Shown here in pieces: positions 1-64,000 of a stretch of DNA of 64,000 nt. Below the pieces are notes generated by a model, which saw only the letters and a list, made by a program, of their open reading frames with translations, searched no databases and had not been told where the DNA came from. The stretch is from Globisporangium splendens (lineage: Eukaryota > Oomycota > Peronosporomycetes > Pythiales > Pythiaceae). The position numbers and the translations under genes were made by a program. Location: NCBI GenBank assembly GCA_006386115.1, contig VFIW01000110.1:1-64000 (forward strand). The letters run 5' to 3'. Numbering within the stretch: position 1 is the first letter of the stretch; every line of letters starts with the position of its first letter.

Positions 1-899
1 AGTTTAATGCTGCCCGTCTGTGGCTCGACATCGATTTCTGTGTGACTCAGTTCCACTGCCTTAAACAGACAGAGTATGGAAGCAGGCGTTGCATTGGCAC
101 TTGTGCCTACAGACAGATCTGCAGAAAAGCTTCCTGGATGACGACCGAGACTGTGGGCACACGCTTCCCTCTTTCGATTAATGAGGAGAAACCATCTCCA
201 AAGTGCCTCGAGACACCGGTTAGGCTGTCGATTCCGGCGCTGAAAATCGCTAAATGGCCTCATGCGGACGGAGGAACAAGTTGCCAAATCTTCGAGAGAT
301 GAGGAAACTTCGACGTTGAAGTGCAATGTCTCGGTTCAAGAAAACTGCACTTTTTCGTGCACACCTTCCTTCGAAACGCATCCGCAGACATTATTGTATT
401 TTCCAATTCAAGAATAGAGAGATAAATGCTCAAACAAAGCTATCACTTCTGTTTCTGAATTTATACTGAATGCGTCTTGAACGTAAGCAACTCCTCACCA
501 CACGTTTTGTCAGACACCACACAACACTACTCAACCAACAACACCACGCGCCGCAAGCAGGTCCGTTCTATGACTTGAGATGGGTGTGCGCATCGGAGCC
601 TCTCGGAGGCCAGTCGTTCGAGCCGTAGACGCCTGAGACCGTATCTATGTCCATGCATTTGTTGGGTGCAGCTTCATGACATCGTCGTGTTACTGCACCA
701 CCGGCAATGCTTGCCGATCCTCATGGTGCTGTCCCTGTCATCCTTGGTTGCGTGGACACCCTCCTCCACGTTGAAGTGCAGGCGGCTTTTCTGAAGCACT
801 CGCAGCTTCAACGTTGCTGCGAACATGCCGTCGTCCAGGTCGTGTGACTCCAAGCCCATACATGATTGATTTCTCTTTAACAAAACACACAAAATGGCT
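1..899. other. Intergenic stretch, no supported gene
   Basis: Short open frames are present but they use non-ATG starts, show no domain and have no splice-consistent extension. The right-hand part is the 3' flank of the minus-strand transporter. I see no repeat or RNA gene here. Confidence 0.5.
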
Positions 900-2625
900 C
901 TATGCGACCGAGAGCTTGCCGGCTTCCTTCTCGACGGCCTCTTTCTCCTCCTCTGGGGTTTTGACCCCCTTGTGGATCAGTCCCAAGAAGCAGTAGAAGA
1001 GCAGCACCGGCGCCGCAAACACGATGAAGATGTCGGTGTAGTTGCCGTGCAGCGTGTTCTGCGTCCACGGGTTGAACGCGTAGTTGAGCAGCCCCATGAA
1101 GAACGAGCAGAGCGCGAGGAAGCACTGCAGACTGCCGTACACTTCAGCTGGGAAGCACACAACTGCAGCAGACAAGAGTAAAACAAAATTAGTTCCCTTG
1201 ATCTAGGTACCCACGACAATGGATGGACAGCATGAACTTACTGATGTAGGCGAACTGGAGCGAGTAGAAGAACGCCTGCGAGAGCGAGTACCAGAGCAGC
1301 GTGATGATCTGCACGTGGAGCGAGTTGATTTTCAAGAACCCGATGAAGAGGTGCACGAGCACAGTCGTGATGCCGAACGAGATGCGGAAGCCGTACTTGT
1401 GGATCACCATCCCCACGAGCGGCGTGAACACGAACGAGCTGTTGCCGATGAGCGGCACCAAGTAATTGACGTAGAGATCAGCCGTGGACTCATCGTCGCC
1501 CGCGAGCTTGTAGATGATGTTGGGGATCGCACCGCCCGCGAACGCGAACCAGGTCGAGATCCAGCCGAAGAAGACGCCGAAGAACCACAGGTCCGGACGC
1601 TTGAACTGCTCCTTCAGCGCTGGCCACATGGTCGTTGGTTTCTGAGGCGCAGAAATGAACACGAGTTAGCAACTAGAAAAGCAAACCATGGTGGGGATAG
1701 CAACGTACCACAAATCTTGGTGTTCGCCACTTGAACCCAGAGAGCGTGTAGTACTTGCTGACTTCGGAGTTCGAGCGCAGTGGGTACGTGACCCATGCGA
1801 CCAGCATACACGCGACGGAGAACACACTACAGAGAAGCGCATGAGCGTTAGCCAGAAGTACACGACAAGCAACCATATTGACTCCGAGTGTGCATCTTAC
1901 GCGTAGAAAAGGAAGAAACCTCTGCGCGTGATGCCGTGGATATGGAGCAGCATGAACACGTAGCCTGCGGCGTTGAAGAGACCCGAGATCGTACTGGTGA
2001 CGAAACCTTGACGGTCAAAGAGCTGCACGAACTGGAACGAGCAAATGTAGACAGAGTAGCCGCCGATCCCGAGACACGAGTAGCCGACGATGATCGACAC
2101 GCCCTTGCCGACCGTGGACTCGCCGTACGCGAGCATGATGTTGCCCATGAACGTGACCACGAAGCCGATGAACACACAGAGACGTGGACCGATGATGTCC
2201 AGTAGGAAGCCGAAGAGTGCGTTCGCGAGACTCAGACACAGGAACGCGGTCGAGAAAATGTACTGGAGCCACACTTCCTGTCTGGCGCACGTCACGCCGC
2301 TGAGCTCCTCACCAGCAGCACAGAGCTCTTTCCACTGACCTTCGTCCACAAGCAGCGTGTACAACGGACCGAAGCTAAATAGTTTACGCAAGACACATGC
2401 GTTAGTCTAGCGGCTGGAAGCACCATCAGCAGCTCAGATAGCACGAACTTACCCGAGGATCAAGCCGCCGGACATGAAGGTGATGAGGAACGCTGCGAGC
2501 AGCAGGATGGACAGGCGACTCACGCGCCAGTTGGACATACTGTTCTGCACGGCCAAGTCGTCATTTTCTGGCTTGCCAGTCAGGTCGACGTACGCTGCGG
2601 TCGTGGGCGTCAACGGGATCTCCAT
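900..2625 (-). CDS. SLC43-like major facilitator superfamily transporter, 5 exons
   Basis: Probable plasma-membrane transporter of the MFS, closest in feel to the SLC43 (LAT3/LAT4) amino-acid carriers. The exons on the minus strand are 2625-2453, 2374-1901, 1826-1709, 1641-1242 and 1162-900. All borders are GT..AG and the phases join into about 475 aa. The start is the ATG at 2625; the frame is open a little further upstream but has only a TTG. The protein has a short polar N-terminus, a first membrane helix (LSILLLAAFLITFMSGG), the SLC43-like segment GPLYTLLVDEGQW, the MFS loop-2/3 type motif FGFLLDIIGPR, a long central polar loop around KWRTPRFV and an acidic C-tail. Substrate is inferred from family only. 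Family MFS is sure; SLC43 is likely. Confidence 0.85.
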
Positions 2626-2667
2626 GGTTTCCAAGTCCGGGAGCAAGTGGCTCGCTGAAAACTGAGG

Positions 2668-2687
2668 CTAAATGCGAGTGAGAACCA
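2668..2687 (-). promoter_or_regulatory. Oomycete initiator-like element upstream of the MFS transporter
   Basis: On the minus strand the sequence reads TTCTCACTCGCATTTAGC about 45 nt before the ATG. It resembles the oomycete Inr plus flanking promoter region (TCATTYYNCAWTTT). This is a pattern match only; no TSS evidence is available. Confidence 0.35.
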
Positions 2688-2689
2688 GC

Positions 2690-4776
2690 CGCGAAATTGC
2701 GATATGCTGAGCTGGAGAAGGGTGGCTCTGGAGGGTGTGAGTGAGGAAGGAAGCAGAGTGAGCTGCTGAGGTGGGGCTCATGTCGAAGTTGTCACACCCA
2801 TCCCCTCACTTGAGTGGCCCTGCTCAGTTTTTGATGATAGAGGATCCTTGCATAATGCTTAGAAGTATTAGAGGGTCTTTTTGATTGTAGTAAACTATGG
2901 AGAGCAGACAAGCAGGTTGTGTCTGCTTTGGATACTTCTGGAGCACAAACAACGTGCAAGAGACAGGGCGATTGCGCAAAGCCGCGACGGATGATGCGAG
3001 TGGATGGCTAGATGGAACAGCTCAACAAGTCCAGTTCCCCGACTTGTACAGGTTTTATGTCAGCTATTTAAGCATTTATTGACAGACCAAAGTAGATAAA
3101 AATGCATACAATGCGCATAATATAAAGAATTGGGTTGCAATATTTGGAGGGTTGTCACAATCATCACTGACTGTTTTGCAGCATAACTATCTCCAGCAAA
3201 AAGAAAAATGCTGGTGCTTTGAGTCAACCCAGCAGTGTCCAAGAGTAATTCACAAATGCACGAGCTTCTCGCCACCACCATTTGGTTATGGCTGTAAGGT
3301 GAGGTATATTCAGGTACAATTTCTGACGGTCACCACCATTTGCTTGTTCTTCATGCCTCATCCCGCTGGTTGATCACGAGTCCAGTCTGACGTGCTCACT
3401 GCTAAGTCCAGGCATCTTCGCCTCCCCATACTGGTTTGATCACGGCGTCCATCGCAATGAGTGTAGTAAGCAGCGGCTCGAGATGATTCCCGGGAGGTGC
3501 ACGCACAAGTTGAAATGGCGAGGCGCTTCGTTCGAATGAGAGCCTGATATAATAGAAACCGAATGCAGGTTTGGACGAGCCCTCAATTGGCTACAGCAGC
3601 AACAAAAGTTACTTCGTGTGTGTCGTGCGTCGACATTGCTCTTTGAACCTCAGATGCCGTTTGAGCATCTGCATATAACGCCTGCGACACAGAAGAGAAC
3701 GCTGCCGACGCTCGAGGCGTCACCTCAGATGCGCCACCGCCGATTGGACTGCAGATTAATTGCTATCACAATCGATCGATCATTCCCTCTCCTGCCGGAT
3801 CGGGTGCCGGGCATGAGTGGAGTGGTTCTTTTTTCTGTGTATGAAATAATAGAGAGCCGGTCAAGAGATCTGACGGAGCACGGTTTGTTTACACCCCAGA
3901 GCCGCGGGTTTTGAAAAAGTAGGCTCTTTTACAAAGACTGCGTGTCGTTTGCACAACCTGCGAGCAAACTGAAGATCATGTGTTCGCTTTTGGTCAGATC
4001 ACAGATTAGAAAGTTCAATTTGAACCTGATGTGTGTCAGCGTCCAACTTCACCCAGGCTCATGAAACGTATTGAAGCTGCCTAAGCGACAGAAGAGCTCT
4101 TGAGACCATGGTCATCTACTGTATCTGGTTTGCTTTGCCAGTCTCCTGCGTCTGATTCAACGCAAGCAATATCGATATGCACACCGCACTGTAGAGTCCA
4201 CATGGACTCGACAGCCTGTCAAGAGCTCATGAACCAAGAGAGCGAGTCGCTTATCAAAAACGACCGTAAAGTTTTAGGCTCGCTGGGTCACTTCAGCAAC
4301 TGCAGAAGGGTTGCTTCGTGCATGCAAGCACCTCGCAGCATCATTCGCTGTTCGCAACGTACAGTAGGCTCGGTTGACACAACAGTATTGTGACGCAACG
4401 CTGGCGAAATGAATGCGAACGTGTCCATCCAGTCTTACTCACGCAGGGTCCGAGAACAGAAAGCATCCTGCTGAACGGCAGTGCATTAGAGTGACGTCGA
4501 GGCGCATCACTGACTGGTTTGCGCAATGCCGACTTGCATGCGCACAAAGAGAGAGGAGCGAAGAGAAAAGGGATGCATTCTCAACGCAGCTTTCTTGTCT
4601 TCATAGCCTCCGCTAGTCTTGTATATTCTCACCGACACACACACCATAAAACAATCTATAAACCATACACATCCCTGCGTCTCAAAGCACCTCTGGGATC
4701 CTCCTGACCTCGCACCACAGCCATTCAAACCACCCACGAATCGTGAGACAGCTGACCCAAACGATCTTCAGCCACC
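2690..4776. other. Intergenic stretch of about 2.1 kb, no supported gene
   Basis: AT content is higher than in the flanking genes. Several open frames of 60-100 codons occur on both strands, but none has a recognisable domain, consistent codon use or good splice sites. It separates the MFS gene from the first lumazine-synthase paralogue. Confidence 0.5.
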
Positions 4777-5300
4777 TCATGGCTGGTCTTCCGCGTCTTC
4801 ATCGAGCTGTTTGCTCAGTCGCGCGAGCTCCACCAGCGTCTGCGCACACGCCGAGCCGTGGTCGTCCGAGACCGGGTCGTGGTCGCTGGCTTTCCCAATG
4901 AACGTGAGCGCTTGCTCCTCGCTGAGGCACACCAAGACACCGTAGGCAACACGCACCTTGCCCTCGTTCAGCCTCATGATACCGTGCGCCACGGCCTCGC
5001 TCTTGCAGTCAAGCTTGCTGGCGTCCTCGTCGCGGATGATGCATCCGAGACAGACAACGCCATCGAGGCTGTCGTCACCTCTCATCATTGCCTTCGTCGC
5101 GTACGGTAGATCGAACTGGCGCTGGACGGTGCAGTAGCTCAGACCGTTGCGCGCGACGTCCTTGGCGAGCAGCGCTCTCTTCATGCCGGTCACGAGTAGC
5201 CCCACACGTTGGCGTGCGCGCGAGCCGACACGATCCCGAACTTGAGACCGCGGTCGTCCTCTTCGATGAAGCCGATGCGTCGGATCTCCTTCGTGGCCAT
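4777..5300 (-). CDS. Lumazine-synthase-fold paralogue 1, no Cys tail, one frameshift
   Basis: This is a homologue of 6,7-dimethyl-8-ribityllumazine synthase (RibH), which normally makes the riboflavin precursor. The ATG at 5300 opens MATKEIRRIGFIEEDDRG and then KFGIVSARAHANV. The frame stops after the C4 run at 5200-5203. One more base there would continue into LLVTGMKRALLAKD and the rest of the domain (FDLPYATKAM, DGVVCLGCIIR, VAYGVLVCLSEEQA). About 175 aa, the usual RibH length. The catalytic-loop consensus T-x-H-F is replaced by D-A-S-K, so the active-site His is absent, and the phosphate-binding Arg after EEQA is also missing. It ends soon after the last helix with an acidic DEDAEDQP and no Cys-rich tail, unlike the two paralogues downstream. 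Either slightly mis-sequenced or newly broken. Confidence 0.75.
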
Positions 5301-5668
5301 CGCGAGCAAAGCGATACGAATGCTGTTGTGTGTTTGTGGACTTGGACTGAGGCCAATTGGCATTTTCTGAAGTGCACATGCTCCCGTTGAAGAGCGAGAC
5401 GCCGAGTGTGTGTGGGTGCCTTTTTTTTTCTTCTAACGGTGCGAACTTCAACAGTGGCATCCACTGAATGTCGATAACCGGTTAGTTTACGGTCACACCT
5501 TTACTCAACAGTCAATGTGTATTGTGCACAATGTGCATTGTTGAGCAGCATGTATTGTATTATGCATTGCGCCTTGTTTTGTTGACAGAGCAAACACTCA
5601 CACAACCAGCATCGCTTGCATTGCATTATTGTTTTGCACACTCAACAACAGCAGCAGCAGCAAGCAAC

Positions 5669-6624
5669 ATGGCCACTGTCGACAAGTTCGCGTACCCCGA
5701 GTACTACGACTTCCCCCCGTTCTTCACGTGCGTCTTCTCCATATACATACACACACACACTCGTTCTATATGGTGTCCTATATAACGCTCTCTCGCTCTC
5801 TATGAACCAGCCTGCAGCCCGTGCGCGCGACGCGCGAGAAGCAGCTCGTGCTCTGGAAGCAGCTCATTTTGGAATATCACCGCACGCACGGCCTGCCGCT
5901 CTTCCAGCCCTTCTCCTCCGTGCTCTTCGAGAACGTCAAGATCTCCCGTACGCTCTCGTGTGTAGATGTATATGGAGAACTAGCTGTCCTAATGCCTCTA
6001 TTCTTTGTAAATGTGTGTATGCGCAGGCAAGATGGCGCAGGAAGGCCGACTGGCAGTGGTCGAGTACCTCATCCGCTGCGGCAACGGCTCGTGGGAGGAT
6101 GAGACGCGCACGCGCTGCCGCATCATGTGGAAAAAGCCTGCCGAGTGGGCTGCCGAGATCTACGACTTTGTACGCGTGTATACACTTGAAAGTAGTGTGT
6201 GTATAAGCTCACATTTGTGGATGATGACAACAGGCCAAGCAGCGCGCGATGATCGGGAACGTGTTTACGGTCTACGAGCTGTACGCAGGCGAAGAAACCC
6301 TCGGCTCCAGTGCGTATTGTTTGCATAATGTGTGCTATTTTATATATACACAACAAATGTGGCAGCTGACACTGTTGTTGATTTGAAAAGGTCTGCATGG
6401 CATGGAGCCGTGGCTGCTCCGCGAGGCGCTCAAAGTGCTCGAATCCGAGGGCAAAGTGCGTCTTTATACATAACAACAATGTGCATTGGCGTCGCATTGT
6501 TGCAACAATATTGCTGACAATGTTGGTTTGTTTGTTATATATGTATATATGCAACAAATAGGCGGCGATCATCGCCGGCGAGACGTGCGAAGAAGACGGC
6601 GTCAAGTTCCTAGGCACCGATTAA
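5669..6624 (+). CDS. VPS25: VPS25, ESCRT-II subunit, 6 exons
   Basis: ESCRT-II subunit that links cargo recognition to ESCRT-III on endosomes. Exons: 5669-5727, 5811-5947, 6027-6169, 6234-6309, 6391-6455 and 6562-6624, joining to 180 aa against about 176 in human. The N-terminus MATVDKFAYPEYYDFPPFFT followed by LQPVRATREKQL matches the VPS25 start (YDFPPFFTLQPN). The two winged-helix halves carry LFENVKI, RCRIMWKKPAEWA and, near the end, VFTVYELYAGE and GLHGMEPWLLREALKVLE. Introns are 64-106 bp and AT-rich with GTRCG donors. It lies between two lumazine-synthase paralogues, with no evident functional link. Confidence 0.93.
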
Positions 6625-6962
6625 ACAATGGGACTTTTTGGCTTTGTTTGTGTATATATGCTATGGTTTTGCGTACATATGTGCTTTGGTTTATGCGAAC
6701 TTTTCTTTCAGCGCATGTCGCTGTTGAAGGGACGAGACGTCCAGTGACGACCCCCAGTAGCCTGGGTACCTGGGTGCGCGCGTCTCATTACGATGTCAAC
6801 TGCCACGAATGTCTGTGTGTATATTATATATTTGTCTTCTAGACATGCCGCCGTTGGAAGAGCACGCATTTCTCAAACGGTTGTCGAGAAAGAGGCAGAA
6901 GTTCCTGAGATCGCATTTCCCGAAACGAGTGCTTAGCGACAGACACGCAACACGAAGAAGAA

Positions 6963-7814
6963 ATGGCGACGACGCACGCTGACTGCACGCACCACGACTC
7001 CCAGATGACCTTCAAGCCCGTTCTCGTCGAAGAACCCGGCGCGATCGCGTCGCCCAAGCTCGACGGCTCGGGGCTGCACGTCGGCATCGTGTACACGCGG
7101 CAGTCCCAGGAAGTGGTGAACGCGCTGGTGACGGCGTGCCGCGCGGAACTGCTGTTCAAAGGCGTGCCGCGCTCGAACGTCCATGAGCTGCAGGTCTCGC
7201 TGCCGTTCGAGATCCCGTACGCGCTCAAACGCATGCTGCAGGCGGCTCCAGGACGTCACTTCTTCGACGCCGTGGTCTGCATCGGCTGCATAGTCAAGGG
7301 CGAGACGCTGGGGTTTGAGTTTGCGGCTGAAGCCGTGACGCGCGCCAATGTGAAGCTCGGCATGAAGATGAAGACCCCCGTGATCAACGGCGTGCTCACG
7401 TGCACGGACGCAAGCCAGGCGCATATGTGCTCGGGGCTGAGTGGGGACAAGACGCGAAGCTGCAACTTCGGCGTGGAATTTGCGCAGTCGGCGATTGAGA
7501 TGGCGCTTTTCAACCGCAACGCGATGTGCGCGATGGTGGCGCACTGCAAGTGCGACTGTCACAGCTGCAAGGAAGAGAAAAAGGAGTGCTCGTGCGCGCG
7601 TGGCTGTGAAAAGTGTGAGAGCTCCGCGAAGGGCTGCGGCTGCAGCGATTGCCAGCAAAGTCAATGCCAGCAAAGTCAATGCCAGCAAGGACATGAAGGT
7701 AGCCAGGGTCAAGCTTCAGGCTCGAAGAACTCCGTGGCCGAGTCGACGCAGCACTCGTTGCAAAAGGGGGAATGCGGCGAGTGTGGATGCGTGGGCAGCA
7801 GCAAGAGCAAGTGA
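6963..7814 (+). CDS. Lumazine-synthase-fold protein with Cys-rich metallothionein-like tail (paralogue 2)
   Basis: 283 aa in one exon from the ATG at 6963. Residues about 35-185 are a lumazine-synthase domain: LHVGIVYTRQSQEVVNALV (strand 1), the substrate-loop FEIP at 82-85, DAVVCIGCIVKGET at 102-115, TPVINGVLTC and NFGVEFAQSAIEMAL. The catalytic His position (T-x-H) is Gly117, and the conserved Arg after the QA motif is replaced by Cys (AHMCSG). Residues 195-275 hold 16 Cys in CxC and CxxC spacing (CKCDCHSC, CSCARGCEKC, GCGCSDC, then two QQSQC units encoded by a 15-bp direct repeat). This resembles a metallothionein. The fold suggests an oligomer (pentamer or larger) displaying metal-binding tails. 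Enzyme activity looks lost; metal binding is inferred from composition only. Confidence 0.88.
   Translation: MATTHADCTHHDSQMTFKPVLVEEPGAIASPKLDGSGLHVGIVYTRQSQEVVNALVTACRAELLFKGVPRSNVHELQVSLPFEIPYALKRMLQAAPGRHFFDAVVCIGCIVKGETLGFEFAAEAVTRANVKLGMKMKTPVINGVLTCTDASQAHMCSGLSGDKTRSCNFGVEFAQSAIEMALFNRNAMCAMVAHCKCDCHSCKEEKKECSCARGCEKCESSAKGCGCSDCQQSQCQQSQCQQGHEGSQGQASGSKNSVAESTQHSLQKGECGECGCVGSSKSK
7670..7699 (+). repeat. Short direct repeat coding for QQSQC units
   Basis: Within the tail of paralogue 2, a 15-bp unit (tgccagcaaagtcaa) is repeated exactly, and a third, partial copy (tgccagcaa) follows. This suggests tail growth by local duplication. Confidence 0.7.
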
Positions 7815-8132
7815 GCTATGGAGGCGAGCTCACGAAACGAGGCATGAGGTCGCGTTTCTTATGGAGCGAGAGCACCATGTCTAATGCGTTGTGGTGTATG
7901 TGTTTGTGTCGTGGCTTGAAAAGTTGGCGGCGTGCTATTTGATTCATTTGTTTAGTATTTGAGTGGCTTGTTTTGGCTTCTTGACTTTCGTTGTTGCTGT
8001 TGGCTCAAGGTGGTGACCCAAAGCTCCTAGAAGATGTACTCACTCAAAGAGACGAACCGCCTGGTGGGTTCGTCATGTGCGTTAGGACGACGATGATCAC
8101 ATTAAGCTGCCTTGCAGCGATGGGACCCATTC
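7815..8132. other. Intergenic spacer
   Basis: It holds the 3' flank of paralogue 2 (T/G-rich) and the 5' flank of the broken secreted-protein gene. No other feature is seen. Confidence 0.5.
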
Positions 8133-8811
8133 ATGGTCTCTACAAAGCTTCTCGTCGCCGCCTTTGTCGTGCTCGCTGCCTCGGCAGTCGATGCGCACAG
8201 CACGCTCGACAAGTCAGGGCTCACCTTCACGGTCAAGGCACACAGCGACGACTTTTCCGCGACGGTGCCCATGAACAAACTCACGCCGCAGTGGGACGAG
8301 ATCTTCGCCAACTATCCAAGCTGGACCGCGAACACCAAGGCGTCCTCGTACAAGTCGCTCAAGGAGTTCATTTTCAAGAACCAGGAATTGAGGAAGGGCC
8401 GCGTTAGCAACCCAAAGACGGCCGAGTGTGGCTTCACGGACCCGAACAAAGGTCCTGTGCAGGCGCTGTCAACCAACTCAAATGGTACGGCGACTAGATG
8501 AACCATCCGAGTCCGTGCGAGGTGTGATGCGACAACGAGATCGCCGTCCCGTTCACGAGCGATTGCGCGGCGAGCTTCCCGCAGGGCAAGACCCCGCACA
8601 ACAAGGCCAAGTGCGTGGGCAAGAACCACTTGACCCTCTACTGGATGTCGACGCTCTCGGAGTGGCAGGTGTACATCGACTGCGCCAAGACCGGCAACGG
8701 CAGGAAGCTCGAGGACCAAGAGGCTGCCTGGGAGGCGACGCAGCCAACTCGCCCTCGCTGTATTTTGGCTATGCAATGCATGCCCAACTCGAGCGAGAGT
8801 GGAACAACTAA
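8133..8811 (+). pseudogene. Secreted protein gene, disrupted by frameshifts and a TGA
   Basis: The ATG at 8133 opens MVSTKLLVAAFVVLAASAVDA, a clear signal peptide with a likely cleavage before HSTLDKSG. The mature part continues to NSNGTATR and then stops. The next frame (shifted as if one base were missing near 8490) reads NHPSPCEV, a TGA, then CDNEIAVPFTSDCAASFPQG, KCVGKNHLTLYWMSTLSEW and QVYIDCAK. A third shift near 8725 gives GDAANSPSLYFGYAMHAQL and a stop at 8811. Both shifts are repaired by adding one base. The Cys-containing, Trp-rich C-terminal half looks like oomycete extracellular proteins, but I do not recognise the family. It is either a young pseudogene or a poorly resolved consensus. 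It sits between two lumazine-synthase paralogues. Confidence 0.6.
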
Positions 8812-9495
8812 ACCCCACCACATAATGAAATACGCCTATTGGATACTGTGTCTCCGTCGTTAATGAGTTCTTTGCATCTTAGTATCTGTCCTTCTTCAAA
8901 AGCTCTCTACGATGACGAGCGTGTGGCAGCACTGAGAGAGCGACAGAATGAGCTGAGCACCTAGCTTCCACGGAGAGTATTTGGGATTGAGGAAGGGGAA
9001 AAGTCGAAGCTGAAAACCCCCTCCCTGTGGCTTGTGTAACGCTGCGCTGCGTCGTGGTAAAATCTGCACACAATCATGCTCTCTTCTGCATGCGCATATT
9101 GTTTCTCTTGCTGATCTTGGTGTCCTTGGCCATGTCTCACACTTGAAGAGACGCAAAGAACCCACGCCACTCTGCACGCTCTCTTAGATGAACCCTTTCC
9201 GTTTTTGCTGCACATAATCAGCTGGTGATTGAACGCAACCAATGCTTTGGCAACAACTCCATTCCCAGAAACCATTCGGCATGGGTACACTCAGGACCTC
9301 ACGACAGTTGAATATGCGCATCCAACTGTGTGCCAAACTGTCGGTGCTCGATCCAACTGCCACGAGCTCAACGCCATCGTCTCGCTGTGAAGGAAGCGAC
9401 CAGGCGTCGAGCATATCCACTTCGCGCCGTTAGAAGCACGCGCATGTCTCTCTTTCTTCGCTGCTCGCACTCATCCGTACCATCCCCATACGCCT
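8812..9495. other. Intergenic spacer
   Basis: About 680 bp between the broken secreted-protein gene and paralogue 3. No supported gene, repeat or RNA. Confidence 0.5.
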
Positions 9496-9508
9496 TTCAT
9501 TGTTCAAC
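9494..9508 (+). promoter_or_regulatory. Oomycete initiator-like element before paralogue 3
   Basis: The sequence CTTTCATTGTTCAAC, about 20 bp upstream of the ATG at 9517, resembles the oomycete Inr (TCATTYYNCAW). Position suits a short 5' leader. Pattern match only. Confidence 0.4.
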
Positions 9509-9516
9509 ACGACAAG

Positions 9517-10488
9517 ATGGCAACCCAAGCAACGAAAGAAGCCTCGCTCCACGGCATTGGTGGTGGCGCCAACGCCGACCCCGTGCTCTCCGAGACGCTC
9601 GGACCGAGTTCGTTCCACCAGTTGGACGGCAAGGGTCTGCGCATGGCGATCGTGTCGTCGCGCTGGTACGGCAAGGAGGTCGTGGAGCCGCTCGTAGCCG
9701 CGTGCAAGGACGAACTGCTCGAGAAAGGTGTCAAGGCATCCGATCTGCTGCGCATCCAGGTTGCAGGCGCGTACGAGATCCCGTTTGCCGCGGGGCGTGT
9801 GATCCAGACGTACAAGCAGCGGCCGCTGGACGCCGTCATCTGCATCGGCTGCATGGTCAAGGGTGCCACGATGGCGTACGAGTTCGTGAGCGAGGCCGTG
9901 GCGATGGCGATCATGAAGCTCAACGTCAAGACCGACACACCCGTCGTCTTTGGCATCTTGACCTGCGCCAGCGAGGACGAAGCCAAGATGTGCGCGTCCA
10001 AGACGTGCGAGTGCGGCACGGCGCAGCAGGTCACTGGCGGACGCAAGTGCAACCACGGCGTGGAATGGGCTCACTCAGCGCTCGAGATGGCGCATCTGCG
10101 CCGCTCGACGGCCCACCAGATCGCGACCAAGTGTCTCTGCAAGTGCCACTGCAAGTCGGAGGACTGCCGCTGCTCGTGCCACTGCAAGAAGTGCAAGTGC
10201 GAGACGTGCACGTGCGAGAGCGACTGCAAGTGCGCGACCTGCGGCGGCAAAAGCGCCGCCAAGCAGCAGCATGCGAGCACCACGTGCACGAGCTGCGGCC
10301 AGACTAGCAGCACTAAATGCGATTGCAGGGACTGCAACTGTGACGCGTGTACCCAGAAGCAGCAGCAACATGGGAAAGCGAGCGTCTGCGCGGGCTGCGG
10401 TCAAACGAGCGACAAGTGCTACTGCCAAGGCTGCAACTGCCACGCGTGTGCCCAGAAGCAGCAAACGTTGGGTGCCGAGTTGCCATGA
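9517..10488 (+). CDS. Lumazine-synthase-fold protein with long Cys-rich repeat tail (paralogue 3)
   Basis: 323 aa, one exon. Residues about 35-200 are a lumazine-synthase domain: LRMAIVSSRWYGKEVVEPLV, AYEIPFAAGR with YEIP at 86-89, DAVICIGCMVKGAT, TPVVFGILTC and HGVEWAHSALEMA. The catalytic His position is Ala120 (ATMAYEF) and the Arg of the QAxxR-type motif is again Cys (AKMCAS). An extra Cys-containing insert (SKTCECG) lies before the last helix. Residues 206-311 contain 29 Cys, first as dense CxC/CxxC (KCLCKCHC, DCRCSCHC, CKCETCTC), then as two tandem units of 26-27 aa at 257-283 and 291-316, each CxxCGQTSxxKCxCxxCNC followed by ACxQKQQ. It shares order and frame with paralogue 2, so the tail is not an artefact. 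Likely a metal-binding pseudoenzyme; partner and metal unknown. Confidence 0.88.
   Translation: MATQATKEASLHGIGGGANADPVLSETLGPSSFHQLDGKGLRMAIVSSRWYGKEVVEPLVAACKDELLEKGVKASDLLRIQVAGAYEIPFAAGRVIQTYKQRPLDAVICIGCMVKGATMAYEFVSEAVAMAIMKLNVKTDTPVVFGILTCASEDEAKMCASKTCECGTAQQVTGGRKCNHGVEWAHSALEMAHLRRSTAHQIATKCLCKCHCKSEDCRCSCHCKKCKCETCTCESDCKCATCGGKSAAKQQHASTTCTSCGQTSSTKCDCRDCNCDACTQKQQQHGKASVCAGCGQTSDKCYCQGCNCHACAQKQQTLGAELP
10285..10464 (+). repeat. Two tandem units of about 80-100 bp in the tail of paralogue 3
   Basis: They encode the two copies of the CxxCGQTS...KCxCxxCNCxACxQKQQ unit at residues 257-283 and 291-316, separated by a short linker (QHGKASV). Confidence 0.75.
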
Positions 10489-10898
10489 GCTGCTGGTGGA
10501 TCGTATTTGCGTTCGAGCAAGTTGGAAGTGAAGCGTTTGTGCGTGTGTGTTTGAGCGAATGAGGAAGCGCCAGGATGACTAGGAGCAGAAAGATGAACGA
10601 AAGGCGTGAGTGAGGACAAAACTCAAAAATCCATCCTCTGTTTTTGTGTCTTTTCGGTGTCAGTTAATGGCGTTTTTGCAACGGAATGAGAGATTTGGGC
10701 AGCATACTTGGCTGCTGATGGACGGATATACGAAGGGGTTGCTTGAGCTGAAATCGGACGGTACACGGTATGGTGTCATTATGTCTCTCTCAATTACGCC
10801 GTGGTGGCTTCGCTCCGTGGGGACGGTGGACCTTCCGACTGTTTCACACATAATCAAGAGCATTTCTCAGTCGAGGAACGGAAACAAGACGCTAGCTG
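10489..10898. other. Intergenic spacer between convergent genes
   Basis: It holds the 3' flanks of paralogue 3 (+) and of the coiled-coil membrane protein (-). No other feature is seen. Confidence 0.5.
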
Positions 10899-11951
10899 CT
10901 AACTTACCGTGGTGGTGCTCTTGCCGGCCTCCGACTTGGTGCTTTTGCTCCGGCGTTTGCGACGCAGCGCTTCAACGACGAGCTCCATTTTGCGCAGATC
11001 GTGTGCCCTCTGGCTGGCTTCGAGCTTCGTGCGCGCGAGTTCCTCCTACAAATATACAAACACAACACATTAGATGGCTTGATACCCCATCTAGCAGCTC
11101 CAAGTCGTGTCAGCACGCACACATACCTCCATTTCGACGAACCGCTGTCCGCGTTCGCTTTCCTGGTAGTTGTGGACGTCGGTCAGATCTTGCTCCAGCT
11201 GCTGCTTTTCGCGCTCGAGCGCACTGATTTGCGCACGGAGCGCTGCGACTTCTTGCGTTTTCTCGTTCACGAGCGCTTTATTGGTCTCCTTCATGCGCTT
11301 CACTTCGTCCACGGGTACGAAATCCTTGAGTTCCATGACGACGCGCGCTGCTGCCGCCGCGTTGATGCTCGCTTGTGCTTGCTGCTGCGCCTCCAATTCG
11401 TGGCGTTTGGATGCTTCGAGAAGTGCGTCCACGCGCGGGATCTCGCCGCGGAGCAGTGCGTGAATGCGCTCGTGGTACGACAGACGGCCAAGTGCCGACG
11501 AGGAAGTTGCGGAAAGTGCACCTTTTTCCAGATCATCGCCGAAGAGCGCGAGTGTCTTTTCTCGCTCAGTGCCTTCGCCTTCGTGCTCTTTCGCGAGCAG
11601 CAGAATGCCGACAAACACGTCGATGATGCGATCCCCCATGGCTTCGTCGACGTACTGAAGCCACGGGTGCCCCACGCGCTGGAACTGCACAAACAGCATC
11701 TTCACCAGCGCCACGAGACCCGTGCGCGTGAGGATGCGCTCGGTCGTGTTCACGACCATGGCCGCGAGCCGTGACGAGTGCTTCACGTAGCGGTACGAGT
11801 GCACGAGCCTGTCGAGCGCAAACTCGCTGAACGCGTGCAGCAGCCGCACCTCCAGGTCGCTCGTTTTCTTCGAGTCTAAGGCATCGGTCGTCTGGGACTT
11901 TTTCATGGAGACCACGTCCAAATCGTTGTGCATCATCGTCGAAGTGACCAT
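10899..11951 (-). CDS. Unrecognised protein with N-terminal membrane helix and C-terminal coiled coil
   Basis: Two exons, 11951-11127 and 11045-10899, joined by an 81-bp GT..AG intron, giving about 323 aa from the ATG at 11951. The frame is open upstream to about 12170 without any ATG. That part encodes a convincing membrane helix (IPYCLCLIVLAFVALRLI), so the true start may lie in an unseen upstream exon. After the helix come a helical region (HAFSEFALDRLVHSYRYV, TGLVALVKMLFVQF) and a long coiled coil rich in Gln, Glu and Lys (KETNKALVNEKTQEVAALR and onward). The C-terminus is strongly basic (RRKRRSKSTKSEAGKS). The last codons are GTA AGT before TAG, so a further splice cannot be excluded. 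Function unknown; an organelle-membrane tether is only a guess. Confidence 0.7.
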
Positions 11952-12051
11952 TCTGGTCCGTTTGGCGCCGCTAATGAGACGAAGAGCTACAAATGCCAGC
12001 ACAATGAGACAGAGGCAATACGGAATGTTGCGCTGTGTCAATGATGCCAAT

Positions 12052-12572
12052 GGAGTGCGGGAGACGGACGCGAGGGCGGCGAATGCGGAATGAGCGCAGG
12101 GGAAACGAAGGCGGTGGCGTGTAGCACCAGCTGCTGCTTCGTCGTGCTGCGTCGAAAATGGGACTCAAGCAAGTGACTTGGGTATTGAGTGAACCCGCAC
12201 GCAAGTAGGCAGGAATGGAAAAGGGAAAGTGTGACCTTTCGCAGGCATCAACGAGCTACATTCGTGCAACAAGATCAATTGGTAGTTCGAGATCGGATAT
12301 ATGCATATCAGAAGTGCATTTTTTCATTTCATTTCTTGTACCGTACAGAGAAGTATGACATGACAAAATCTAATCTTGATGTGTGTGAAATGATGCCGCT
12401 GAGCGTTGGCTGTTCTGTAATGTCACTAAAGCGGAGCACAGCATGAAAATCTACACTTCAATCTATCGAACGCTTTCTTTGAAATACTGACACCCTCTCT
12501 TTGCTTTTACGACCATCATTCTGATCATCTCCCCTCTTCCAAGAGTTCCAATGTGCCATTCAGACTGCGAAA
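12052..12572. other. Intergenic spacer between divergent genes
   Basis: It probably holds the promoters of the coiled-coil membrane protein (-) and the protease-like gene (+). A CCATTCAG initiator-like string lies at 12556-12563, about 10 bp before the ATG at 12573. Nothing else is seen. Confidence 0.4.
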
Positions 12573-13637
12573 ATGCTGGCTGGACGCGCCGCTCGTAGTG
12601 GCACCAGGAGCGCGCGCCATGCGGTGCTGTCGCTCACCACGACGTTCCGCCTGCCGCACGAGGGCATGAGCGATATGGAGTACCTCAGTCGGTGCGTCTT
12701 TGTGTCTTTATAGTCGTTCATTGCTGTCATTTTGATGGTCTCATAAAGTTCGTGTGTGTTCTTCTTCCTGCTGACTAGGGGCTCTGCGTTCCTCTTGACG
12801 CCGTCACAATCGGCATCGCCGCCTCCACTGCCAGTTGTCAAGGGCGGTGAACTCGTGGTGCTCACGTGTCAGCACGTGGCGTGTCCGTGGCTCTTTCCCA
12901 AGTACTTTGCCGACAAGTGGGACTGGCTGCAGCATGTGAGCGAAGAGTTTGTGCAGCACTCGCTGCAGTTGCTGGAGCTGCCAGTGCAAGTAACTTCGTC
13001 AGAACCACAAGACCACCACCAGCAGCAGCTCTTTATCCCCAGAGTGATCCAAGAGATCCCGCTGCAGCGCCACGTGCGGCTGCATCCGACTCGCGACATG
13101 GCGATGCTCTCGCTGGACGACGCCGTCGCGGATACCGACTGGGACCAGTTCGCGTTAGACTGGAATCTGGAGTTGCTGAGCTTGCAACCGGCGGCTTCGA
13201 AACCAGGCGACGTCGTGCTGTTCACGGGCCACAAGCAGATCCCAAACGACGTGCTGGCAACAAATGAAATTGGTCAGTACCCGAAAGAAGTCGTGGGTCA
13301 ATTTGTGGGCCAGAGCCAACAGGGTCAAGCGTTTGCGTGGAGTGACGAGATCCTGGAAGAAGGCATGTGCGGTGGCGCCGTCGTGAATGCGGATGGCGAC
13401 TGCGTGGGGCTGATTGAAGGCATCGTACCTCCGTTTGTGGCCGTCGATACCTCGGGATTATCCACAGAAGAACAGGAAGCAGTGCGCGCGGCAGAAGAGA
13501 TGCGCAAGGCGCTTGAGAACCACGTCGCGTTCATTCCGTCGGCGGAAATCGAAGCGTTCGTGGCCACCAAGGGTGATTTCTTGCCGACGGGCACGATGCT
13601 CGGCTTGGATGACGACAATGAAGATGATCTGTGGTAA
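12573..13637 (+). CDS. HtrA/chymotrypsin-fold protein with Cys at the nucleophile position
   Basis: Exons 12573-12691 and 12779-13637, 325 aa. The first 40 residues (MLAGRAARSGTRSARHAVLS and on) are basic and Ser-rich, like a mitochondrial presequence. The body follows the trypsin-like peptidase layout: LVVLTCQHVA with His72, TRDMAMLSL with Asp146, and GMCGGAVVNADGDCVGL with Cys237 where HtrA proteases have Ser in GNSGGP. The triad is therefore His-Asp-Cys, as seen in some cysteine-nucleophile members of the PA clan. There is no PDZ domain after the protease; the C-tail is acidic (DDDNEDDLW). It could be a real cysteine protease or a non-catalytic relative. Assignment to the PA fold is good, activity uncertain. 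Confidence 0.8.
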
Positions 13638-13869
13638 CCAAGCAAGGGAGAAAAAAGTCGCCAGATGTAGAGAAATCGACAAATGAAAGAGCTGATGATT
13701 GCAAAATGGGGTGTCTTCTTGTTTGTTTGACAACAACATGCACCTCCATCGCGCGTGGGATTTGGTCAAACACAGACTACCGCCGTCGGCAGCCTGAAGA
13801 AGACCCGCTCGTCGTTGAGTGTGGTATACGTGTGAGGAGAGCTGCTTTCCATTGCCGTAGCTCACTTTC

Positions 13870-14046
13870 TTACTCGAGAGTGTCGCCGCAGTCTGTCGTT
13901 TCCATGCACCCTTTGCACGTCAAGCCGCACTTGACACATTGAATGGGTGCAAACGGGATTGCGTCATCTAGGCTGCATGACGAGCAGTGGACGACAATGG
14001 TAAAAAAACGACTGGCACGCAAAACGGCGGAAACGTCCGAAACGAC
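13870..14046 (-). other. Possible coding fragment with a Cys4/Cys-rich zinc-binding pattern
   Basis: Read on the minus strand from about 14046 to the TAA at 13870, the frame gives VVHCSSCSLDDAIPFAPIQC, then CVKCGLTCKGC and an acidic end CGDTLE. The spacing C-x2-C-x13-C-x2-C-x3-C-x2-C looks like a zinc-binding module. There is no ATG in frame; a TGA lies at about 14050-14052, and an AG acceptor follows it. It could be the last exon of a small gene whose start is hidden in the repeat-rich tract before the dynein gene, or a remnant. Confidence 0.35.
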
Positions 14047-14064
14047 TTTTCAGACACAAAGAAA

Positions 14065-14087
14065 CGGAAGATCTTTCGGAAGATCTT
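14065..14087 (+). repeat. Direct repeat CGGAAGATCTT in a GAAACG-rich tract
   Basis: Two 11-bp copies lie at 14065-14075 and 14077-14087. They sit in a 100-bp stretch with repeated GAAAC(G) words upstream of the dynein gene. AAGATCTT is itself palindromic. Function unknown. Confidence 0.5.
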
Positions 14088-14387
14088 GAGACGAAACTAC
14101 AGAAACGTCTTATTCAGAAAACGCAGAAACCGAAGATCTCCTGGATCGCATTGTGGACACCCGCGTCCAGTCGCCTAAAGAAGATCCCTCCCCCTTGGGA
14201 AGCGTCGCTTCGCGCCCCGCCCCCCTCTTGGCGCGCTGCTTCCTCCAAGTCAAACAGCACAAGCAGCACAAGATCCACTGCCCACCGCAAGCGCTGCTGA
14301 GGCTTCCCCCTCCAGCGACGTGTTTAGCTGGTTGGTGGTGGGAGACGCGCCGTTCGTGCGCTCATGACCAACAACAATCACACCTAG

Positions 14388-17300
14388 GGCGTGGTGCCCG
14401 AGACGCCTGGGTCGCTGCAACCGCCGCCGACGCAATCCCAGCAGGCACCGCCCAAGGACGATGCACGCGTGGAATTCATCCGGCGCCACGTCATGCGCAC
14501 GTTTCCGGCCGTGAAGCTCGAGTTCCTCAGCAAGAAATTCGCGTCCGAGAACGTCGCGACGATGCTGTTTGAGTTTTTGCATCTCCCCGACGCGCGGCTG
14601 CTGTTGTTCTCGGACCACGGCAACGGAACGCGCTCGAGTCGCCTTCACTGTTGCTCCACGAGATCCTGATCCCGCTGATCGGGAACCCGCGCAACCAGCG
14701 GCAGTGGCTCGAGATCGTCACGACGTCAGTGATCAACAACGTCCACGGCTTCTTCTCGAGTCTGCAGATCACCGTGGGGCAAACACGAGGCGCAACGTGT
14801 CTGCCATTGCCATGGGACCAGATCCTCTCCGAGAGCGCCGCGAGCGGATCCTCGTCAACGAAAGCGCCGTTGTCGCCTCACTCTGCTTCCGCTATGCCAA
14901 ATGGAGCTATGGCGTCACCAGGTATGGCGAGCCTTGGACTCGTCAAGTACCAGGTGCACAGCCTTGAAGGCTGCCTCATCACGTGGACCAAGCAGATCAA
15001 GGACATTTTGAAGCAAGACCCCGAGTCGATGCTCAACAGCAACAGCAACGGCAAGCGATCCGGATCAATCACATCTTTAGGCTCAGGTCCTGGCTCCTCA
15101 GCGCACGTGGGACCCATGGAGGAGCTCCAGTTTTGGACCGCCAAGACCACGAACCTCAACTCGATCTTCGCGCAATTGCAATCCGATAGTGTGCGCAAGG
15201 TGCTGCAATACCTCGACGCGTCTAAGAGCACGTACAACATGCCGTTTGCGAAGTTGTGCAAGGAGATCTTTCTCGCGCGCGCCGAGGCCAACGACAACTC
15301 GCATTTCTTACAACCGCTCGCGAAATGGTTCGATCGCCTTAGTCACAGCGACAGCACGAGTTTCCCCGAGATCCGTGACCTGTTCCGTCCGATTTTCCAC
15401 TCGATCCTGCTCGTGTGGAAGTGCAGCCGCTTTTACAACACGCCCACGCGCTTAGTCGTGCTCATCCGGCAGATTTGCAACGAGATCATCCACAAGGCCA
15501 TGGGATACCTGAACGGCAAGAAACTCTTTGAGCTCATCGACCAGGACGAGCTCGAGCAGGCGGACGCGATGCTGCTCGTGTCGCTGCAGGTGTGCGCGCA
15601 TTTCAAGAGCGTGTACTTTGACTACAAGGCGCGGTCGACGATCGAGGTACCGGGGAATCCGTGGCGCATCCAGAACAATGCGCTCTTTGTGCGTCTTGAC
15701 GCGTTCCTCGAGCGGTGCCACGACGTGCTCGAGCTCACGCAGACGATCTACCAGTTCCAGAAGCTCGCAGTCATGGAGATCGGCGGCACCAAGGGCAAGA
15801 CACTCACTACGAGCGTGCACCAGATCTACGCCGATTTCCAGGACACGCTGCTCCAGATGAAGAGCGTGCATTATGACCTCATGGATCTAGACGCCAAGCA
15901 CTTTGAAGACGATTTCTATGCATTCCGCTCCAAGAACAAAGAGTTAGAACGGCGGCTCGCGTCCGTGATCAATCAGGCATTTGACGACGCCAAGACCATC
16001 ACAGGGCGGTTCAAGTGTCTCGACTGCTTTGAAGATCTCCTCGATCGTGCGATCATCAAGAACGAGCTCGAGCGCAAGAACATGACGCTGATCACGTCAT
16101 ACGCGAACGACCTGCACGTCGTGCAGCAAATCTTTATCGAGAACCGCGAGCACCCGCCGATTCCATCCAACTTGCCGCCGTTTGCTGGCGCCGTGACGTG
16201 GTGCCGCGGCTTCGCGGAGCGGATCCGGTTTCCGATGGAGAAGCTCCAACAGATCTTGCCGCGGATCGTGCTCGAGCGCGAAGACGCCAAGGAAGCCATG
16301 AAGATGTACGCGAATGTCATGCGTTGCTCCAGGAATACGAGGTGCAAATGGTCAAGCAGTGGGGAGTCTCAATCGAGACATCGTCGAAAGCCAAGCTTAA
16401 GCTTCCGTTGATTCGGCGCGAACTTGCTGCACCTTTGCTACAGGCGGCAGTGGTTCCAGGACTTACTGATTCCGCTGGCAGCTCCACCACGAGTGACCAG
16501 CAACCGCCAGGCACGCCGTCAACGTCATCCAGCGCGAATGGCTTGCTGGTCGTGGACTCTGACCCAGCGCTCGTGCAATTGCTTCGCGAAGTCAAGTGCT
16601 TTCAGCTCCTGGGACTCGAGATCCCAGAAGACGCACTTGCAATCTACAAGAAAGCCGAGGTCTTCCGTCGCCAGACGGGGAACCTCGAGCTCATTGTCGA
16701 CATGTACAATTCAGTCCACTCGAACCTGCTGCCCGTGGAGCGGTCGCTCGTGAAGACGTACGTGGATTTCGTGAGCGGAATGGTCGAAGACGGACTCACA
16801 CGCGTCGTGCTGCAATCGTTGACACATTTGCGCGACCAGTTGGACCCGAAGCGCATCGAGAGTGACGATCTGTCGGCGCTGCTCGAGGTCGAATTGGATC
16901 TGTACGGCAAAGACGTCGTGTATTTTCCGACGATCGGCTCGACGAGCGCGAAAACGGGGCTCCGCGACCTCATCCTGCGCCGCGTCGAAGCGATTCTCGC
17001 GTGCGCGACCGTGTTCAAGCGTCTTGACACATCAGAGGGCTCGTACCTGAAGGAAATGCGCGAAAACGTGCACGCACAGCAGCTCATCGCCGATATCTCG
17101 GGCTTTCTGGACGACAACGAGCGCGCGTGTGCTGCGTTCCGCATTGAAATGACCAAGTACGAGTACCTGTGGACCACGGAGCTGCCGCCGATGTTCCTCG
17201 AGTTCCTCGCGACCGCGTGGCGGCCGTATCCGTATCCACTCGACGAGCTCCCGACTGGACCAGGAGGCAGTAATGGTGGACGCATCGTGCACGCCGACCA

Positions 17301-20300
17301 TCTCTAGATCGTGGCGTCAACGGCTTCAGTCCCAACCGCTAACGTTTCCTCCTCTGCAGTGCCACTGACGCCAGCTGCTGCCAAGAAATCCCTGGTGCTC
17401 AGCAGCGGAGGAGCGACGACGCCGATGCCCCCGCCGCCCATGCCTGCGCAGCTGCTCGATCTCTCCAAGTTCGAGGAACGGATCCAGTTTTTCCTGAGTC
17501 TGCAGAACGAGATATCCGAGGCCAAGCACGTGCGCGATGTCGGCTTTGTGCACATCAACTCACTGCCGATCAAGCAGGTGCTCTCGACGTGGGTGACCAA
17601 GTGGATCTACATGTTCACGCAGCACCTCCACGACCGCGTCGTGAACCAGCTCACGTGGATAGACACGTTCATGCAGCGTGTGAACTTTGGTTTCGATCCG
17701 GAGATCGACGCCCACGGTGCCATTGAGCATGACAAGAACGCGCTCATGCACTGCATGCATTACATCCGCGACGTGCGGCGGCTGATGCGCGAAGACCTGC
17801 TGATCAACTTTGCGCCACTCAAGGAAATCGTCACCGTGCTCAAGCAGAACGGCATCGCGCTCGACATGTCGTACATCGGCAAGGACCCCGTGCCTGTGTT
17901 CCTCGACCAGGCACCGTTGCGCTGGGAAAACATGGTCAACAAGACGTTCAAGAAGAAAGAGGCGATCCAGCCACTGCAGAACCAAATGGTCGAGTCCATT
18001 CGCGTCGAGATTGCCGAGTTTCATCGCCGGCTCGCAATCTTGAAGGACGAGTTTCTGATAACAGCGCCGTTCCATGCGCCAGTGCAGCCACACGTCATCG
18101 GCGAGGTCTACGAGAGTCTAGACGCGTACCATGACAAGTTGGCGCCGAGCAAATACGATGTTCTGTCGTCGTTGCGGTCGCAGTTCGTGATGCTCAAACA
18201 GGTCTGGGACCTCGTCGCGTTGCTGCACGCTGTGTTCACGATGAAATGGCAGCCGCTGCTCTGGCACGACGTCAACACAGATGAACTGATGGACGAGATC
18301 GACGAAGTGGAGCGACAGCGGCACGCGCTGTTCCCGTCGACGGCGTGCGTGAAACTCAAGGACTGGCCGATCTACAAGTACTTGGAGCAGAAGCTGCACG
18401 AGATGACGGTCATCTTGCCGCTGATCAAGAGTTTGTGCTCGCCTGTGATGCGTGATCGCCACTGGAAGAGCCTGATGGTTCTCACACGCAAGCACTTCGA
18501 TTTGAACTTGAGTCAGAATAGCGGTAGCATCAACGGTGGCACCAGTGGCAACAACAGCATGCTCCGGTTCGAAGAAGTGCTCAAGCTCGAGCTTTTCCGT
18601 CATGTGAACGAGCTAGTGGAGATGGCGAGCCGCGAGTTCAAGATCGAGCAACAGCTGCTCGCGATTGAGAGCACGTGGAAGACGCTGGAGCTCGAATTCA
18701 TGGCATACAAGACAGCGAGCAGTCCAGCCACTGCTGCTTCTTCGTCTGCTTCATCCAGTAGCAAGCTTCCAGCACCGAAGCGAGAGCTGCAGCGGATCGC
18801 GTCCTCTGGTCTCGACAATATCCACACCAGATCTACCGATTCCATTGGTGCACAGAGCACCAGCAGTCATAGCGACGACGATGTTTCTGAACGCAGCTCT
18901 GGAGCTGTAACATTCGACGGCGACGTGATGATTCTCAAGCCACCAAACGCGATCATCGAGCGCCTTGAAGAGCATCAGCTACAGCTACAAACAATGGCCG
19001 GGATGGGCAAATTCGTCACGTACTTCAAAGACAAGGTGTTCAACTGGCAATTGCAACTGAGCAACGTGGACATCGTGATGAAGCTCGTGGATCCGCATTT
19101 CCTCGTGCCACTGAACGATCTGCTCACCTCGGGATACATCCCAGACCTCTTTGGCGCCGAAGAGCTCGATGCGATGATCGCGTCGCTGCGTGAAGATGCC
19201 AAGGCGCGTGGCATCCCGGACACGAAGGAGCAGCTCCACGAGTTCTTCTTTGACCGCGTGCGCTCGAACGTACATCTGATCCTCGCGTTTTCTCCCGTCG
19301 GATACGATCTCCGCGTACGGTGCCGTAATTTCCCGTCGCTCGTGAACTGCTGCACGATCGACTGGTTCCACGCGTGGCCGAAAGAAGCGCTCGTGGATGT
19401 GTCATTCCAATTCCTCAAGGACCTCGAGCTCGGGACGCAGGCAATCCAGGAGAACGTGTGGCACCATATGGCCGAGATGCATGCGTCCGTGACGGCGGCA
19501 AGCACGCTCTATGCGAAGAGCTACTGTCGCTTCAACTACGTGACACCGACGTCGTTCCTGGAGCTGATTCGGTTCTACCGCATGCTGCTGTCCTCGAAGC
19601 GCAGCGCGCAGTGGACCAAGATCAAGCGCTTGGAGGTGGGTCTGGCGATGCTCAAGAAGATCGCAATGGACGTCGCTGGACTGCAGGACGAGCTGAAGAA
19701 GACGATGAAGAAAGTCGACGAGCGCAAGAAAGCCACGGACGCGCTGCTCGAGCAAATGGGCAAACAGCGGGGCGACGCTGAGGTAAAACAGCGCCGCGCC
19801 GACGAAGAGCGCACCAAGGCCGCAAAGGCCGCCGAGATCGCCACAAACATCGAAGCGCAGTCAGCGATAGAGCTCGCGATCGCGAAACCCGCGCTCGATG
19901 CCGCGCAACAGGCTGTAAACTGTCTCAACAAGGCGTCGCTCACGGAGCTCAAGTCCATGGGCAAGCCGCCACCGGGAGTCGACAAAGTCACGGCCGCCGT
20001 GCTCATGCTCGTGAAGAACGAGACCAAGAACTTCAGTTGGGACAACGCCAAGAAGATGATAGCCAAGGTCGACGTCTTCAAGCAACAGCTCGAGCAATTC
20101 GACAAGGAAAACATCTCGTCCGAGATCGTCGCGCGCGTCGACCCGTTGATCTCCGAGGATCCGAACTTCAACTTTGAGAAAATGAAAAGCAAATCCGTGA
20201 CTGCGGCCAATCTCTGCATCTGGGTCGTCAACATCATCGCATTCCACCACGTATACGTGCGCGTCAAGCCGCTCATGGACACGCTCGAGGATGCGCGGAA

Positions 20301-23300
20301 GACAAAAGCTGACGCCGATATCGAACTCGCAGCAGTGCAGAAGCTTGTGGCCGAGGTCGAAGCGCAATTGAATGCGCTCCAAGCCTCATTCCGTGACGCA
20401 ACGAATGAAAAAGCCAAAGTCGAAGCCGACGCACATGCGTGCCAAGAACGACTCTCGCTCGCCGTGCGGCTTGTGAATGGTCTCGCGTCTGAGAACGAAC
20501 GCTGGGGCCGCGAGATCGATGCGCTTCGGGCCGGCGAGAACGCGCTGATCGGCGACACGCTGCTCGCTGCAGGGTTTGTGAGCTACATTGGCGCGTTCAA
20601 CTCGAGTCTGCGGTCACAGTTGTGGAGACACACGTGGCTCCCAGATTTGCTTACGCGCGAGATCCCGATCACGCTCGGGTTGTCTGGAGGAGATCCCAGT
20701 GGCAGTAGCAATGGAGCAAGAAGACTCAATCCTGCTCGTGGCGTGGACGATGGGATGCTCACAGTTAACGGCAGCGACGCAAGCGACGGTCTGCGTCGTG
20801 ATGATTCGGGCTCAGTGGGTTCATTGCACGGTGACTCGGAAAGCGACCGCCGTGGCAATGGCGATGGCAGACCCGATGGTGATGATGACGGCGTGATCAA
20901 TGGCGTGGATCCCGTGCAAGTGCTCAGCGACAGCAGTGCCATCGCGCAATGGATGAACGAAGGACTACCAGCTGATCGCATCTCGATTGAGAACGGATGC
21001 ATCATCACGTCCTGCGAGAGGTGGCCGCTACTCGTCGACCCGCAGCTTCAGGGCATTCTGTGGCTTCGATCACGCGACTTCAGTCAACAGCAGCAGGTCA
21101 GCCACGAGACTGGGGGAACATCGGTCGTCGAAAGCGAGGCTCCAGCACCTCTCGTGATCCTGCATCAGTCGCAGAAACAGTGGATGAAGACCCTGAAGAC
21201 CGCGATCAGCACGGGCCAGAGCGTGATTCTCGAGAATGTAGGCGAAGTCATCGACGCGGCATTGGAGCCCGTCCTCATGCGGCAGGTGTTCAAGAAAGGT
21301 CGGAATGGTTTTTGCAGGTCGCGGCCGAGGAAATCGAGTATGATCCACGGTTCTGCCTGTATCTGCACACAAAGCTCCCGAACCCGCATTACCGACCAGA
21401 GATCCTCGCATACTGCACGCTGATCGACTTCAGCGTGACGGAGTCGGGTCTCGAAGACCAGATATTGGCCAATATTGTCAACTTGGAGCAACCAGCGCTT
21501 GAGACGCAGAAGCAAGCGCTGCAGCAAGAGTTCAACGGGTACCAGATCCAATTGCTGCACCTGGAGAACCAGCTCTTGGAGCGGCTCTCGAACGCACCGG
21601 ACGACATCTTGTCTGACGTGCCACTGATCGATGGCCTTGAGAAAACAAAGCTCACGGCGAATGAGGTTGCGCTCGCGCTCATCAAGGGCAAAGAAGCCGA
21701 AAAGGACATCAACCTCGCACGCGAAGTGTACCGTCCTGTTGCCAGTGAAGCGAGCATGTTGTATTTTCTCATGGGCCAGTTGTGCAGGGTGAACCACATG
21801 TACAGGTACTCGCTCGAGTCGTTCATGACGTTTTTCTATGTTGCCATGGCCAGCGTCGCGCGTCCTGCGGCAAGTGCTACTGCTAGCGCTTTATCATTGC
21901 CGACGCTGGGGCTACAACAACCAATAGCACTGCTGCTGGTGGCTACCAGTCTTCGGTCGTGTCTTACACTGCGGCGTTTGAGCGCGTGCCGATTCTTAAA
22001 GAAGCGCTGCGGTGGGCACTGTTCACGATGGTCGTGCGTGGCCTCTTCGAAGAGCACAAGATGCTGTTCCTGACGCAATTGGTGCTGTCGTTGCTTCGAC
22101 GTGGCATCATTGGTCTCAACAGTGGCTACAGCGAAGAGACTGCGCGATTCCTGCTGCAGGGTCCCAAGGTCGTGGGTTCCGAGAACTCGATCCCATGGCT
22201 GAGCGATTCGCAGTGGCAGTCGCTGCAGGCATTAATCACATTGGAGCCGTTTGAGCGGTTTGTCGCCGACTTGGAGGAGTCTGAGGCTCGCTTCAAGGAA
22301 TGGTACAACGCGATGAGTCCCGAGACGGAGAAGTTGCCACTCGATTGGCGGGAACTCGACAAAGCCGCTCCGTTCCTAAAGCTGCTTGTCGTGAAGTGCA
22401 TGCGTTCGGATCGGCTGACCCAGGCGATCAGCAATTTCATCGCGACGACGTTGCCGAACGGTTCGCAGTACCTCAGCTGCGATGGCCAATTGAACAGCTT
22501 TGCGATCCTGAAGCGCGCGTTCAAAGAGAGCACCCCATGGACGCCGATGTACTTCATCTTGTCGCCGGGGACTGACGTCGTCGGTGACGTCGACAAACTC
22601 GCAGTGCAAGACCAGGAGCGCATCAAGGGCGTGGACTACCACAACATTGCGCTCGGGCAGGGCCAAGAGACCATCGCGATGAAGACACTACAGCTCTCGG
22701 TCGAAAACGGCCACTGGGTGATCCTCAACAATGTGCACCTGATGCCAAAATGGCTCGTCGAACTCGACAAATGGCTCGAGCAGATCTCCAAGGCGAGCAA
22801 GACTGCTTCATACGCGTCGCTCAATCTAAACATCAGCTCAATGGCAGCGGCTAGCGGTGGAGGTAGTGGACAGGGTGTGCGGTCGCGGTCGATTGTGGCA
22901 GGCTCAGGCGGGTTGCATCCGAGTTTCCGGTTGTTTATCACGAGTGATCCGTCACCCGCAATCCCGATCGGACTGCTCGAGCGCGCGGTCAAACTCACGA
23001 ACGAACCGCCTACGGGACTCAAGGCGAACGTCAAGCGCGCGTTTTGCTGTTTCCCCAAGGCGCAAGTTGACGACCTCGAGCCGCGTACGCGGTGCATCTC
23101 GTTTGCGATGTGCTACTTCCACTCGCTCATGCTCGAGCGCAAGAAGTTTGGCACACAGGGGTTCAATATGATGTATCCGTTCGCGGCCAGCGATCTGCTC
23201 GCGAGCTCCACCGTGCTCAGGAACTACATGGAGAACGCGCCGGCACGCGTACCGTGGCCGGACTTGCGGTACCTCTTTGGCGAGATCATGTACAGCGGTC

Positions 23301-24718
23301 ATATCGTGAACGAATTCGATCGGCTGGTGTGCTCGACGTACCTGAGCTACTTCTTGCGAGACGAGCTGCTCGAAGAGCTCTGCATGGTGCCGTATGCCGA
23401 CGACTCAAGCGGTGGTGGAGGTGGTGCAGGAAGCAGTGGCGGTAGCGGTGGTGACACTGCAGGAAGCGGCAGTGGCGGTGGAGACGGCGGAAGCAGCAGT
23501 GGAGATGGCAGTGGAGGCGGATCCTCTGGGTATCTCCGTGGCGCGCTCCTCGCTCCGAAGCTCATGTCCGGATTCGATCGCATCCTCGAGCACATTGACC
23601 ATGCGCTGCAGAACGACACGCCGACCGCGTTTGGGCTGCATCCGAACGCTGAAGTCGCATTCCGCACCGACCACGGTGAGAAACTTGTCAAGACGATTCT
23701 GCGGTTGACGCGTGCAGACGACAATGGCGGTGCTGCCACCACAAATAGCAAGGACAGTGCAGATACCGTGCAGATGGTTGCCGAGGGCGTGTTGCAAGAC
23801 ATTCTCGAGAACTACCGCGAGTTCCGATTCGATCTGCATGAGCTATTCTTCGAGAGCTCTGAGGTGCTCAGCGCTGCATCAAACGCGGGTGCGTCGTCAG
23901 GGAAGAGTGGACGCAGTGCGTCGAGTGCCGCTGCTGTCGCGATGGCGGCCGCGGAAGAAATGGATCCACACCAAAATGTGCTTCTGCAAGAGTGCGAGCG
24001 CATGAACCATTTACTGAACGAGATGGCACAGTCGCTCGTGGAGCTGGAGATGGAGTTCCGCGGCGAGATCACGCTCACAGACGCCGTGGAGAAGCTTCAG
24101 GATTGTCTTTACTACGAAAAGATCCCACCAAGTTGGGAAGCAGCGGCATTCCCATCTCGACGATCCTTGGCACCATGGCTGGCAAACCTGCAGCAGCGGA
24201 TCGCGCAACTGCAGGAATGGAGTGCGCAGGCGCCCGAGTTGTCGCTCGTGATCTGGTTCCCAGGGCTCTTTAACCCGCAGTCGTTCCTCACGGCAGTGCT
24301 ACAGACCGCGTCGCGGAAAAATGCGCTCGAGCTCGACAAATTGACGATCGTGACCGACATCACCAAGCGCAGCGTGGACGCGATCGATACGCCGTCGCGC
24401 GACGGGCAGTACGTCCACGGGCTCGCACTTGAAGGCGCACGCTGGGATTTTGGCAACGGGATGCTCGACACGAGCCTGCCGAAGGAGATGTACGTGATGA
24501 TGCCTGCGATCAACTGCCGTGCGATGCTCGCTGTCCGCAAGGACGGTAGTGAGCGGCCAGCTGGTGGCAGTACCGGAAATGCTGGTGCGTTTGAGTGTCC
24601 AGTGTACAAGACGCAGCAGCGCGGACCGACGTATGTGTTCACGGCGCAACTACGCACGAAATCCCCTCCGTCCAAGTGGATCCTCGCGGGCGTAGCGCTG
24701 CTCATGGAGGTCGTGTAA
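14388..24718 (+). CDS. Outer-arm beta-type dynein heavy chain lacking AAA1-AAA4 core; several frameshifts
   Basis: Homologue of axonemal DNAH9/11/17-type heavy chains. The order is: tail (DHC_N1) from 14388; linker part (DHC_N2) at about 17440-19060, ending FKDKVFNWQLQLSNVD; then at once the end of AAA4 (FLVPLNDLLTSGYIPDLFG). After that come the stalk coiled coil and microtubule-binding region (about 19620-20480), AAA5, AAA6 and the C-terminal domain ending FECPVYKTQQRGPTYVF and KWILAGVALLMEVV. About 1,400 residues with AAA1-AAA3 and the P-loops are missing; no GxxGxGK[ST] motif remains. Four shifts near 14630, 16320, 21311 and 21909 are each repaired by one added base. The in-frame TAG at 17305 is probably intronic (17270-17359, branch-like ctaac, phase 1). 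An intron at 14320-14387 is likely; the start codon is unresolved. Ser/Gly-rich inserts lie at about 20690-20920 and 23405-23530. Without ATP sites it cannot be a motor as it stands. Confidence 0.85.
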
Positions 24719-25006
24719 CAACCTGCATATCCTGTGTTTCTGTGTATTCTTTATCAGCTTTTCTGCGTGAAGCCCAAGACAGCACTGTGAAAATGAATGT
24801 CCAGCCTGCATGCTGCACACACTCGATAACAGGAAAATGTACATTCTTTCCACCTTTCAGTCCGTCTGGAAACGCGTCATTTTCGTGTTGTCGCGTTGGC
24901 GGATTGCTTCATCCACGTCCCCAATCCTCGCAGTTTCGAACAACAGCATCGATTCCGCTTCGTGATGCAGACGCACTGAGCACGCAGCGCGTTTCCCGCC
25001 ATACGG

Positions 25007-25044
<38 letters not shown>

Positions 25045-25606
25045 GAGGCTGGGGACTGTCGGGATGTGAGGTGCGCGGGGGAAATTGAAGAATGAGAGCA
25101 CTCGCGCAAGTTGAAGCTGCTCAGAGTGATGGTCGGCTATGTTGCCTCTACATGCATTCATTTGTAACCAATCACGAGTCTGCACGTTGTATTTTGTCGC
25201 GGATGCGTGCACAGTCAACGACGGTAAAAAACATGTCGGTACTTTGAATTCATTCACTGTCATAATGCAGTTTTTAGTCGCGACAAAATGATACGACGCT
25301 GAGTTAATGCATCCGTCCACAAGGAGTTTCGTTCTCCTTGGCATGCGAAGAAGTAGGGCTTCGATGTGATGTTGCATTCTCCCAGCTTTCTCTCACTCAG
25401 TTGCTTTATTTAGCCAGCTCTGGCGTTCCAGATCCCCGTTGGCTGCTATTTTCTGCGGCCTCAAAATCTCCCCATTTATCAGCTGTTCTCGTGTCTTCCC
25501 CTCCGACGACTATTTGCAATCTTTCCCTTGCTCACGCACGAAAACTAATCACCCGTTTGATCCTCTCTCGAGCGACTATTGGCTGCGCTTGAGGCTCTAC
25601 GACGAC
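24719..25606. other. Intergenic spacer with microsatellite
   Basis: 3' flank of the dynein gene, a (CT)16 tract and the 5' flank of the next gene. No supported coding region. Confidence 0.5.
25009..25040 (+). repeat. (CT)16 microsatellite
   Basis: Uninterrupted CT dinucleotides over 32 bp in the dynein 3' flank. Confidence 0.95.
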
Positions 25607-26050
25607 ATGTCGTTCTTCACCAACAATGCGTACGCATCGTTTCATCAGCACCTGCCGCCGCCGATGCAGTCTCTGGAGGGCAAGGCCACTGTAACAACCT
25701 CGCCAGCCAAGAAAACGCGCTCGTCGCCACGGAAGCAGATGCTCATAGGCCAGTTTACTGGCCGCATGGACAACTCGTCGTTCACGAGCACGAGTTCGAC
25801 GACGTCCACGATCAGCGAGTTCGATCCATTGTCGCCACTCAATCTCGCCCGTGCCGCAGATCCGTGGCACGGCAATTCGCTGCTCACGCCCAGCAGCTAC
25901 TACTCGGGTGAGAATGATATAGGGGCTGCGGCGTCGCTCAAAGTGTACGCTTCGGATCAAACGACGGACGATTTGGACGATGAAGAGTGGGGCGAGTTCA
26001 TGAACTTCTCGTCAGCGAAAGACCGCGAGGAAGAGGCACAACACACGTAA
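25607..26050 (+). CDS. Small unrecognised protein, Ser/Thr-rich with acidic C-terminus
   Basis: ATG at 25607, 147 aa. Composition is Ser/Thr/Pro-rich (TSSTTSTISEFDPLSPLN) with a basic patch (KKTRSSPRK) and an acidic end DDLDDEEWGEFMNF. It looks disordered, and no domain is recognised. The frame after its TAA at 26048 is the same as that of the PDZ-Tubby gene which starts 70 bp further on, and that gap also reads as Ser-rich sequence (PQPSSASSDSVTRRH). So this may be the N-terminal part of one larger PDZ-Tubby protein interrupted by a single stop, or a small separate gene. A GTAAAG donor overlaps the stop, but no acceptor restores the frame at a normal distance. Confidence 0.6.
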   Translation: MSFFTNNAYASFHQHLPPPMQSLEGKATVTTSPAKKTRSSPRKQMLIGQFTGRMDNSSFTSTSSTTSTISEFDPLSPLNLARAADPWHGNSLLTPSSYYSGENDIGAAASLKVYASDQTTDDLDDEEWGEFMNFSSAKDREEEAQHT

Positions 26051-26119
26051 AGTCAAGACCCACAGCCAAGCTCGGCTTCAAGCGACTCAGTGACTCGACG
26101 ACACGCCAACGGGGTCTCA

Positions 26120-27890
26120 ATGAGGCACGAAGGTCGGGACGGCAGTGGCTGGCAGCGTCTGCCACACGCCAACTCTCGCGACAGTGACGATGCGAATCAC
26201 GAAATGGATAGTGACCACGAGAGGTACAAGGCGATTCCGTACAATAAAGCCCCTCCACTACCTCAGTACAGAAGCTATTCTCAAGAACGAAGACCAAACT
26301 CGCCAGGTGCTTCAGCTCCCGAGTCGTTTGCGTCGGCGATTCTGTCGCGTTTGTCTTTGGCTCCTTTTCGAGTCTAAACTTGAATGATTCGCCCAGACCT
26401 TCGCCTCGGTCGTCCTGGACGACTCGGCTGTTCTCACGTAACGAGGAAATGTTCACTACACGTGGGTACGACGCATACGATGTCACTTTTGAGAATGGTC
26501 CGATTGGGCTGGAGCTCGAGACCGACTGGTATGGCCGCCAGGTAGTTGTAAAAGGCTTCAAGCCTGTCGGTGGCAACAACGAAGAAGGTCCCGCGAAGCG
26601 CTGCGGGATCATCCGCATCGGCGGCGTACTGACGGCAATCAATGGCGAGTCGTGTCTGGAAATGAACTTCCAGGACACACTTGCACGCTTGCGAGCCGTC
26701 AGCAAAGGCAAGCACGTGCTGCATTTTAAGTCGCTCGAGGCTGCAGGCGACCTAAGTGTGTACAACAACGACCTGGACATCATCCAGGCAAAGAAGTTTA
26801 TCCACGAACACAAGGAGAAGTTCTACCGCCAGCTTCAGCAAACAACGAGCTCACCTACGGCTGCATCGAGCGGATCCGCGGCGAGACTGTCACGCCCTTC
26901 AACTTCCATCGAGAAGACACAGGCGAGTTCCTGATGGCATGCTCCTGCGTGAACGAAGACACGGGCGTGTTCCTCTTCCACACGCTGCAGGATTCGCATC
27001 TCCGTGAGTTCAAAGACTTGCCGCAAAGTGAGGATTCCGCCGTGTACCTAGGTCAAATGGTGCCGAACTTTCTAGGGACCGAGTTCACGGTGCTCGATCA
27101 CCAACAGAAGCGGCGTAATGAGTTTGGATTCCTGGTCTACAGCTCGAACGTCATGGGACGCGTGCCGAACTTCCTCAAGTGCGTGTTCCCACGACAGTCT
27201 CCGGTCACCGACGAGGAAGACGAGGATACGTATGGTAGCTCCACAACTACGTCAGGTGTGCCATGTCGTGCAACTGCTGGGATCGGCAGCGGCATGGGCA
27301 GCAATAGCGCATCGTTCAATGTGCACAACACGATGATGGACCGCAATGGCAACATATCGGAGCGCTACAAGAAGCTCAAGCGATCGCGCACGCTCTCGAT
27401 CGTGGAGCGACTGCGCCACTTCTCGCTCGATGACCTGAAAACGAGTCTCGAATATGCTGGTGGAAGCATCGACGTGCTCTGGCACGACGACGACGACCAC
27501 ACTGGACGCGCACGCTCGATGCGCGTGAAGAACTCGCGGTCGGCCTCGACGCGAGACATGTCAACGCCGTATGGCGCTGCGGAGCAGAACGACTACCAGT
27601 GCGATCTGCTCACAAATGAGACCAAGAAACCCGCGTGGAACGACGAGCTCGGTGCGTGGACGCTCAACTTCCACGGCCGCGTCAAGCTCGCGTCCAAGAA
27701 GAACTTTTTGCTCGTCCCGGAGCAGGGCAACGAGCAAATGGAGACCGAGTTCTCGGAGGAGAGAGTGTATTTGCGGTTCGGCAAAGTGAGCAAGTCGCGC
27801 TTCTCGCTGGATTACCAGGCGCCGATCTCGCCGCTCATGGCCGTCGCGATCGTGTGCTCGTCCTTTGCGCACAAAATTGCCGTCACGTAG
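26120..27890 (+). CDS. PDZ-Tubby fusion protein, two frameshifts
   Basis: First ATG in frame is at 26120. After a disordered N-terminus (YKAIPYNKAPPLPQYRSYSQ) the frame shifts at the T4 run 26365-26368, then gives SLNLNDSPRPSPRSSW. A PDZ-like domain follows at about 26480-26740 (DVTFENGPIGLELETDWYG, GPAKRCGIIRIGGVLTAING). A second shift at the A3 run 26840-26842 leads into NNELTYGCIERIRG and a Tubby C-terminal domain: GFLVYSSNVMGRVPNFLK, TKKPAWNDELGAWTLNFHGR, ASKKNFLLVPE, VYLRFGKVSKSRFSLDY, ending MAVAIVCSSFAHKIAVT. Each shift is repaired by adding one base. Tubby-like proteins bind phosphoinositides and in many protists serve ciliary trafficking; the dynein and ARMC2 neighbours suit that. 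Tubby and PDZ calls are firm; a single protein needs the frames joined. Confidence 0.85.
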
Positions 27891-28458
27891 TTTTATAACA
27901 TGCGCTTTTTCATACAAATGCCACATACTGAATGCACCGTTTTCGTTCTCTGATAACTAATGCAGCACGATACACAATGCAACAACTCTTACTTAAATGA
28001 CTAAAGGACTCCGTTCAAAATGGCAGCTCTGCAAGCGTCGTGCACTGCCTGAATCGTTAAAATGCGTCGCACTTATATGCATTATCGCGATACTGATTGC
28101 CAAACGTTGAGTACATACGCGTAAGTGGTCTGTGCCGTGACCACCAAGGAACTTCGAATCGCAATCGTCCCAACGCACCCAACAAGTCTCTGCTAAGTGT
28201 GCTAAGGGCTCAGCCACTGGGCGAAAAGCTGGCACTCGAGAAAACGGTGGGTATCATGGCATTAGAATCGACTGCAAACCTCGTAGGCACCATCATCAGG
28301 TTGAAAAGCAATGTCACTCGAATTTGATCGTGCTCTGACAAAGTCGAGTCGCCATGCCTTGAGAAACGTTCGCGCTTGTGCATTTTAGCCCCATTCGTTT
28401 TGCACAAGAGGAGGATAGAGCACCACAAACTCGGCAAATTCTGCACGCATCTCAGCTG
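27891..28458. other. Intergenic spacer
   Basis: 3' flank of the Tubby gene and 5' flank of ARMC2. No supported feature. A non-ATG open frame runs into ARMC2 from about 28378. Confidence 0.45.
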
Positions 28459-31426
28459 ATGCGTCTGAAAATGGAGAGAATCGCCAAGATGAACACCAAA
28501 ATAGGTTGCTTCATTGGATACTATTTTAAACCAAGCAAAACGGCCCGCATCGTGCTGAAAGAAAGCCAACCCCAGCAGGAATGGACGCATCTTGCTTGCC
28601 TTTCTGAGCCCAAAGTCAGTCGGAGCGCTTGCTTTTCCGCTTTCATCTCCTGCTGCTCCAAGGCGCCATGGAAGCATGCATCGCTCGTGGAGGAATCTCC
28701 CATGTGCTCTCGCAGGTATCCGTCAATAACAGCTTTGCCTCGAACTTCTCATGAGTCGGATAATCTAAAAAGTGGAAATACTGCACGACAGGTTCGCGCA
28801 TCGCTGAAAAATCCGTCTCGGCCGTACACGCCTCGAACCTCACCGCGGTCGCTTTTCCACGGAGATGACTACCGTCCAGAATCACGTCCGAGTTCATCCT
28901 ACTCGGTCGCTGAGAAGAAGGAGCTCGCGCGAAAGCAGAGCGACAGCGGCGATTTCAAACAAAGCGCTTCTTCGTCCGCAGCGACAGCTCCATCGATGTC
29001 TATGCTGCCTCCGCGACCTACAGAGAAAAAGAAGACTGAGTCTTCATCGTCATCTTTGACTGAAGACGCGGATCCATTGTCTGCGTCGTCATCATCAAGT
29101 CACCTCAAACTGGTGCATGCGCCAATTCTCGCGGCCGATGAGTTGCTGCCGACGGGAAAACAACATGGCATTTACAGCCATGAGGCGAGCAATGATGCGA
29201 ACGAGAACGACGAGCATCTGGAGGCATCGCTGGAGCTGCCATCGCAGGTACGCACAAGCACTTCATGCTGTCGGACGACGAGTTCTTGAGACTAATGGAA
29301 GACTGTGTACTCTAATGGCAGGAGCAATTAGATCAAACGTACGCGATGGCACAGCGCTGTCTCCAAGAGCTAGCGTGTCTGACAGATCCCACCGAGGCCG
29401 ACGAAACGATCGAGCACCTCCGCTCAGTCGTCCACTCATTTCTTCACCAGAGCTCGTTTTTCATGTCGAGCTCGACAGAATCAGCAAAAGTCCAGCGACT
29501 TCGGCTGGGTTTGTTTCATGCGATCGCAAATCTGGTTCTGGAGCAATGGAGTCGTTCAGCCGAGTGTGTTGTGGCACTTACGCCTTGCCTTCTCGATCTC
29601 TTCAGTGCGGATCCAGCGGTCTGCGATGACGTGGACTCTAGTGCTCAAGTGATTCTGCTCGGCAAATGGCTCTTCATGCTGAGCAAAGACAGTGCCAACG
29701 ATGCTTTCTTCTGCGATGTCCACTACGTTGAAGCCGCACTCAGTGCAATCGCTAAAGTGTCTGTAATCTGCTGCAAAGAAGCGGTGTTGCGATCCGAGCG
29801 ACATGGTGGCAGCAAACCACAGGATGATCTTAAAGTAAATGAGGAGCTCTCCTTTGAGTGTATCGTGCTGCCGTTCCCGATCAAGATGCTGATTTACCTG
29901 GCGGGTACGTTGAAAAATACGTCGAACGCCGACGAGAAGATGCTCAAGCTGCTCGCCACGAACGGTGCGATCGCAATCCTTAGCGACACGACGCGATGGC
30001 GCTCGAGTCAAGTGGCGCAAGCAAAGGAGATCGCGCAATTCTTGATCCAGACCACAGGGATTTGCGCAATCTATCGGTCGCGAAGAGCTACCAGAAGCAG
30101 TTCCTCGAGGCTCAAGTACCATCAAGATTGTGCTCGATGATCCCGGCGTTCATTGGCCACTTGGAGCTCATGGGGAATGCCTCTCGCATCCTGAGTAAAC
30201 TGACGCTGCATGAACTTCCGCGAGCGCAGATCAACAACCACATGGCGACGAACCTGCGGAATCTGCTGGCAGTTGTCGACGCAGACCGGAACAAGTCGCT
30301 TTCGCTATTGGATCAGCAGCGGTCAGAGACTTCCCGTCATCAGGATTCGCTGCTGGTTCGCATGTACTTTGTGCTCGGGAATCTGTGCGCAGGGAACGAC
30401 CGCGATCGTCAGTGTATCGCATTTGAGTGCAACGGCATTACCGTTTTGCTGCGCGCTTTGCAGTTCTATGCATTGCAGTATACGAACGGAGTGACATCAC
30501 AGCAGCGTCATAATCGAGAGAAGGACGACGTTGGAGAGCAGACGGGGGAAGTGCTCGTGAAACTTGTGCGAGCGCTCGCGAATATCGCCATCAACGCCGA
30601 TGTCGCAACAGAATTGAATGGTCGAGACGAGATGGGTGTCCTGCTGGAGACGCTCGACCAAGCACAGCGTGTAGGCGACGAAGAACTCATGCTCAACATC
30701 GTCAGCTGCATCACCAATGTGTCTTACTACAGCAGCGTCACGCCAGTTCCCGATCCAAAGTCGTCCCAGACGATACCAAGGGCATCCAAGTACAGCTTCA
30801 TCGAGAGCAACCGCATAGTGCTCACGTCGCTTCTAGCGCAGATTCTTCTCGATCGCAATGAAGAAGCGGTTGTGGAAGCCACGCGCGCGTTTGGCAACTT
30901 GGCGCAGTTCAAAGATGTGCTCGCGTATATGAGTGACCACAAGGTACTCGACTGCTTTGTTGTGCTCCTCGACCACAGCAACCGCGAGATCGTGTACACG
31001 GTGTGTGGTGTGCTGATGAACGCGGCGCTGGACGAATCAACGCGCCGCAAACTACTTCAAGTGCGTGCTGGGGATGCTGGCAGTAGCAGCTCAAGTGGTG
31101 ACGACCGCGGTGATGTGCGCAATTTGCTCCTTGGTATCGTTGAGTGCGCGGCCACCGACGATGTCGAGATGACGTGCATGGCATGCAAAGTGCTGTACAA
31201 TCTGCTACTCACAAAGGACAACGCAAATGATAAGGCGTCTCAATCCAGCTTCCAAAGCAGCAGCCTTCATCGCGTGATCCAGCAGATCATGACGACGATG
31301 GAGCTGCGAGATCGTCGACGCAAGTCCATAGGGCAAAGCGGAAGCGACGACGAGGATGCCGAAGCAACGTCGAGCGATTGGCGGGAGCTTCGTCTTGTGC
31401 TGCCACAGCTGCTACGAAGCTGTTAG
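28459..31426 (+). CDS. ARMC2: ARMC2-like armadillo-repeat protein, one frameshift
   Basis: Armadillo-repeat protein of the ARMC2 type, which in other eukaryotes is needed to assemble axonemal radial spokes. The N-terminal part is disordered and basic/Ser-rich (ASLKNPSRPYTPRTSPRSLF), followed by EHLEASLELPSQ and a 74-bp intron (29248-29321). The armadillo region then runs EQLDQTYAMAQRCLQELACL, AKVQRLRLGLFHAIANLVLE and PIKMLIYLAGTLKN. At the G3 run 30057-30059 the frame shifts; one more G continues as TGDLRNLSVAKSYQKQFLEA and repeats such as LVKLVRALANIAINADVA, NIVSCITNVSYYS and EATRAFGNLAQFKDVL. The start is uncertain (ATG at 28459 or 28702). Together with the dynein and Tubby genes it marks a flagellar neighbourhood. 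Confidence 0.82.
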
Positions 31427-31568
31427 TCTGGGCAAACGCAGACATGCAAGCAATTGATACAAAGTTGGTCACCTTTGAGCTTCCTGTTCTCATTATTTTA
31501 ATGAGCAAAGAAACGATAGTAAGCAATCACAACACTGACAACAGATACAGTACCCGGCATAGGACACT

Positions 31569-31570
<2 letters not shown>

Positions 31571-31631
<61 letters not shown>
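31571..31631 (+). repeat. Compound (TC)19-(AC)11 microsatellite
   Basis: TC dinucleotides at 31571-31608 pass directly into AC dinucleotides at 31609-31630. It lies between the convergent ARMC2 and cytochrome b561 genes, a few bases past the b561 stop codon at 31636, so it is probably in its 3' UTR. Confidence 0.95.
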
Positions 31632-31632
<1 letters not shown>

Positions 31633-31635
31633 TCT

Positions 31636-32696
31636 CTATGCATGCGCATAATGATCTTCCTTCGGATCACCGCTGATCAATGGCTCCAACTCCGCACCTT
31701 CGAGGAATGGCTCTGGCTTGTGCTTGGAGAACCAAATCGTGACGACAAGTGTAGCAAAAGCAAACGCGAGAAGCAGTCCGATCGTGTTTCCCAGCACACA
31801 ATCTGCGGCCATAAAGCCCTTGACTTGATTCCCGTTCAGAGTGCCTGTCACGTTGCAACTTGCATTGAAGGAGAGCTTCTCCAAGATGCCAGTAGCTACA
31901 GGTACACAACGACGATTAGATATGATGATCTATGTATTGCACACACAATGCTGCTCAGCAAAGGATCTTACCGGCAGTAAGGAAGACCAAGCCGAGGATG
32001 CCAATGCCCAGTCCAATGTGGAAGGGACTCACTTGTGCACGAACCAGTCGTTGAGCGCCAGGGTAGAAGAACACATAGAAACTCACGAGGTACTATCAGC
32101 AAACAGAAGACAATGGACAGATGGGAACATAGTCAGAAAACAATCCGGGAACGAGGTAAAAGCGAAAAGCACTCACGTGTCCAAGAAAGAGGATCACCGT
32201 GAGCAAACCCAACCAACTGTGGAGGCTGTACAGGTTGGTGATGCCGTGCTCAATATGGAAGCGAAACACGGCGATTGCACCGATAACCGCACTCACAAGC
32301 CCAAGCGCATGCAACGACAGATGGATACGCTTGTTAGTATCATGGTCGAACGGCAGCGAAATGTACGCCAACGCCGCTTGTGAGGAACACACCACAAAGC
32401 CAAACGTCATGAGGACCGGGTGCCAATTGAACACGCGGCCGTCACCGTGCGCCCACGAGAACCCCGACAGATCCTTCTCCGTGATTACGCCGCCGACATT
32501 CACGTACTGCGTGAGACCCGAGCCCATCCAGATCCCCACGAGTACGAGGATGAGGAGCGGCAGACCCTGTAAAGAGAGGCATTTAACACATGGATACACG
32601 AGGGAAGCAGCATGGATACGAGCAGATATAAAGAGCTCGTACATGGGCCAATGCGCGGAACGCCAGCTCCACCTTCTTTGTCGGCAGCGTCGTCAT
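31636..32696 (-). CDS. Cytochrome b561-family transmembrane protein, 4 exons
   Basis: Ascorbate-type transmembrane electron carrier family. Exons on the minus strand are 32696-32643, 32566-32177, 32092-31972 and 31895-31636, joining to 274 aa. The membrane helices include GLPLLILVLVGIWMGSGL, VLMTFGFVVCSSQAALAYI and SLHSWLGLLTVILFLGH. The haem-ligand histidines are visible in FNWHPVLM, RIHLSLHALGL, FRFHIEHG and YSLHSWLGL. The third exon continues VSFYVFFYPGAQRL and VSPFHIGLGIGILGLVF, and the last helix is LGNTIGLLLAFAFATLVVTIW. The C-tail carries an acidic, Pro-containing motif (KPEPFLEGAELEPLI), perhaps a sorting signal. A good initiator-like element lies about 50 bp upstream. Confidence 0.92.
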
Positions 32697-32744
32697 CTTC
32701 ACTCGCGCTTCTTTCTTCCTGCTTGGACTTGTTGCCTTGCGCGC

Positions 32745-32760
32745 GTTTTGCGGAATGACT
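32745..32760 (-). promoter_or_regulatory. Oomycete initiator-like element before cytochrome b561
   Basis: The minus strand reads AGTCATTCCGCAAAAC, matching the oomycete core (TCATTYYNCAW) at nearly all defined positions, about 50 nt upstream of the ATG at 32696. This is the best such match I saw in the window. Confidence 0.5.
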
Positions 32761-33552
32761 GCATTCTCATCTCTTCAACTCACGAGTTTCCCCCTCATTA
32801 GGCAACCGTTCCCAGATTCCCTGCTTTATTATAAACTCGAGTATCCTCTTTATTATTGATAGCAACATTCACAGATGTTGACAAAATCATTGTGTAAAGT
32901 TGTTGTGCAGTGCAGTAGCAGTTTAGAGAGAATTTGCTGTGTTCGCGAGACGATATGATTAGGAATCAAGACCACCAAAACGCTGACGAGAGTTCAGCCA
33001 ATCAGGGATCGACTAGGATTTGCATCACGAACAGTTTCTTCCAATGAGACGACCAAAGAATCGTTTTTACAAGGACATGATTGGCTGCAACGCGCAGCAA
33101 GTGAACCAAAGAGTGCACGTCATGGCTTCGTTCAGCCCTTCAACCACAGTTGCTTGGCGAGCGACGCTTCTCCAAAGAATCGCCAACGCTCTTTGGGAGG
33201 GAACCGCTGAACTGCAACGAGTATGAGTGTAGTAGAGTGCTGACATGAGACTGGCACAAAGGCACTTTTTTCAGGGATCGAGCCAACAGCCTCCGACTTG
33301 GCTGCAATCTGTGTGACATAGCGCACGAACATGGCTTGAATGAGGTCACTGAATCTGCCAGTGAAATAGCACGATAGAGAGCGGTGGCTGCAAGTTATCG
33401 TCGCACTCGCCCATCTTGTTCGCCGAGCGCATGGCAAAATTGTAATTGTCGTGTTGGGTCAGTGGACGAACAGCTTCAATTTCCTGTCATATAGACTACA
33501 CCGGAGCAATATCCTTTCATATTGACTTCGTGGGGCATTCATCATTTAGACA

Positions 33553-33576
33553 GTTGATTTGACCCATGTGTATGGG
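33553..33576. repeat. Perfect 10-bp inverted repeat
   Basis: TTTGACCCAT, then GTGT, then ATGGGTCAAA: a perfect hairpin or dimeric protein site. TTTGACC recurs at about 33589-33595, and a second small palindrome (GTCCAT-TTA-ATGGAC) follows. Confidence 0.8.
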
Positions 33577-33605
33577 TCAAACTTCCCTTTTGACCCTGTG
33601 CTCAG

Positions 33606-33620
33606 TCCATTTAATGGACC
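33606..33620. repeat. Small palindrome GTCCAT-TTA-ATGGAC
   Basis: A perfect 6-bp inverted repeat with a 3-nt centre, about 30 bp after the TTTGACCCAT palindrome. Possibly part of the same regulatory or mobile remnant. Confidence 0.6.
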
Positions 33621-33930
33621 CTTTCAGGCATAGTTAGCAGATTCGAGGTACCTCAACATGTATGCGAACCATCTGATCCTCAAAAGGTTGCGCGAAGGTC
33701 GTGTCAAGTTCAAGTTGCAATGCATTCCAAGGACTATTTTTCTCGAATCAAAGACACGCACTGACTTCAATTCCATCCAATCAGCATGATTCTATCCACT
33801 CCCAAAGCAGTAACGAGAACCATCACTGCTCTAGCGTGGGGAGAGCCCAACGTGACTCAAAGCCTCAACGGCCCAGTAGCAGAAGCGCGCGGAAGCGAAG
33901 GCGAGAGCGTCCGGCGGCTGCGCGTTCGCC

Positions 33931-36078
33931 ATGGAGGCCACGGGGGAAGCAGGAGACGCCGAGCCGCGCAGCAGCTCCACAGGCGCGCGCAGTGGTAGTG
34001 ACGTCGCCGTGGGAGCTGCAGGTGACGCGGTGCGGACGGAAGTAGCGGTGACGTTCCCAGAAGTCGACGTGTTGGTGGACGGCGGCACGCTGTCGGTCGA
34101 TGGCTTCGTGTACGTCGATGGCGACAAGGAGAAACAGGAGCCTACAGTGCCAGCAGTGGGGACAGACGTGCCGGAACTGGATGAGCGACAGAAGCAGTTG
34201 GTGTACGCGATCCACTCGCTCCAGATATACAATCCGGATTTCAACTTGACCCCCGAGGTGCTCGAGATCATGCGCGTGTTTTTCGAAGATCTGCATCCAG
34301 ACAAGGATGGGACGATCACACTGCGCGCGCTATTTGACGAGATTGAGCGGTTGGATCCAGAGAAGCGGTTGGTGACCGAAGAGACACGACAACTCATGTG
34401 GTGCGATATCTCGGGAAACAGTCGTGACGAAGGAGAACGTATCGACTTCCATGGATTTTGCGAATGGGTGATGCGCTGGAGAGAGATTAGTCCGGCAGCT
34501 GTGCAGAACGTGTACACTTCGTGGGCGCAGCAGATCGCAATTGCCGACTTTGGACTGAACGAAGGCGATGGTGTGTTCGTCGTTCGGCCCGAGGAATTGC
34601 CGCCGCGCGAAGTGCTGAGGGTAGAGATCTCGAAACTTCTGCGGTCTAGAGAACGGATCAAGCCTCGTGCCTCTCGATCGCCACTGAGTAGAACCGTTTC
34701 GAAAGGAGGCGACAATAGCAGCAACAGCTCAGAGCGAGTCTCGTCGAATGGAGAACGCCAAGCTCATGGACTTGGCACAACATCGACCGATTCGATGGAT
34801 CGCATTGCAGTTGAAGAGATAAACGAAACTATCAGCGAAACCGATCTTGAGTCTGAGGATGCTACAACCTCAACGGATGCCCAGGGCTCTACCTCTATGT
34901 CCAAGTCGTTCGTAGCGGGTGGCGCCGCAGGCATCGTTGCCAAATCGGTGTTGGCACCTGTGGAACGCGTCAAGATTATGTTTCAAGTCAACGAGAAGCG
35001 GCACTTTAGCTTTCGCAATGCGTTCAACCTGGGTCGCGAGATCTACGTTCAGGATGGCTTCCGCGCGCTCTTTCGAGGCAACATGCTCAACATTTTGCGC
35101 GTGATTCCCTACGCAGGCGTTCAACATTCCAGTTTTGACTTTTTCCGCCGAAAGTTCCATGCGTACAATTTTGCACAAGCTGAGAAAAGCAGATCGCCTC
35201 AGCAGTACCAGAAACTCAGCAATCTTCAGCTGGTGACAGCGGGTTCGCTGGCAGGTGGGATGTCTCTTATTATGGCGTATCCGCTCGACATTGTGCGCGC
35301 TCGGTACATGGTGCAGCAAGGGAAATATCAATACAACACCCTGTACGAGGCAGTCATGTCGATGTACAAGCGTGAGGGTGCCCGGTCGTTCAGTCGAGGT
35401 ATCGTGCCGTCTCTGCTCGGCACGCTACCGTACACAGGTATTGGATTCGCGCTCAATGAGAAGTTCAAGCATTGGGTACGTTTTGCTTGATATTGCTGCT
35501 GACAAATGTAAGCACGAGGCTAACTCATGCTGCTGTGTTTGTCTTTTTTTTGTAGATGCTGGAATTCAAGTACGCTCGACTGGAAGGCGATGCGAAAGCG
35601 GACTCACCGACGCTGCATCCGTTTTCCAAGTTAGTCTGTTCCTTCTTCGCAGCATGTATCGCCCAAACAAGTACGTTGTGTCTTTTCCCATCATTCCCAT
35701 GAATCGATTTTGGCAGACTGACAATGATACTTGGCTTCACATTTACTATTCAGCGACATACCCGATGGACACGATTCGCCGACGAATTCAGACGGATGGG
35801 TTCGTGCCAGGTGCACATGGAGAGTTGCGATACACAGGCATGACGACCACGGCGCGGATTATCTTTGCTAAAGAGGGCTGGCGCGGCTTTTTCAAAGGAG
35901 TGTCCGTCAACTGGATGCGAGTAAGTGAATATGCAATGCCTGTCTTAGATCGAGTTGAAAGTCGACTAACTTGCACAATCCTTTTATCCTCATGCGACAG
36001 AGTCCATTGGCCACCGGCATCAGCCTCACAACGTACGATATTCTCAAGGAACTGATGGGTATAGAAAAAATAGCATAA
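33931..36078 (+). CDS. Mitochondrial carrier with long N-terminal EF-hand-like region (SCaMC-like), 4 exons
   Basis: SLC25-family carrier, 634 aa. Exons are 33931-35475, 35556-35670, 35754-35920 and 36001-36078. The N-terminal 320 residues are Ser/acidic and hold a degenerate EF-hand pair: HPDKDGTITLRA (loop position 1 His, position 12 Ala) and an irregular CDISGNSRDEGERIDFHGF. The carrier domain has three repeats with signature motifs PVERVK, PLDIVR and PMDTIR, and helices such as SFVAGGAAGIVAKSVLAPVE and LVTAGSLAGGMSLIMAYPLD. This layout matches the calcium-regulated ATP-Mg/phosphate (SCaMC) or CoA-type carriers of the inner mitochondrial membrane. The poor EF loops make calcium control doubtful. 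Confidence 0.9.
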
Positions 36079-36160
36079 AGCATCGCGATTACAACTTAAT
36101 AGAAATATTGCCCAGGCAAAACGAGAAGCCCCATCCATCCCATTCGCCAGACGAGAGCTT

Positions 36161-37539
36161 TTATTTCTGCACCTCTGGCGCGATCAACACGAGGTCATTC
36201 AAGTCGCTGGACGCGTTCATTCCGCCAAAGATGAGCAGAGCTTGAGTGTCTACCTTGCCTGTTCCTGCCGAAGGCAGTATAATCGAGCACCCAGCGTGCC
36301 CAAAGCGCTCCAATGCTGACACAGACGACGCAGGTAACGTTTCTGGACAATCCGCTTGACTCTCTTTGCACTTGGTGTCTGGCTGTGATGTGTTGACGCT
36401 CGCACGCAACCAGGATTCATGATCGTCGTCGTACACCCAGCAATCGTCACGGATCGCTCTGCCGTCAAAGCCGCCGAAGCTCACAAGAGAGCCATTGAGT
36501 TGGGCCGCGACATGCGAGCAACAATTCCACTCGCAGATGAGGATGAGCTGCCATTCCCAGGTTGTGACGTCGAGGATCGCCATGTCGGTGCAGATATTGC
36601 CGTCTCCATTACGACCGCCGCTGAAGCAGACCGAGGTTGGCGATACAAGCGCAGCGCAGTGGAGTTCACGTGGCTCGGGGATCTCTCCCGAGCACTCCAC
36701 CTTTTCCCAGCGAAGGACGCACTCGTTCTCGTCCGTGTCCAGCGGGATATGCAGCAGGTATACGTCATTGAATGCTCCTTCGTCGGGCGAAGATCCGCCA
36801 AACATCAGTATGCGGCGGTGGGTGGCAGTATCTTCTATTCTCGGGTCATGAGGTAGAAGAATTGCTGCATGAGCATTGCGAGGCGACGGTGCCGGATCCC
36901 CAGTGACCTCCATTTTCGACCATTTTCGCGTTTCTGCAGGGTACATGTGAACAAATCCGGGTGGTATTAGGAAAGAATTGGTGTCGAACAAGAAAGCAAC
37001 ATACGTGTGTTGAAGACGTGGCCGTCATTGTAGACCTCGCAGTCCATTGTATTGAGACCGCCAAAGACGTAGATGCTCGAGCCCACAGCGACCGCCGAAT
37101 GGCCACTTCGAGGAGGAAAATCGTCGCGTGAAGAAGGCAGCAGCGTCCACGTGCGCGAATCTATCGGTATGAGTCGTTTAGAGACGATTAGTGTAAATGC
37201 CATGCCACCAGTCAGCCTCATCTCGCCGACAACTTTGGAAAGATTAAGCAAGTCTTACCAAAATCAAAGATGTGCACATCATGGAAGCACGTGGCTTCTC
37301 GATTCGCACCACCAATCACGTAGATCTCGCCATTCTCAACCTGCAAATGCCCATAAAGTGGGCAAAGAAAGAACTCTCGACGGAGATGAAGTAAAACACA
37401 ACACCTGGGTCAAGGTTGCGCCGCCACGCTGGGCGGGGCATATCGAGTCCAGTTTAAGCGCCACTCGGGTGATCGAGTACGCTGGAAGTGCCGCTTCTTC
37501 GTGGCGCGTGGACTCGTGGTCGTTCTGATTTCCCTCCAT
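36161..37539 (-). CDS. Kelch-repeat protein, 4 exons
   Basis: Exons on the minus strand are 37539-37405, 37340-37259, 37160-37005 and 36933-36161, joining to 381 aa. Kelch blades are visible as G-G doublets followed by aromatic/Asp motifs: EIYVIGGANREATCFHDV, SGHSAVAVGSSIYVFGGLNT, RRILMFGGSSPDEGAFNDVY, SVCFSGGRNGDGNICTDMA, GSLVSFGGFDGRAIRDDCWV and ALLIFGGMNASSDLNDLVL, so about six blades make one beta-propeller. No F-box, BTB or Rab-binding segment is seen, so the partner is unknown. It ends about 80 bp from the convergent mitochondrial carrier. Confidence 0.88.
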
Positions 37540-37727
37540 CTTCAGTGCGCAAAGGCGAATGAGAGTGCTGATGTCTGAGAGGAACTCGAAATGGTCTCGT
37601 GTGCGGTCTTCGTTTTTCGAAGAGTGCCAATTCACGAGCGGCACCGAAGAGCCACCAGGAAACGCGACCACTGAAGATCCCTGCGCTCTTTTTGGATGCA
37701 AGAATCCTTTGGATTTGGTTTTGTTTT

Positions 37728-38051
37728 TTATTTCATTAAATGAACTTGGATGCCTTTTGGTAAACAGTTGTCTCGAATGCGCGAGTCGTTCATTTGCGAG
37801 ACGCCGTGAAGGGCAAATATGCCGGTAGGAATCGCTCCGTCTACCGTGAAGGTCTTCGCGAACCAAGCGACATTTGGACTTGAGCAGTAGCCGCTGATTC
37901 CAGGTGCAGCTATCGAGCCGTGGGGTTCAGCAGACAACGATACGCTTGCTGTGCTCGTGCCGGATAAACAACAGCAGATGCGTGAAGGTGCTGACACTAC
38001 GACCATCAGCAGCATCGTCCAAAAATTGGGTCCAATCGTTGAGTAGTACAT
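37728..38051 (-). CDS. Possible small secreted or membrane protein
   Basis: ATG at 38051, 107 aa. The N-terminus (MYYSTIGPNFWTMLLMVVVS) could be a signal peptide or membrane anchor. The rest has five Cys and a segment AWFAKTFTVDGAIPTGIFAL, ending NCLPKGIQVHLMK. The family is not recognised and codon use is less GC-biased than in neighbours. It might be a real small gene between the kelch and SF3B4 genes, or chance. Confidence 0.35.
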   Translation of the reverse strand: MYYSTIGPNFWTMLLMVVVSAPSRICCCLSGTSTASVSLSAEPHGSIAAPGISGYCSSPNVAWFAKTFTVDGAIPTGIFALHGVSQMNDSRIRDNCLPKGIQVHLMK

Positions 38052-38145
38052 TACCCGCACAGCTACGCATTGCAGCTACTATTCGTCATATATCACTAAT
38101 CGATTAGTTACCGTCTCTGTGCACTGAGTGCACGTGTGTGTGAAT

Positions 38146-39078
38146 CTATTGGTAGTGTGCTGGTGGAGGTGGCGGCGGGATGCCTGCATTCGGCGGCATC
38201 ATAGTGTGACTGGCCATCATCCCTGCTGGCATTGGCGGTGGTGGCGGAGGCGCCATGCCGCCCATACCCATCTGGTACATGCCCATGCTCTGTGGTGGTG
38301 GTGGCGGGGGCGGCGGCACCATCCCCATCGAGCCCATCGGTGCCATGTATCCGCCATTGAGATGTACCATCGGCGGCGGCGGAGGCACCATCGGCAGCGC
38401 GCCGTTGTTTCCCATAGCGTCTGCTGCACCGCCAGCTGCGGGCGTCGTGAACGCGAATCGTGTGTGCGGCTTGAGTTTGTTCGGGTTGCTCTGCGCCAGC
38501 AGCCGCTCGGCCTCGGAGCCGTGGCGCTCGTTGTTGCTGTCCTTCTTGTACGCGTACTGCACGACGACCTGTCGATTACACAGGTACTGTCCGTTCATGC
38601 ACTCGATGGCGAGGTCTGAGGCCTCGAACGAGTCGAAACTGATGAACCCGAAGCCGCGCGACACCTTGGTCTCGGCGTCGCGCATGATCTTCGGGGTCTC
38701 GATGATGCCGCCGAACGCCGAGAACGTGTCGTAGAGCAGCTTCTCGTCCACCTCGGCGTCCAGGTTGCCGATGAACAGATTCGCGCCGATGTCCAGGTTC
38801 TTCTTGTCCTGCGATGCCTTCTTTACGCGCATCACCTTGCCGTAGAGCTGGATCATGTTCATCACCTTGAGCGCGTACTCGGCGCACTCCTCCGTGCGGA
38901 ACTCGACGAAGCCGTAGTTCTGGTGCGTGTTCGTGACCTTGTCGCGCGGCATGTGCACGTTGATCACGGATCCGGCCTGCAACATCAGCTCCCAGAGTAG
39001 CTCCTCCGATACGCGGTCGTCCAGGTTGCCCACATACACCGTCGCGTCCTGGTTGCGCTGCTCGATCGCCGCCGACAT
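38146..39078 (-). CDS. SF3B4: SF3B4 (SAP49), U2 snRNP splicing factor
   Basis: SF3b subunit that helps anchor U2 snRNP at the branch site. Single exon, ATG at 39078, 310 aa. Two RRMs: the first begins [20 protein letters not shown] with RNP1 YGFVEF, the second begins [19 protein letters not shown] with RNP1 RGFGFISF. Then [20 protein letters not shown], typical of SF3B4, leads into a Pro/Gly/Met-rich tail with long proline runs. The start was chosen as the ATG of [19 protein letters not shown]; a non-ATG frame runs upstream. Confidence 0.96.
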
Positions 39079-39358
39079 GTTGGTTCCCTTGGTGTCTGCT
39101 GCTTTTCTGCTTTTGCTTTTGCGTTGTGATTGGGCTGTCCAAGTAGTGACATTCGATGGCACTCTTTTTAGTGGTTCACGCCACTATTTCGAAATATTTC
39201 TATAAAAGTAGACAGCTTTCTTCAAGATAATCACCAATATACACAAAATATTACATAATTTCACCAATATAGACTACAATTTGTAGAGAATCGCAAGTGT
39301 AGGCATGGCTTTCTGTCTGTGGGATCTTGAGCAGGTCAAATAAAGAAAGTGTGGGAAA

Positions 39359-40431
39359 ATGGAGTTCGCGACGGCGGCGCAGGAGTGGACGGATCTGCTG
39401 CGCGTCGTGGCGCACGCGGCGTTTGCCAAGGCGCATTTCGGCGCGATCCTAAAGCTCGCGGTTACACTGTGTTGCGCTGCAGAGAAAGTGCGGAAGCGCT
39501 TCTGTTCTGTTGTGTAAGCGTAGCGGCGAGATGTTTGTGGTTCACGCTTGTTGCCGTTGTTGCCGACAGGATCTGGAAGACGCGATTGATGCGGACGCTA
39601 TTCAAGCGCAGTGCAAGACGAAGGAGGTGCGCATTGTGCGCGTGGCCGTCGTATAGAGCAGTGTGGGCACTACCTCTTACTAATGGTGTTTGTGATGATT
39701 GCAGGAGGAGCAAGTGCTGCTGAGCTTTGCGTTCACGATCAAGCGGTTGCTGACCGTGATCATCCGCGACCGCATGAACTTTCTTGTGGTGGAGACGCAG
39801 ACGCATCAGGACCAGGAAGAAAGCTCCGCGTCTCAGAAAGACTCCCTTGCACAGCAACAGGCGCTGCGGCAGAAGATCCCGAGCGACTTCCAGCTGCCAT
39901 TCCTGCAAGCGCTTCGAGACAAGTACGTTGGGAGCTCACATGCCCAAGTATGCATGCATGCAAATATCGATAACGCATCCCATTTATATGGCTCCTATTT
40001 TATTGCAGCTGGAGTGCATTGGAGACTGCGGTTGGTGTCAACAAGTTCTCGCTGCCTCGCATCAACGAAATGCAATGGTAGGCTAGTGCATCTTGCACAC
40101 ATTCTATACAGAGAGGTGTGTGAGCTAATCGTTTGTTGTTGTTGCTATGCTTCTAGGCACGTCGAGGGTTCCATTGTGGTGATGAGAATACAAACGAGCG
40201 ATGGCAACACGCGCACGATGCGAGTCCCCATGCGACAATTCCATCAACTTCGCTACAGCACAGCAAAAGTAAGAATACCTCAATTTGTTTAACGTTTCGC
40301 AGCTTTGCTTGATCTCATGGCTTTGTCATCTGCAGGTGCTCCAAGAGATGAACCAAGTGGAAGCGCATCCGATCATGCGTCTCACAAACGCCGATCAGAA
40401 GGCGCCAGCATCTGCTGCCACTGCTCCCTGA
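39359..40431 (+). CDS. COMM-domain protein (COMMD family), 6 exons
   Basis: Exons 39359-39487, 39570-39626, 39705-39922, 40009-40077, 40157-40268 and 40336-40431, joining to 226 aa. The N-terminal helical part (LLRVVAHAAFAKAHFGAILK) is followed by the COMM domain: W-containing LPRINEMQWHVEGSIVVMRI, TRTMRVPMRQFHQLRYSTAK and VLQEMNQVEAHPIM. COMMD proteins form the Commander complex in endosomal recycling. Which COMMD paralogue this is cannot be told here. Introns of 69-86 bp have standard borders; the first donor (gtgcgg) is the least certain. Confidence 0.85.
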
Positions 40432-40557
40432 ATGAATGGGCATACACGGAAGCCTATTTGATATTGAAAACAGTCACTCTCTATACATTATCCCACAACA
40501 AAAGAAGCACGGCAACAAGGTGATAAAGCCACATGCTACTATGATTTATGTGTCTAA

Positions 40558-41828
40558 TTAGTTCTTCATGCGCTTCTTCGAGTTTGCAAAGCACTCGCCC
40601 CAGACGCAGATCGTCTTGCCGCGCATGATCTCGGAAAACGCTTCGAACGTGTACGACGAACGCGAATTGGCCTCGGCGGCCGTGATCTTCTTGGCGTCGA
40701 CCTGCGCCTGCTGATCGGTCTCGAGAAGATCGTGCGGCGTCGCGGCCTTGTATTGCTGGAATGGGTACTTTTCGTCGGCCGCGAGCACGCGCTTCTCCGA
40801 TGGGATCTGATACGTCTTCAGCAGCAATTCTATCAACATATCAAGCAAATCAAGTGCGGTTAGATCACAAGCATAAGAGCAGAGAGGCACGTAGAGGCTT
40901 CTTTACCGAGCAAGCGCTCCAGTTGCTGCTGCGTGATCTCCCGCTCGGGTTCATCCTCCTGGGGCTCGCCAGACGACTCGGTCGCGAGATCGAACAAACA
41001 CTGCAGGCGGTCCTCGGCGGCGCCCTTGACGGTCATGGAGAACGCCACCATGAGCGCGTCCACGTCGATTTTCTTGTTCTCATCGCGCTCCAAACTGAGC
41101 AGCACACGCTCCAAGTGGTACTAGACGCCGCAGAGTGAGCATTTAGACACAAGAAAATCCGATACAATGAAAAAACGAAGCGCATATATGTGGACTCACC
41201 GCGTTACGCAGTCCATTTGGACAGGACTCGGCGAGCTTGAAGCCCAGGTACTGATCGAAGTGCTCCATCGCAGCCTTCCGCGTTGGGAATGCCTTGAACA
41301 CACCCGCACGCACCGACTCGTACACCTCGGGGCTGTTGTAATAGCATACACACAAAGCACATGTGCCCATTAGCAAAGCAACAAAACTCAATATGCGCTT
41401 TCAGAATGCACCACGAGAACTCACGTGATGTCATTCGCGCTGCGCAGTTCCCAGGCTTCATAGGGCGAGATCACGGCTTCCTCGGCGATCGGCGCCTGCA
41501 GCGCGTCAAAGTTTTTCTTGTTCTGCGTGCCGCGGTAGATGTACAGGCCGATGCTGAGCAGGATGCCGCCGAGCGTGATGCCCGGGTTGCGGCTGAACCA
41601 GCCGGGTTTGTACTTTGGCGCTTCTTCTTCGGCGCCAACAGCCGCAGCGGTGTTCGTGTTGTCCGCCTTCTGCGTCGCAGCAGCCGCCGTCTGCTGGCTC
41701 GCATTGGTCTGCACGAACCGTCTCTGCAGTGTGGACGGTCTCGCTGTCACTGCGGCCAACGGCGCGCGGCTGCTGCGGCTCGCGACCGCGCGCACCACGC
41801 TGCGGGACACGCGCGTCATGTTCAGCAT
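40558..41828 (-). CDS. Mitochondrial-targeted membrane protein with EF-hand-like segment, 4 exons
   Basis: Exons on the minus strand are 41828-41425, 41332-41200, 41120-40907 and 40829-40558, joining to 340 aa. The N-terminus (MLNMTRVSRSVVRAVASRSS) is a strong mitochondrial presequence. One membrane helix follows (PGITLGGILLSIGLYIYRG), then helical regions, an EF-hand-like segment (LERDENKKIDVDALMVAFS) and an acidic stretch GEPQEDEPERE. The C-terminal part is SYTFEAFSEIMRGKTICVWG. The family is not recognised. A calcium-responsive inner-membrane protein is possible, but the loop lacks the canonical Gly. Confidence 0.8.
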
Positions 41829-42215
41829 CTTCACTCGAGCAAATGGCAGCCCCTACCACACAAAATGCATTGTTGTCTATATTAGTGTGGCCCACGTTAT
41901 TCTCCCTCAATATGTGAGACGTGGTCGGAAATTTGTGCATTTTGGCGTGGTCCACATTGTCGAAAGCACGCGCGATGTGGCTGGCGGATAGATAACCGGT
42001 GCGCACGCGGCAGCAAGAAGCTGGACAGAGAGGGGCAGCGCTTCCTTCTTCCCTCCCTCCCTTCGTGACACTCGCCAGACCCTCCGACCCCCACGCTCTC
42101 CCTCTTCTTCGCCTTGTTCTCTGGCAGGAGAATGCAGTGCTGAGTGCGCGTGTCTCTCCTCCTTCCCGGCGCCACGTTCTCAATTTGCTGTGCTTTCCTT
42201 TCATCCTCCCGAATA

Positions 42216-42228
42216 CTCCATTTTCAGC
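42216..42228 (+). promoter_or_regulatory. Initiator-like CTCCATTTTCAGC before the SMG7-like gene
   Basis: CTCCATTTTCAGC lies about 110 bp before the first exon and just before a CT tract. It resembles the oomycete Inr. Pattern match only. Confidence 0.3.
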
Positions 42229-42238
42229 AAGACAAGTT

Positions 42239-42258
42239 CTCTCTCTCTCTCTCTCTCT
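42239..42258 (+). repeat. (CT)n tract
   Basis: About nine CT dinucleotides, probably in the 5' UTR of the SMG7-like gene. Confidence 0.85.
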
Positions 42259-42336
42259 TCCTACAAGACAACGACGGTATAACGACAATTGCTGCAGATC
42301 TCTCTGGTTTAGACGGTCTGAAGGCGTGATTGTGGC

Positions 42337-45171
42337 ATGATGGCGACGGATCCGCGGCGGTTGTATCGGTGCGTATACTGCTGTTGTTGTTGTGTTGTGG
42401 GTTTGTACCTACGATGGATCTACGATTTAGCGTTGTGTGGAAGTGCAAGCGACTGACGGAATGGATGCTGCTATTATTATGGACGATTTGATGCGAGCAG
42501 AGAGATCATTGAGATCGAGAAGCAGCTGCGCGAGCTGTTGCGCGCGAATCCTCTCAATTCGCAAGATGCCAATGTGCTTCGAAGCCGGTGCGTCTAGAGC
42601 TGCTTTTTGTTTGGCTTCAACCATTGTGGAAACTAACCAACGAAGCACATTACAATGCTGTTGCTGCGGAATAGACTCGTGGAGAAGGCGAAGGCGATCG
42701 CTGATGTGAGCCCCGCGTTTGCTGCGTCCAAGGAGATTGAGCAAGCGCTCTGGAAGCCGTGTTTCTACAAGCGCATTGAGGATTTCCGCCGTCGCATCCG
42801 GAAATACGCATCAGCGCCATCGAACGACCGCAGCGTGCGCGAGCACTTTGCGCGCGTGTCGACGGAATTCCAGCAGTTTCTAAGCGAGTCGTCGGCGTTC
42901 TATGAGCATTTGCGCGATGCGTACGCCGCGTGGCTATCAGCGAATCGCGTGAGCCGCATTGCGTCGAACCATGCGCCATCGTTCGCGTCCAATCCCCCAG
43001 CTGGCACAGCGCAGGATGCGATTCCGCGTTGCCGTCAGAGTCTGCACCGGTGCTTCATCTTCCTCGGCGATCTTGCGCGGTACCGTGAGCTGCATAGTCA
43101 GAAGGCGAAGAAGAATTTTGCCGCGGCCGAGAGCTTTTACTACAAGGCATTGGCGCTTCTCCCTGAGAATGGTAACCCGCACAACCAGCTCGCTGTTCTC
43201 GCGACGTACGTGGAAGCCGAGACCGTCGCGGTGTATCGATACTGCCGCAGTCTGCTGATCGCGCAGCCGTTTGCGACGGCGGAAGAAAACCTCGCACTGC
43301 TGTTTGAGCGAAGTCGCCAGCGTCCATTGGCTGCGCCATTGTCGATGGCACTGACTGGCGCCATGTCGTCGAAGGACAAGTCGGCGTTCCTCAAGAGCTT
43401 TCTGCATCGCCTCACGCGAATGCACGGCATATTGTTCTCGATCGCGACGCGCCCATCCAGCGCTGGCAACAACGGGTATGGCGCGACGAATGCGAATCCA
43501 GTCTACCCACGCGACATGGAAGCCGTTCTGTGCAAGGATTTGAATGTGCTCCTACGTGCTGGTGTAGTCGGCGACGCGCTCTTGCTCAAGGTCGTGGTGA
43601 CGAACGTGTTTTGCCTCGTGCGCGCGATGCGAGGGAACACGAGTGCGAAGGAGGACTCGTTGCGGCTGTCGACGCTGACGATCTCCAGCGTGATTGACTA
43701 CTTGGTCGAAGAGCTCGGAAAGAAGAAGACGTCTGGCAACAATGCGGAAATTCCAAGCAGCCTGCGGCTTCTGGGACCAGTGAGTGTGTTTTGCGACTTC
43801 ATGCGTCTGAACCCAAAGGTTTTGAACGTTCTCGAGACCACAATGGACCGTTCTCCGGTATCGGAGACCTCTGCTTCAGCTCATTTCGCAAATGCGTTTT
43901 TGGAGAGTCTGGCGTCTCTTTTGAACCATTCCAAGTTGAAAGAAATGTACACGCCGCTTATCAACCTGAGAAACGATCAGCAAGAGCCACTGCGTGAGCA
44001 GCAATTGCTGCTGAAGGAGAATATCGAACTGCGTGGCTTTTCACCGTTTGCGGCGCTTTTGGAAAGTTCGTCGGCGTCGGCGAAGTGGAGAGATGACTTG
44101 GCAATGAACAGTTCAAGCAGCGGCAATGCGCCAGCGTTGGCTGAAAACGAAGCGGTGAAGATTCGCGCGTGGAATCTTTATCACTTTGGCAAGTTCCTGT
44201 GCGAAGAATACGAAGGTAATCCGCTCCTGTACCTGTACCAGGGTACGTTTTCGACGTCGCCAACGGTGGGAGCAGGCGGCTCGAATGGATTCTTGCAAGC
44301 TGTTTCGGGAACGCGCGACACGAGTGCTAGTGTGAGCCAGGTGCCATCGTTTGATCTTGGTCTCTTTGGTCCACAAAATACATCGGATTTGCAGAAGCCG
44401 GCGAAACATCAGCCCGACGAAGATGATGATGATTTCGACGACGAAGTCATTGTGTTCCAGCCATCTCCTGCACTGGCTCCGGTGCCTATTGCTGCCAGTG
44501 GCAGCAGTGCACTTCGTGGCGACACCAATTCAGTGTTTGGCGGTATGAGCTCCCCATTTGCAAATTTGTCTGCTGCTGGTCCATTTAGCCTCGGTCGACC
44601 GAGTTCCCAGACTACTCCAGATCCGACAAAGCGTAACTCGTTCAGCGATTCGTTTGGAAGCTTCGGGAGCAGCGGATCGTTCGGCTCGACACTCGGGTAT
44701 CCAAATTTCCAGAGTTTCAACGACTTCGGCAGCTTTTCGGGACAAGGATTGCTCTCAGGGTGGGGAAATCGTGACTCGTTGGCAAACAACAGCAACAGCA
44801 ATGCGCTTGGTAAACCTCCTTCGGTTCCGAAACTTGGTGGTGGATTTGGTAGTTTCGGTGGCAGCACCAGCGCAAACCAATTTGCGCCACTCATGGATCT
44901 GGCTGCTGTGGAGCGTGAGAGCGTTCTGTATCAGCAGGAGGAATCCAGTTTGAGTGCATTTTTCAGCTCGTCGCAACGGAGTACCAGCAGTGACAGCATG
45001 GACTTGTCGGCTTCGCGAACGTCGCCACGACCACCGCCACCGCCTGGCTTTGGCTCGCCGTCGCTGGGGATGCAATCGAGCTTCCAAGAGCGTCGGGGTG
45101 ATGGTGTGACTACGAACCAGCCACCACAGCAGCAGCAATTCTACACTCGGAATCCGTTCATCAATTCATAA
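42337..45171 (+). CDS. SMG7/EST1-like nonsense-mediated decay factor, 3 exons
   Basis: Exons 42337-42368, 42501-42587 and 42675-45171, about 871 aa. Start ATG is at 42337 (a second ATG follows at once). The EST1/SMG7 14-3-3-like and helical region is recognisable in HRCFIFLGDLARYREL, AAESFYYKALALLPENGNPH, NQLAVLATYVEAETVAVYRY and PFATAEENLALLFE. A later acidic motif DDDDFDDEVIVFQPSPA matches the EIVF-type box seen in SMG7 relatives. The C-tail is Ser/Phe/Gly-rich (FGSFGSSGSFGS). No PIN domain is present, so SMG5/SMG6 is less likely. It presumably binds phospho-UPF1 and links it to mRNA decay. Confidence 0.88.
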
Positions 45172-46000
45172 GCTACACGAGGCTCCTGTTGCGTTCTTGA
45201 TGGTAGAGCAACGGGAGCTGTGGCAAGGGAAAAATGAACTAACTTCTGAGGGAGTGGGAGGAAAAACAAGGTCGAAAGTTGACTCTTTCGGCCAGTCTCC
45301 ACCAAGTATCGAGTGATTCCACGGTCTAGAAGGGCTACTCATAGGGTTCGCTCGCTACACGCATCGATTGCGCAGATCCAGGCTGACGAGAATCAACGGA
45401 GACAAGCAAGCAAACAAATACAACAAGAAACACGGAATACAAAAAATTGGGCAAGACAACGGAAGCAAAAGACGACACGACCTACTCAGATGCGTCCAAC
45501 CTCGTGAGGAGCAGTGAACTGACAACACGCCGGGGATTCGTAGTAGGAGAAAGCAGGAATGATGAAGAGCAATGAAGACAAAGAGGAAGAAGGCAACTGA
45601 GAGGAAAGTCCGGAATGCACGCAACGGCGACAAGAAAAAAAGCAACTGAGGATCATGGCATCAAATGGGTAACGGGAAGAAATTCGAGTGTCATTGGCTT
45701 TTCAATGGAGCTCGTTTGTGACAAGAGACTACAGGAGACAGGAACGAGCCACACGAGCATGATATGTGATGGGAAAGACGGTGGACTTTTACAAACAGCG
45801 AGGATCGAGGAGGCAAACAAGATAAAGAGAGAATGCATAAGTTCGTTTCGGCTTTGGAGATGTTCATGTGGTTCTCTGATGCTAATATCGTCGTATTTTA
45901 TCCAATCCAGAAACACGAGTTTATTCTTCGTGCATATTATTGGTAGAAAATCGTAATATGGACCACCAAAATGGATCTGCTCCCTTCGTTTGCTGTTGAG
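45172..46000. other. Intergenic spacer
   Basis: About 830 bp. The middle is purine-rich with many CAAGA/GAAGA words, and no open frame has a recognisable domain. Nothing else is seen. Confidence 0.5.
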
Positions 46001-46013
46001 AGCTCCATTTTCG
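46000..46013 (+). promoter_or_regulatory. Initiator-like GAGCTCCATTTTCG
   Basis: It lies about 20 bp before the ATG at 46032 and resembles the oomycete core promoter (GCTCATTY..CAWTTT). Pattern match only. Confidence 0.4.
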
Positions 46014-46031
46014 AGAGAAGGCAGCAGCAAA

Positions 46032-46782
46032 ATGGGCGGCGCAGCGAGCAAAGCGGCCACGTCGGCGGCGCCAAAGACGGCGGCCAAAGCAGCAGCCTCC
46101 ACCACCAAGCAGAGCGCAGCAGTCAGCGGCCTGCGTTCGGACTTTTCGCGCAACGCCGTCGTGGTGTCGCATCTGGACATCAGCAACCGCGATCTGAACG
46201 GTGCGAGTCTCGTGCGCAACCCGAACGCGCCGCAGAAACCCGTCGAGCTCATGGAGATGAACCGTGTGCTACTGGACGACATGAAGAAGTTCGAAGACTA
46301 CGAAAAAGTCGACTACCTGGTGGTATGTGTCTTGCTGTTGTTGTACATATATTCATCCTATACGCTTTGTTACATCGAGTGTATGTCGTGCTCACGACCA
46401 TGCCGTTGTGATGTCCTTATAGCAAAACGACGACGCCTTCCAGGATACAGCGAGCGCCTACCGAGAGCGGCCATCGACGCCTACGGTGCTGCCACAAGAC
46501 CGCACAGCGGCGGCGTCGGCCGCATTTGGAAGTGAAGTGGTTGATCATATCCCTGGCCGCCTCACGAACCGCAATTTGCGTGAGCTGCTGCGTCTGCACT
46601 ACGAGGACCCGACCGCGTGGAGCAGCGCGAAGCTCGCAGAGCGCTTCGCGATGGACGTGGACGTCGTGCGCAGCATTCTGAAGAGCGTCGGCCCCGCGGA
46701 CGTGCTTGAGCCGCGCGCCGCCGCCGAGTTCCCATTCGGCGTGTGGTTCGTTCCCACGTCGTCGAAGCGCCTCGAACTGTAG
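46032..46782 (+). CDS. Small protein with neugrin/Rrg9-like helical segment, 2 exons
   Basis: Exons 46032-46322 and 46423-46782, 216 aa. The N-terminus MGGAASKAATS fits an N-myristoylation site (Gly2, Ser6) but could also act as an Ala/Lys-rich targeting peptide. The conserved part is in exon 2: GRLTNRNLRELLRLHYEDP, TAWSSAKLAERFAMDVDVV and RSILKSV, a helix-turn-helix-like pattern reminiscent of neugrin/Rrg9 mitochondrial proteins. It ends FPFGVWFVPTSSKRLEL. The gene is secure; the function is only suggested. Confidence 0.75.
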
Positions 46783-47098
46783 GCAGTAGCGTATGTATCC
46801 CCTATAATAGACCCTTCCTTCCCTGTTAGAATCGCTTGTGGATGGTTATTTTTCTTCAGTTATATTTCCTCTTCGGAACGAAATATATGTAAGTTACCTG
46901 GTGTGTGTGTATTTTGTTGTCTTTGGTTATATTTCTTTCGCTGTGTGCGCTGCTGTTGTGTGGATGTAAATTACATTGTAAGTAATGTATGGATGCGCAT
47001 AGTTTACGCTCTGAAGGGGAGCGAGCAGAGCCGCTCAGGCGCTTGATTCTGGACGTCAGCCTCACTAGCACGAAGCAAGGGCCACAAGCGCAGACAAG
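46783..47098. other. Intergenic spacer
   Basis: About 315 bp, AT-rich, holding the 3' flank of the neugrin-like gene and the 5' flank of NDUFA7. No other feature is seen. Confidence 0.5.
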
Positions 47099-48098
47099 AT
47101 GAGCAAGTGGCAGCCGTTCAAGCCGTTCAAGTTCGCGGATCTGCTGACGCCGCAGCAGCGCCAGAAGGTATGAATTGAGCAAATACGCATGCAGACGAAC
47201 GCGTAGGCGCTCTCTTGGCGCATGTGAATGGCCACGTGGGACGCTCTTGGCTTGCAAAGAGAGCGATTCGTCCTGCTTTCTGTCGCGATGGAAGCTCAAG
47301 CATTGGTTCATCGCTGCTTCAGTGTATGGTTTTACGTCCTTACATGCAGAATGTGTACTGACTGATATGTTATGTGCGTGCATGTGCTTCCGCTTCTTTG
47401 TTGTGTAGCTCCGTGAGCTGTTGCTGTTCACGGAGGCGTCGGGTACGAAGCAGGAGTTCCAGGCGCCGTCGGGCCACCAGAAGTACCGTTACCCTGCGCC
47501 TTCGAACCAGCCGGCTGCCCACGTGCCGTCGACGGAGAAGAAGGAGAACATTTACAACACGCAGTACTACACGCGCGACATCCGTCGCATGCATGTGCCG
47601 CTCGAAGTCGGCGTGCACCCGTCGATCGCCATGGAGAAGCGCGCGGAATTGCCAAAGGATGCCAAGCGCGGATCCCCTGGTAACAAGGTAGGCGATCGCA
47701 TGCATAGGTGTATATTAGGTGGCTTGCAGTATGGAGAATGGTGGCTTACTTGTTGCTTGCGTGTGCGCAGAACCCTGCCGTGTTGGCTTACGACCCAAGT
47801 GGAACGCGTTCGGCCATGACCACCACCTACGGTGCGTCCACATTGTCGGTATGCTGGTGGCAGACAAAATCGCTGTTCTCATGCTATTTTGTGGCTATCC
47901 TGCTTCTTAATGTCTGTTAAAACAGAGGCGCGCGACAAGCTGATCCTCACGCACACGGCGACGCACAACATCCGCTTCGCGTGGGAGGGCAAGGACGAGG
48001 AGATCATCAAGGAGTACGAGTCCAAGAACATCCCGCCAGTGCCTGGCCAGCCCTTCGAGTGGGACATGCCGGACCGCGCGCGCATCCGCCGCTGGTAA
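47099..48098 (+). CDS. NDUFA7: NDUFA7 (B14.5a), mitochondrial complex I subunit, 4 exons
   Basis: Accessory subunit of NADH:ubiquinone oxidoreductase. Exons 47099-47167, 47409-47687, 47771-47831 and 47926-48098, joining to 193 aa. The family core is YPAPSNQPAAHVPSTEKKEN followed by IYNTQYYTRDIRRMHVPLEV, GVHPSIAMEKRAEL, which matches the human NDUFA7 segment ending in YYCTRDGRRESVPP. The protein is longer than the human one (about 113 aa), with an extra C-terminal HNIRFAWEGKDEEIIKEYE and PVPGQPFEWDMPDRARI. The first intron (241 bp) is longer than most here. Confidence 0.85.
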
Positions 48099-48726
48099 GC
48101 AGACAGTGTCTCTTGGTTAAAAAGAACAGTCTGCCGGTGGCATTTCCACACCGTGAAGCTCGCATTTTTAAAAAAGCGGAGCTTTTTGGTATGGGGAGCT
48201 ACGAAGGAGAGGGAAGATGGCGAGGAGCACGCACTTTTATATACTGGTGGTGTTGCCCGCGATCGCAGCAAAGTAAAACAAATAAAAACACTTGATACAC
48301 ACGCACACAGCGGCATGGTTAAACGCTGCTGTTGCTTCGAGATGCCACTGTCGCCATGGAGTGTTGAAGCCACGTTTCCAGACGGCTACTTTTAATTTTT
48401 CTCTCTATCAACCTTTCCTTATTGCGCCATTTTTCACAATATCATCTCGTACAGTCTCGTCATCACTAAATATAGGAGCACACGCAAATGTTGAACGAAC
48501 TAGTTTCATATATTGCTCATTTATACAGGTATCCATAAAAGCGTGGGATCGCTATCTTTTTTTGGCAAACCTGTCGCATGCATTCAGTCTTCTTTCTTCT
48601 ATCGCCAGGAAGAACGAGAACAAAGCAGAGAGAACGCGCCATTTGAGAGACGAACGCGCCCCGCATTCTCTGTGCTTCCTGCCCCTCCATACGCCCCAAC
48701 TGCCCCACTAATCACCTCTGCCGATC
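48099..48726. other. Intergenic spacer
   Basis: About 630 bp, AT-rich, with no supported coding region, repeat or RNA gene. Confidence 0.5.
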
Positions 48727-50306
48727 ATGCAGTTCACGACGGTGCCCGAGTTGCCACCGCTGCCGACGCCCGAGGCCGTCGCGAAGACCGACAAGTCGAT
48801 CACGTTGCGGCTCAAGACCGACCAGCTCGACAAGAAACTCAAGTTCCAAGTGGTAAAGCTGTTGCGTTTATTTATATATATATATGCGTGTGGATATATT
48901 GTGTACTCACGGCGTTGCTGTTGTGACAATAGGGCCACAGTGAGCATGGGTACGTCTACTACTCGTGGACCGACTCGGAGCTCTTTTCCGGCAGCATGCA
49001 CCCCGTCAAGGGACTCACGCCCAACACGGTGCGTACACACGCTTATTGTATGGGAGCGTGGCTGTTTGTCTACAGGTATATGCTGACGTTTATGTTGGTG
49101 TATGTACTCGCACGCATGCTCGTTGTATAAACGAACGACTGGGTAGAACTACGTGTTCCGCGCGCGCGTGGTTGACGAAGCCGCCAAGCAGTGCAGCGAG
49201 TGGTCGCCGCTGACCGCGTACGTCCGCACGTTCACGGTGCGTCTGGCAATATGCGCTTTTTACATGTGCTGTATTTGCGGTCGTGTCTTGATGTCAATTA
49301 TGCCGTGATGTGTATAATTATGCAAATGAAATAGGAGGAAGAAGACGCCAAGCGTGCGGGCACGTACTTTGAACATGTAAGTGAGGCTGAGCAAATGCAT
49401 ATGAGCGTCTAATGCTAATGCAATATGCTGTTGATATGGAATTTCAAAACAGGCGTTGAAGCTTGAGCGCGAACAGAAAAGCATTTTGCAGAAGCAGATC
49501 TCCAAGCTCACGGTCATGTACGTCTTAGTGTTTTCTTCATTGACGTTCATTATGACTTAATGGCACTCATGTCGTTGTGTTGACTTTTGCCGCCGTAAAT
49601 GACCAGGTTGGATGACAATGTGCGCGTGAAGACGGACCCGGAGCGCAAGTCGACGGTCAAGATCCACGAAGACATGCTCTCGAGCCGCCGCATCATCGAC
49701 ACGACGGTGTCGAAGCTGCGCTCGGAGCTCACGATGCAGGCGGCGGCGCTGCAATCGATCAAGAGCCAACGCGCGGCCGACGAGCAGATGATCCAGGACC
49801 TGCTCAACGAGCAGGAGAACCTGCGTCGCACGCAGCTCCAGCAGAAGGACCAAGCCAAGTACGAGCAGGAGATGCAGCAACTGCGCGCACAGCTGGAGAA
49901 AAACGAGCAGGCGCTGCACAAGCACCAGGAGCAGGTGATCGCGAGCCACGATCAGATCGCCAAGTACGAGGCGTCGCTCGCGAAGACGCAGGAGGAGATC
50001 AAGCAGAAGGAGGACGAGGTGGAGCGCATCATGAACGACTGCAACCGCATGGTGCAGGAGCAGGCCGACCTCGCGGCCGTCAAGCAGCTCGAGATTGAGG
50101 ACGCGCTTATGGAGGCGAAGACGTCGCTCGAGCAGCAGTTGGACATCAACACGTACCTCCGCGACGAGGTGTCGCGCTTGCGCGAGGAGAATCATCACCT
50201 GAAGAACCAGATCCAGGAGATGGACTCGGAGATCGCGCCCAAACTCTTTCGCCTGGAGGACGAGAACGAAGAGCTGCGCCGCCAGCTCGCTGCGTACCGC
50301 CGGTAA
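48727..50306 (+). CDS. Fibronectin-III-like plus long coiled-coil protein, 6 exons
   Basis: Exons 48727-48852, 48933-49028, 49147-49236, 49335-49376, 49453-49517 and 49607-50306, joining to 372 aa. The N-terminal third resembles one fibronectin type III domain: KSITLRLKTDQLDKKL, GYVYYSWTDSELFSGS, VKGLTPNTNYVFRARVVDEA and SEWSPLTAYVRTF (the LTPNTxYxFRVRA and WS signatures). The rest, about 230 residues from EEEDAKRAG on, is an almost uninterrupted coiled coil (EQENLRRTQLQQKDQAKYEQ and so on), ending DENEELRRQLAAYRR. No membrane segment or signal peptide, so probably a cytoskeletal or centrosomal scaffold. The family is not recognised. Confidence 0.85.
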
Positions 50307-50487
50307 AGCAGCAGTCGAAGAATCAAAAAGCTGTAAGTATGCTCCTGCCCCTTTTTGATTGTACTATTCATTTTGACTTTCCATGCCACACAGTTGATAG
50401 TTGATTTGGAGTCTCCATATCGTGTCACGTTTTAATATATATATTTTTTGAATTTGTGAAAAAGAGTCTTTCTTCATAGCAATACGC

Positions 50488-53004
50488 TTAGAACCCGTCG
50501 TCATCCTCGTAATCGTCAAAGCCCCCAAGTGTGAACGCGTTTGCAGAGCCCAACGGGGGAAGTCGTGATGGCGGAGAGCTCGCCGAGAGCGCTGGTGACG
50601 GATCAAACGTGCTCCGAGAGACCTTCTTGCCTGGTTTCTTCTTGCCACCGTTCGCCATGGCCTTCAAGGCGCGGTCTCGGTCGTCAAAACTGTAGTCGCC
50701 GTCGTTCGAGGACCCGACCGACATGCCGTACGCGCGCTGCTCGACGCTCCCGTGTATGTGGTTCTCCAGGTAGCTCAAGCCCTTGAAGGACGCGACGCCG
50801 ACGCTGCCTGACATGCTCACATCGTCATCCCGGCCGACGTCTTCTTCCTCGTCGTCGTCCTCGTTAGCCTCCTCCTCGTCGTCGTCCTCGGCCTCAGCTT
50901 CTAACTCGCGGATGATCGCCTTGACTGCGTTCAGCGCATCGCAGTTTTCGCTCGAGGTCGGATCGGCGTGCTTCCAATATAAATACAGCGGACCAATGTA
51001 CTTGAACGATCGACGCAGCAAGTACGGATCGAACGGGAAAAACGTCTCGAGCGGCTGGCGCTGGCCGAGAAGGGTCGACGGTGCACTGGCGTTCGAGCTC
51101 GGCGCCTTCGACCGCTCCATGGTCTTGGTCTTGGTCTTGAACGCGCCTTTGCCCGAGCTGCTGATCGCCTGATCCACGCGGTCGATGCACTCCTCCGAGA
51201 TCAGGTCGAAAGTCTCGACAAAGTTCAAAAACTCGGTCGCGACAGTCTGCTGGCAGAATGCGAGCGGACAGTACGACGTCGACGTGATCAGCAGCCGCTC
51301 CCAGCCGAGCGTACGCAGGAAATCGTAACCATTTGGCGTCTGCGCGATCTCCAGGCCTCGAAAACACAGCATGTAGCACACGGTTTGCAGCGTCGAGATG
51401 AAGATCGACTCTTGGAAATTGCCGCGCGTGTCCTTGGCTTCGAGTTCGGCTGCCTCAGCTTCAATGCTCGCTTCGGCATCTGCGTCTTTTTGCTGCAGTG
51501 CGGCATCATAAACGTCCATCTGGTCGTGCATCCATTTCAGCAAATGATACAGCGCCTTCTGGATATACGCGACCGAAATGTACTTCGCACGCGCCAAGAA
51601 GCTCGCCAAGTACGCGCCGCAACTGTGTCTCGTGACTGGCGGCACCTGTGGATCCAAAGACGCAGCCAGGAGTTGCGAAATCAGCACATCCTGGAACTGC
51701 GGGTCCATGCGGCAGACGTGAAACAGGAGAAACTGGGGATACTTGGATCGATGCGTGTTGAGAATGGAATGCTCAAACACCTTGAGCAAGTACTTGAACA
51801 CCAGTGCGGCTTTCTGGACATTTAATGCAGTCGCAGCATCCTCATTGGTGCTCTCACTGCCACTCGCTGGAGCGCCCACGATCTCCTCAATATGCGAAAA
51901 CATGATCACCATCATCTGGTCGAGTTTGTCGGCCATCTCGTCCAATTTTGAGCTGTCTGGCGGCAACAACTCATCGTCGAGGAAATCGTCCATCGTGAAA
52001 ATGTCTTCTTCTTTCTCGTCCAGTTTGATCTCAACGTCCACAGCGACCAATTGGTCCACGATCAACCCGAAAATGCGTTCCTGCAGCCCTGGGACATACG
52101 TCGACAGCTTCAGCACGTTCTTCAAGTACGCCACCTGGAACGGCGCGTCCAAGCGCTTGTGCGGAAAGTGCTCGCAGATCACTGGGAACAGAATATTCGC
52201 AGCAGTTGGTACCAATGCAAGCACGCGCTGATATGTTTCGTGGACAAACGAATACCGCTGTTCAATGCGCGCTTCGACGTCAATGGGCTCAGACGCTGGT
52301 GCTGGGGTAGCCACCGACGCCGCTGACGAGGTAGTGATGCCGCCAAAGCTGGAGCCAATCGAGATTCGCTTGATTGCAGTCGGCGCTGCAGGTGCATTCG
52401 CGGCTGCGACGAGTGCCGCGAGCGCTGGCGGCAATTGCTGCGGTCGACACAAATTCCGCGTCAGCATCTGCAGCGTTGGTAGCACATAGACGGTGTTCGA
52501 CGACACCAGATGCACGATGAACCGTGTGAACGCTTCGATTTCTTCACGCTCTTCCAGGAACGTAAACTTGAAGAGAACGTTGAGGAACTGCTGATATGCG
52601 TGCGGCTCCTTCGCCATCGTGGAGATGCAGCGCGGCAGTGCGAGATAGATCTTGCGCCGCGTCTTCACATCGGACTTGCCCGGCGTCGTCAGCTGCTGGA
52701 TGAGGAAATCGTAGTTGGTCGCATTGCCCTACAGAAATCATCGATAGCAGCAGCAAAAAAAGAACAAATACAGCGTCCCAATGAGCGCATAGCGGTCAGG
52801 TACTTGGTTCTGGCGCATATCAACCCAAGAGAGCTCCGCCAATCGCTCCATACAGCGACCACACAACGCCAATGAACACAGGAAGAGCGCGAGCGGAAGA
52901 CGCACCTTGAGCTTGAGGTCGAGTGCGTTCTCGATGAACTGGTGCATCGTCGCCAGCTCGTCCTCGGCGATCGCCGCCATCGCCGTCACACCACTTCCAG
53001 CCAT
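50488..53004 (-). CDS. RRN3: RRN3 (TIF-IA), RNA polymerase I initiation factor, 2 exons
   Basis: Links RNA polymerase I to the rDNA promoter. Exons on the minus strand are 53004-52804 and 52728-50488, joining to 813 aa. HEAT-like helical repeats with RRN3 hallmarks are seen: FTRFIVHLVSSNTVYVLPTL, SFVHETYQRVLALVPTAANI, LKVFEHSILNTHRSKYPQFL, PVTRHSCGAYLASFLARAKY and FFPFDPYLLRRSFKYIGPLY. An Ala-rich insert near residue 160 and a long acidic stretch (EAEAEDDDEEEANEDDDEEE) follow the usual pattern. The C-tail is basic (GGKKKPGKKVSR) and then acidic. Start is the ATG MAGSGVTAM, close behind an initiator-like site. Confidence 0.93.
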
Positions 53005-53013
53005 TCTTCTCGT

Positions 53014-53032
53014 ACGAAAATGACTGAAGCAT
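53014..53032 (-). promoter_or_regulatory. Initiator-like TTCAGTCATTTTCG before RRN3
   Basis: On the minus strand GCTTCAGTCATTTTCGTAC lies about 15 nt before the RRN3 ATG and matches the oomycete Inr TCATTYY. A very short leader is implied. Pattern match only. Confidence 0.4.
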
Positions 53033-53391
53033 AACAGTTGTCGAAGCAGCGGCGACAGTTCATTGGCTGAAATGATGAGTAATTGCAAAACTTGATTGGA
53101 CAGTTTGGTGCTCAGTTTTGAGCCAATCATAGATTGCGGGAACTCGCTCACACGTCACAGGTGTCGGAATTTGGCGCTATTCGAGCACCGAAAACATGGA
53201 AAATGGCGCGATGTTCATGGCGAGTGGATTGGCAAACTGCACGAAGACGATAGGATTCACGACATGGCATATTTACGCACTGGACACAGCCATATACATG
53301 CATACGGACACACAACGGACATGGTGACTTGGCTTCTTGTTCTCTATAGCGACTGACACTTTGTTGCTTCTTTCACAAAACCAGTTCGCTG
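53033..53391. other. Spacer between RRN3 and calpain-7
   Basis: About 360 bp. The upstream flank of RRN3 and the 3' flank of the calpain gene. No other feature is seen. Confidence 0.5.
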
Positions 53392-56300
53392 TCATAAACT
53401 GCGGATCTCGACTGGCGACGACGAATAGATCTTGAGCTCGAACGCATACTCCTGGGGCTCGAACGTGGATGGCAAGATCACGTACCAGCCCGCTGGAAAT
53501 CGAATGTGCTTGCCTGTGACAACGCCAGATGGGCTCCCACCGGTGTACACACCATCATCCGAGGACGCACCTGCGAACGCCATGGTCGGATTCGACGACA
53601 GCATCAAGTCGCCGTTCGACGTACTTGCAAAAATGGAGACATTGATCGCAGGTGCTGGCATGCCTGCGTACTTGGAGTGCGAGCTTTTCACGACTTGCAA
53701 TCGCACGAAAAGCTCCGACTCATGCGAGACACGGACGAGGTACTTCGGGTTGAATGTGTAACAGCCGTAATTGGAACAGCCTGCGGCAGACCCCGTTTGG
53801 AGATCCCATCTCCCTCGAATGTGCACGAACTCCATGCCGTACCCTTCTGGAGGAATCGCGCGGCAAGCCATGACGGCATTCGGTGGGTCGCTCACGACAC
53901 GAAGTGTGAACGCACTCTTCGATCCAGGCTCAAACGTTGACGGGACCAACACGAAATCACCAAGTCCCGCGAGGTCGCCGGCATCCATCTCGATCATGCA
54001 AAACCCTGGACGATACTCGCCTGAGCTGAGAACTCGCAGAGATGACGCATTCGAGAGTCCACAGAGACGCTCGCACGTATGCAATGCAGCACGCAGGTTG
54101 ACTGGAGCGCTGGCAGACGCAGCATCTTTACGCATGAACGACGCTTCCTCCAAAAATACGTACACATGACCGCACGGTGACGTGAGCCGGATGTGGTACT
54201 GCGGGTTGTTCATGAACGATGAGAAGAACGGCCGACCACCAGCCGTGAGGTCGTCCCACTCTCCTTGAATCTCCACACTACTCGATCCTGCAGTGAGTAT
54301 CTGTGGCACAGCCTGGAACGTGAACTGCGAGGTAGAAAACACGGAGATCGTGTAGTCGAGCGGTGCAAACTTTTCATACTGAGACGCGACGAGGGTCTAC
54401 AAATTGAAACAAAAAGCACAACATAGTGAGAATGATGGAACACAGAACAGCATGAGCGCGTAACACAATATCAGCAAAGGATACTCACAAATAAAGGTTC
54501 TTGGTCGGCTTCAAGGTCCACATCAAGACTCACGAGGGTGTGTGGATTATTGCTGTAAGTGCCACGCCACAACGCATTCTGACTGTAAAACACGCGCTTT
54601 CCAGACTTCCCATGGTACACATGCAGTGTAAGGAACTGCTGGGAAGCATGATCGACGTCTCGTTCCACCACCCGAACATGGCGCGTCAAGAGCACCCAGA
54701 CCGTGGTGGACGATGTCGTGGTGGACGACGACACAAACTGGTCTTCACGTTGGAATGCCAGCGAGTATTGCGGATTGAACCCAAGCGTGATCGAATCGTT
54801 TGCTGGTCCCAGCTCAACCGGCCAGTGCTCATGACACACATCCTTGAACGGGAACAACGCCGGATTCCAGTTTAGATAGATACTCTCGTAGTACTTTTTG
54901 ACCGAGTCCAAGTCGATCCAGAACAACCCATCATCGTCTGCTTCCACGTGTGCACCAGCGACGTCGCCACCGCGTGAATCAGATCGATAAAACTGTCTTT
55001 GATATGCGCGCAGCTCGTCTCCGACCGCACTCTGCCAACATGCTTCGTCCCGCTGCGAGAACGGTCCTTTCCAACTCATCTTTCGCCACGGGTTCTTCAA
55101 TTGCAACAAGCGCTGCTTTCGCTCACTCCCATCTTCAGCAGAGGTCGTGACGACTTCATATACATTGAGTACTGCGTACACATGCATCGGCACGAGTCCG
55201 ATGCGTTTCGCTTCCTCTTTCTCGATGTCGCCCGTCGACATCGTGATAATGCAATCGCCGTAATGAAATGCACTCTTGAGTTGCTCCCAGAGTCGATCTT
55301 CTTTACGCGAATCGCTGATGAGATCTGTGATAGCAATACGCTCGGGGATCCAACCCGTAAGCGCAAATAGATCGATGCCCGAGTTGCCACCAGGAAAGTC
55401 GTACCCACCGTTGAGTTTCAGGTACGCTTTCTCGATCAGACTGACCCAGAGTTCATTCTCCTGAGTCGTGCACGAGGATAGCAGCTGGCCCGTCGTGCCG
55501 TTCACAGGGAGCAGGTCGTCGATCACCACCTTTCGAGGCACGCCGTTGGCCCACAATTTCACGACGTACTTGCCGCACGGATTGTACACGGGCGTCTTCG
55601 TGACTGGGTCCACCGGGTATATGATATTGGTGATCAGCGGTTTCTTGAAGCGCTGCTCGTACGCAGCAGTGATACACAACGAAGCGACGAACGAGCAATC
55701 AGTCACGATATCTTGTTTGACGACCTGCGGGTTGATATTGGCGATCATGACAGGAGGTTTCCCACACAGCTGGGAAAATTCACTCGGTCGCATCCACTTA
55801 GCTCCTTTCCGGAGCTGCTTGGCGGACAACGGCACTTCGCCATCAGGATCTACGAACAACGTCGGCGTCTCAAACTGTTCTTGGGTGTCCAAATCGTCAA
55901 GCCAGGGAACAAACAAATGACCGTTGATCAAAGACGAGCGACGGAGGACGTCCAGTTCTTGCGGCGTGTACGCTGTGCCGGACTTGGACTCGGAATCATG
56001 CGCTGTCGCAGGAGTCACCATCACGAAATTGCTCCCTGCGGGTGAAGCACTGGCTGCATACGCTGGTAACACGCTCAGATTCTTTGTCGCCGACAGCAAC
56101 TCGTCATCGACATCGGCCGGCGGTTCGGGCCATTCCAACGAAGAAAAGCTGACACGCGGGTTCAGGAGTTCAGAGGACGGTGGGGGAGACACCATCTGAT
56201 AACATGGCGCATGCACAGCATTCGATTGACTCGCTTTCAGCTTCGACACGTGCTCGATAATATACTCAATCTGCTCTTTCACAGCCGCCTTGGACGCTGA

Positions 56301-56696
56301 GTCTTCGGCCGGGAACGCCGAGTACGCCTTCATGTACCAATCGCCGGCGACCAAGTACGCCTCAACGACGTCGTCTGCCTGAGCAGCGTCGTTCGCTTCT
56401 TCCTTGAGCTTCGCCCGCTCGTTCTCCTCCATGGCGCGGGCGAGCGCGTACGTGCTCGTGGCCTCGAGCTTGTCGACGCGCTCGCGCAAGCCCTGGATCG
56501 CGTCCTGCACGAGCTGCCGCTTCGCCGCCGACTCGACGATCGCGAGGCGCGAGAGGATGCGGATGGCGTCCTGGAACTGCTGCACGGCGCGCAGCAGGTC
56601 GCCGTCCTCGCGCTCGAGGCTCTTGCCGCGCTCGGCGCTCGCGAACGCGTCCGCGTAGAGCTGCTCAGCCGAGGGCATCCGCCGCGGCGGGTCCAT
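53392..56696 (-). CDS. CAPN7: Calpain-7-like cysteine protease with MIT domains, 2 exons
   Basis: Exons on the minus strand are 56696-54489 and 54396-53392, 1,070 aa. Two MIT-like three-helix domains come first (AEQLYADAFASAERGKSLER, then AYLVAGDWYMKAYSAFPAED), which in CAPN7 bind ESCRT-III. The calpain core has the triad: Cys in IVTDCSFVASL, His in LVPMHVYAVLNV and Asn in LKNPWRKMSW. Then two C2-like calpain beta-sandwich domains follow (FLEEASFMRKDA, GDFVLVPSTFEPGSKSAF, GWYVILPSTFEPQEYAFEL). Length and layout match CAPN7/PalB, whose fungal relative acts in the pH-sensing pathway. Start is ATG MDPPRRMPSAEQ; a non-ATG frame extends upstream. Confidence 0.93.
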
Positions 56697-57776
56697 CCTT
56701 CCTTCCCTTGTTATTATAGTGACAACATCGCAACATTGGAAGAGGGAGGCGTACCGTGGGTGCTTGGAGAGTGCCCCCTCCCTCACTCTTCACACCGAAT
56801 TTTGGTATCCGGATAAAATACGTATACCAAATGCTGAGATATCGGGATGATGGTACTCTGTGAATGTCCGTAAATAACGGTTTTATATACGGTCAGTCGT
56901 CTTTCATCACAAGAGATGAAGCCGTCTTGAACTCTGCTCGACTTGACGTCGTTTGAGAAAGCAACAGAGCACAGCTAGCTTTCGACTGAGGTCCGGACGC
57001 GGTAGCGCTGAGGCGAGCGTGTCCGGACGGTGTCGACAGTCTATTGGTGCTCGCCCGTTTTGTTCTATCCGATTAGCAGCCATATGCACAGATTATTTTA
57101 TGCCAACGACGGTGAAGTCCATATGGTCTGAACTGTGAATCCTTTCGCATAGACAAGGATGCAGCGGTACTAAATGCGCCGATTTCATTCGGGTAGAAAG
57201 CCTCAGAGACTCATAGTCATGTCTGCTAGACTAAATGCATGCCCAGTATTATAGGTAACCTGACCAGATGCACGCATGCTATTGCTTCCCTTCACCAAAC
57301 ATGGTTGCATCGATGGCGTTGGTCCGTGTCTGTCGATTGTCTGAACGCCGCGACAAAGACAAATGATTTATTGGCTCTGGTGCTGCAAAAGTGCCGCAAC
57401 GAACCTTTGCTGTAAAATTTCCTAGTGCGACACAGCAGTAACAGGAGGTTGGTCGATTGCTCACTGACTGAGGAATGATGTGATGGTGACAAATTGATAA
57501 CTCCGCGCTACAGCAGCATCACTGTCGAGTGATGGTCTGTCAAATGTCGGCTTCATGTACCCATATGCAAACTTCAACTTGCAGTGTGCACACAAAAGAG
57601 TGATGGTCAGTGAACATTCTGCAAGCACAACTTCATGGCATTCAAGCGTGGAGACATCGAAAATCTCAACGGAACGTACATGCGATCTCGTTGCTTCGCT
57701 GGCATAAACTCGCTGAGCATTTGTGGTATCTCGCTAGTTTGGAGCGAGGTATAGATGAGTAAACCCAGATTTCGCA
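56697..57776. other. Intergenic stretch with small inverted repeats
   Basis: AT-richer than the flanking genes. Holds ATTTGGTAT-like inverted repeats (56800-56832), CCGTAAATAACGG, and a repeated GTCCGGACG word near 56991 and 57020. Open frames are short and unconvincing. Confidence 0.45.
56801..56831. repeat. Inverted repeat TTTGGTAT ... ATACCAAA
   Basis: 8-bp arms around a 15-bp centre, 105 bp upstream of the calpain-7 start codon. It could be a promoter operator or a mobile-element remnant; nothing decides. Confidence 0.6.
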
Positions 57777-58001
57777 TCAAAAATGCAATAAGGCGTTTCG
57801 CACGTACTCTGTCATTGCGATGTAGCCACGGTTCTTGGGATCCGCGTCTTGGAAACTCGGATGCAATTCGCGCCGCGCTTCAACATCTTCACCAAGGCAA
57901 GAGCGAAAGCGACGCAGCTCCTTACACATTTGGTGAGGTGTCTGATCTCTTGACGATGGCTTGTCCCTTTGCTTTTCTGCTCTCCACTGCAAACTATGCA
58001 A
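57777..58001 (-). pseudogene. EF-hand fragment
   Basis: The minus-strand frame from the ATG in HQMCKELRRFRS to the stop at 57777 contains LGEDVEARRELHPSFQDA and then the loop DPKNRGYIAMTE: Asp1, Gly6, Ile8 and Glu12 of a canonical EF-hand, followed by YVRNALLHF. No start signal, partner EF-hand or splice-consistent extension is seen. It reads as a remnant of a calmodulin-like or larger EF-hand gene, or a stray exon. Confidence 0.35.
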
Positions 58002-58211
58002 AAAACAACGGACATCAACGACTCAGTCTTCGGTTGAAATCGAGGGCTAGGTCGTTGATATCCGTTGTCTTGCACACTTTATTGCCTAAATTAGCACATC
58101 ACAATAACCGAGGATGAGTTTCAGATCGCCGAAATGGACACTTTGATGGGTTGTCTGGAACACTATTCATTGATCTTCGTCGCAATCACAGGTCTTTTAC
58201 TTTATCATTCG

Positions 58212-61200
58212 TCATGCGTCTAGATTCCCGACAGCTTTGCTGGATTCGACCAGCGATTGGAAAATCGTTGGCTCCTTGCTGTTCAAGAGAGCTGCGGGTG
58301 TGTCGAACTCTTTCACTTCGCCTGCATCGAGCACCAAGATCTTGTCGCTGTCGAGGATCGTCTCGAGGCGATGCGCGATGCAGAGCACGGTCTTGTTTCC
58401 GCCACCAAAGCTTTCTTTGACCGTGAGCTGGATGAGCTTGTCGGATTCCTGGTCCACATTCGCTGTAGCTTCGTCCATGACGATCACCTTGCTCTCACGA
58501 ATCAACGCACGGGCGATACACAACAGCTGGCGCTGACCTACAGAGAGGTTGTCGCCCTTTTCCGCGACTTCGTACTCGAGTCCTTTCCCCCATGCACTCA
58601 CGGTATCGTGAAGATGTACTTTCCGGAGCACCTCCCAAAGTTCCACGTCGGATTTTTCAGCGAACGGGTCCAAATTCATGCGCAAGGAGCCACTGAAAAG
58701 CATCGGATCTTGCGGGATGATCGTCAGCTTGGATCGCAGCTGCTGCACCGTGATCGTCGAGATATCGACACCATCGATCACCACTCGACCAGCAGTACAC
58801 TCTACGACGCGGAACAACACGCTCATCAAGCTGCTCTTCCCCGAGCCCGTGCGGCCGCAGACACCAACTTTTTCGCCACTTGTGATGGAGAACGAGACGT
58901 TTTTCAGCACCAGTTCGAGGTCGTCTCGGTACCGCATCGTCACATTCTCGAACACAACACTCCCGCTTCGCGGCCACTCGGGTGCGAGGAGCTCCCGGTT
59001 CGTTGGCGAACATTTGTAGCCCTCAGCATCCAAGGATTCGTAGTGTGCGATCCGCTCAAAGCACGTCATGATGTTTTCCGTCATCGTCACAAGCGTCGTC
59101 ATGCGCTGGAATGACGACGTCAACTGAGCAGCGTACGTCAACCCAAGCCCTGCAACCGCAGCGCCAAGACTCTCCTTCGTCGCGACGGCCAACAGCGCGA
59201 CGGATGTAATGATCGAAGACACGAGCCAATCGGTGCGCATCGCAAACCACCGCGAGGATGACTGAAACGCGAAAAAAAACTTGGCGTTGTGGTTCAGCAA
59301 CTGTTCGCATTTCTGCAGGAACACATCGCTCATCTTGTACGACCGAATCGTTTCAATGCCATGAATCGTCTCCGACACCAAATTGAGGAACGGCGAACGC
59401 GTGATGCCATCCAAGCGCTTCAGTTCACGGGCCGATGCCTGGTACACACGCGTCACAAACACAAACACAAAACCGAGTGGCAAGTACAGGATCAACACAT
59501 ACGGGTTCGTCGCTGCACAAACAAGGAACGCCGATGAGATCTGGAATAAATACAGCAGCATCCACATGCTGAAGTATGGCAACGGGTTGTCCACTTGATC
59601 GAGATCCCGGGAAAAGCGGTTCAACACTCGTCCGACGGGAGTGACGTCAAAAAACGTCGTCACGGGCGCCGACAGCACTTTCCACATGTACTTGAAATGC
59701 AAGTTCGCGGAGCAGCGCATGCACATTTCCGTGTAAAACACGCAGCGTGCAAGAACCAGAGCCGACGCGACAACAACGAGCCCCATGTAAATGCCCAAAG
59801 ACGTTCCCTGGCTGTAATGGATCGCACCGTTCGACCATTTACTGAGGAACCAGTCGCAGAAGAAAAGCGCGACTTGCGCGATCGTGAACAAGAACAGGAT
59901 CGTTATGCCGACGACGAAGCCATTCCATCCGCAGCAATCCAGGTATTTCACATACGTTCTCCAATTGACGGATCCAATCAGTCGATCTTCTTCGACGATC
60001 AGCTTCTTCTGCTTCGAGTCCTTTGTCTCGTCTCCTGTGGTTTCGATGCGCGAGGTAGCTATTTTCTTGCTAGCTTTCTTGACGTTGCGTTCTAAAGCAG
60101 AAGCATCGTCTTCGTTCTCCATATTATCATCTTCTCCCTCAGCAGTGGATGCATTTTTACGTGGCGACTGCGCCAAGAACGGGAATTCACCTCTTAACTC
60201 GCCTAGCGTGCCGTCGCCGATGATTCGTCCGCCCGACATAACGAGGATGCGATCGGCGTATTGCAAAAAATGATAGTGCGAGTTCAACACAAGCAAGCGC
60301 GTCTTCTCCTTCGCGATGCCGTTGAGTCCATCCGCAAAGACCGAGTTCGCGACGTGCACATCCAGAGCGCTCAGCGGGTCGTCGAGCATGAGGAAATCGC
60401 AGCGACGCACTCGGTACATCGCGCGCGCAATACTCACTCGCGCTTTCTGGCCGCCACTCAAGTTGATGCCTCGCTCACCAATTTCTGTGGCATCCCCCTG
60501 CTCGAGCATCTCAAAGTCAGGCACCAATTGGCACGCGGATACCACATTCTGGTAATGCGTCGCGTCAAAGCGCTCTCCGAAGAGAATGTTCTCGCGCAAG
60601 GTCTGATTTTGAATCCACGGCTGTTGACTTGAGTACGCGAATGCGCCGTGCACGTCGCGCTCGCCCCTCGTTTGCAGCATTTCTCCAAGAATCGCGTTAA
60701 TGAGACTCGACTTGCCGCTCCCGACAGTGCCAACAATCACTGTCAGTGTGCCAGGTTTGATCGTAAGATTGATATCTGACAGGTTCGACGACTCGGCGTT
60801 GTGCAGCCATTGGAAATCGGCATTGCGAATAGAGATTTTCTGCTGCAATTGCGCACATTTGCTGTCGTCGTCGTGCTGCTTGTCTTCGACTTCGTCAGCG
60901 ATCAGGAAATCCGAAATGCGCTTTGTGGACGCCGCTGCTTCCGAGACGTACACTGTCGCGTTCGCAAAGATACTGAACGGCATCTTGCAAGCATTCGAGA
61001 GCGCGAGGATCACAAACGCCGTCGCGACATCCAGCGTTTTACCCAAAAGAATGTACGTGAAGAAGCACACGGCATTCAAGAACGACGGCGCGAGAAACAT
61101 CAGCACGGCGTTGTACAGTCGCAAGTAGTTGTACTGCCGCATGAGCGCGATCTCGCTGTCGCGCACAGAGCGGATCTTTTCGCTGATCGAGTTTTCCCAT

Positions 61201-62240
61201 CCGTAGAACTTGATCACGCGGATGCCCTGGAGCACTTCGTTGGTCACTTTCACGCGCTCAGCGCTCACTTTAGCGATCTGGCGTCGGTAAATGCCCACTT
61301 GGCGTGACGTCGTGAACGCGAGGTAGATGATGAGCACGATCGTCGCGGCACCCGCGAGACCCACGTACACGCCCATTTGCGTGCCGATCATGATGCACAC
61401 GACGGTGAGCATGATCGGCGAGATGACGCTCCAGAGACCGATGCTGTAAGCCTCGAGAAGCCGTTCGCTGTCGACGCTCGCGAGCGTGACGATCTCGCCC
61501 GAGTTCATTGTGCGACGCGCGGTCGCCGAAAGCCGCAGAATCTTCTGGTACACGCTGTTGATGACAATCATGCGCGCATTGCATCCGGCGCGCGCCGTGA
61601 GGAACATACCCGAGTTGATCGCGATCGCGCCGCAAAACGAGATGGTGCCGAGCAGACACGCGAGTCCGTACCCGGACGTGATGCCGAACACGTTCTCCTT
61701 GTCCTGCAAGTACTGCAGAATCGCCTTGATCAGCATCGGCTGGAACACTGTGAACGTCGCGCTCATGAGATGCAGCACGATCGCCAGCGTCATCGTGTTC
61801 TTCGTCGCCGTCCACAACGCGACTTGGAATCGCGGCGGCTTCGTGGACGCAGGCGTCTCGGGGTGTGTACTTGAAGACGCGATACGGTGGCGCTCGTGGG
61901 CCCACGCGGCGTCAAAGCGCGTCTGCAGGGCTTGAGACTGGTCGGCTTTCGGCAATTCCCACACATTGTCTTCCTGGAGCGGAGCGGCGAACCCGCGTCG
62001 CAGCAGCGGCTGGATCCACCAGATCGTCGTGAACGATAGCAGATTCGCCGAGTCCAATGGGCTCGCGTTCGTTGTCGCATCGTCGTCCTGAGTCCGCCCA
62101 GCGAACTTCGGCGTTGTCGATGCGGCGCGAGGGGTCTTGAGCTCGTGGAAGCTGCCGCGGCTCTCGTCGTCGCGGTGGTCGACTGGTCTCGCCGCTGCCT
62201 TCACTGCGTCATGTCCTTCGCCTTGTGCTGCGGACCCCAT
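58212..62240 (-). CDS. ABCC (MRP-type) ABC transporter, full length
   Basis: Single exon, ATG at 62240, 1,342 aa. Order: disordered N-terminus; transmembrane domain 1 (LNSADNLLSF-type start, helices about residues 145-400); NBD1 with Walker A GTVGSGKSS, signature LSGGQKARVSIARAM and Walker B FLMLDDPLSALD; linker with many Glu/Lys; TMD2 (FVVGITILFLFTIAQVALFF and following); NBD2 with Walker A GRTGSGKSSLMSV, signature LSVGQRQLLCIARAL and Walker B VIVMDEATANVD. NBD1 has Asp where the catalytic Glu would be, as usual for ABCC proteins. There is no TMD0, so it is a short MRP. Likely exports conjugated organic anions or toxins across the plasma or vacuolar membrane; the substrate is not readable from sequence. 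Confidence 0.95.
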   Translation of the reverse strand: MGSAAQGEGHDAVKAAARPVDHRDDESRGSFHELKTPRAASTTPKFAGRTQDDDATTNASPLDSANLLSFTTIWWIQPLLRRGFAAPLQEDNVWELPKADQSQALQTRFDAAWAHERHRIASSSTHPETPASTKPPRFQVALWTATKNTMTLAIVLHLMSATFTVFQPMLIKAILQYLQDKENVFGITSGYGLACLLGTISFCGAIAINSGMFLTARAGCNARMIVINSVYQKILRLSATARRTMNSGEIVTLASVDSERLLEAYSIGLWSVISPIMLTVVCIMIGTQMGVYVGLAGAATIVLIIYLAFTTSRQVGIYRRQIAKVSAERVKVTNEVLQGIRVIKFYGWENSISEKIRSVRDSEIALMRQYNYLRLYNAVLMFLAPSFLNAVCFFTYILLGKTLDVATAFVILALSNACKMPFSIFANATVYVSEAAASTKRISDFLIADEVEDKQHDDDSKCAQLQQKISIRNADFQWLHNAESSNLSDINLTIKPGTLTVIVGTVGSGKSSLINAILGEMLQTRGERDVHGAFAYSSQQPWIQNQTLRENILFGERFDATHYQNVVSACQLVPDFEMLEQGDATEIGERGINLSGGQKARVSIARAMYRVRRCDFLMLDDPLSALDVHVANSVFADGLNGIAKEKTRLLVLNSHYHFLQYADRILVMSGGRIIGDGTLGELRGEFPFLAQSPRKNASTAEGEDDNMENEDDASALERNVKKASKKIATSRIETTGDETKDSKQKKLIVEEDRLIGSVNWRTYVKYLDCCGWNGFVVGITILFLFTIAQVALFFCDWFLSKWSNGAIHYSQGTSLGIYMGLVVVASALVLARCVFYTEMCMRCSANLHFKYMWKVLSAPVTTFFDVTPVGRVLNRFSRDLDQVDNPLPYFSMWMLLYLFQISSAFLVCAATNPYVLILYLPLGFVFVFVTRVYQASARELKRLDGITRSPFLNLVSETIHGIETIRSYKMSDVFLQKCEQLLNHNAKFFFAFQSSSRWFAMRTDWLVSSIITSVALLAVATKESLGAAVAGLGLTYAAQLTSSFQRMTTLVTMTENIMTCFERIAHYESLDAEGYKCSPTNRELLAPEWPRSGSVVFENVTMRYRDDLELVLKNVSFSITSGEKVGVCGRTGSGKSSLMSVLFRVVECTAGRVVIDGVDISTITVQQLRSKLTIIPQDPMLFSGSLRMNLDPFAEKSDVELWEVLRKVHLHDTVSAWGKGLEYEVAEKGDNLSVGQRQLLCIARALIRESKVIVMDEATANVDQESDKLIQLTVKESFGGGNKTVLCIAHRLETILDSDKILVLDAGEVKEFDTPAALLNSKEPTIFQSLVESSKAVGNLDA

Positions 62241-62298
62241 GAGCGACGAATGCGGTAATGCGTGTGCTTCCCCTCAGTGCGGTAAATCTGCGAGTGGC

Positions 62299-62319
62299 GA
62301 TGCGATGCGATGCGATGCG
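62299..62319 (+). repeat. (GCGAT)n short tandem repeat
   Basis: About four copies of GCGAT/GCGATGC upstream of the ABCC gene. Confidence 0.8.
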
Positions 62320-63458
62320 TGATCTTAATAAGAATCAACTGCAAGGCACTGCCAAGAGAATGCCGCGGAACGACAGTGAGGCATCGCCAAAGGGGGATGG
62401 GCGAAGTGTCACCGATACACACATCACGCAAGCAGACACGGGCACCGACTGGACGCCTCCGCGTGCAAATGCAGCGCCTTGGTGCTCACCCACCATCCGT
62501 TTGATGAATTAGGGGTCTTTATGGGCAAATGACGCGTTTATTGGAAGAAAAATAACGGTCCTTCGCTGGGTGATGCGAGTTTGTATTTCACGGTTGTAGA
62601 GGAAGTCCCTCTCTGCAGAGCATGTGATTATATCTATATTGTTATTTATCAGACAACACTGATTTATAACTCTGCAATAATTACTAAAGAAGATCTTGCA
62701 CAATGTGATGTCTTGGATGGAATTGCGTCTGTGCACTTTGGAGGTTGAGAGAGGGTGCTTATTTTTCGTGATTGTCCCTCTGATAAAGAGCGGTTGGGAG
62801 GCAAGTGCAACTTGCACAGAGATTGATTGTTACAGACGATTTAGCAAGACACATGTTCGGTTCAGAAATTTCCGATATGTTTGACAGAAGATCCCATTAA
62901 AGATCTACAAAGAGCAATAGAGAGGCCCGTTCGCTCGCTCGCGCTGCTGCGGCTCTCATCGGGTCGGACCGCGTCGAGTCGGCTCGGCTCTAGTTGGTCT
63001 CGTCTTGCCTTGTGTCTCGTTTGTATCGGTTGTCTTAGGCTCACTGCGTCCGTCCATGCCAGTACCCCTCTGTAAGGGTCGACGGTACCATGATGGTACA
63101 ATGTACCAATATTTCGGTACATCGGAATGTTGGTAGATGATTACGACATATTTAGGAATGATTGTATGTTTGTGCATAGGTAAAGATAGGACGAGAATCC
63201 ATCTGTTATCTCAGAAGCCCTCCTGTCCACACAATATGAAGAAAAATCAGATATGAGAAAATTCAGTAAAAAATCCAGTGAAAAATCAAGTAGCACGCAA
63301 GTGAAAGAACACGAGTAGGAAGAGCCCCAAGGGGAGCAAGGACTAGCAACGAAGTAGTTGAGTTTTTTCTTAAACAGTTTTCTCAATCTCACTTCTCAAT
63401 TTACGATCAAACACTCAAGCCTCCTCACATGGGCGATGGCTACTGTTGTTGGCGCGCT

Positions 63459-63525
63459 GTGGTTGTGTGGTTGTGTAGTTGTGTAGTTATGCAGCTGCGC
63501 AGTCATGCAGTCGTGTGTTGGGAGT
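63459..63525 (+). repeat. Degenerate TTGTGTAG / TATGCAG tandem repeat
   Basis: Repeated TTGTGTAGT words pass into TATGCAG/CATGCAG words over about 65 bp. Simple-sequence repeat, no coding potential. Confidence 0.65.
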
Positions 63526-64000
63526 GCCGATGCGGTGCGTGGGTGAGTTGTGCGCGTCAGTTTGCCCGAGTTAAAGTGTCTATATTACTAGAATTAGACG
63601 AAGCGACTTCTCAATCTACCTAGAATATGACAGTGAGCCTGCTAATATACAATGAGCTGTAGTAATGTACAGTGTATCGTCTATAATACAGATTTCTATC
63701 GTGATCCGCTGAGAGAAGCAGGACATGCGACTGATCGTCTTCTGTCCTGGAGTGAAGCCAACCTCGCAGTTGTTACTTGAGGGACCTCACGGTAAAAAGC
63801 TGTGGGTTGGCGTGCATGAAACCACCGAGAGAGCGAGAGCACCGAAGCTGGTTCAGCACACACTAGGTCGAGGCTTGGCCTTCTTCAGATTGAGCACGAC
63901 GCATGGAAGACCGTACATGGGCACTGAACGTCGTGTAGATCACATGGAGCGCCGGCAATAACGAAGTCGGCGTGCGCTGTCGAAACAGACAGTCATTGCG

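Follow-up and report, generated by a model that had tools for sequence, protein, structure and literature searches.

The fold of lumazine synthase (LS; 6,7-dimethyl-8-ribityllumazine synthase, RibH, PF00885) is a multivalent scaffold, and engineered LS particles display peptides fused to them. The catalytic His and Arg of LS are described as important for catalysis in one paper (PMC12871164), and the alpha4-alpha5 loop is placed at the twofold axes of icosahedral LS in another (PMC2935281). Metallothioneins are predicted in Phytophthora (three) and Peronospora (two) (PMC9036806, PMC7216689), and one EST with a plant-metallothionein signature is given for Plasmopara (PMC2242796). No published fusion of an LS with a metallothionein was found in the literature covered, that is, open-licence papers.

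Two tandem frames with an LS-like core and a cysteine-rich tail

The window, meaning the whole 64-kb stretch of DNA that was analysed, contains two frames of this kind and the remains of a third LS-like copy. Their features are the following:

6963..7814, + strand: ORF1 (type B, see below), LS-like domain plus Cys tail, 283 aa (frame call, Pfam, Cys count)
7074..7511, + strand: LS-fold core of ORF1, residues 38-183 (Pfam, predicted structure, fold match)
7539..7811, + strand: tail of ORF1, 91 aa, 16 Cys (Cys count)
9517..10488, + strand: ORF2 (type A), LS-like domain plus Cys tail, 323 aa (frame call, Pfam, Cys count)
9634..10101, + strand: LS-fold core of ORF2, residues 40-195 (Pfam, predicted structure, fold match)
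10126..10485, + strand: tail of ORF2, 120 aa, 29 Cys (Cys count)
10132..10242, + strand: first Cys/His block of the ORF2 tail, a motif present in 15 of the 26 type A rows
10285..10350, + strand: first seven-Cys module of the ORF2 tail
10387..10449, + strand: second seven-Cys module of the ORF2 tail
4777..5300, - strand: third LS-like copy, broken into two open pieces in different frames, without a Cys tail

Coordinates and strand of ORF1 and ORF2 agreed exactly with those of an earlier sequence-only reading of this DNA, and both frames were intact and intronless. That reading had claimed that an LS domain and a Cys tail follow each other in one frame, and in both ORFs this is a real and conserved fusion, which is also kept on the contig of the second haplotype. 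The third LS-like copy is mostly missing from the other haplotype.

Both cores matched PF00885 (E 3.3e-33 for ORF1 and 4.3e-39 for ORF2) and passed the TIGR00114 equivalog cut-off for LS of 84.6 bits (84.8 and 107.4, respectively), so that an automatic pipeline would label both proteins as enzymes. In the predicted structures the highest confidence was obtained in the core, the tails being mostly of low confidence, and a Foldseek search with the predicted folds gave LS structures as the best matches, with fungal pentamers among the first. By Pfam, TIGR00114 and Foldseek, ORF1 and ORF2 belong to the LS fold and family.

The tails, counted from residue 193 in ORF1 and residue 204 in ORF2, contain five CxC, four CxxC and no aromatic residues in the former, and 13 CxC, nine CxxC and a single aromatic residue in the latter. 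The window has 308 open frames with a length of 91 aa or more; ranked by the most Cys in any 91 residues, the two frames were first and second among them (24 and 17), and the maxima in 20 mononucleotide-shuffled versions of the window were 7-11. The metallothionein-like composition attributed to the tails was thus borne out, as both have high Cys, CxC/CxxC spacing and few aromatics; being fused to an LS core, they are not the small separate protein that a metallothionein is. No known metallothionein model of Pfam or NCBIfam matched the tails up to E 10, the only match there being DUF123 with the ORF1 tail (E 0.13-0.6), which was taken as chance, as were Scorpine and flavodoxin matches to the ORF2 tail (E 0.02-0.8). 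A secreted Cys-rich protein was also considered and discarded, as the N-termini of both ORFs, read by eye, have no apparent signal peptide.

Relatives and conservation of the tails

Forty relatives from Globisporangium, Pythium, Phytophthora, Peronospora, Albugo and metagenomes formed, together with ORF1 and ORF2, one clade in the tree (n=42), which is the sister of ordinary oomycete LS. This tailed clade splits into type A (26 rows, with ORF2) and type B (16 rows, with ORF1). Type A tails carry 7-41 Cys, every row having at least 7 after the core, and the lowest number is found in two Albugo-like rows (P0020 and P0021). Modules of the form CxxCG...CxCxxCxCxxC were present in 19 of the type A rows, with 0 to 3 per row. 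Type B tails contain 3-17 Cys, only 3-4 in five of the 16 rows, and the Cys-rich tail of ORF1 is therefore not typical of its type. The sequence-only reading had presented the two genes as tandem paralogues; this agrees with the pairing of an A and a B gene for 10 of the 15 type B matches, source contigs of the same size being taken as one contig.

The fusion of ORF2 also occurs in G. ultimum. The protein there, P0001, has 324 aa and aligns over 100% of the query with 89% identity, and 29/29 Cys and 77/91 other residues of the tail are identical. Between the two haplotypes of the present genome all 29 Cys are likewise kept and the ORF2 tail has a dN/dS of 0.14, with change biased to synonymous sites (p 1e-4); it is under purifying selection between haplotypes. 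For the ORF1 tail, dN/dS was borderline below 1 (p 0.015 or 0.06, depending on rounding). These data bear on the view that the tails are untranslated and that the open frame is due to chance or to a gene-model artefact. Such a view could invoke that the proteins of the other species are gene models or metagenome predictions. However, the frame is kept on both haplotype contigs and in G. ultimum, the Cys tail is found in all type A rows and the ORF2 tail shows the synonymous bias, and on this selection and conservation we rejected the artefact as extremely improbable.

Relatives in which the RibH domain ends normally and a separate gene encodes the Cys region, an arrangement that would speak against the fusion, were not seen among the 26 type A rows, and no separate gene was found in searches of low sensitivity. 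A tail-only protein search gave four candidates, none at E 1e-3; it was word-based, an approach with little power on Cys-rich sequence, and full-length relatives were excluded by its limits on length, which makes it weak evidence. A search of the own genome with the ORF2 tail returned only the two ORF2 alleles and, since it missed the ORF1 tails, it would also overlook a diverged tail gene.

Catalytic residues and oligomeric state

The catalytic positions of LS, with His88 and Arg127 as reference, are occupied in the two ORFs by other residues (alignment, codons checked):

7311..7313, + strand: Gly117 of ORF1, in place of the catalytic His
7428..7430, + strand: Cys156 of ORF1, in place of the catalytic Arg
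9874..9876, + strand: Ala120 of ORF2, in place of the catalytic His
9991..9993, + strand: Cys159 of ORF2, in place of the catalytic Arg

In the alignment both residues are missing in all 42 rows of the tailed clade and kept in the 10 ordinary LS compared, and this loss throughout the clade is new here. A Cys stands at the place of the Arg in 40 of the 42 rows, and P0028 and P0035 have a His one position ahead of the catalytic place. The same genome contains elsewhere an ordinary LS with both His and Arg, its identical protein being encoded on two contigs. The RibH-type domain recognised in the sequence-only reading holds as an LS fold, but with His and Arg lost ORF1 and ORF2 are, by sequence, not working lumazine synthases.

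One could still argue that they are active enzymes with a metal-responsive or protective tail, given that the TIGR00114 cut-off was passed and that type A retains the ring-stacking Trp (25/26) and the Glu (26/26). However, this is improbable when the two residues important for catalysis (PMC12871164) are absent in 42/42, the Trp too is gone from type B (16/16) and an ordinary LS is present in the genome. ORF1 and ORF2 probably serve as scaffolds without enzymatic activity that bear metallothionein-like tails. Type A might still bind a flavin-like ligand.

The alpha4-alpha5 loop has 20 residues in ORF2 and 12 in ORF1, compared with 6-9 in nine of the 10 ordinary LS (17 in the other one). It is lengthened to 10-31 residues in 40/42 rows of the tailed clade, the exceptions being P0018 and P0019 (type A), with a short loop of 8. 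ORF1 and ORF2 therefore lack the short twofold-contact loop of 60-mer LS, loop length as a mark of the 60-mer being our own inference. Because of this longer loop, display of the tails on an icosahedral 60-mer, as had been envisaged, is possible but disfavoured, and pentamers are more likely for both proteins.

Proposed role and comparison with known systems

The reading that we consider rather probable is that a duplicated oomycete LS became a dead core with a Cys tail, that is, an oligomeric metallothionein, while the ordinary LS was retained. The duplicated gene would have lost the catalytic His and Arg and acquired the Cys-rich tail at its C-terminus. The core has probably kept its ability to fold and to form pentamers, and each pentamer would expose five flexible tails of thiolates to the reducing cytosol. 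The tails could bind Zn, Cd or Cu(I), which are soft d10 ions, and serve metal buffering or detoxification, and riboflavin synthesis would be left to the ordinary gene elsewhere in the genome. The sequence-only reading had suggested metal storage, detoxification or a redox buffer, all of which are putative roles.

The tails may instead have a structural role as zinc knots, or they may be a thiol switch that senses redox state and controls assembly or partner binding, with bulk metal storage incidental. The ordered, repeated modules of most type A rows, the core Cys at the old Arg place and the conserved tandem partner of the other type are in line with this. However, the variation in modules and tail Cys within type A fits capacity more than one fixed structure and the tails are mostly of low predicted confidence, so we regard it as unlikely. 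As type A keeps Trp and Glu without His and Arg, bound riboflavin or lumazine could signal to the tails; it is conceivable, if quite speculative, that the ligand conveys flavin or redox status to the five thiolate tails and sets the moment of metal release, and that tandem A and B proteins co-assemble into mixed pentamers of tunable metal capacity.

If the oligomeric metallothionein is correct, nature would have placed a metallothionein on a vitamin-B2 enzyme that is oligomeric and retired, and this architecture would have been conserved between Albugo, Pythium and Phytophthora. It would clearly exemplify how an enzyme is reused as a scaffold while its parent persists in the genome. Metal buffering in this group, which includes pathogens of plants and of animals, would gain a new architecture, and the database entries that name these proteins lumazine synthase would need correction.

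Compared with the pentameric fungal LS (PDB 1ejb, 1c41 and 4kq6), ORF1 and ORF2 are alike in fold and sequence homology, and type A shares the pocket Trp and Glu, whereas the tailed clade is without the catalytic His and Arg, has a longer alpha4-alpha5 loop in nearly all rows and has a Cys-rich C-terminal tail added. The ORF2 tail resembles metallothioneins, such as those predicted for Phytophthora and Peronospora (PMC7216689), in its Cys content (29/120), CxC/CxxC spacing and near-absent aromatics, but it is part of a larger folded protein. Unlike engineered LS particles, ORF1 and ORF2 are natural, evolved, non-catalytic by sequence and likelier pentamers than cages. The loss of the catalytic residues and the gain of the Cys-rich tail suggest that an old enzyme core was reused to carry several putative metal-binding arms.

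Lumazine synthase loci and cysteine-rich fusions in G. splendens

A profile search of the contigs of the assembly (53.3 Mb, 195 contigs; contig C16 starts with the 64-kb window) placed matches to the lumazine synthase (LS) family PF00885 (DMRL_synthase) at seven places:

PF00885 matches in the G. splendens genome
C16, 6963-7814 (+), and C66: ORF1 (type B gene)
C16, 9517-10488 (+), and C66: ORF2 (type A gene)
C16 only, 4777-5300 (-): third LS-like copy, broken
C129 and C162: ordinary LS (without Cys tail, catalytic residues kept)

ORF1 (283 aa) and ORF2 (323 aa) are uninterrupted frames without introns, intact on the plus strand at the positions that the sequence-only reading had assigned to them. 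Both are fusions of an LS domain to a Cys-rich C-terminal tail. The RibH-type domain recognised in that reading was confirmed by Pfam, DMRL_synthase being the sole convincing family in each protein (E 3.3e-33 in ORF1, 4.3e-39 in ORF2), and a recount gave exactly its tail cysteines, 16 in 91 aa for ORF1 and 29 in 120 aa for ORF2. When the Cys-richest 91 residues were compared among the window's 308 frames of at least 91 aa, these two frames took the top two places (24 and 17); as a control, 20 mononucleotide shuffles of the window gave maxima of 7-11 Cys in any 91 residues. None of the metallothionein family models matched the tails. A gene for the tail by itself turned up neither in the G. splendens genome nor in the protein search, both tests being weak.

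The pair on contig C66 (79,899 bases) shows about 94% DNA identity, and its ORF1 protein is identical to a public G. splendens protein; we infer that C16 and C66 are two haplotypes of G. splendens (Oomycota, Pythiales). The third copy consists of two open pieces in differing frames without a Cys tail; among the 18 best matches listed for its second piece, identity to LS with and without tails was 30-37%, and C66 lacks about 300 bases of this copy (window 4958-5264). A frame at 8112-8501 (+), between ORF1 and ORF2, resembles the start of a secreted protein when read from its first inner Met, and had no match in a Pfam search; more open stretches in other frames follow, and it may be spliced or broken. 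A full-length-like ABC transporter, with two ABC_membrane and two ABC_tran stretches, lies 48 kb away (58212-62240, -), and any link to metal export would be speculation. At the C-terminus of the ordinary LS on C129 (1438-2085 of locus L001), a hydrophobic stretch and then basic residues look by eye like a tail anchor; the same is seen in that of G. ultimum (P0023) and, less clearly, in that of Aphanomyces (P0022). Oomycete LS may be membrane-attached.

Ancestry and loss of catalytic residues

A search with ORF2 yielded 23 proteins, of which 21 (two ordinary LS were left out) were aligned with ORF2 and ORF1; a search with this alignment yielded 162 proteins, and the P-numbered rows come from the best 120. 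The sequences compared were P0001-P0048 and P0059, 49 of the 120 listed. P0001-P0042 comprised 25 type A proteins, 15 type B proteins and 2 ordinary oomycete LS; all were counted, including some incomplete or dubious ones (P0007 and P0028 lack a start Met, P0017 has an internal repeat). Sources identified by name include G. ultimum, G. splendens, Pythium oligandrum, P. insidiosum, P. brassicae, Phytophthora fragariaefolia, Peronospora belbahrii and Albugo laibachii, and many more proteins came from metagenomes. The other 78 hits among the 120 listed measured 126-238 aa, and the Cys tail was absent from all 7 of these that were examined.

In a tree of 52 rows and 150 core columns, tails excluded, in which some branches are long, types A and B formed a single clade (100/94) with ordinary oomycete LS as its sister (96/87). 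Within it type B was solid (100/99) and type A weaker (93/83). The simplest history is that LS duplicated once, lost its catalytic residues and gained the Cys tail, and then split into A and B. Of the 15 type B hits, 10 lie on a contig equal in length to that of a type A hit; in four of these A/B pairs, which all belong to named species, the locus tags are consecutive, and in the rest the equal length suggests a shared contig. Among the 5 other type B hits is ORF1 of C66, which ORF2 adjoins. The proposed tandem paralogy holds, and the pairing is kept across relatives.

Residue positions were referred to the ordinary LS of G. splendens, the His of GDTMHFEY and the Arg of DRAG being assigned by motif to His88 and Arg127, which are described as important for catalysis (PMC12871164). 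Both were present in 10/10 ordinary LS compared and absent in 42/42 type A and B rows (26 and 16, including ORF2 and ORF1). The His was replaced by Ala (29), Ser (8), Met (3) or Gly (2), and the Arg by Cys (40), Tyr (1) or Ala (1). In P0028 and P0035, which are two of the three rows with Met, the preceding residue is a His and may be a shifted catalytic His. Type A kept the Trp in 25/26 rows and the Glu in 26/26; type B lost the Trp in 16/16, and its GAYE block is altered. These losses and retentions make a working synthase unlikely in either type, and type A would be the better candidate for remaining binding of a flavin-like ligand. Against the first conclusion counts that ORF2 and, by a margin of 0.2 bits, ORF1 scored above the automatic equivalog cut-off for LS. 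UniRef, NCBI and JGI name P0001, P0009, P0021 and others 6,7-dimethyl-8-ribityllumazine synthase despite the tail and the lost His/Arg, which is probably a misannotation.

Variation and selection in the tails

Cysteines after the core numbered 7-41 in type A and 3-17 in type B, with 3-4 in 5/16 type B rows. The motif of the first block of the ORF2 tail was found in 15/26 type A rows. A seven-Cys module, CxxCG...CxCxxCxCxxC, is present twice in this tail and, in a loose form, in 19/26 type A rows (1-3 copies each); both elements were looked for in type B and found in 0/16 rows.

The ORF2 tail is under selection. Between haplotypes, dN/dS for ORF2 was 0.23 overall, 0.34 in the core and 0.14 in the tail; the corresponding values for ORF1 were 0.36, 0.40 and 0.28, and the two copies of the ordinary LS differed by no amino-acid change. 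The synonymous excess in the tail was significant for ORF2 (p 1e-4) and borderline for ORF1 (p 0.015 or 0.06 by rounding). Tail Cys were kept in 29/29 cases in ORF2 and 15/16 in ORF1; between ORF2 and the G. ultimum tail, 29/29 Cys were identical as against 77/91 other residues (p 0.02).

Assembly and proposed role

AlphaFold2 gave pLDDT >90 across most of both cores, except the lengthened loop (60-74); from residue 201, values fell below 70 in 8/13 ten-residue blocks of ORF2, and the ORF1 blocks were at 43-53. The top Foldseek matches for both were LS structures, fungal pentameric ones being among the first. LS of S. cerevisiae, S. pombe and M. grisea are described as pentamers and those of B. 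subtilis, A. aeolicus and others as 60-mers (PMC10366380), and the alpha4-alpha5 loop is reported at the capsid twofold contact (PMC2935281). This loop has 20 residues in ORF2 and 12 in ORF1 (8-31 in type A, 12-14 in type B); among ordinary LS, six rows have 6-7, the three from oomycetes have 9 and the remaining row has 17. The sequence-only reading had proposed tails displayed on a pentamer or a 60-mer; with such loops the pentamer is the better guess, and the 60-mer is disfavoured.

The analysis shows the fusion, its ancestry, the residue losses and the selection on the ORF2 tail, from which the absence of catalysis, the assembly, the location, the metal binding and its purpose are inferred. 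In the proposed mechanism the retired enzyme core would still form pentamers that display five tails in the cytosol, with about 145 tail Cys per ORF2 pentamer, and Zn, Cd or Cu(I) would be bound there by clusters of thiolates. The type B tail varies so much that, for this type, metal binding and a part as co-assembling partner are equally likely. Searches of open-licence papers, one of them too broad to carry much weight, gave no paper on LS fused to a metallothionein-like or Cys-rich tail or on LS in oomycetes. LS and metallothionein-like parts are each of known kinds; their combination and its conservation among oomycetes seem new.
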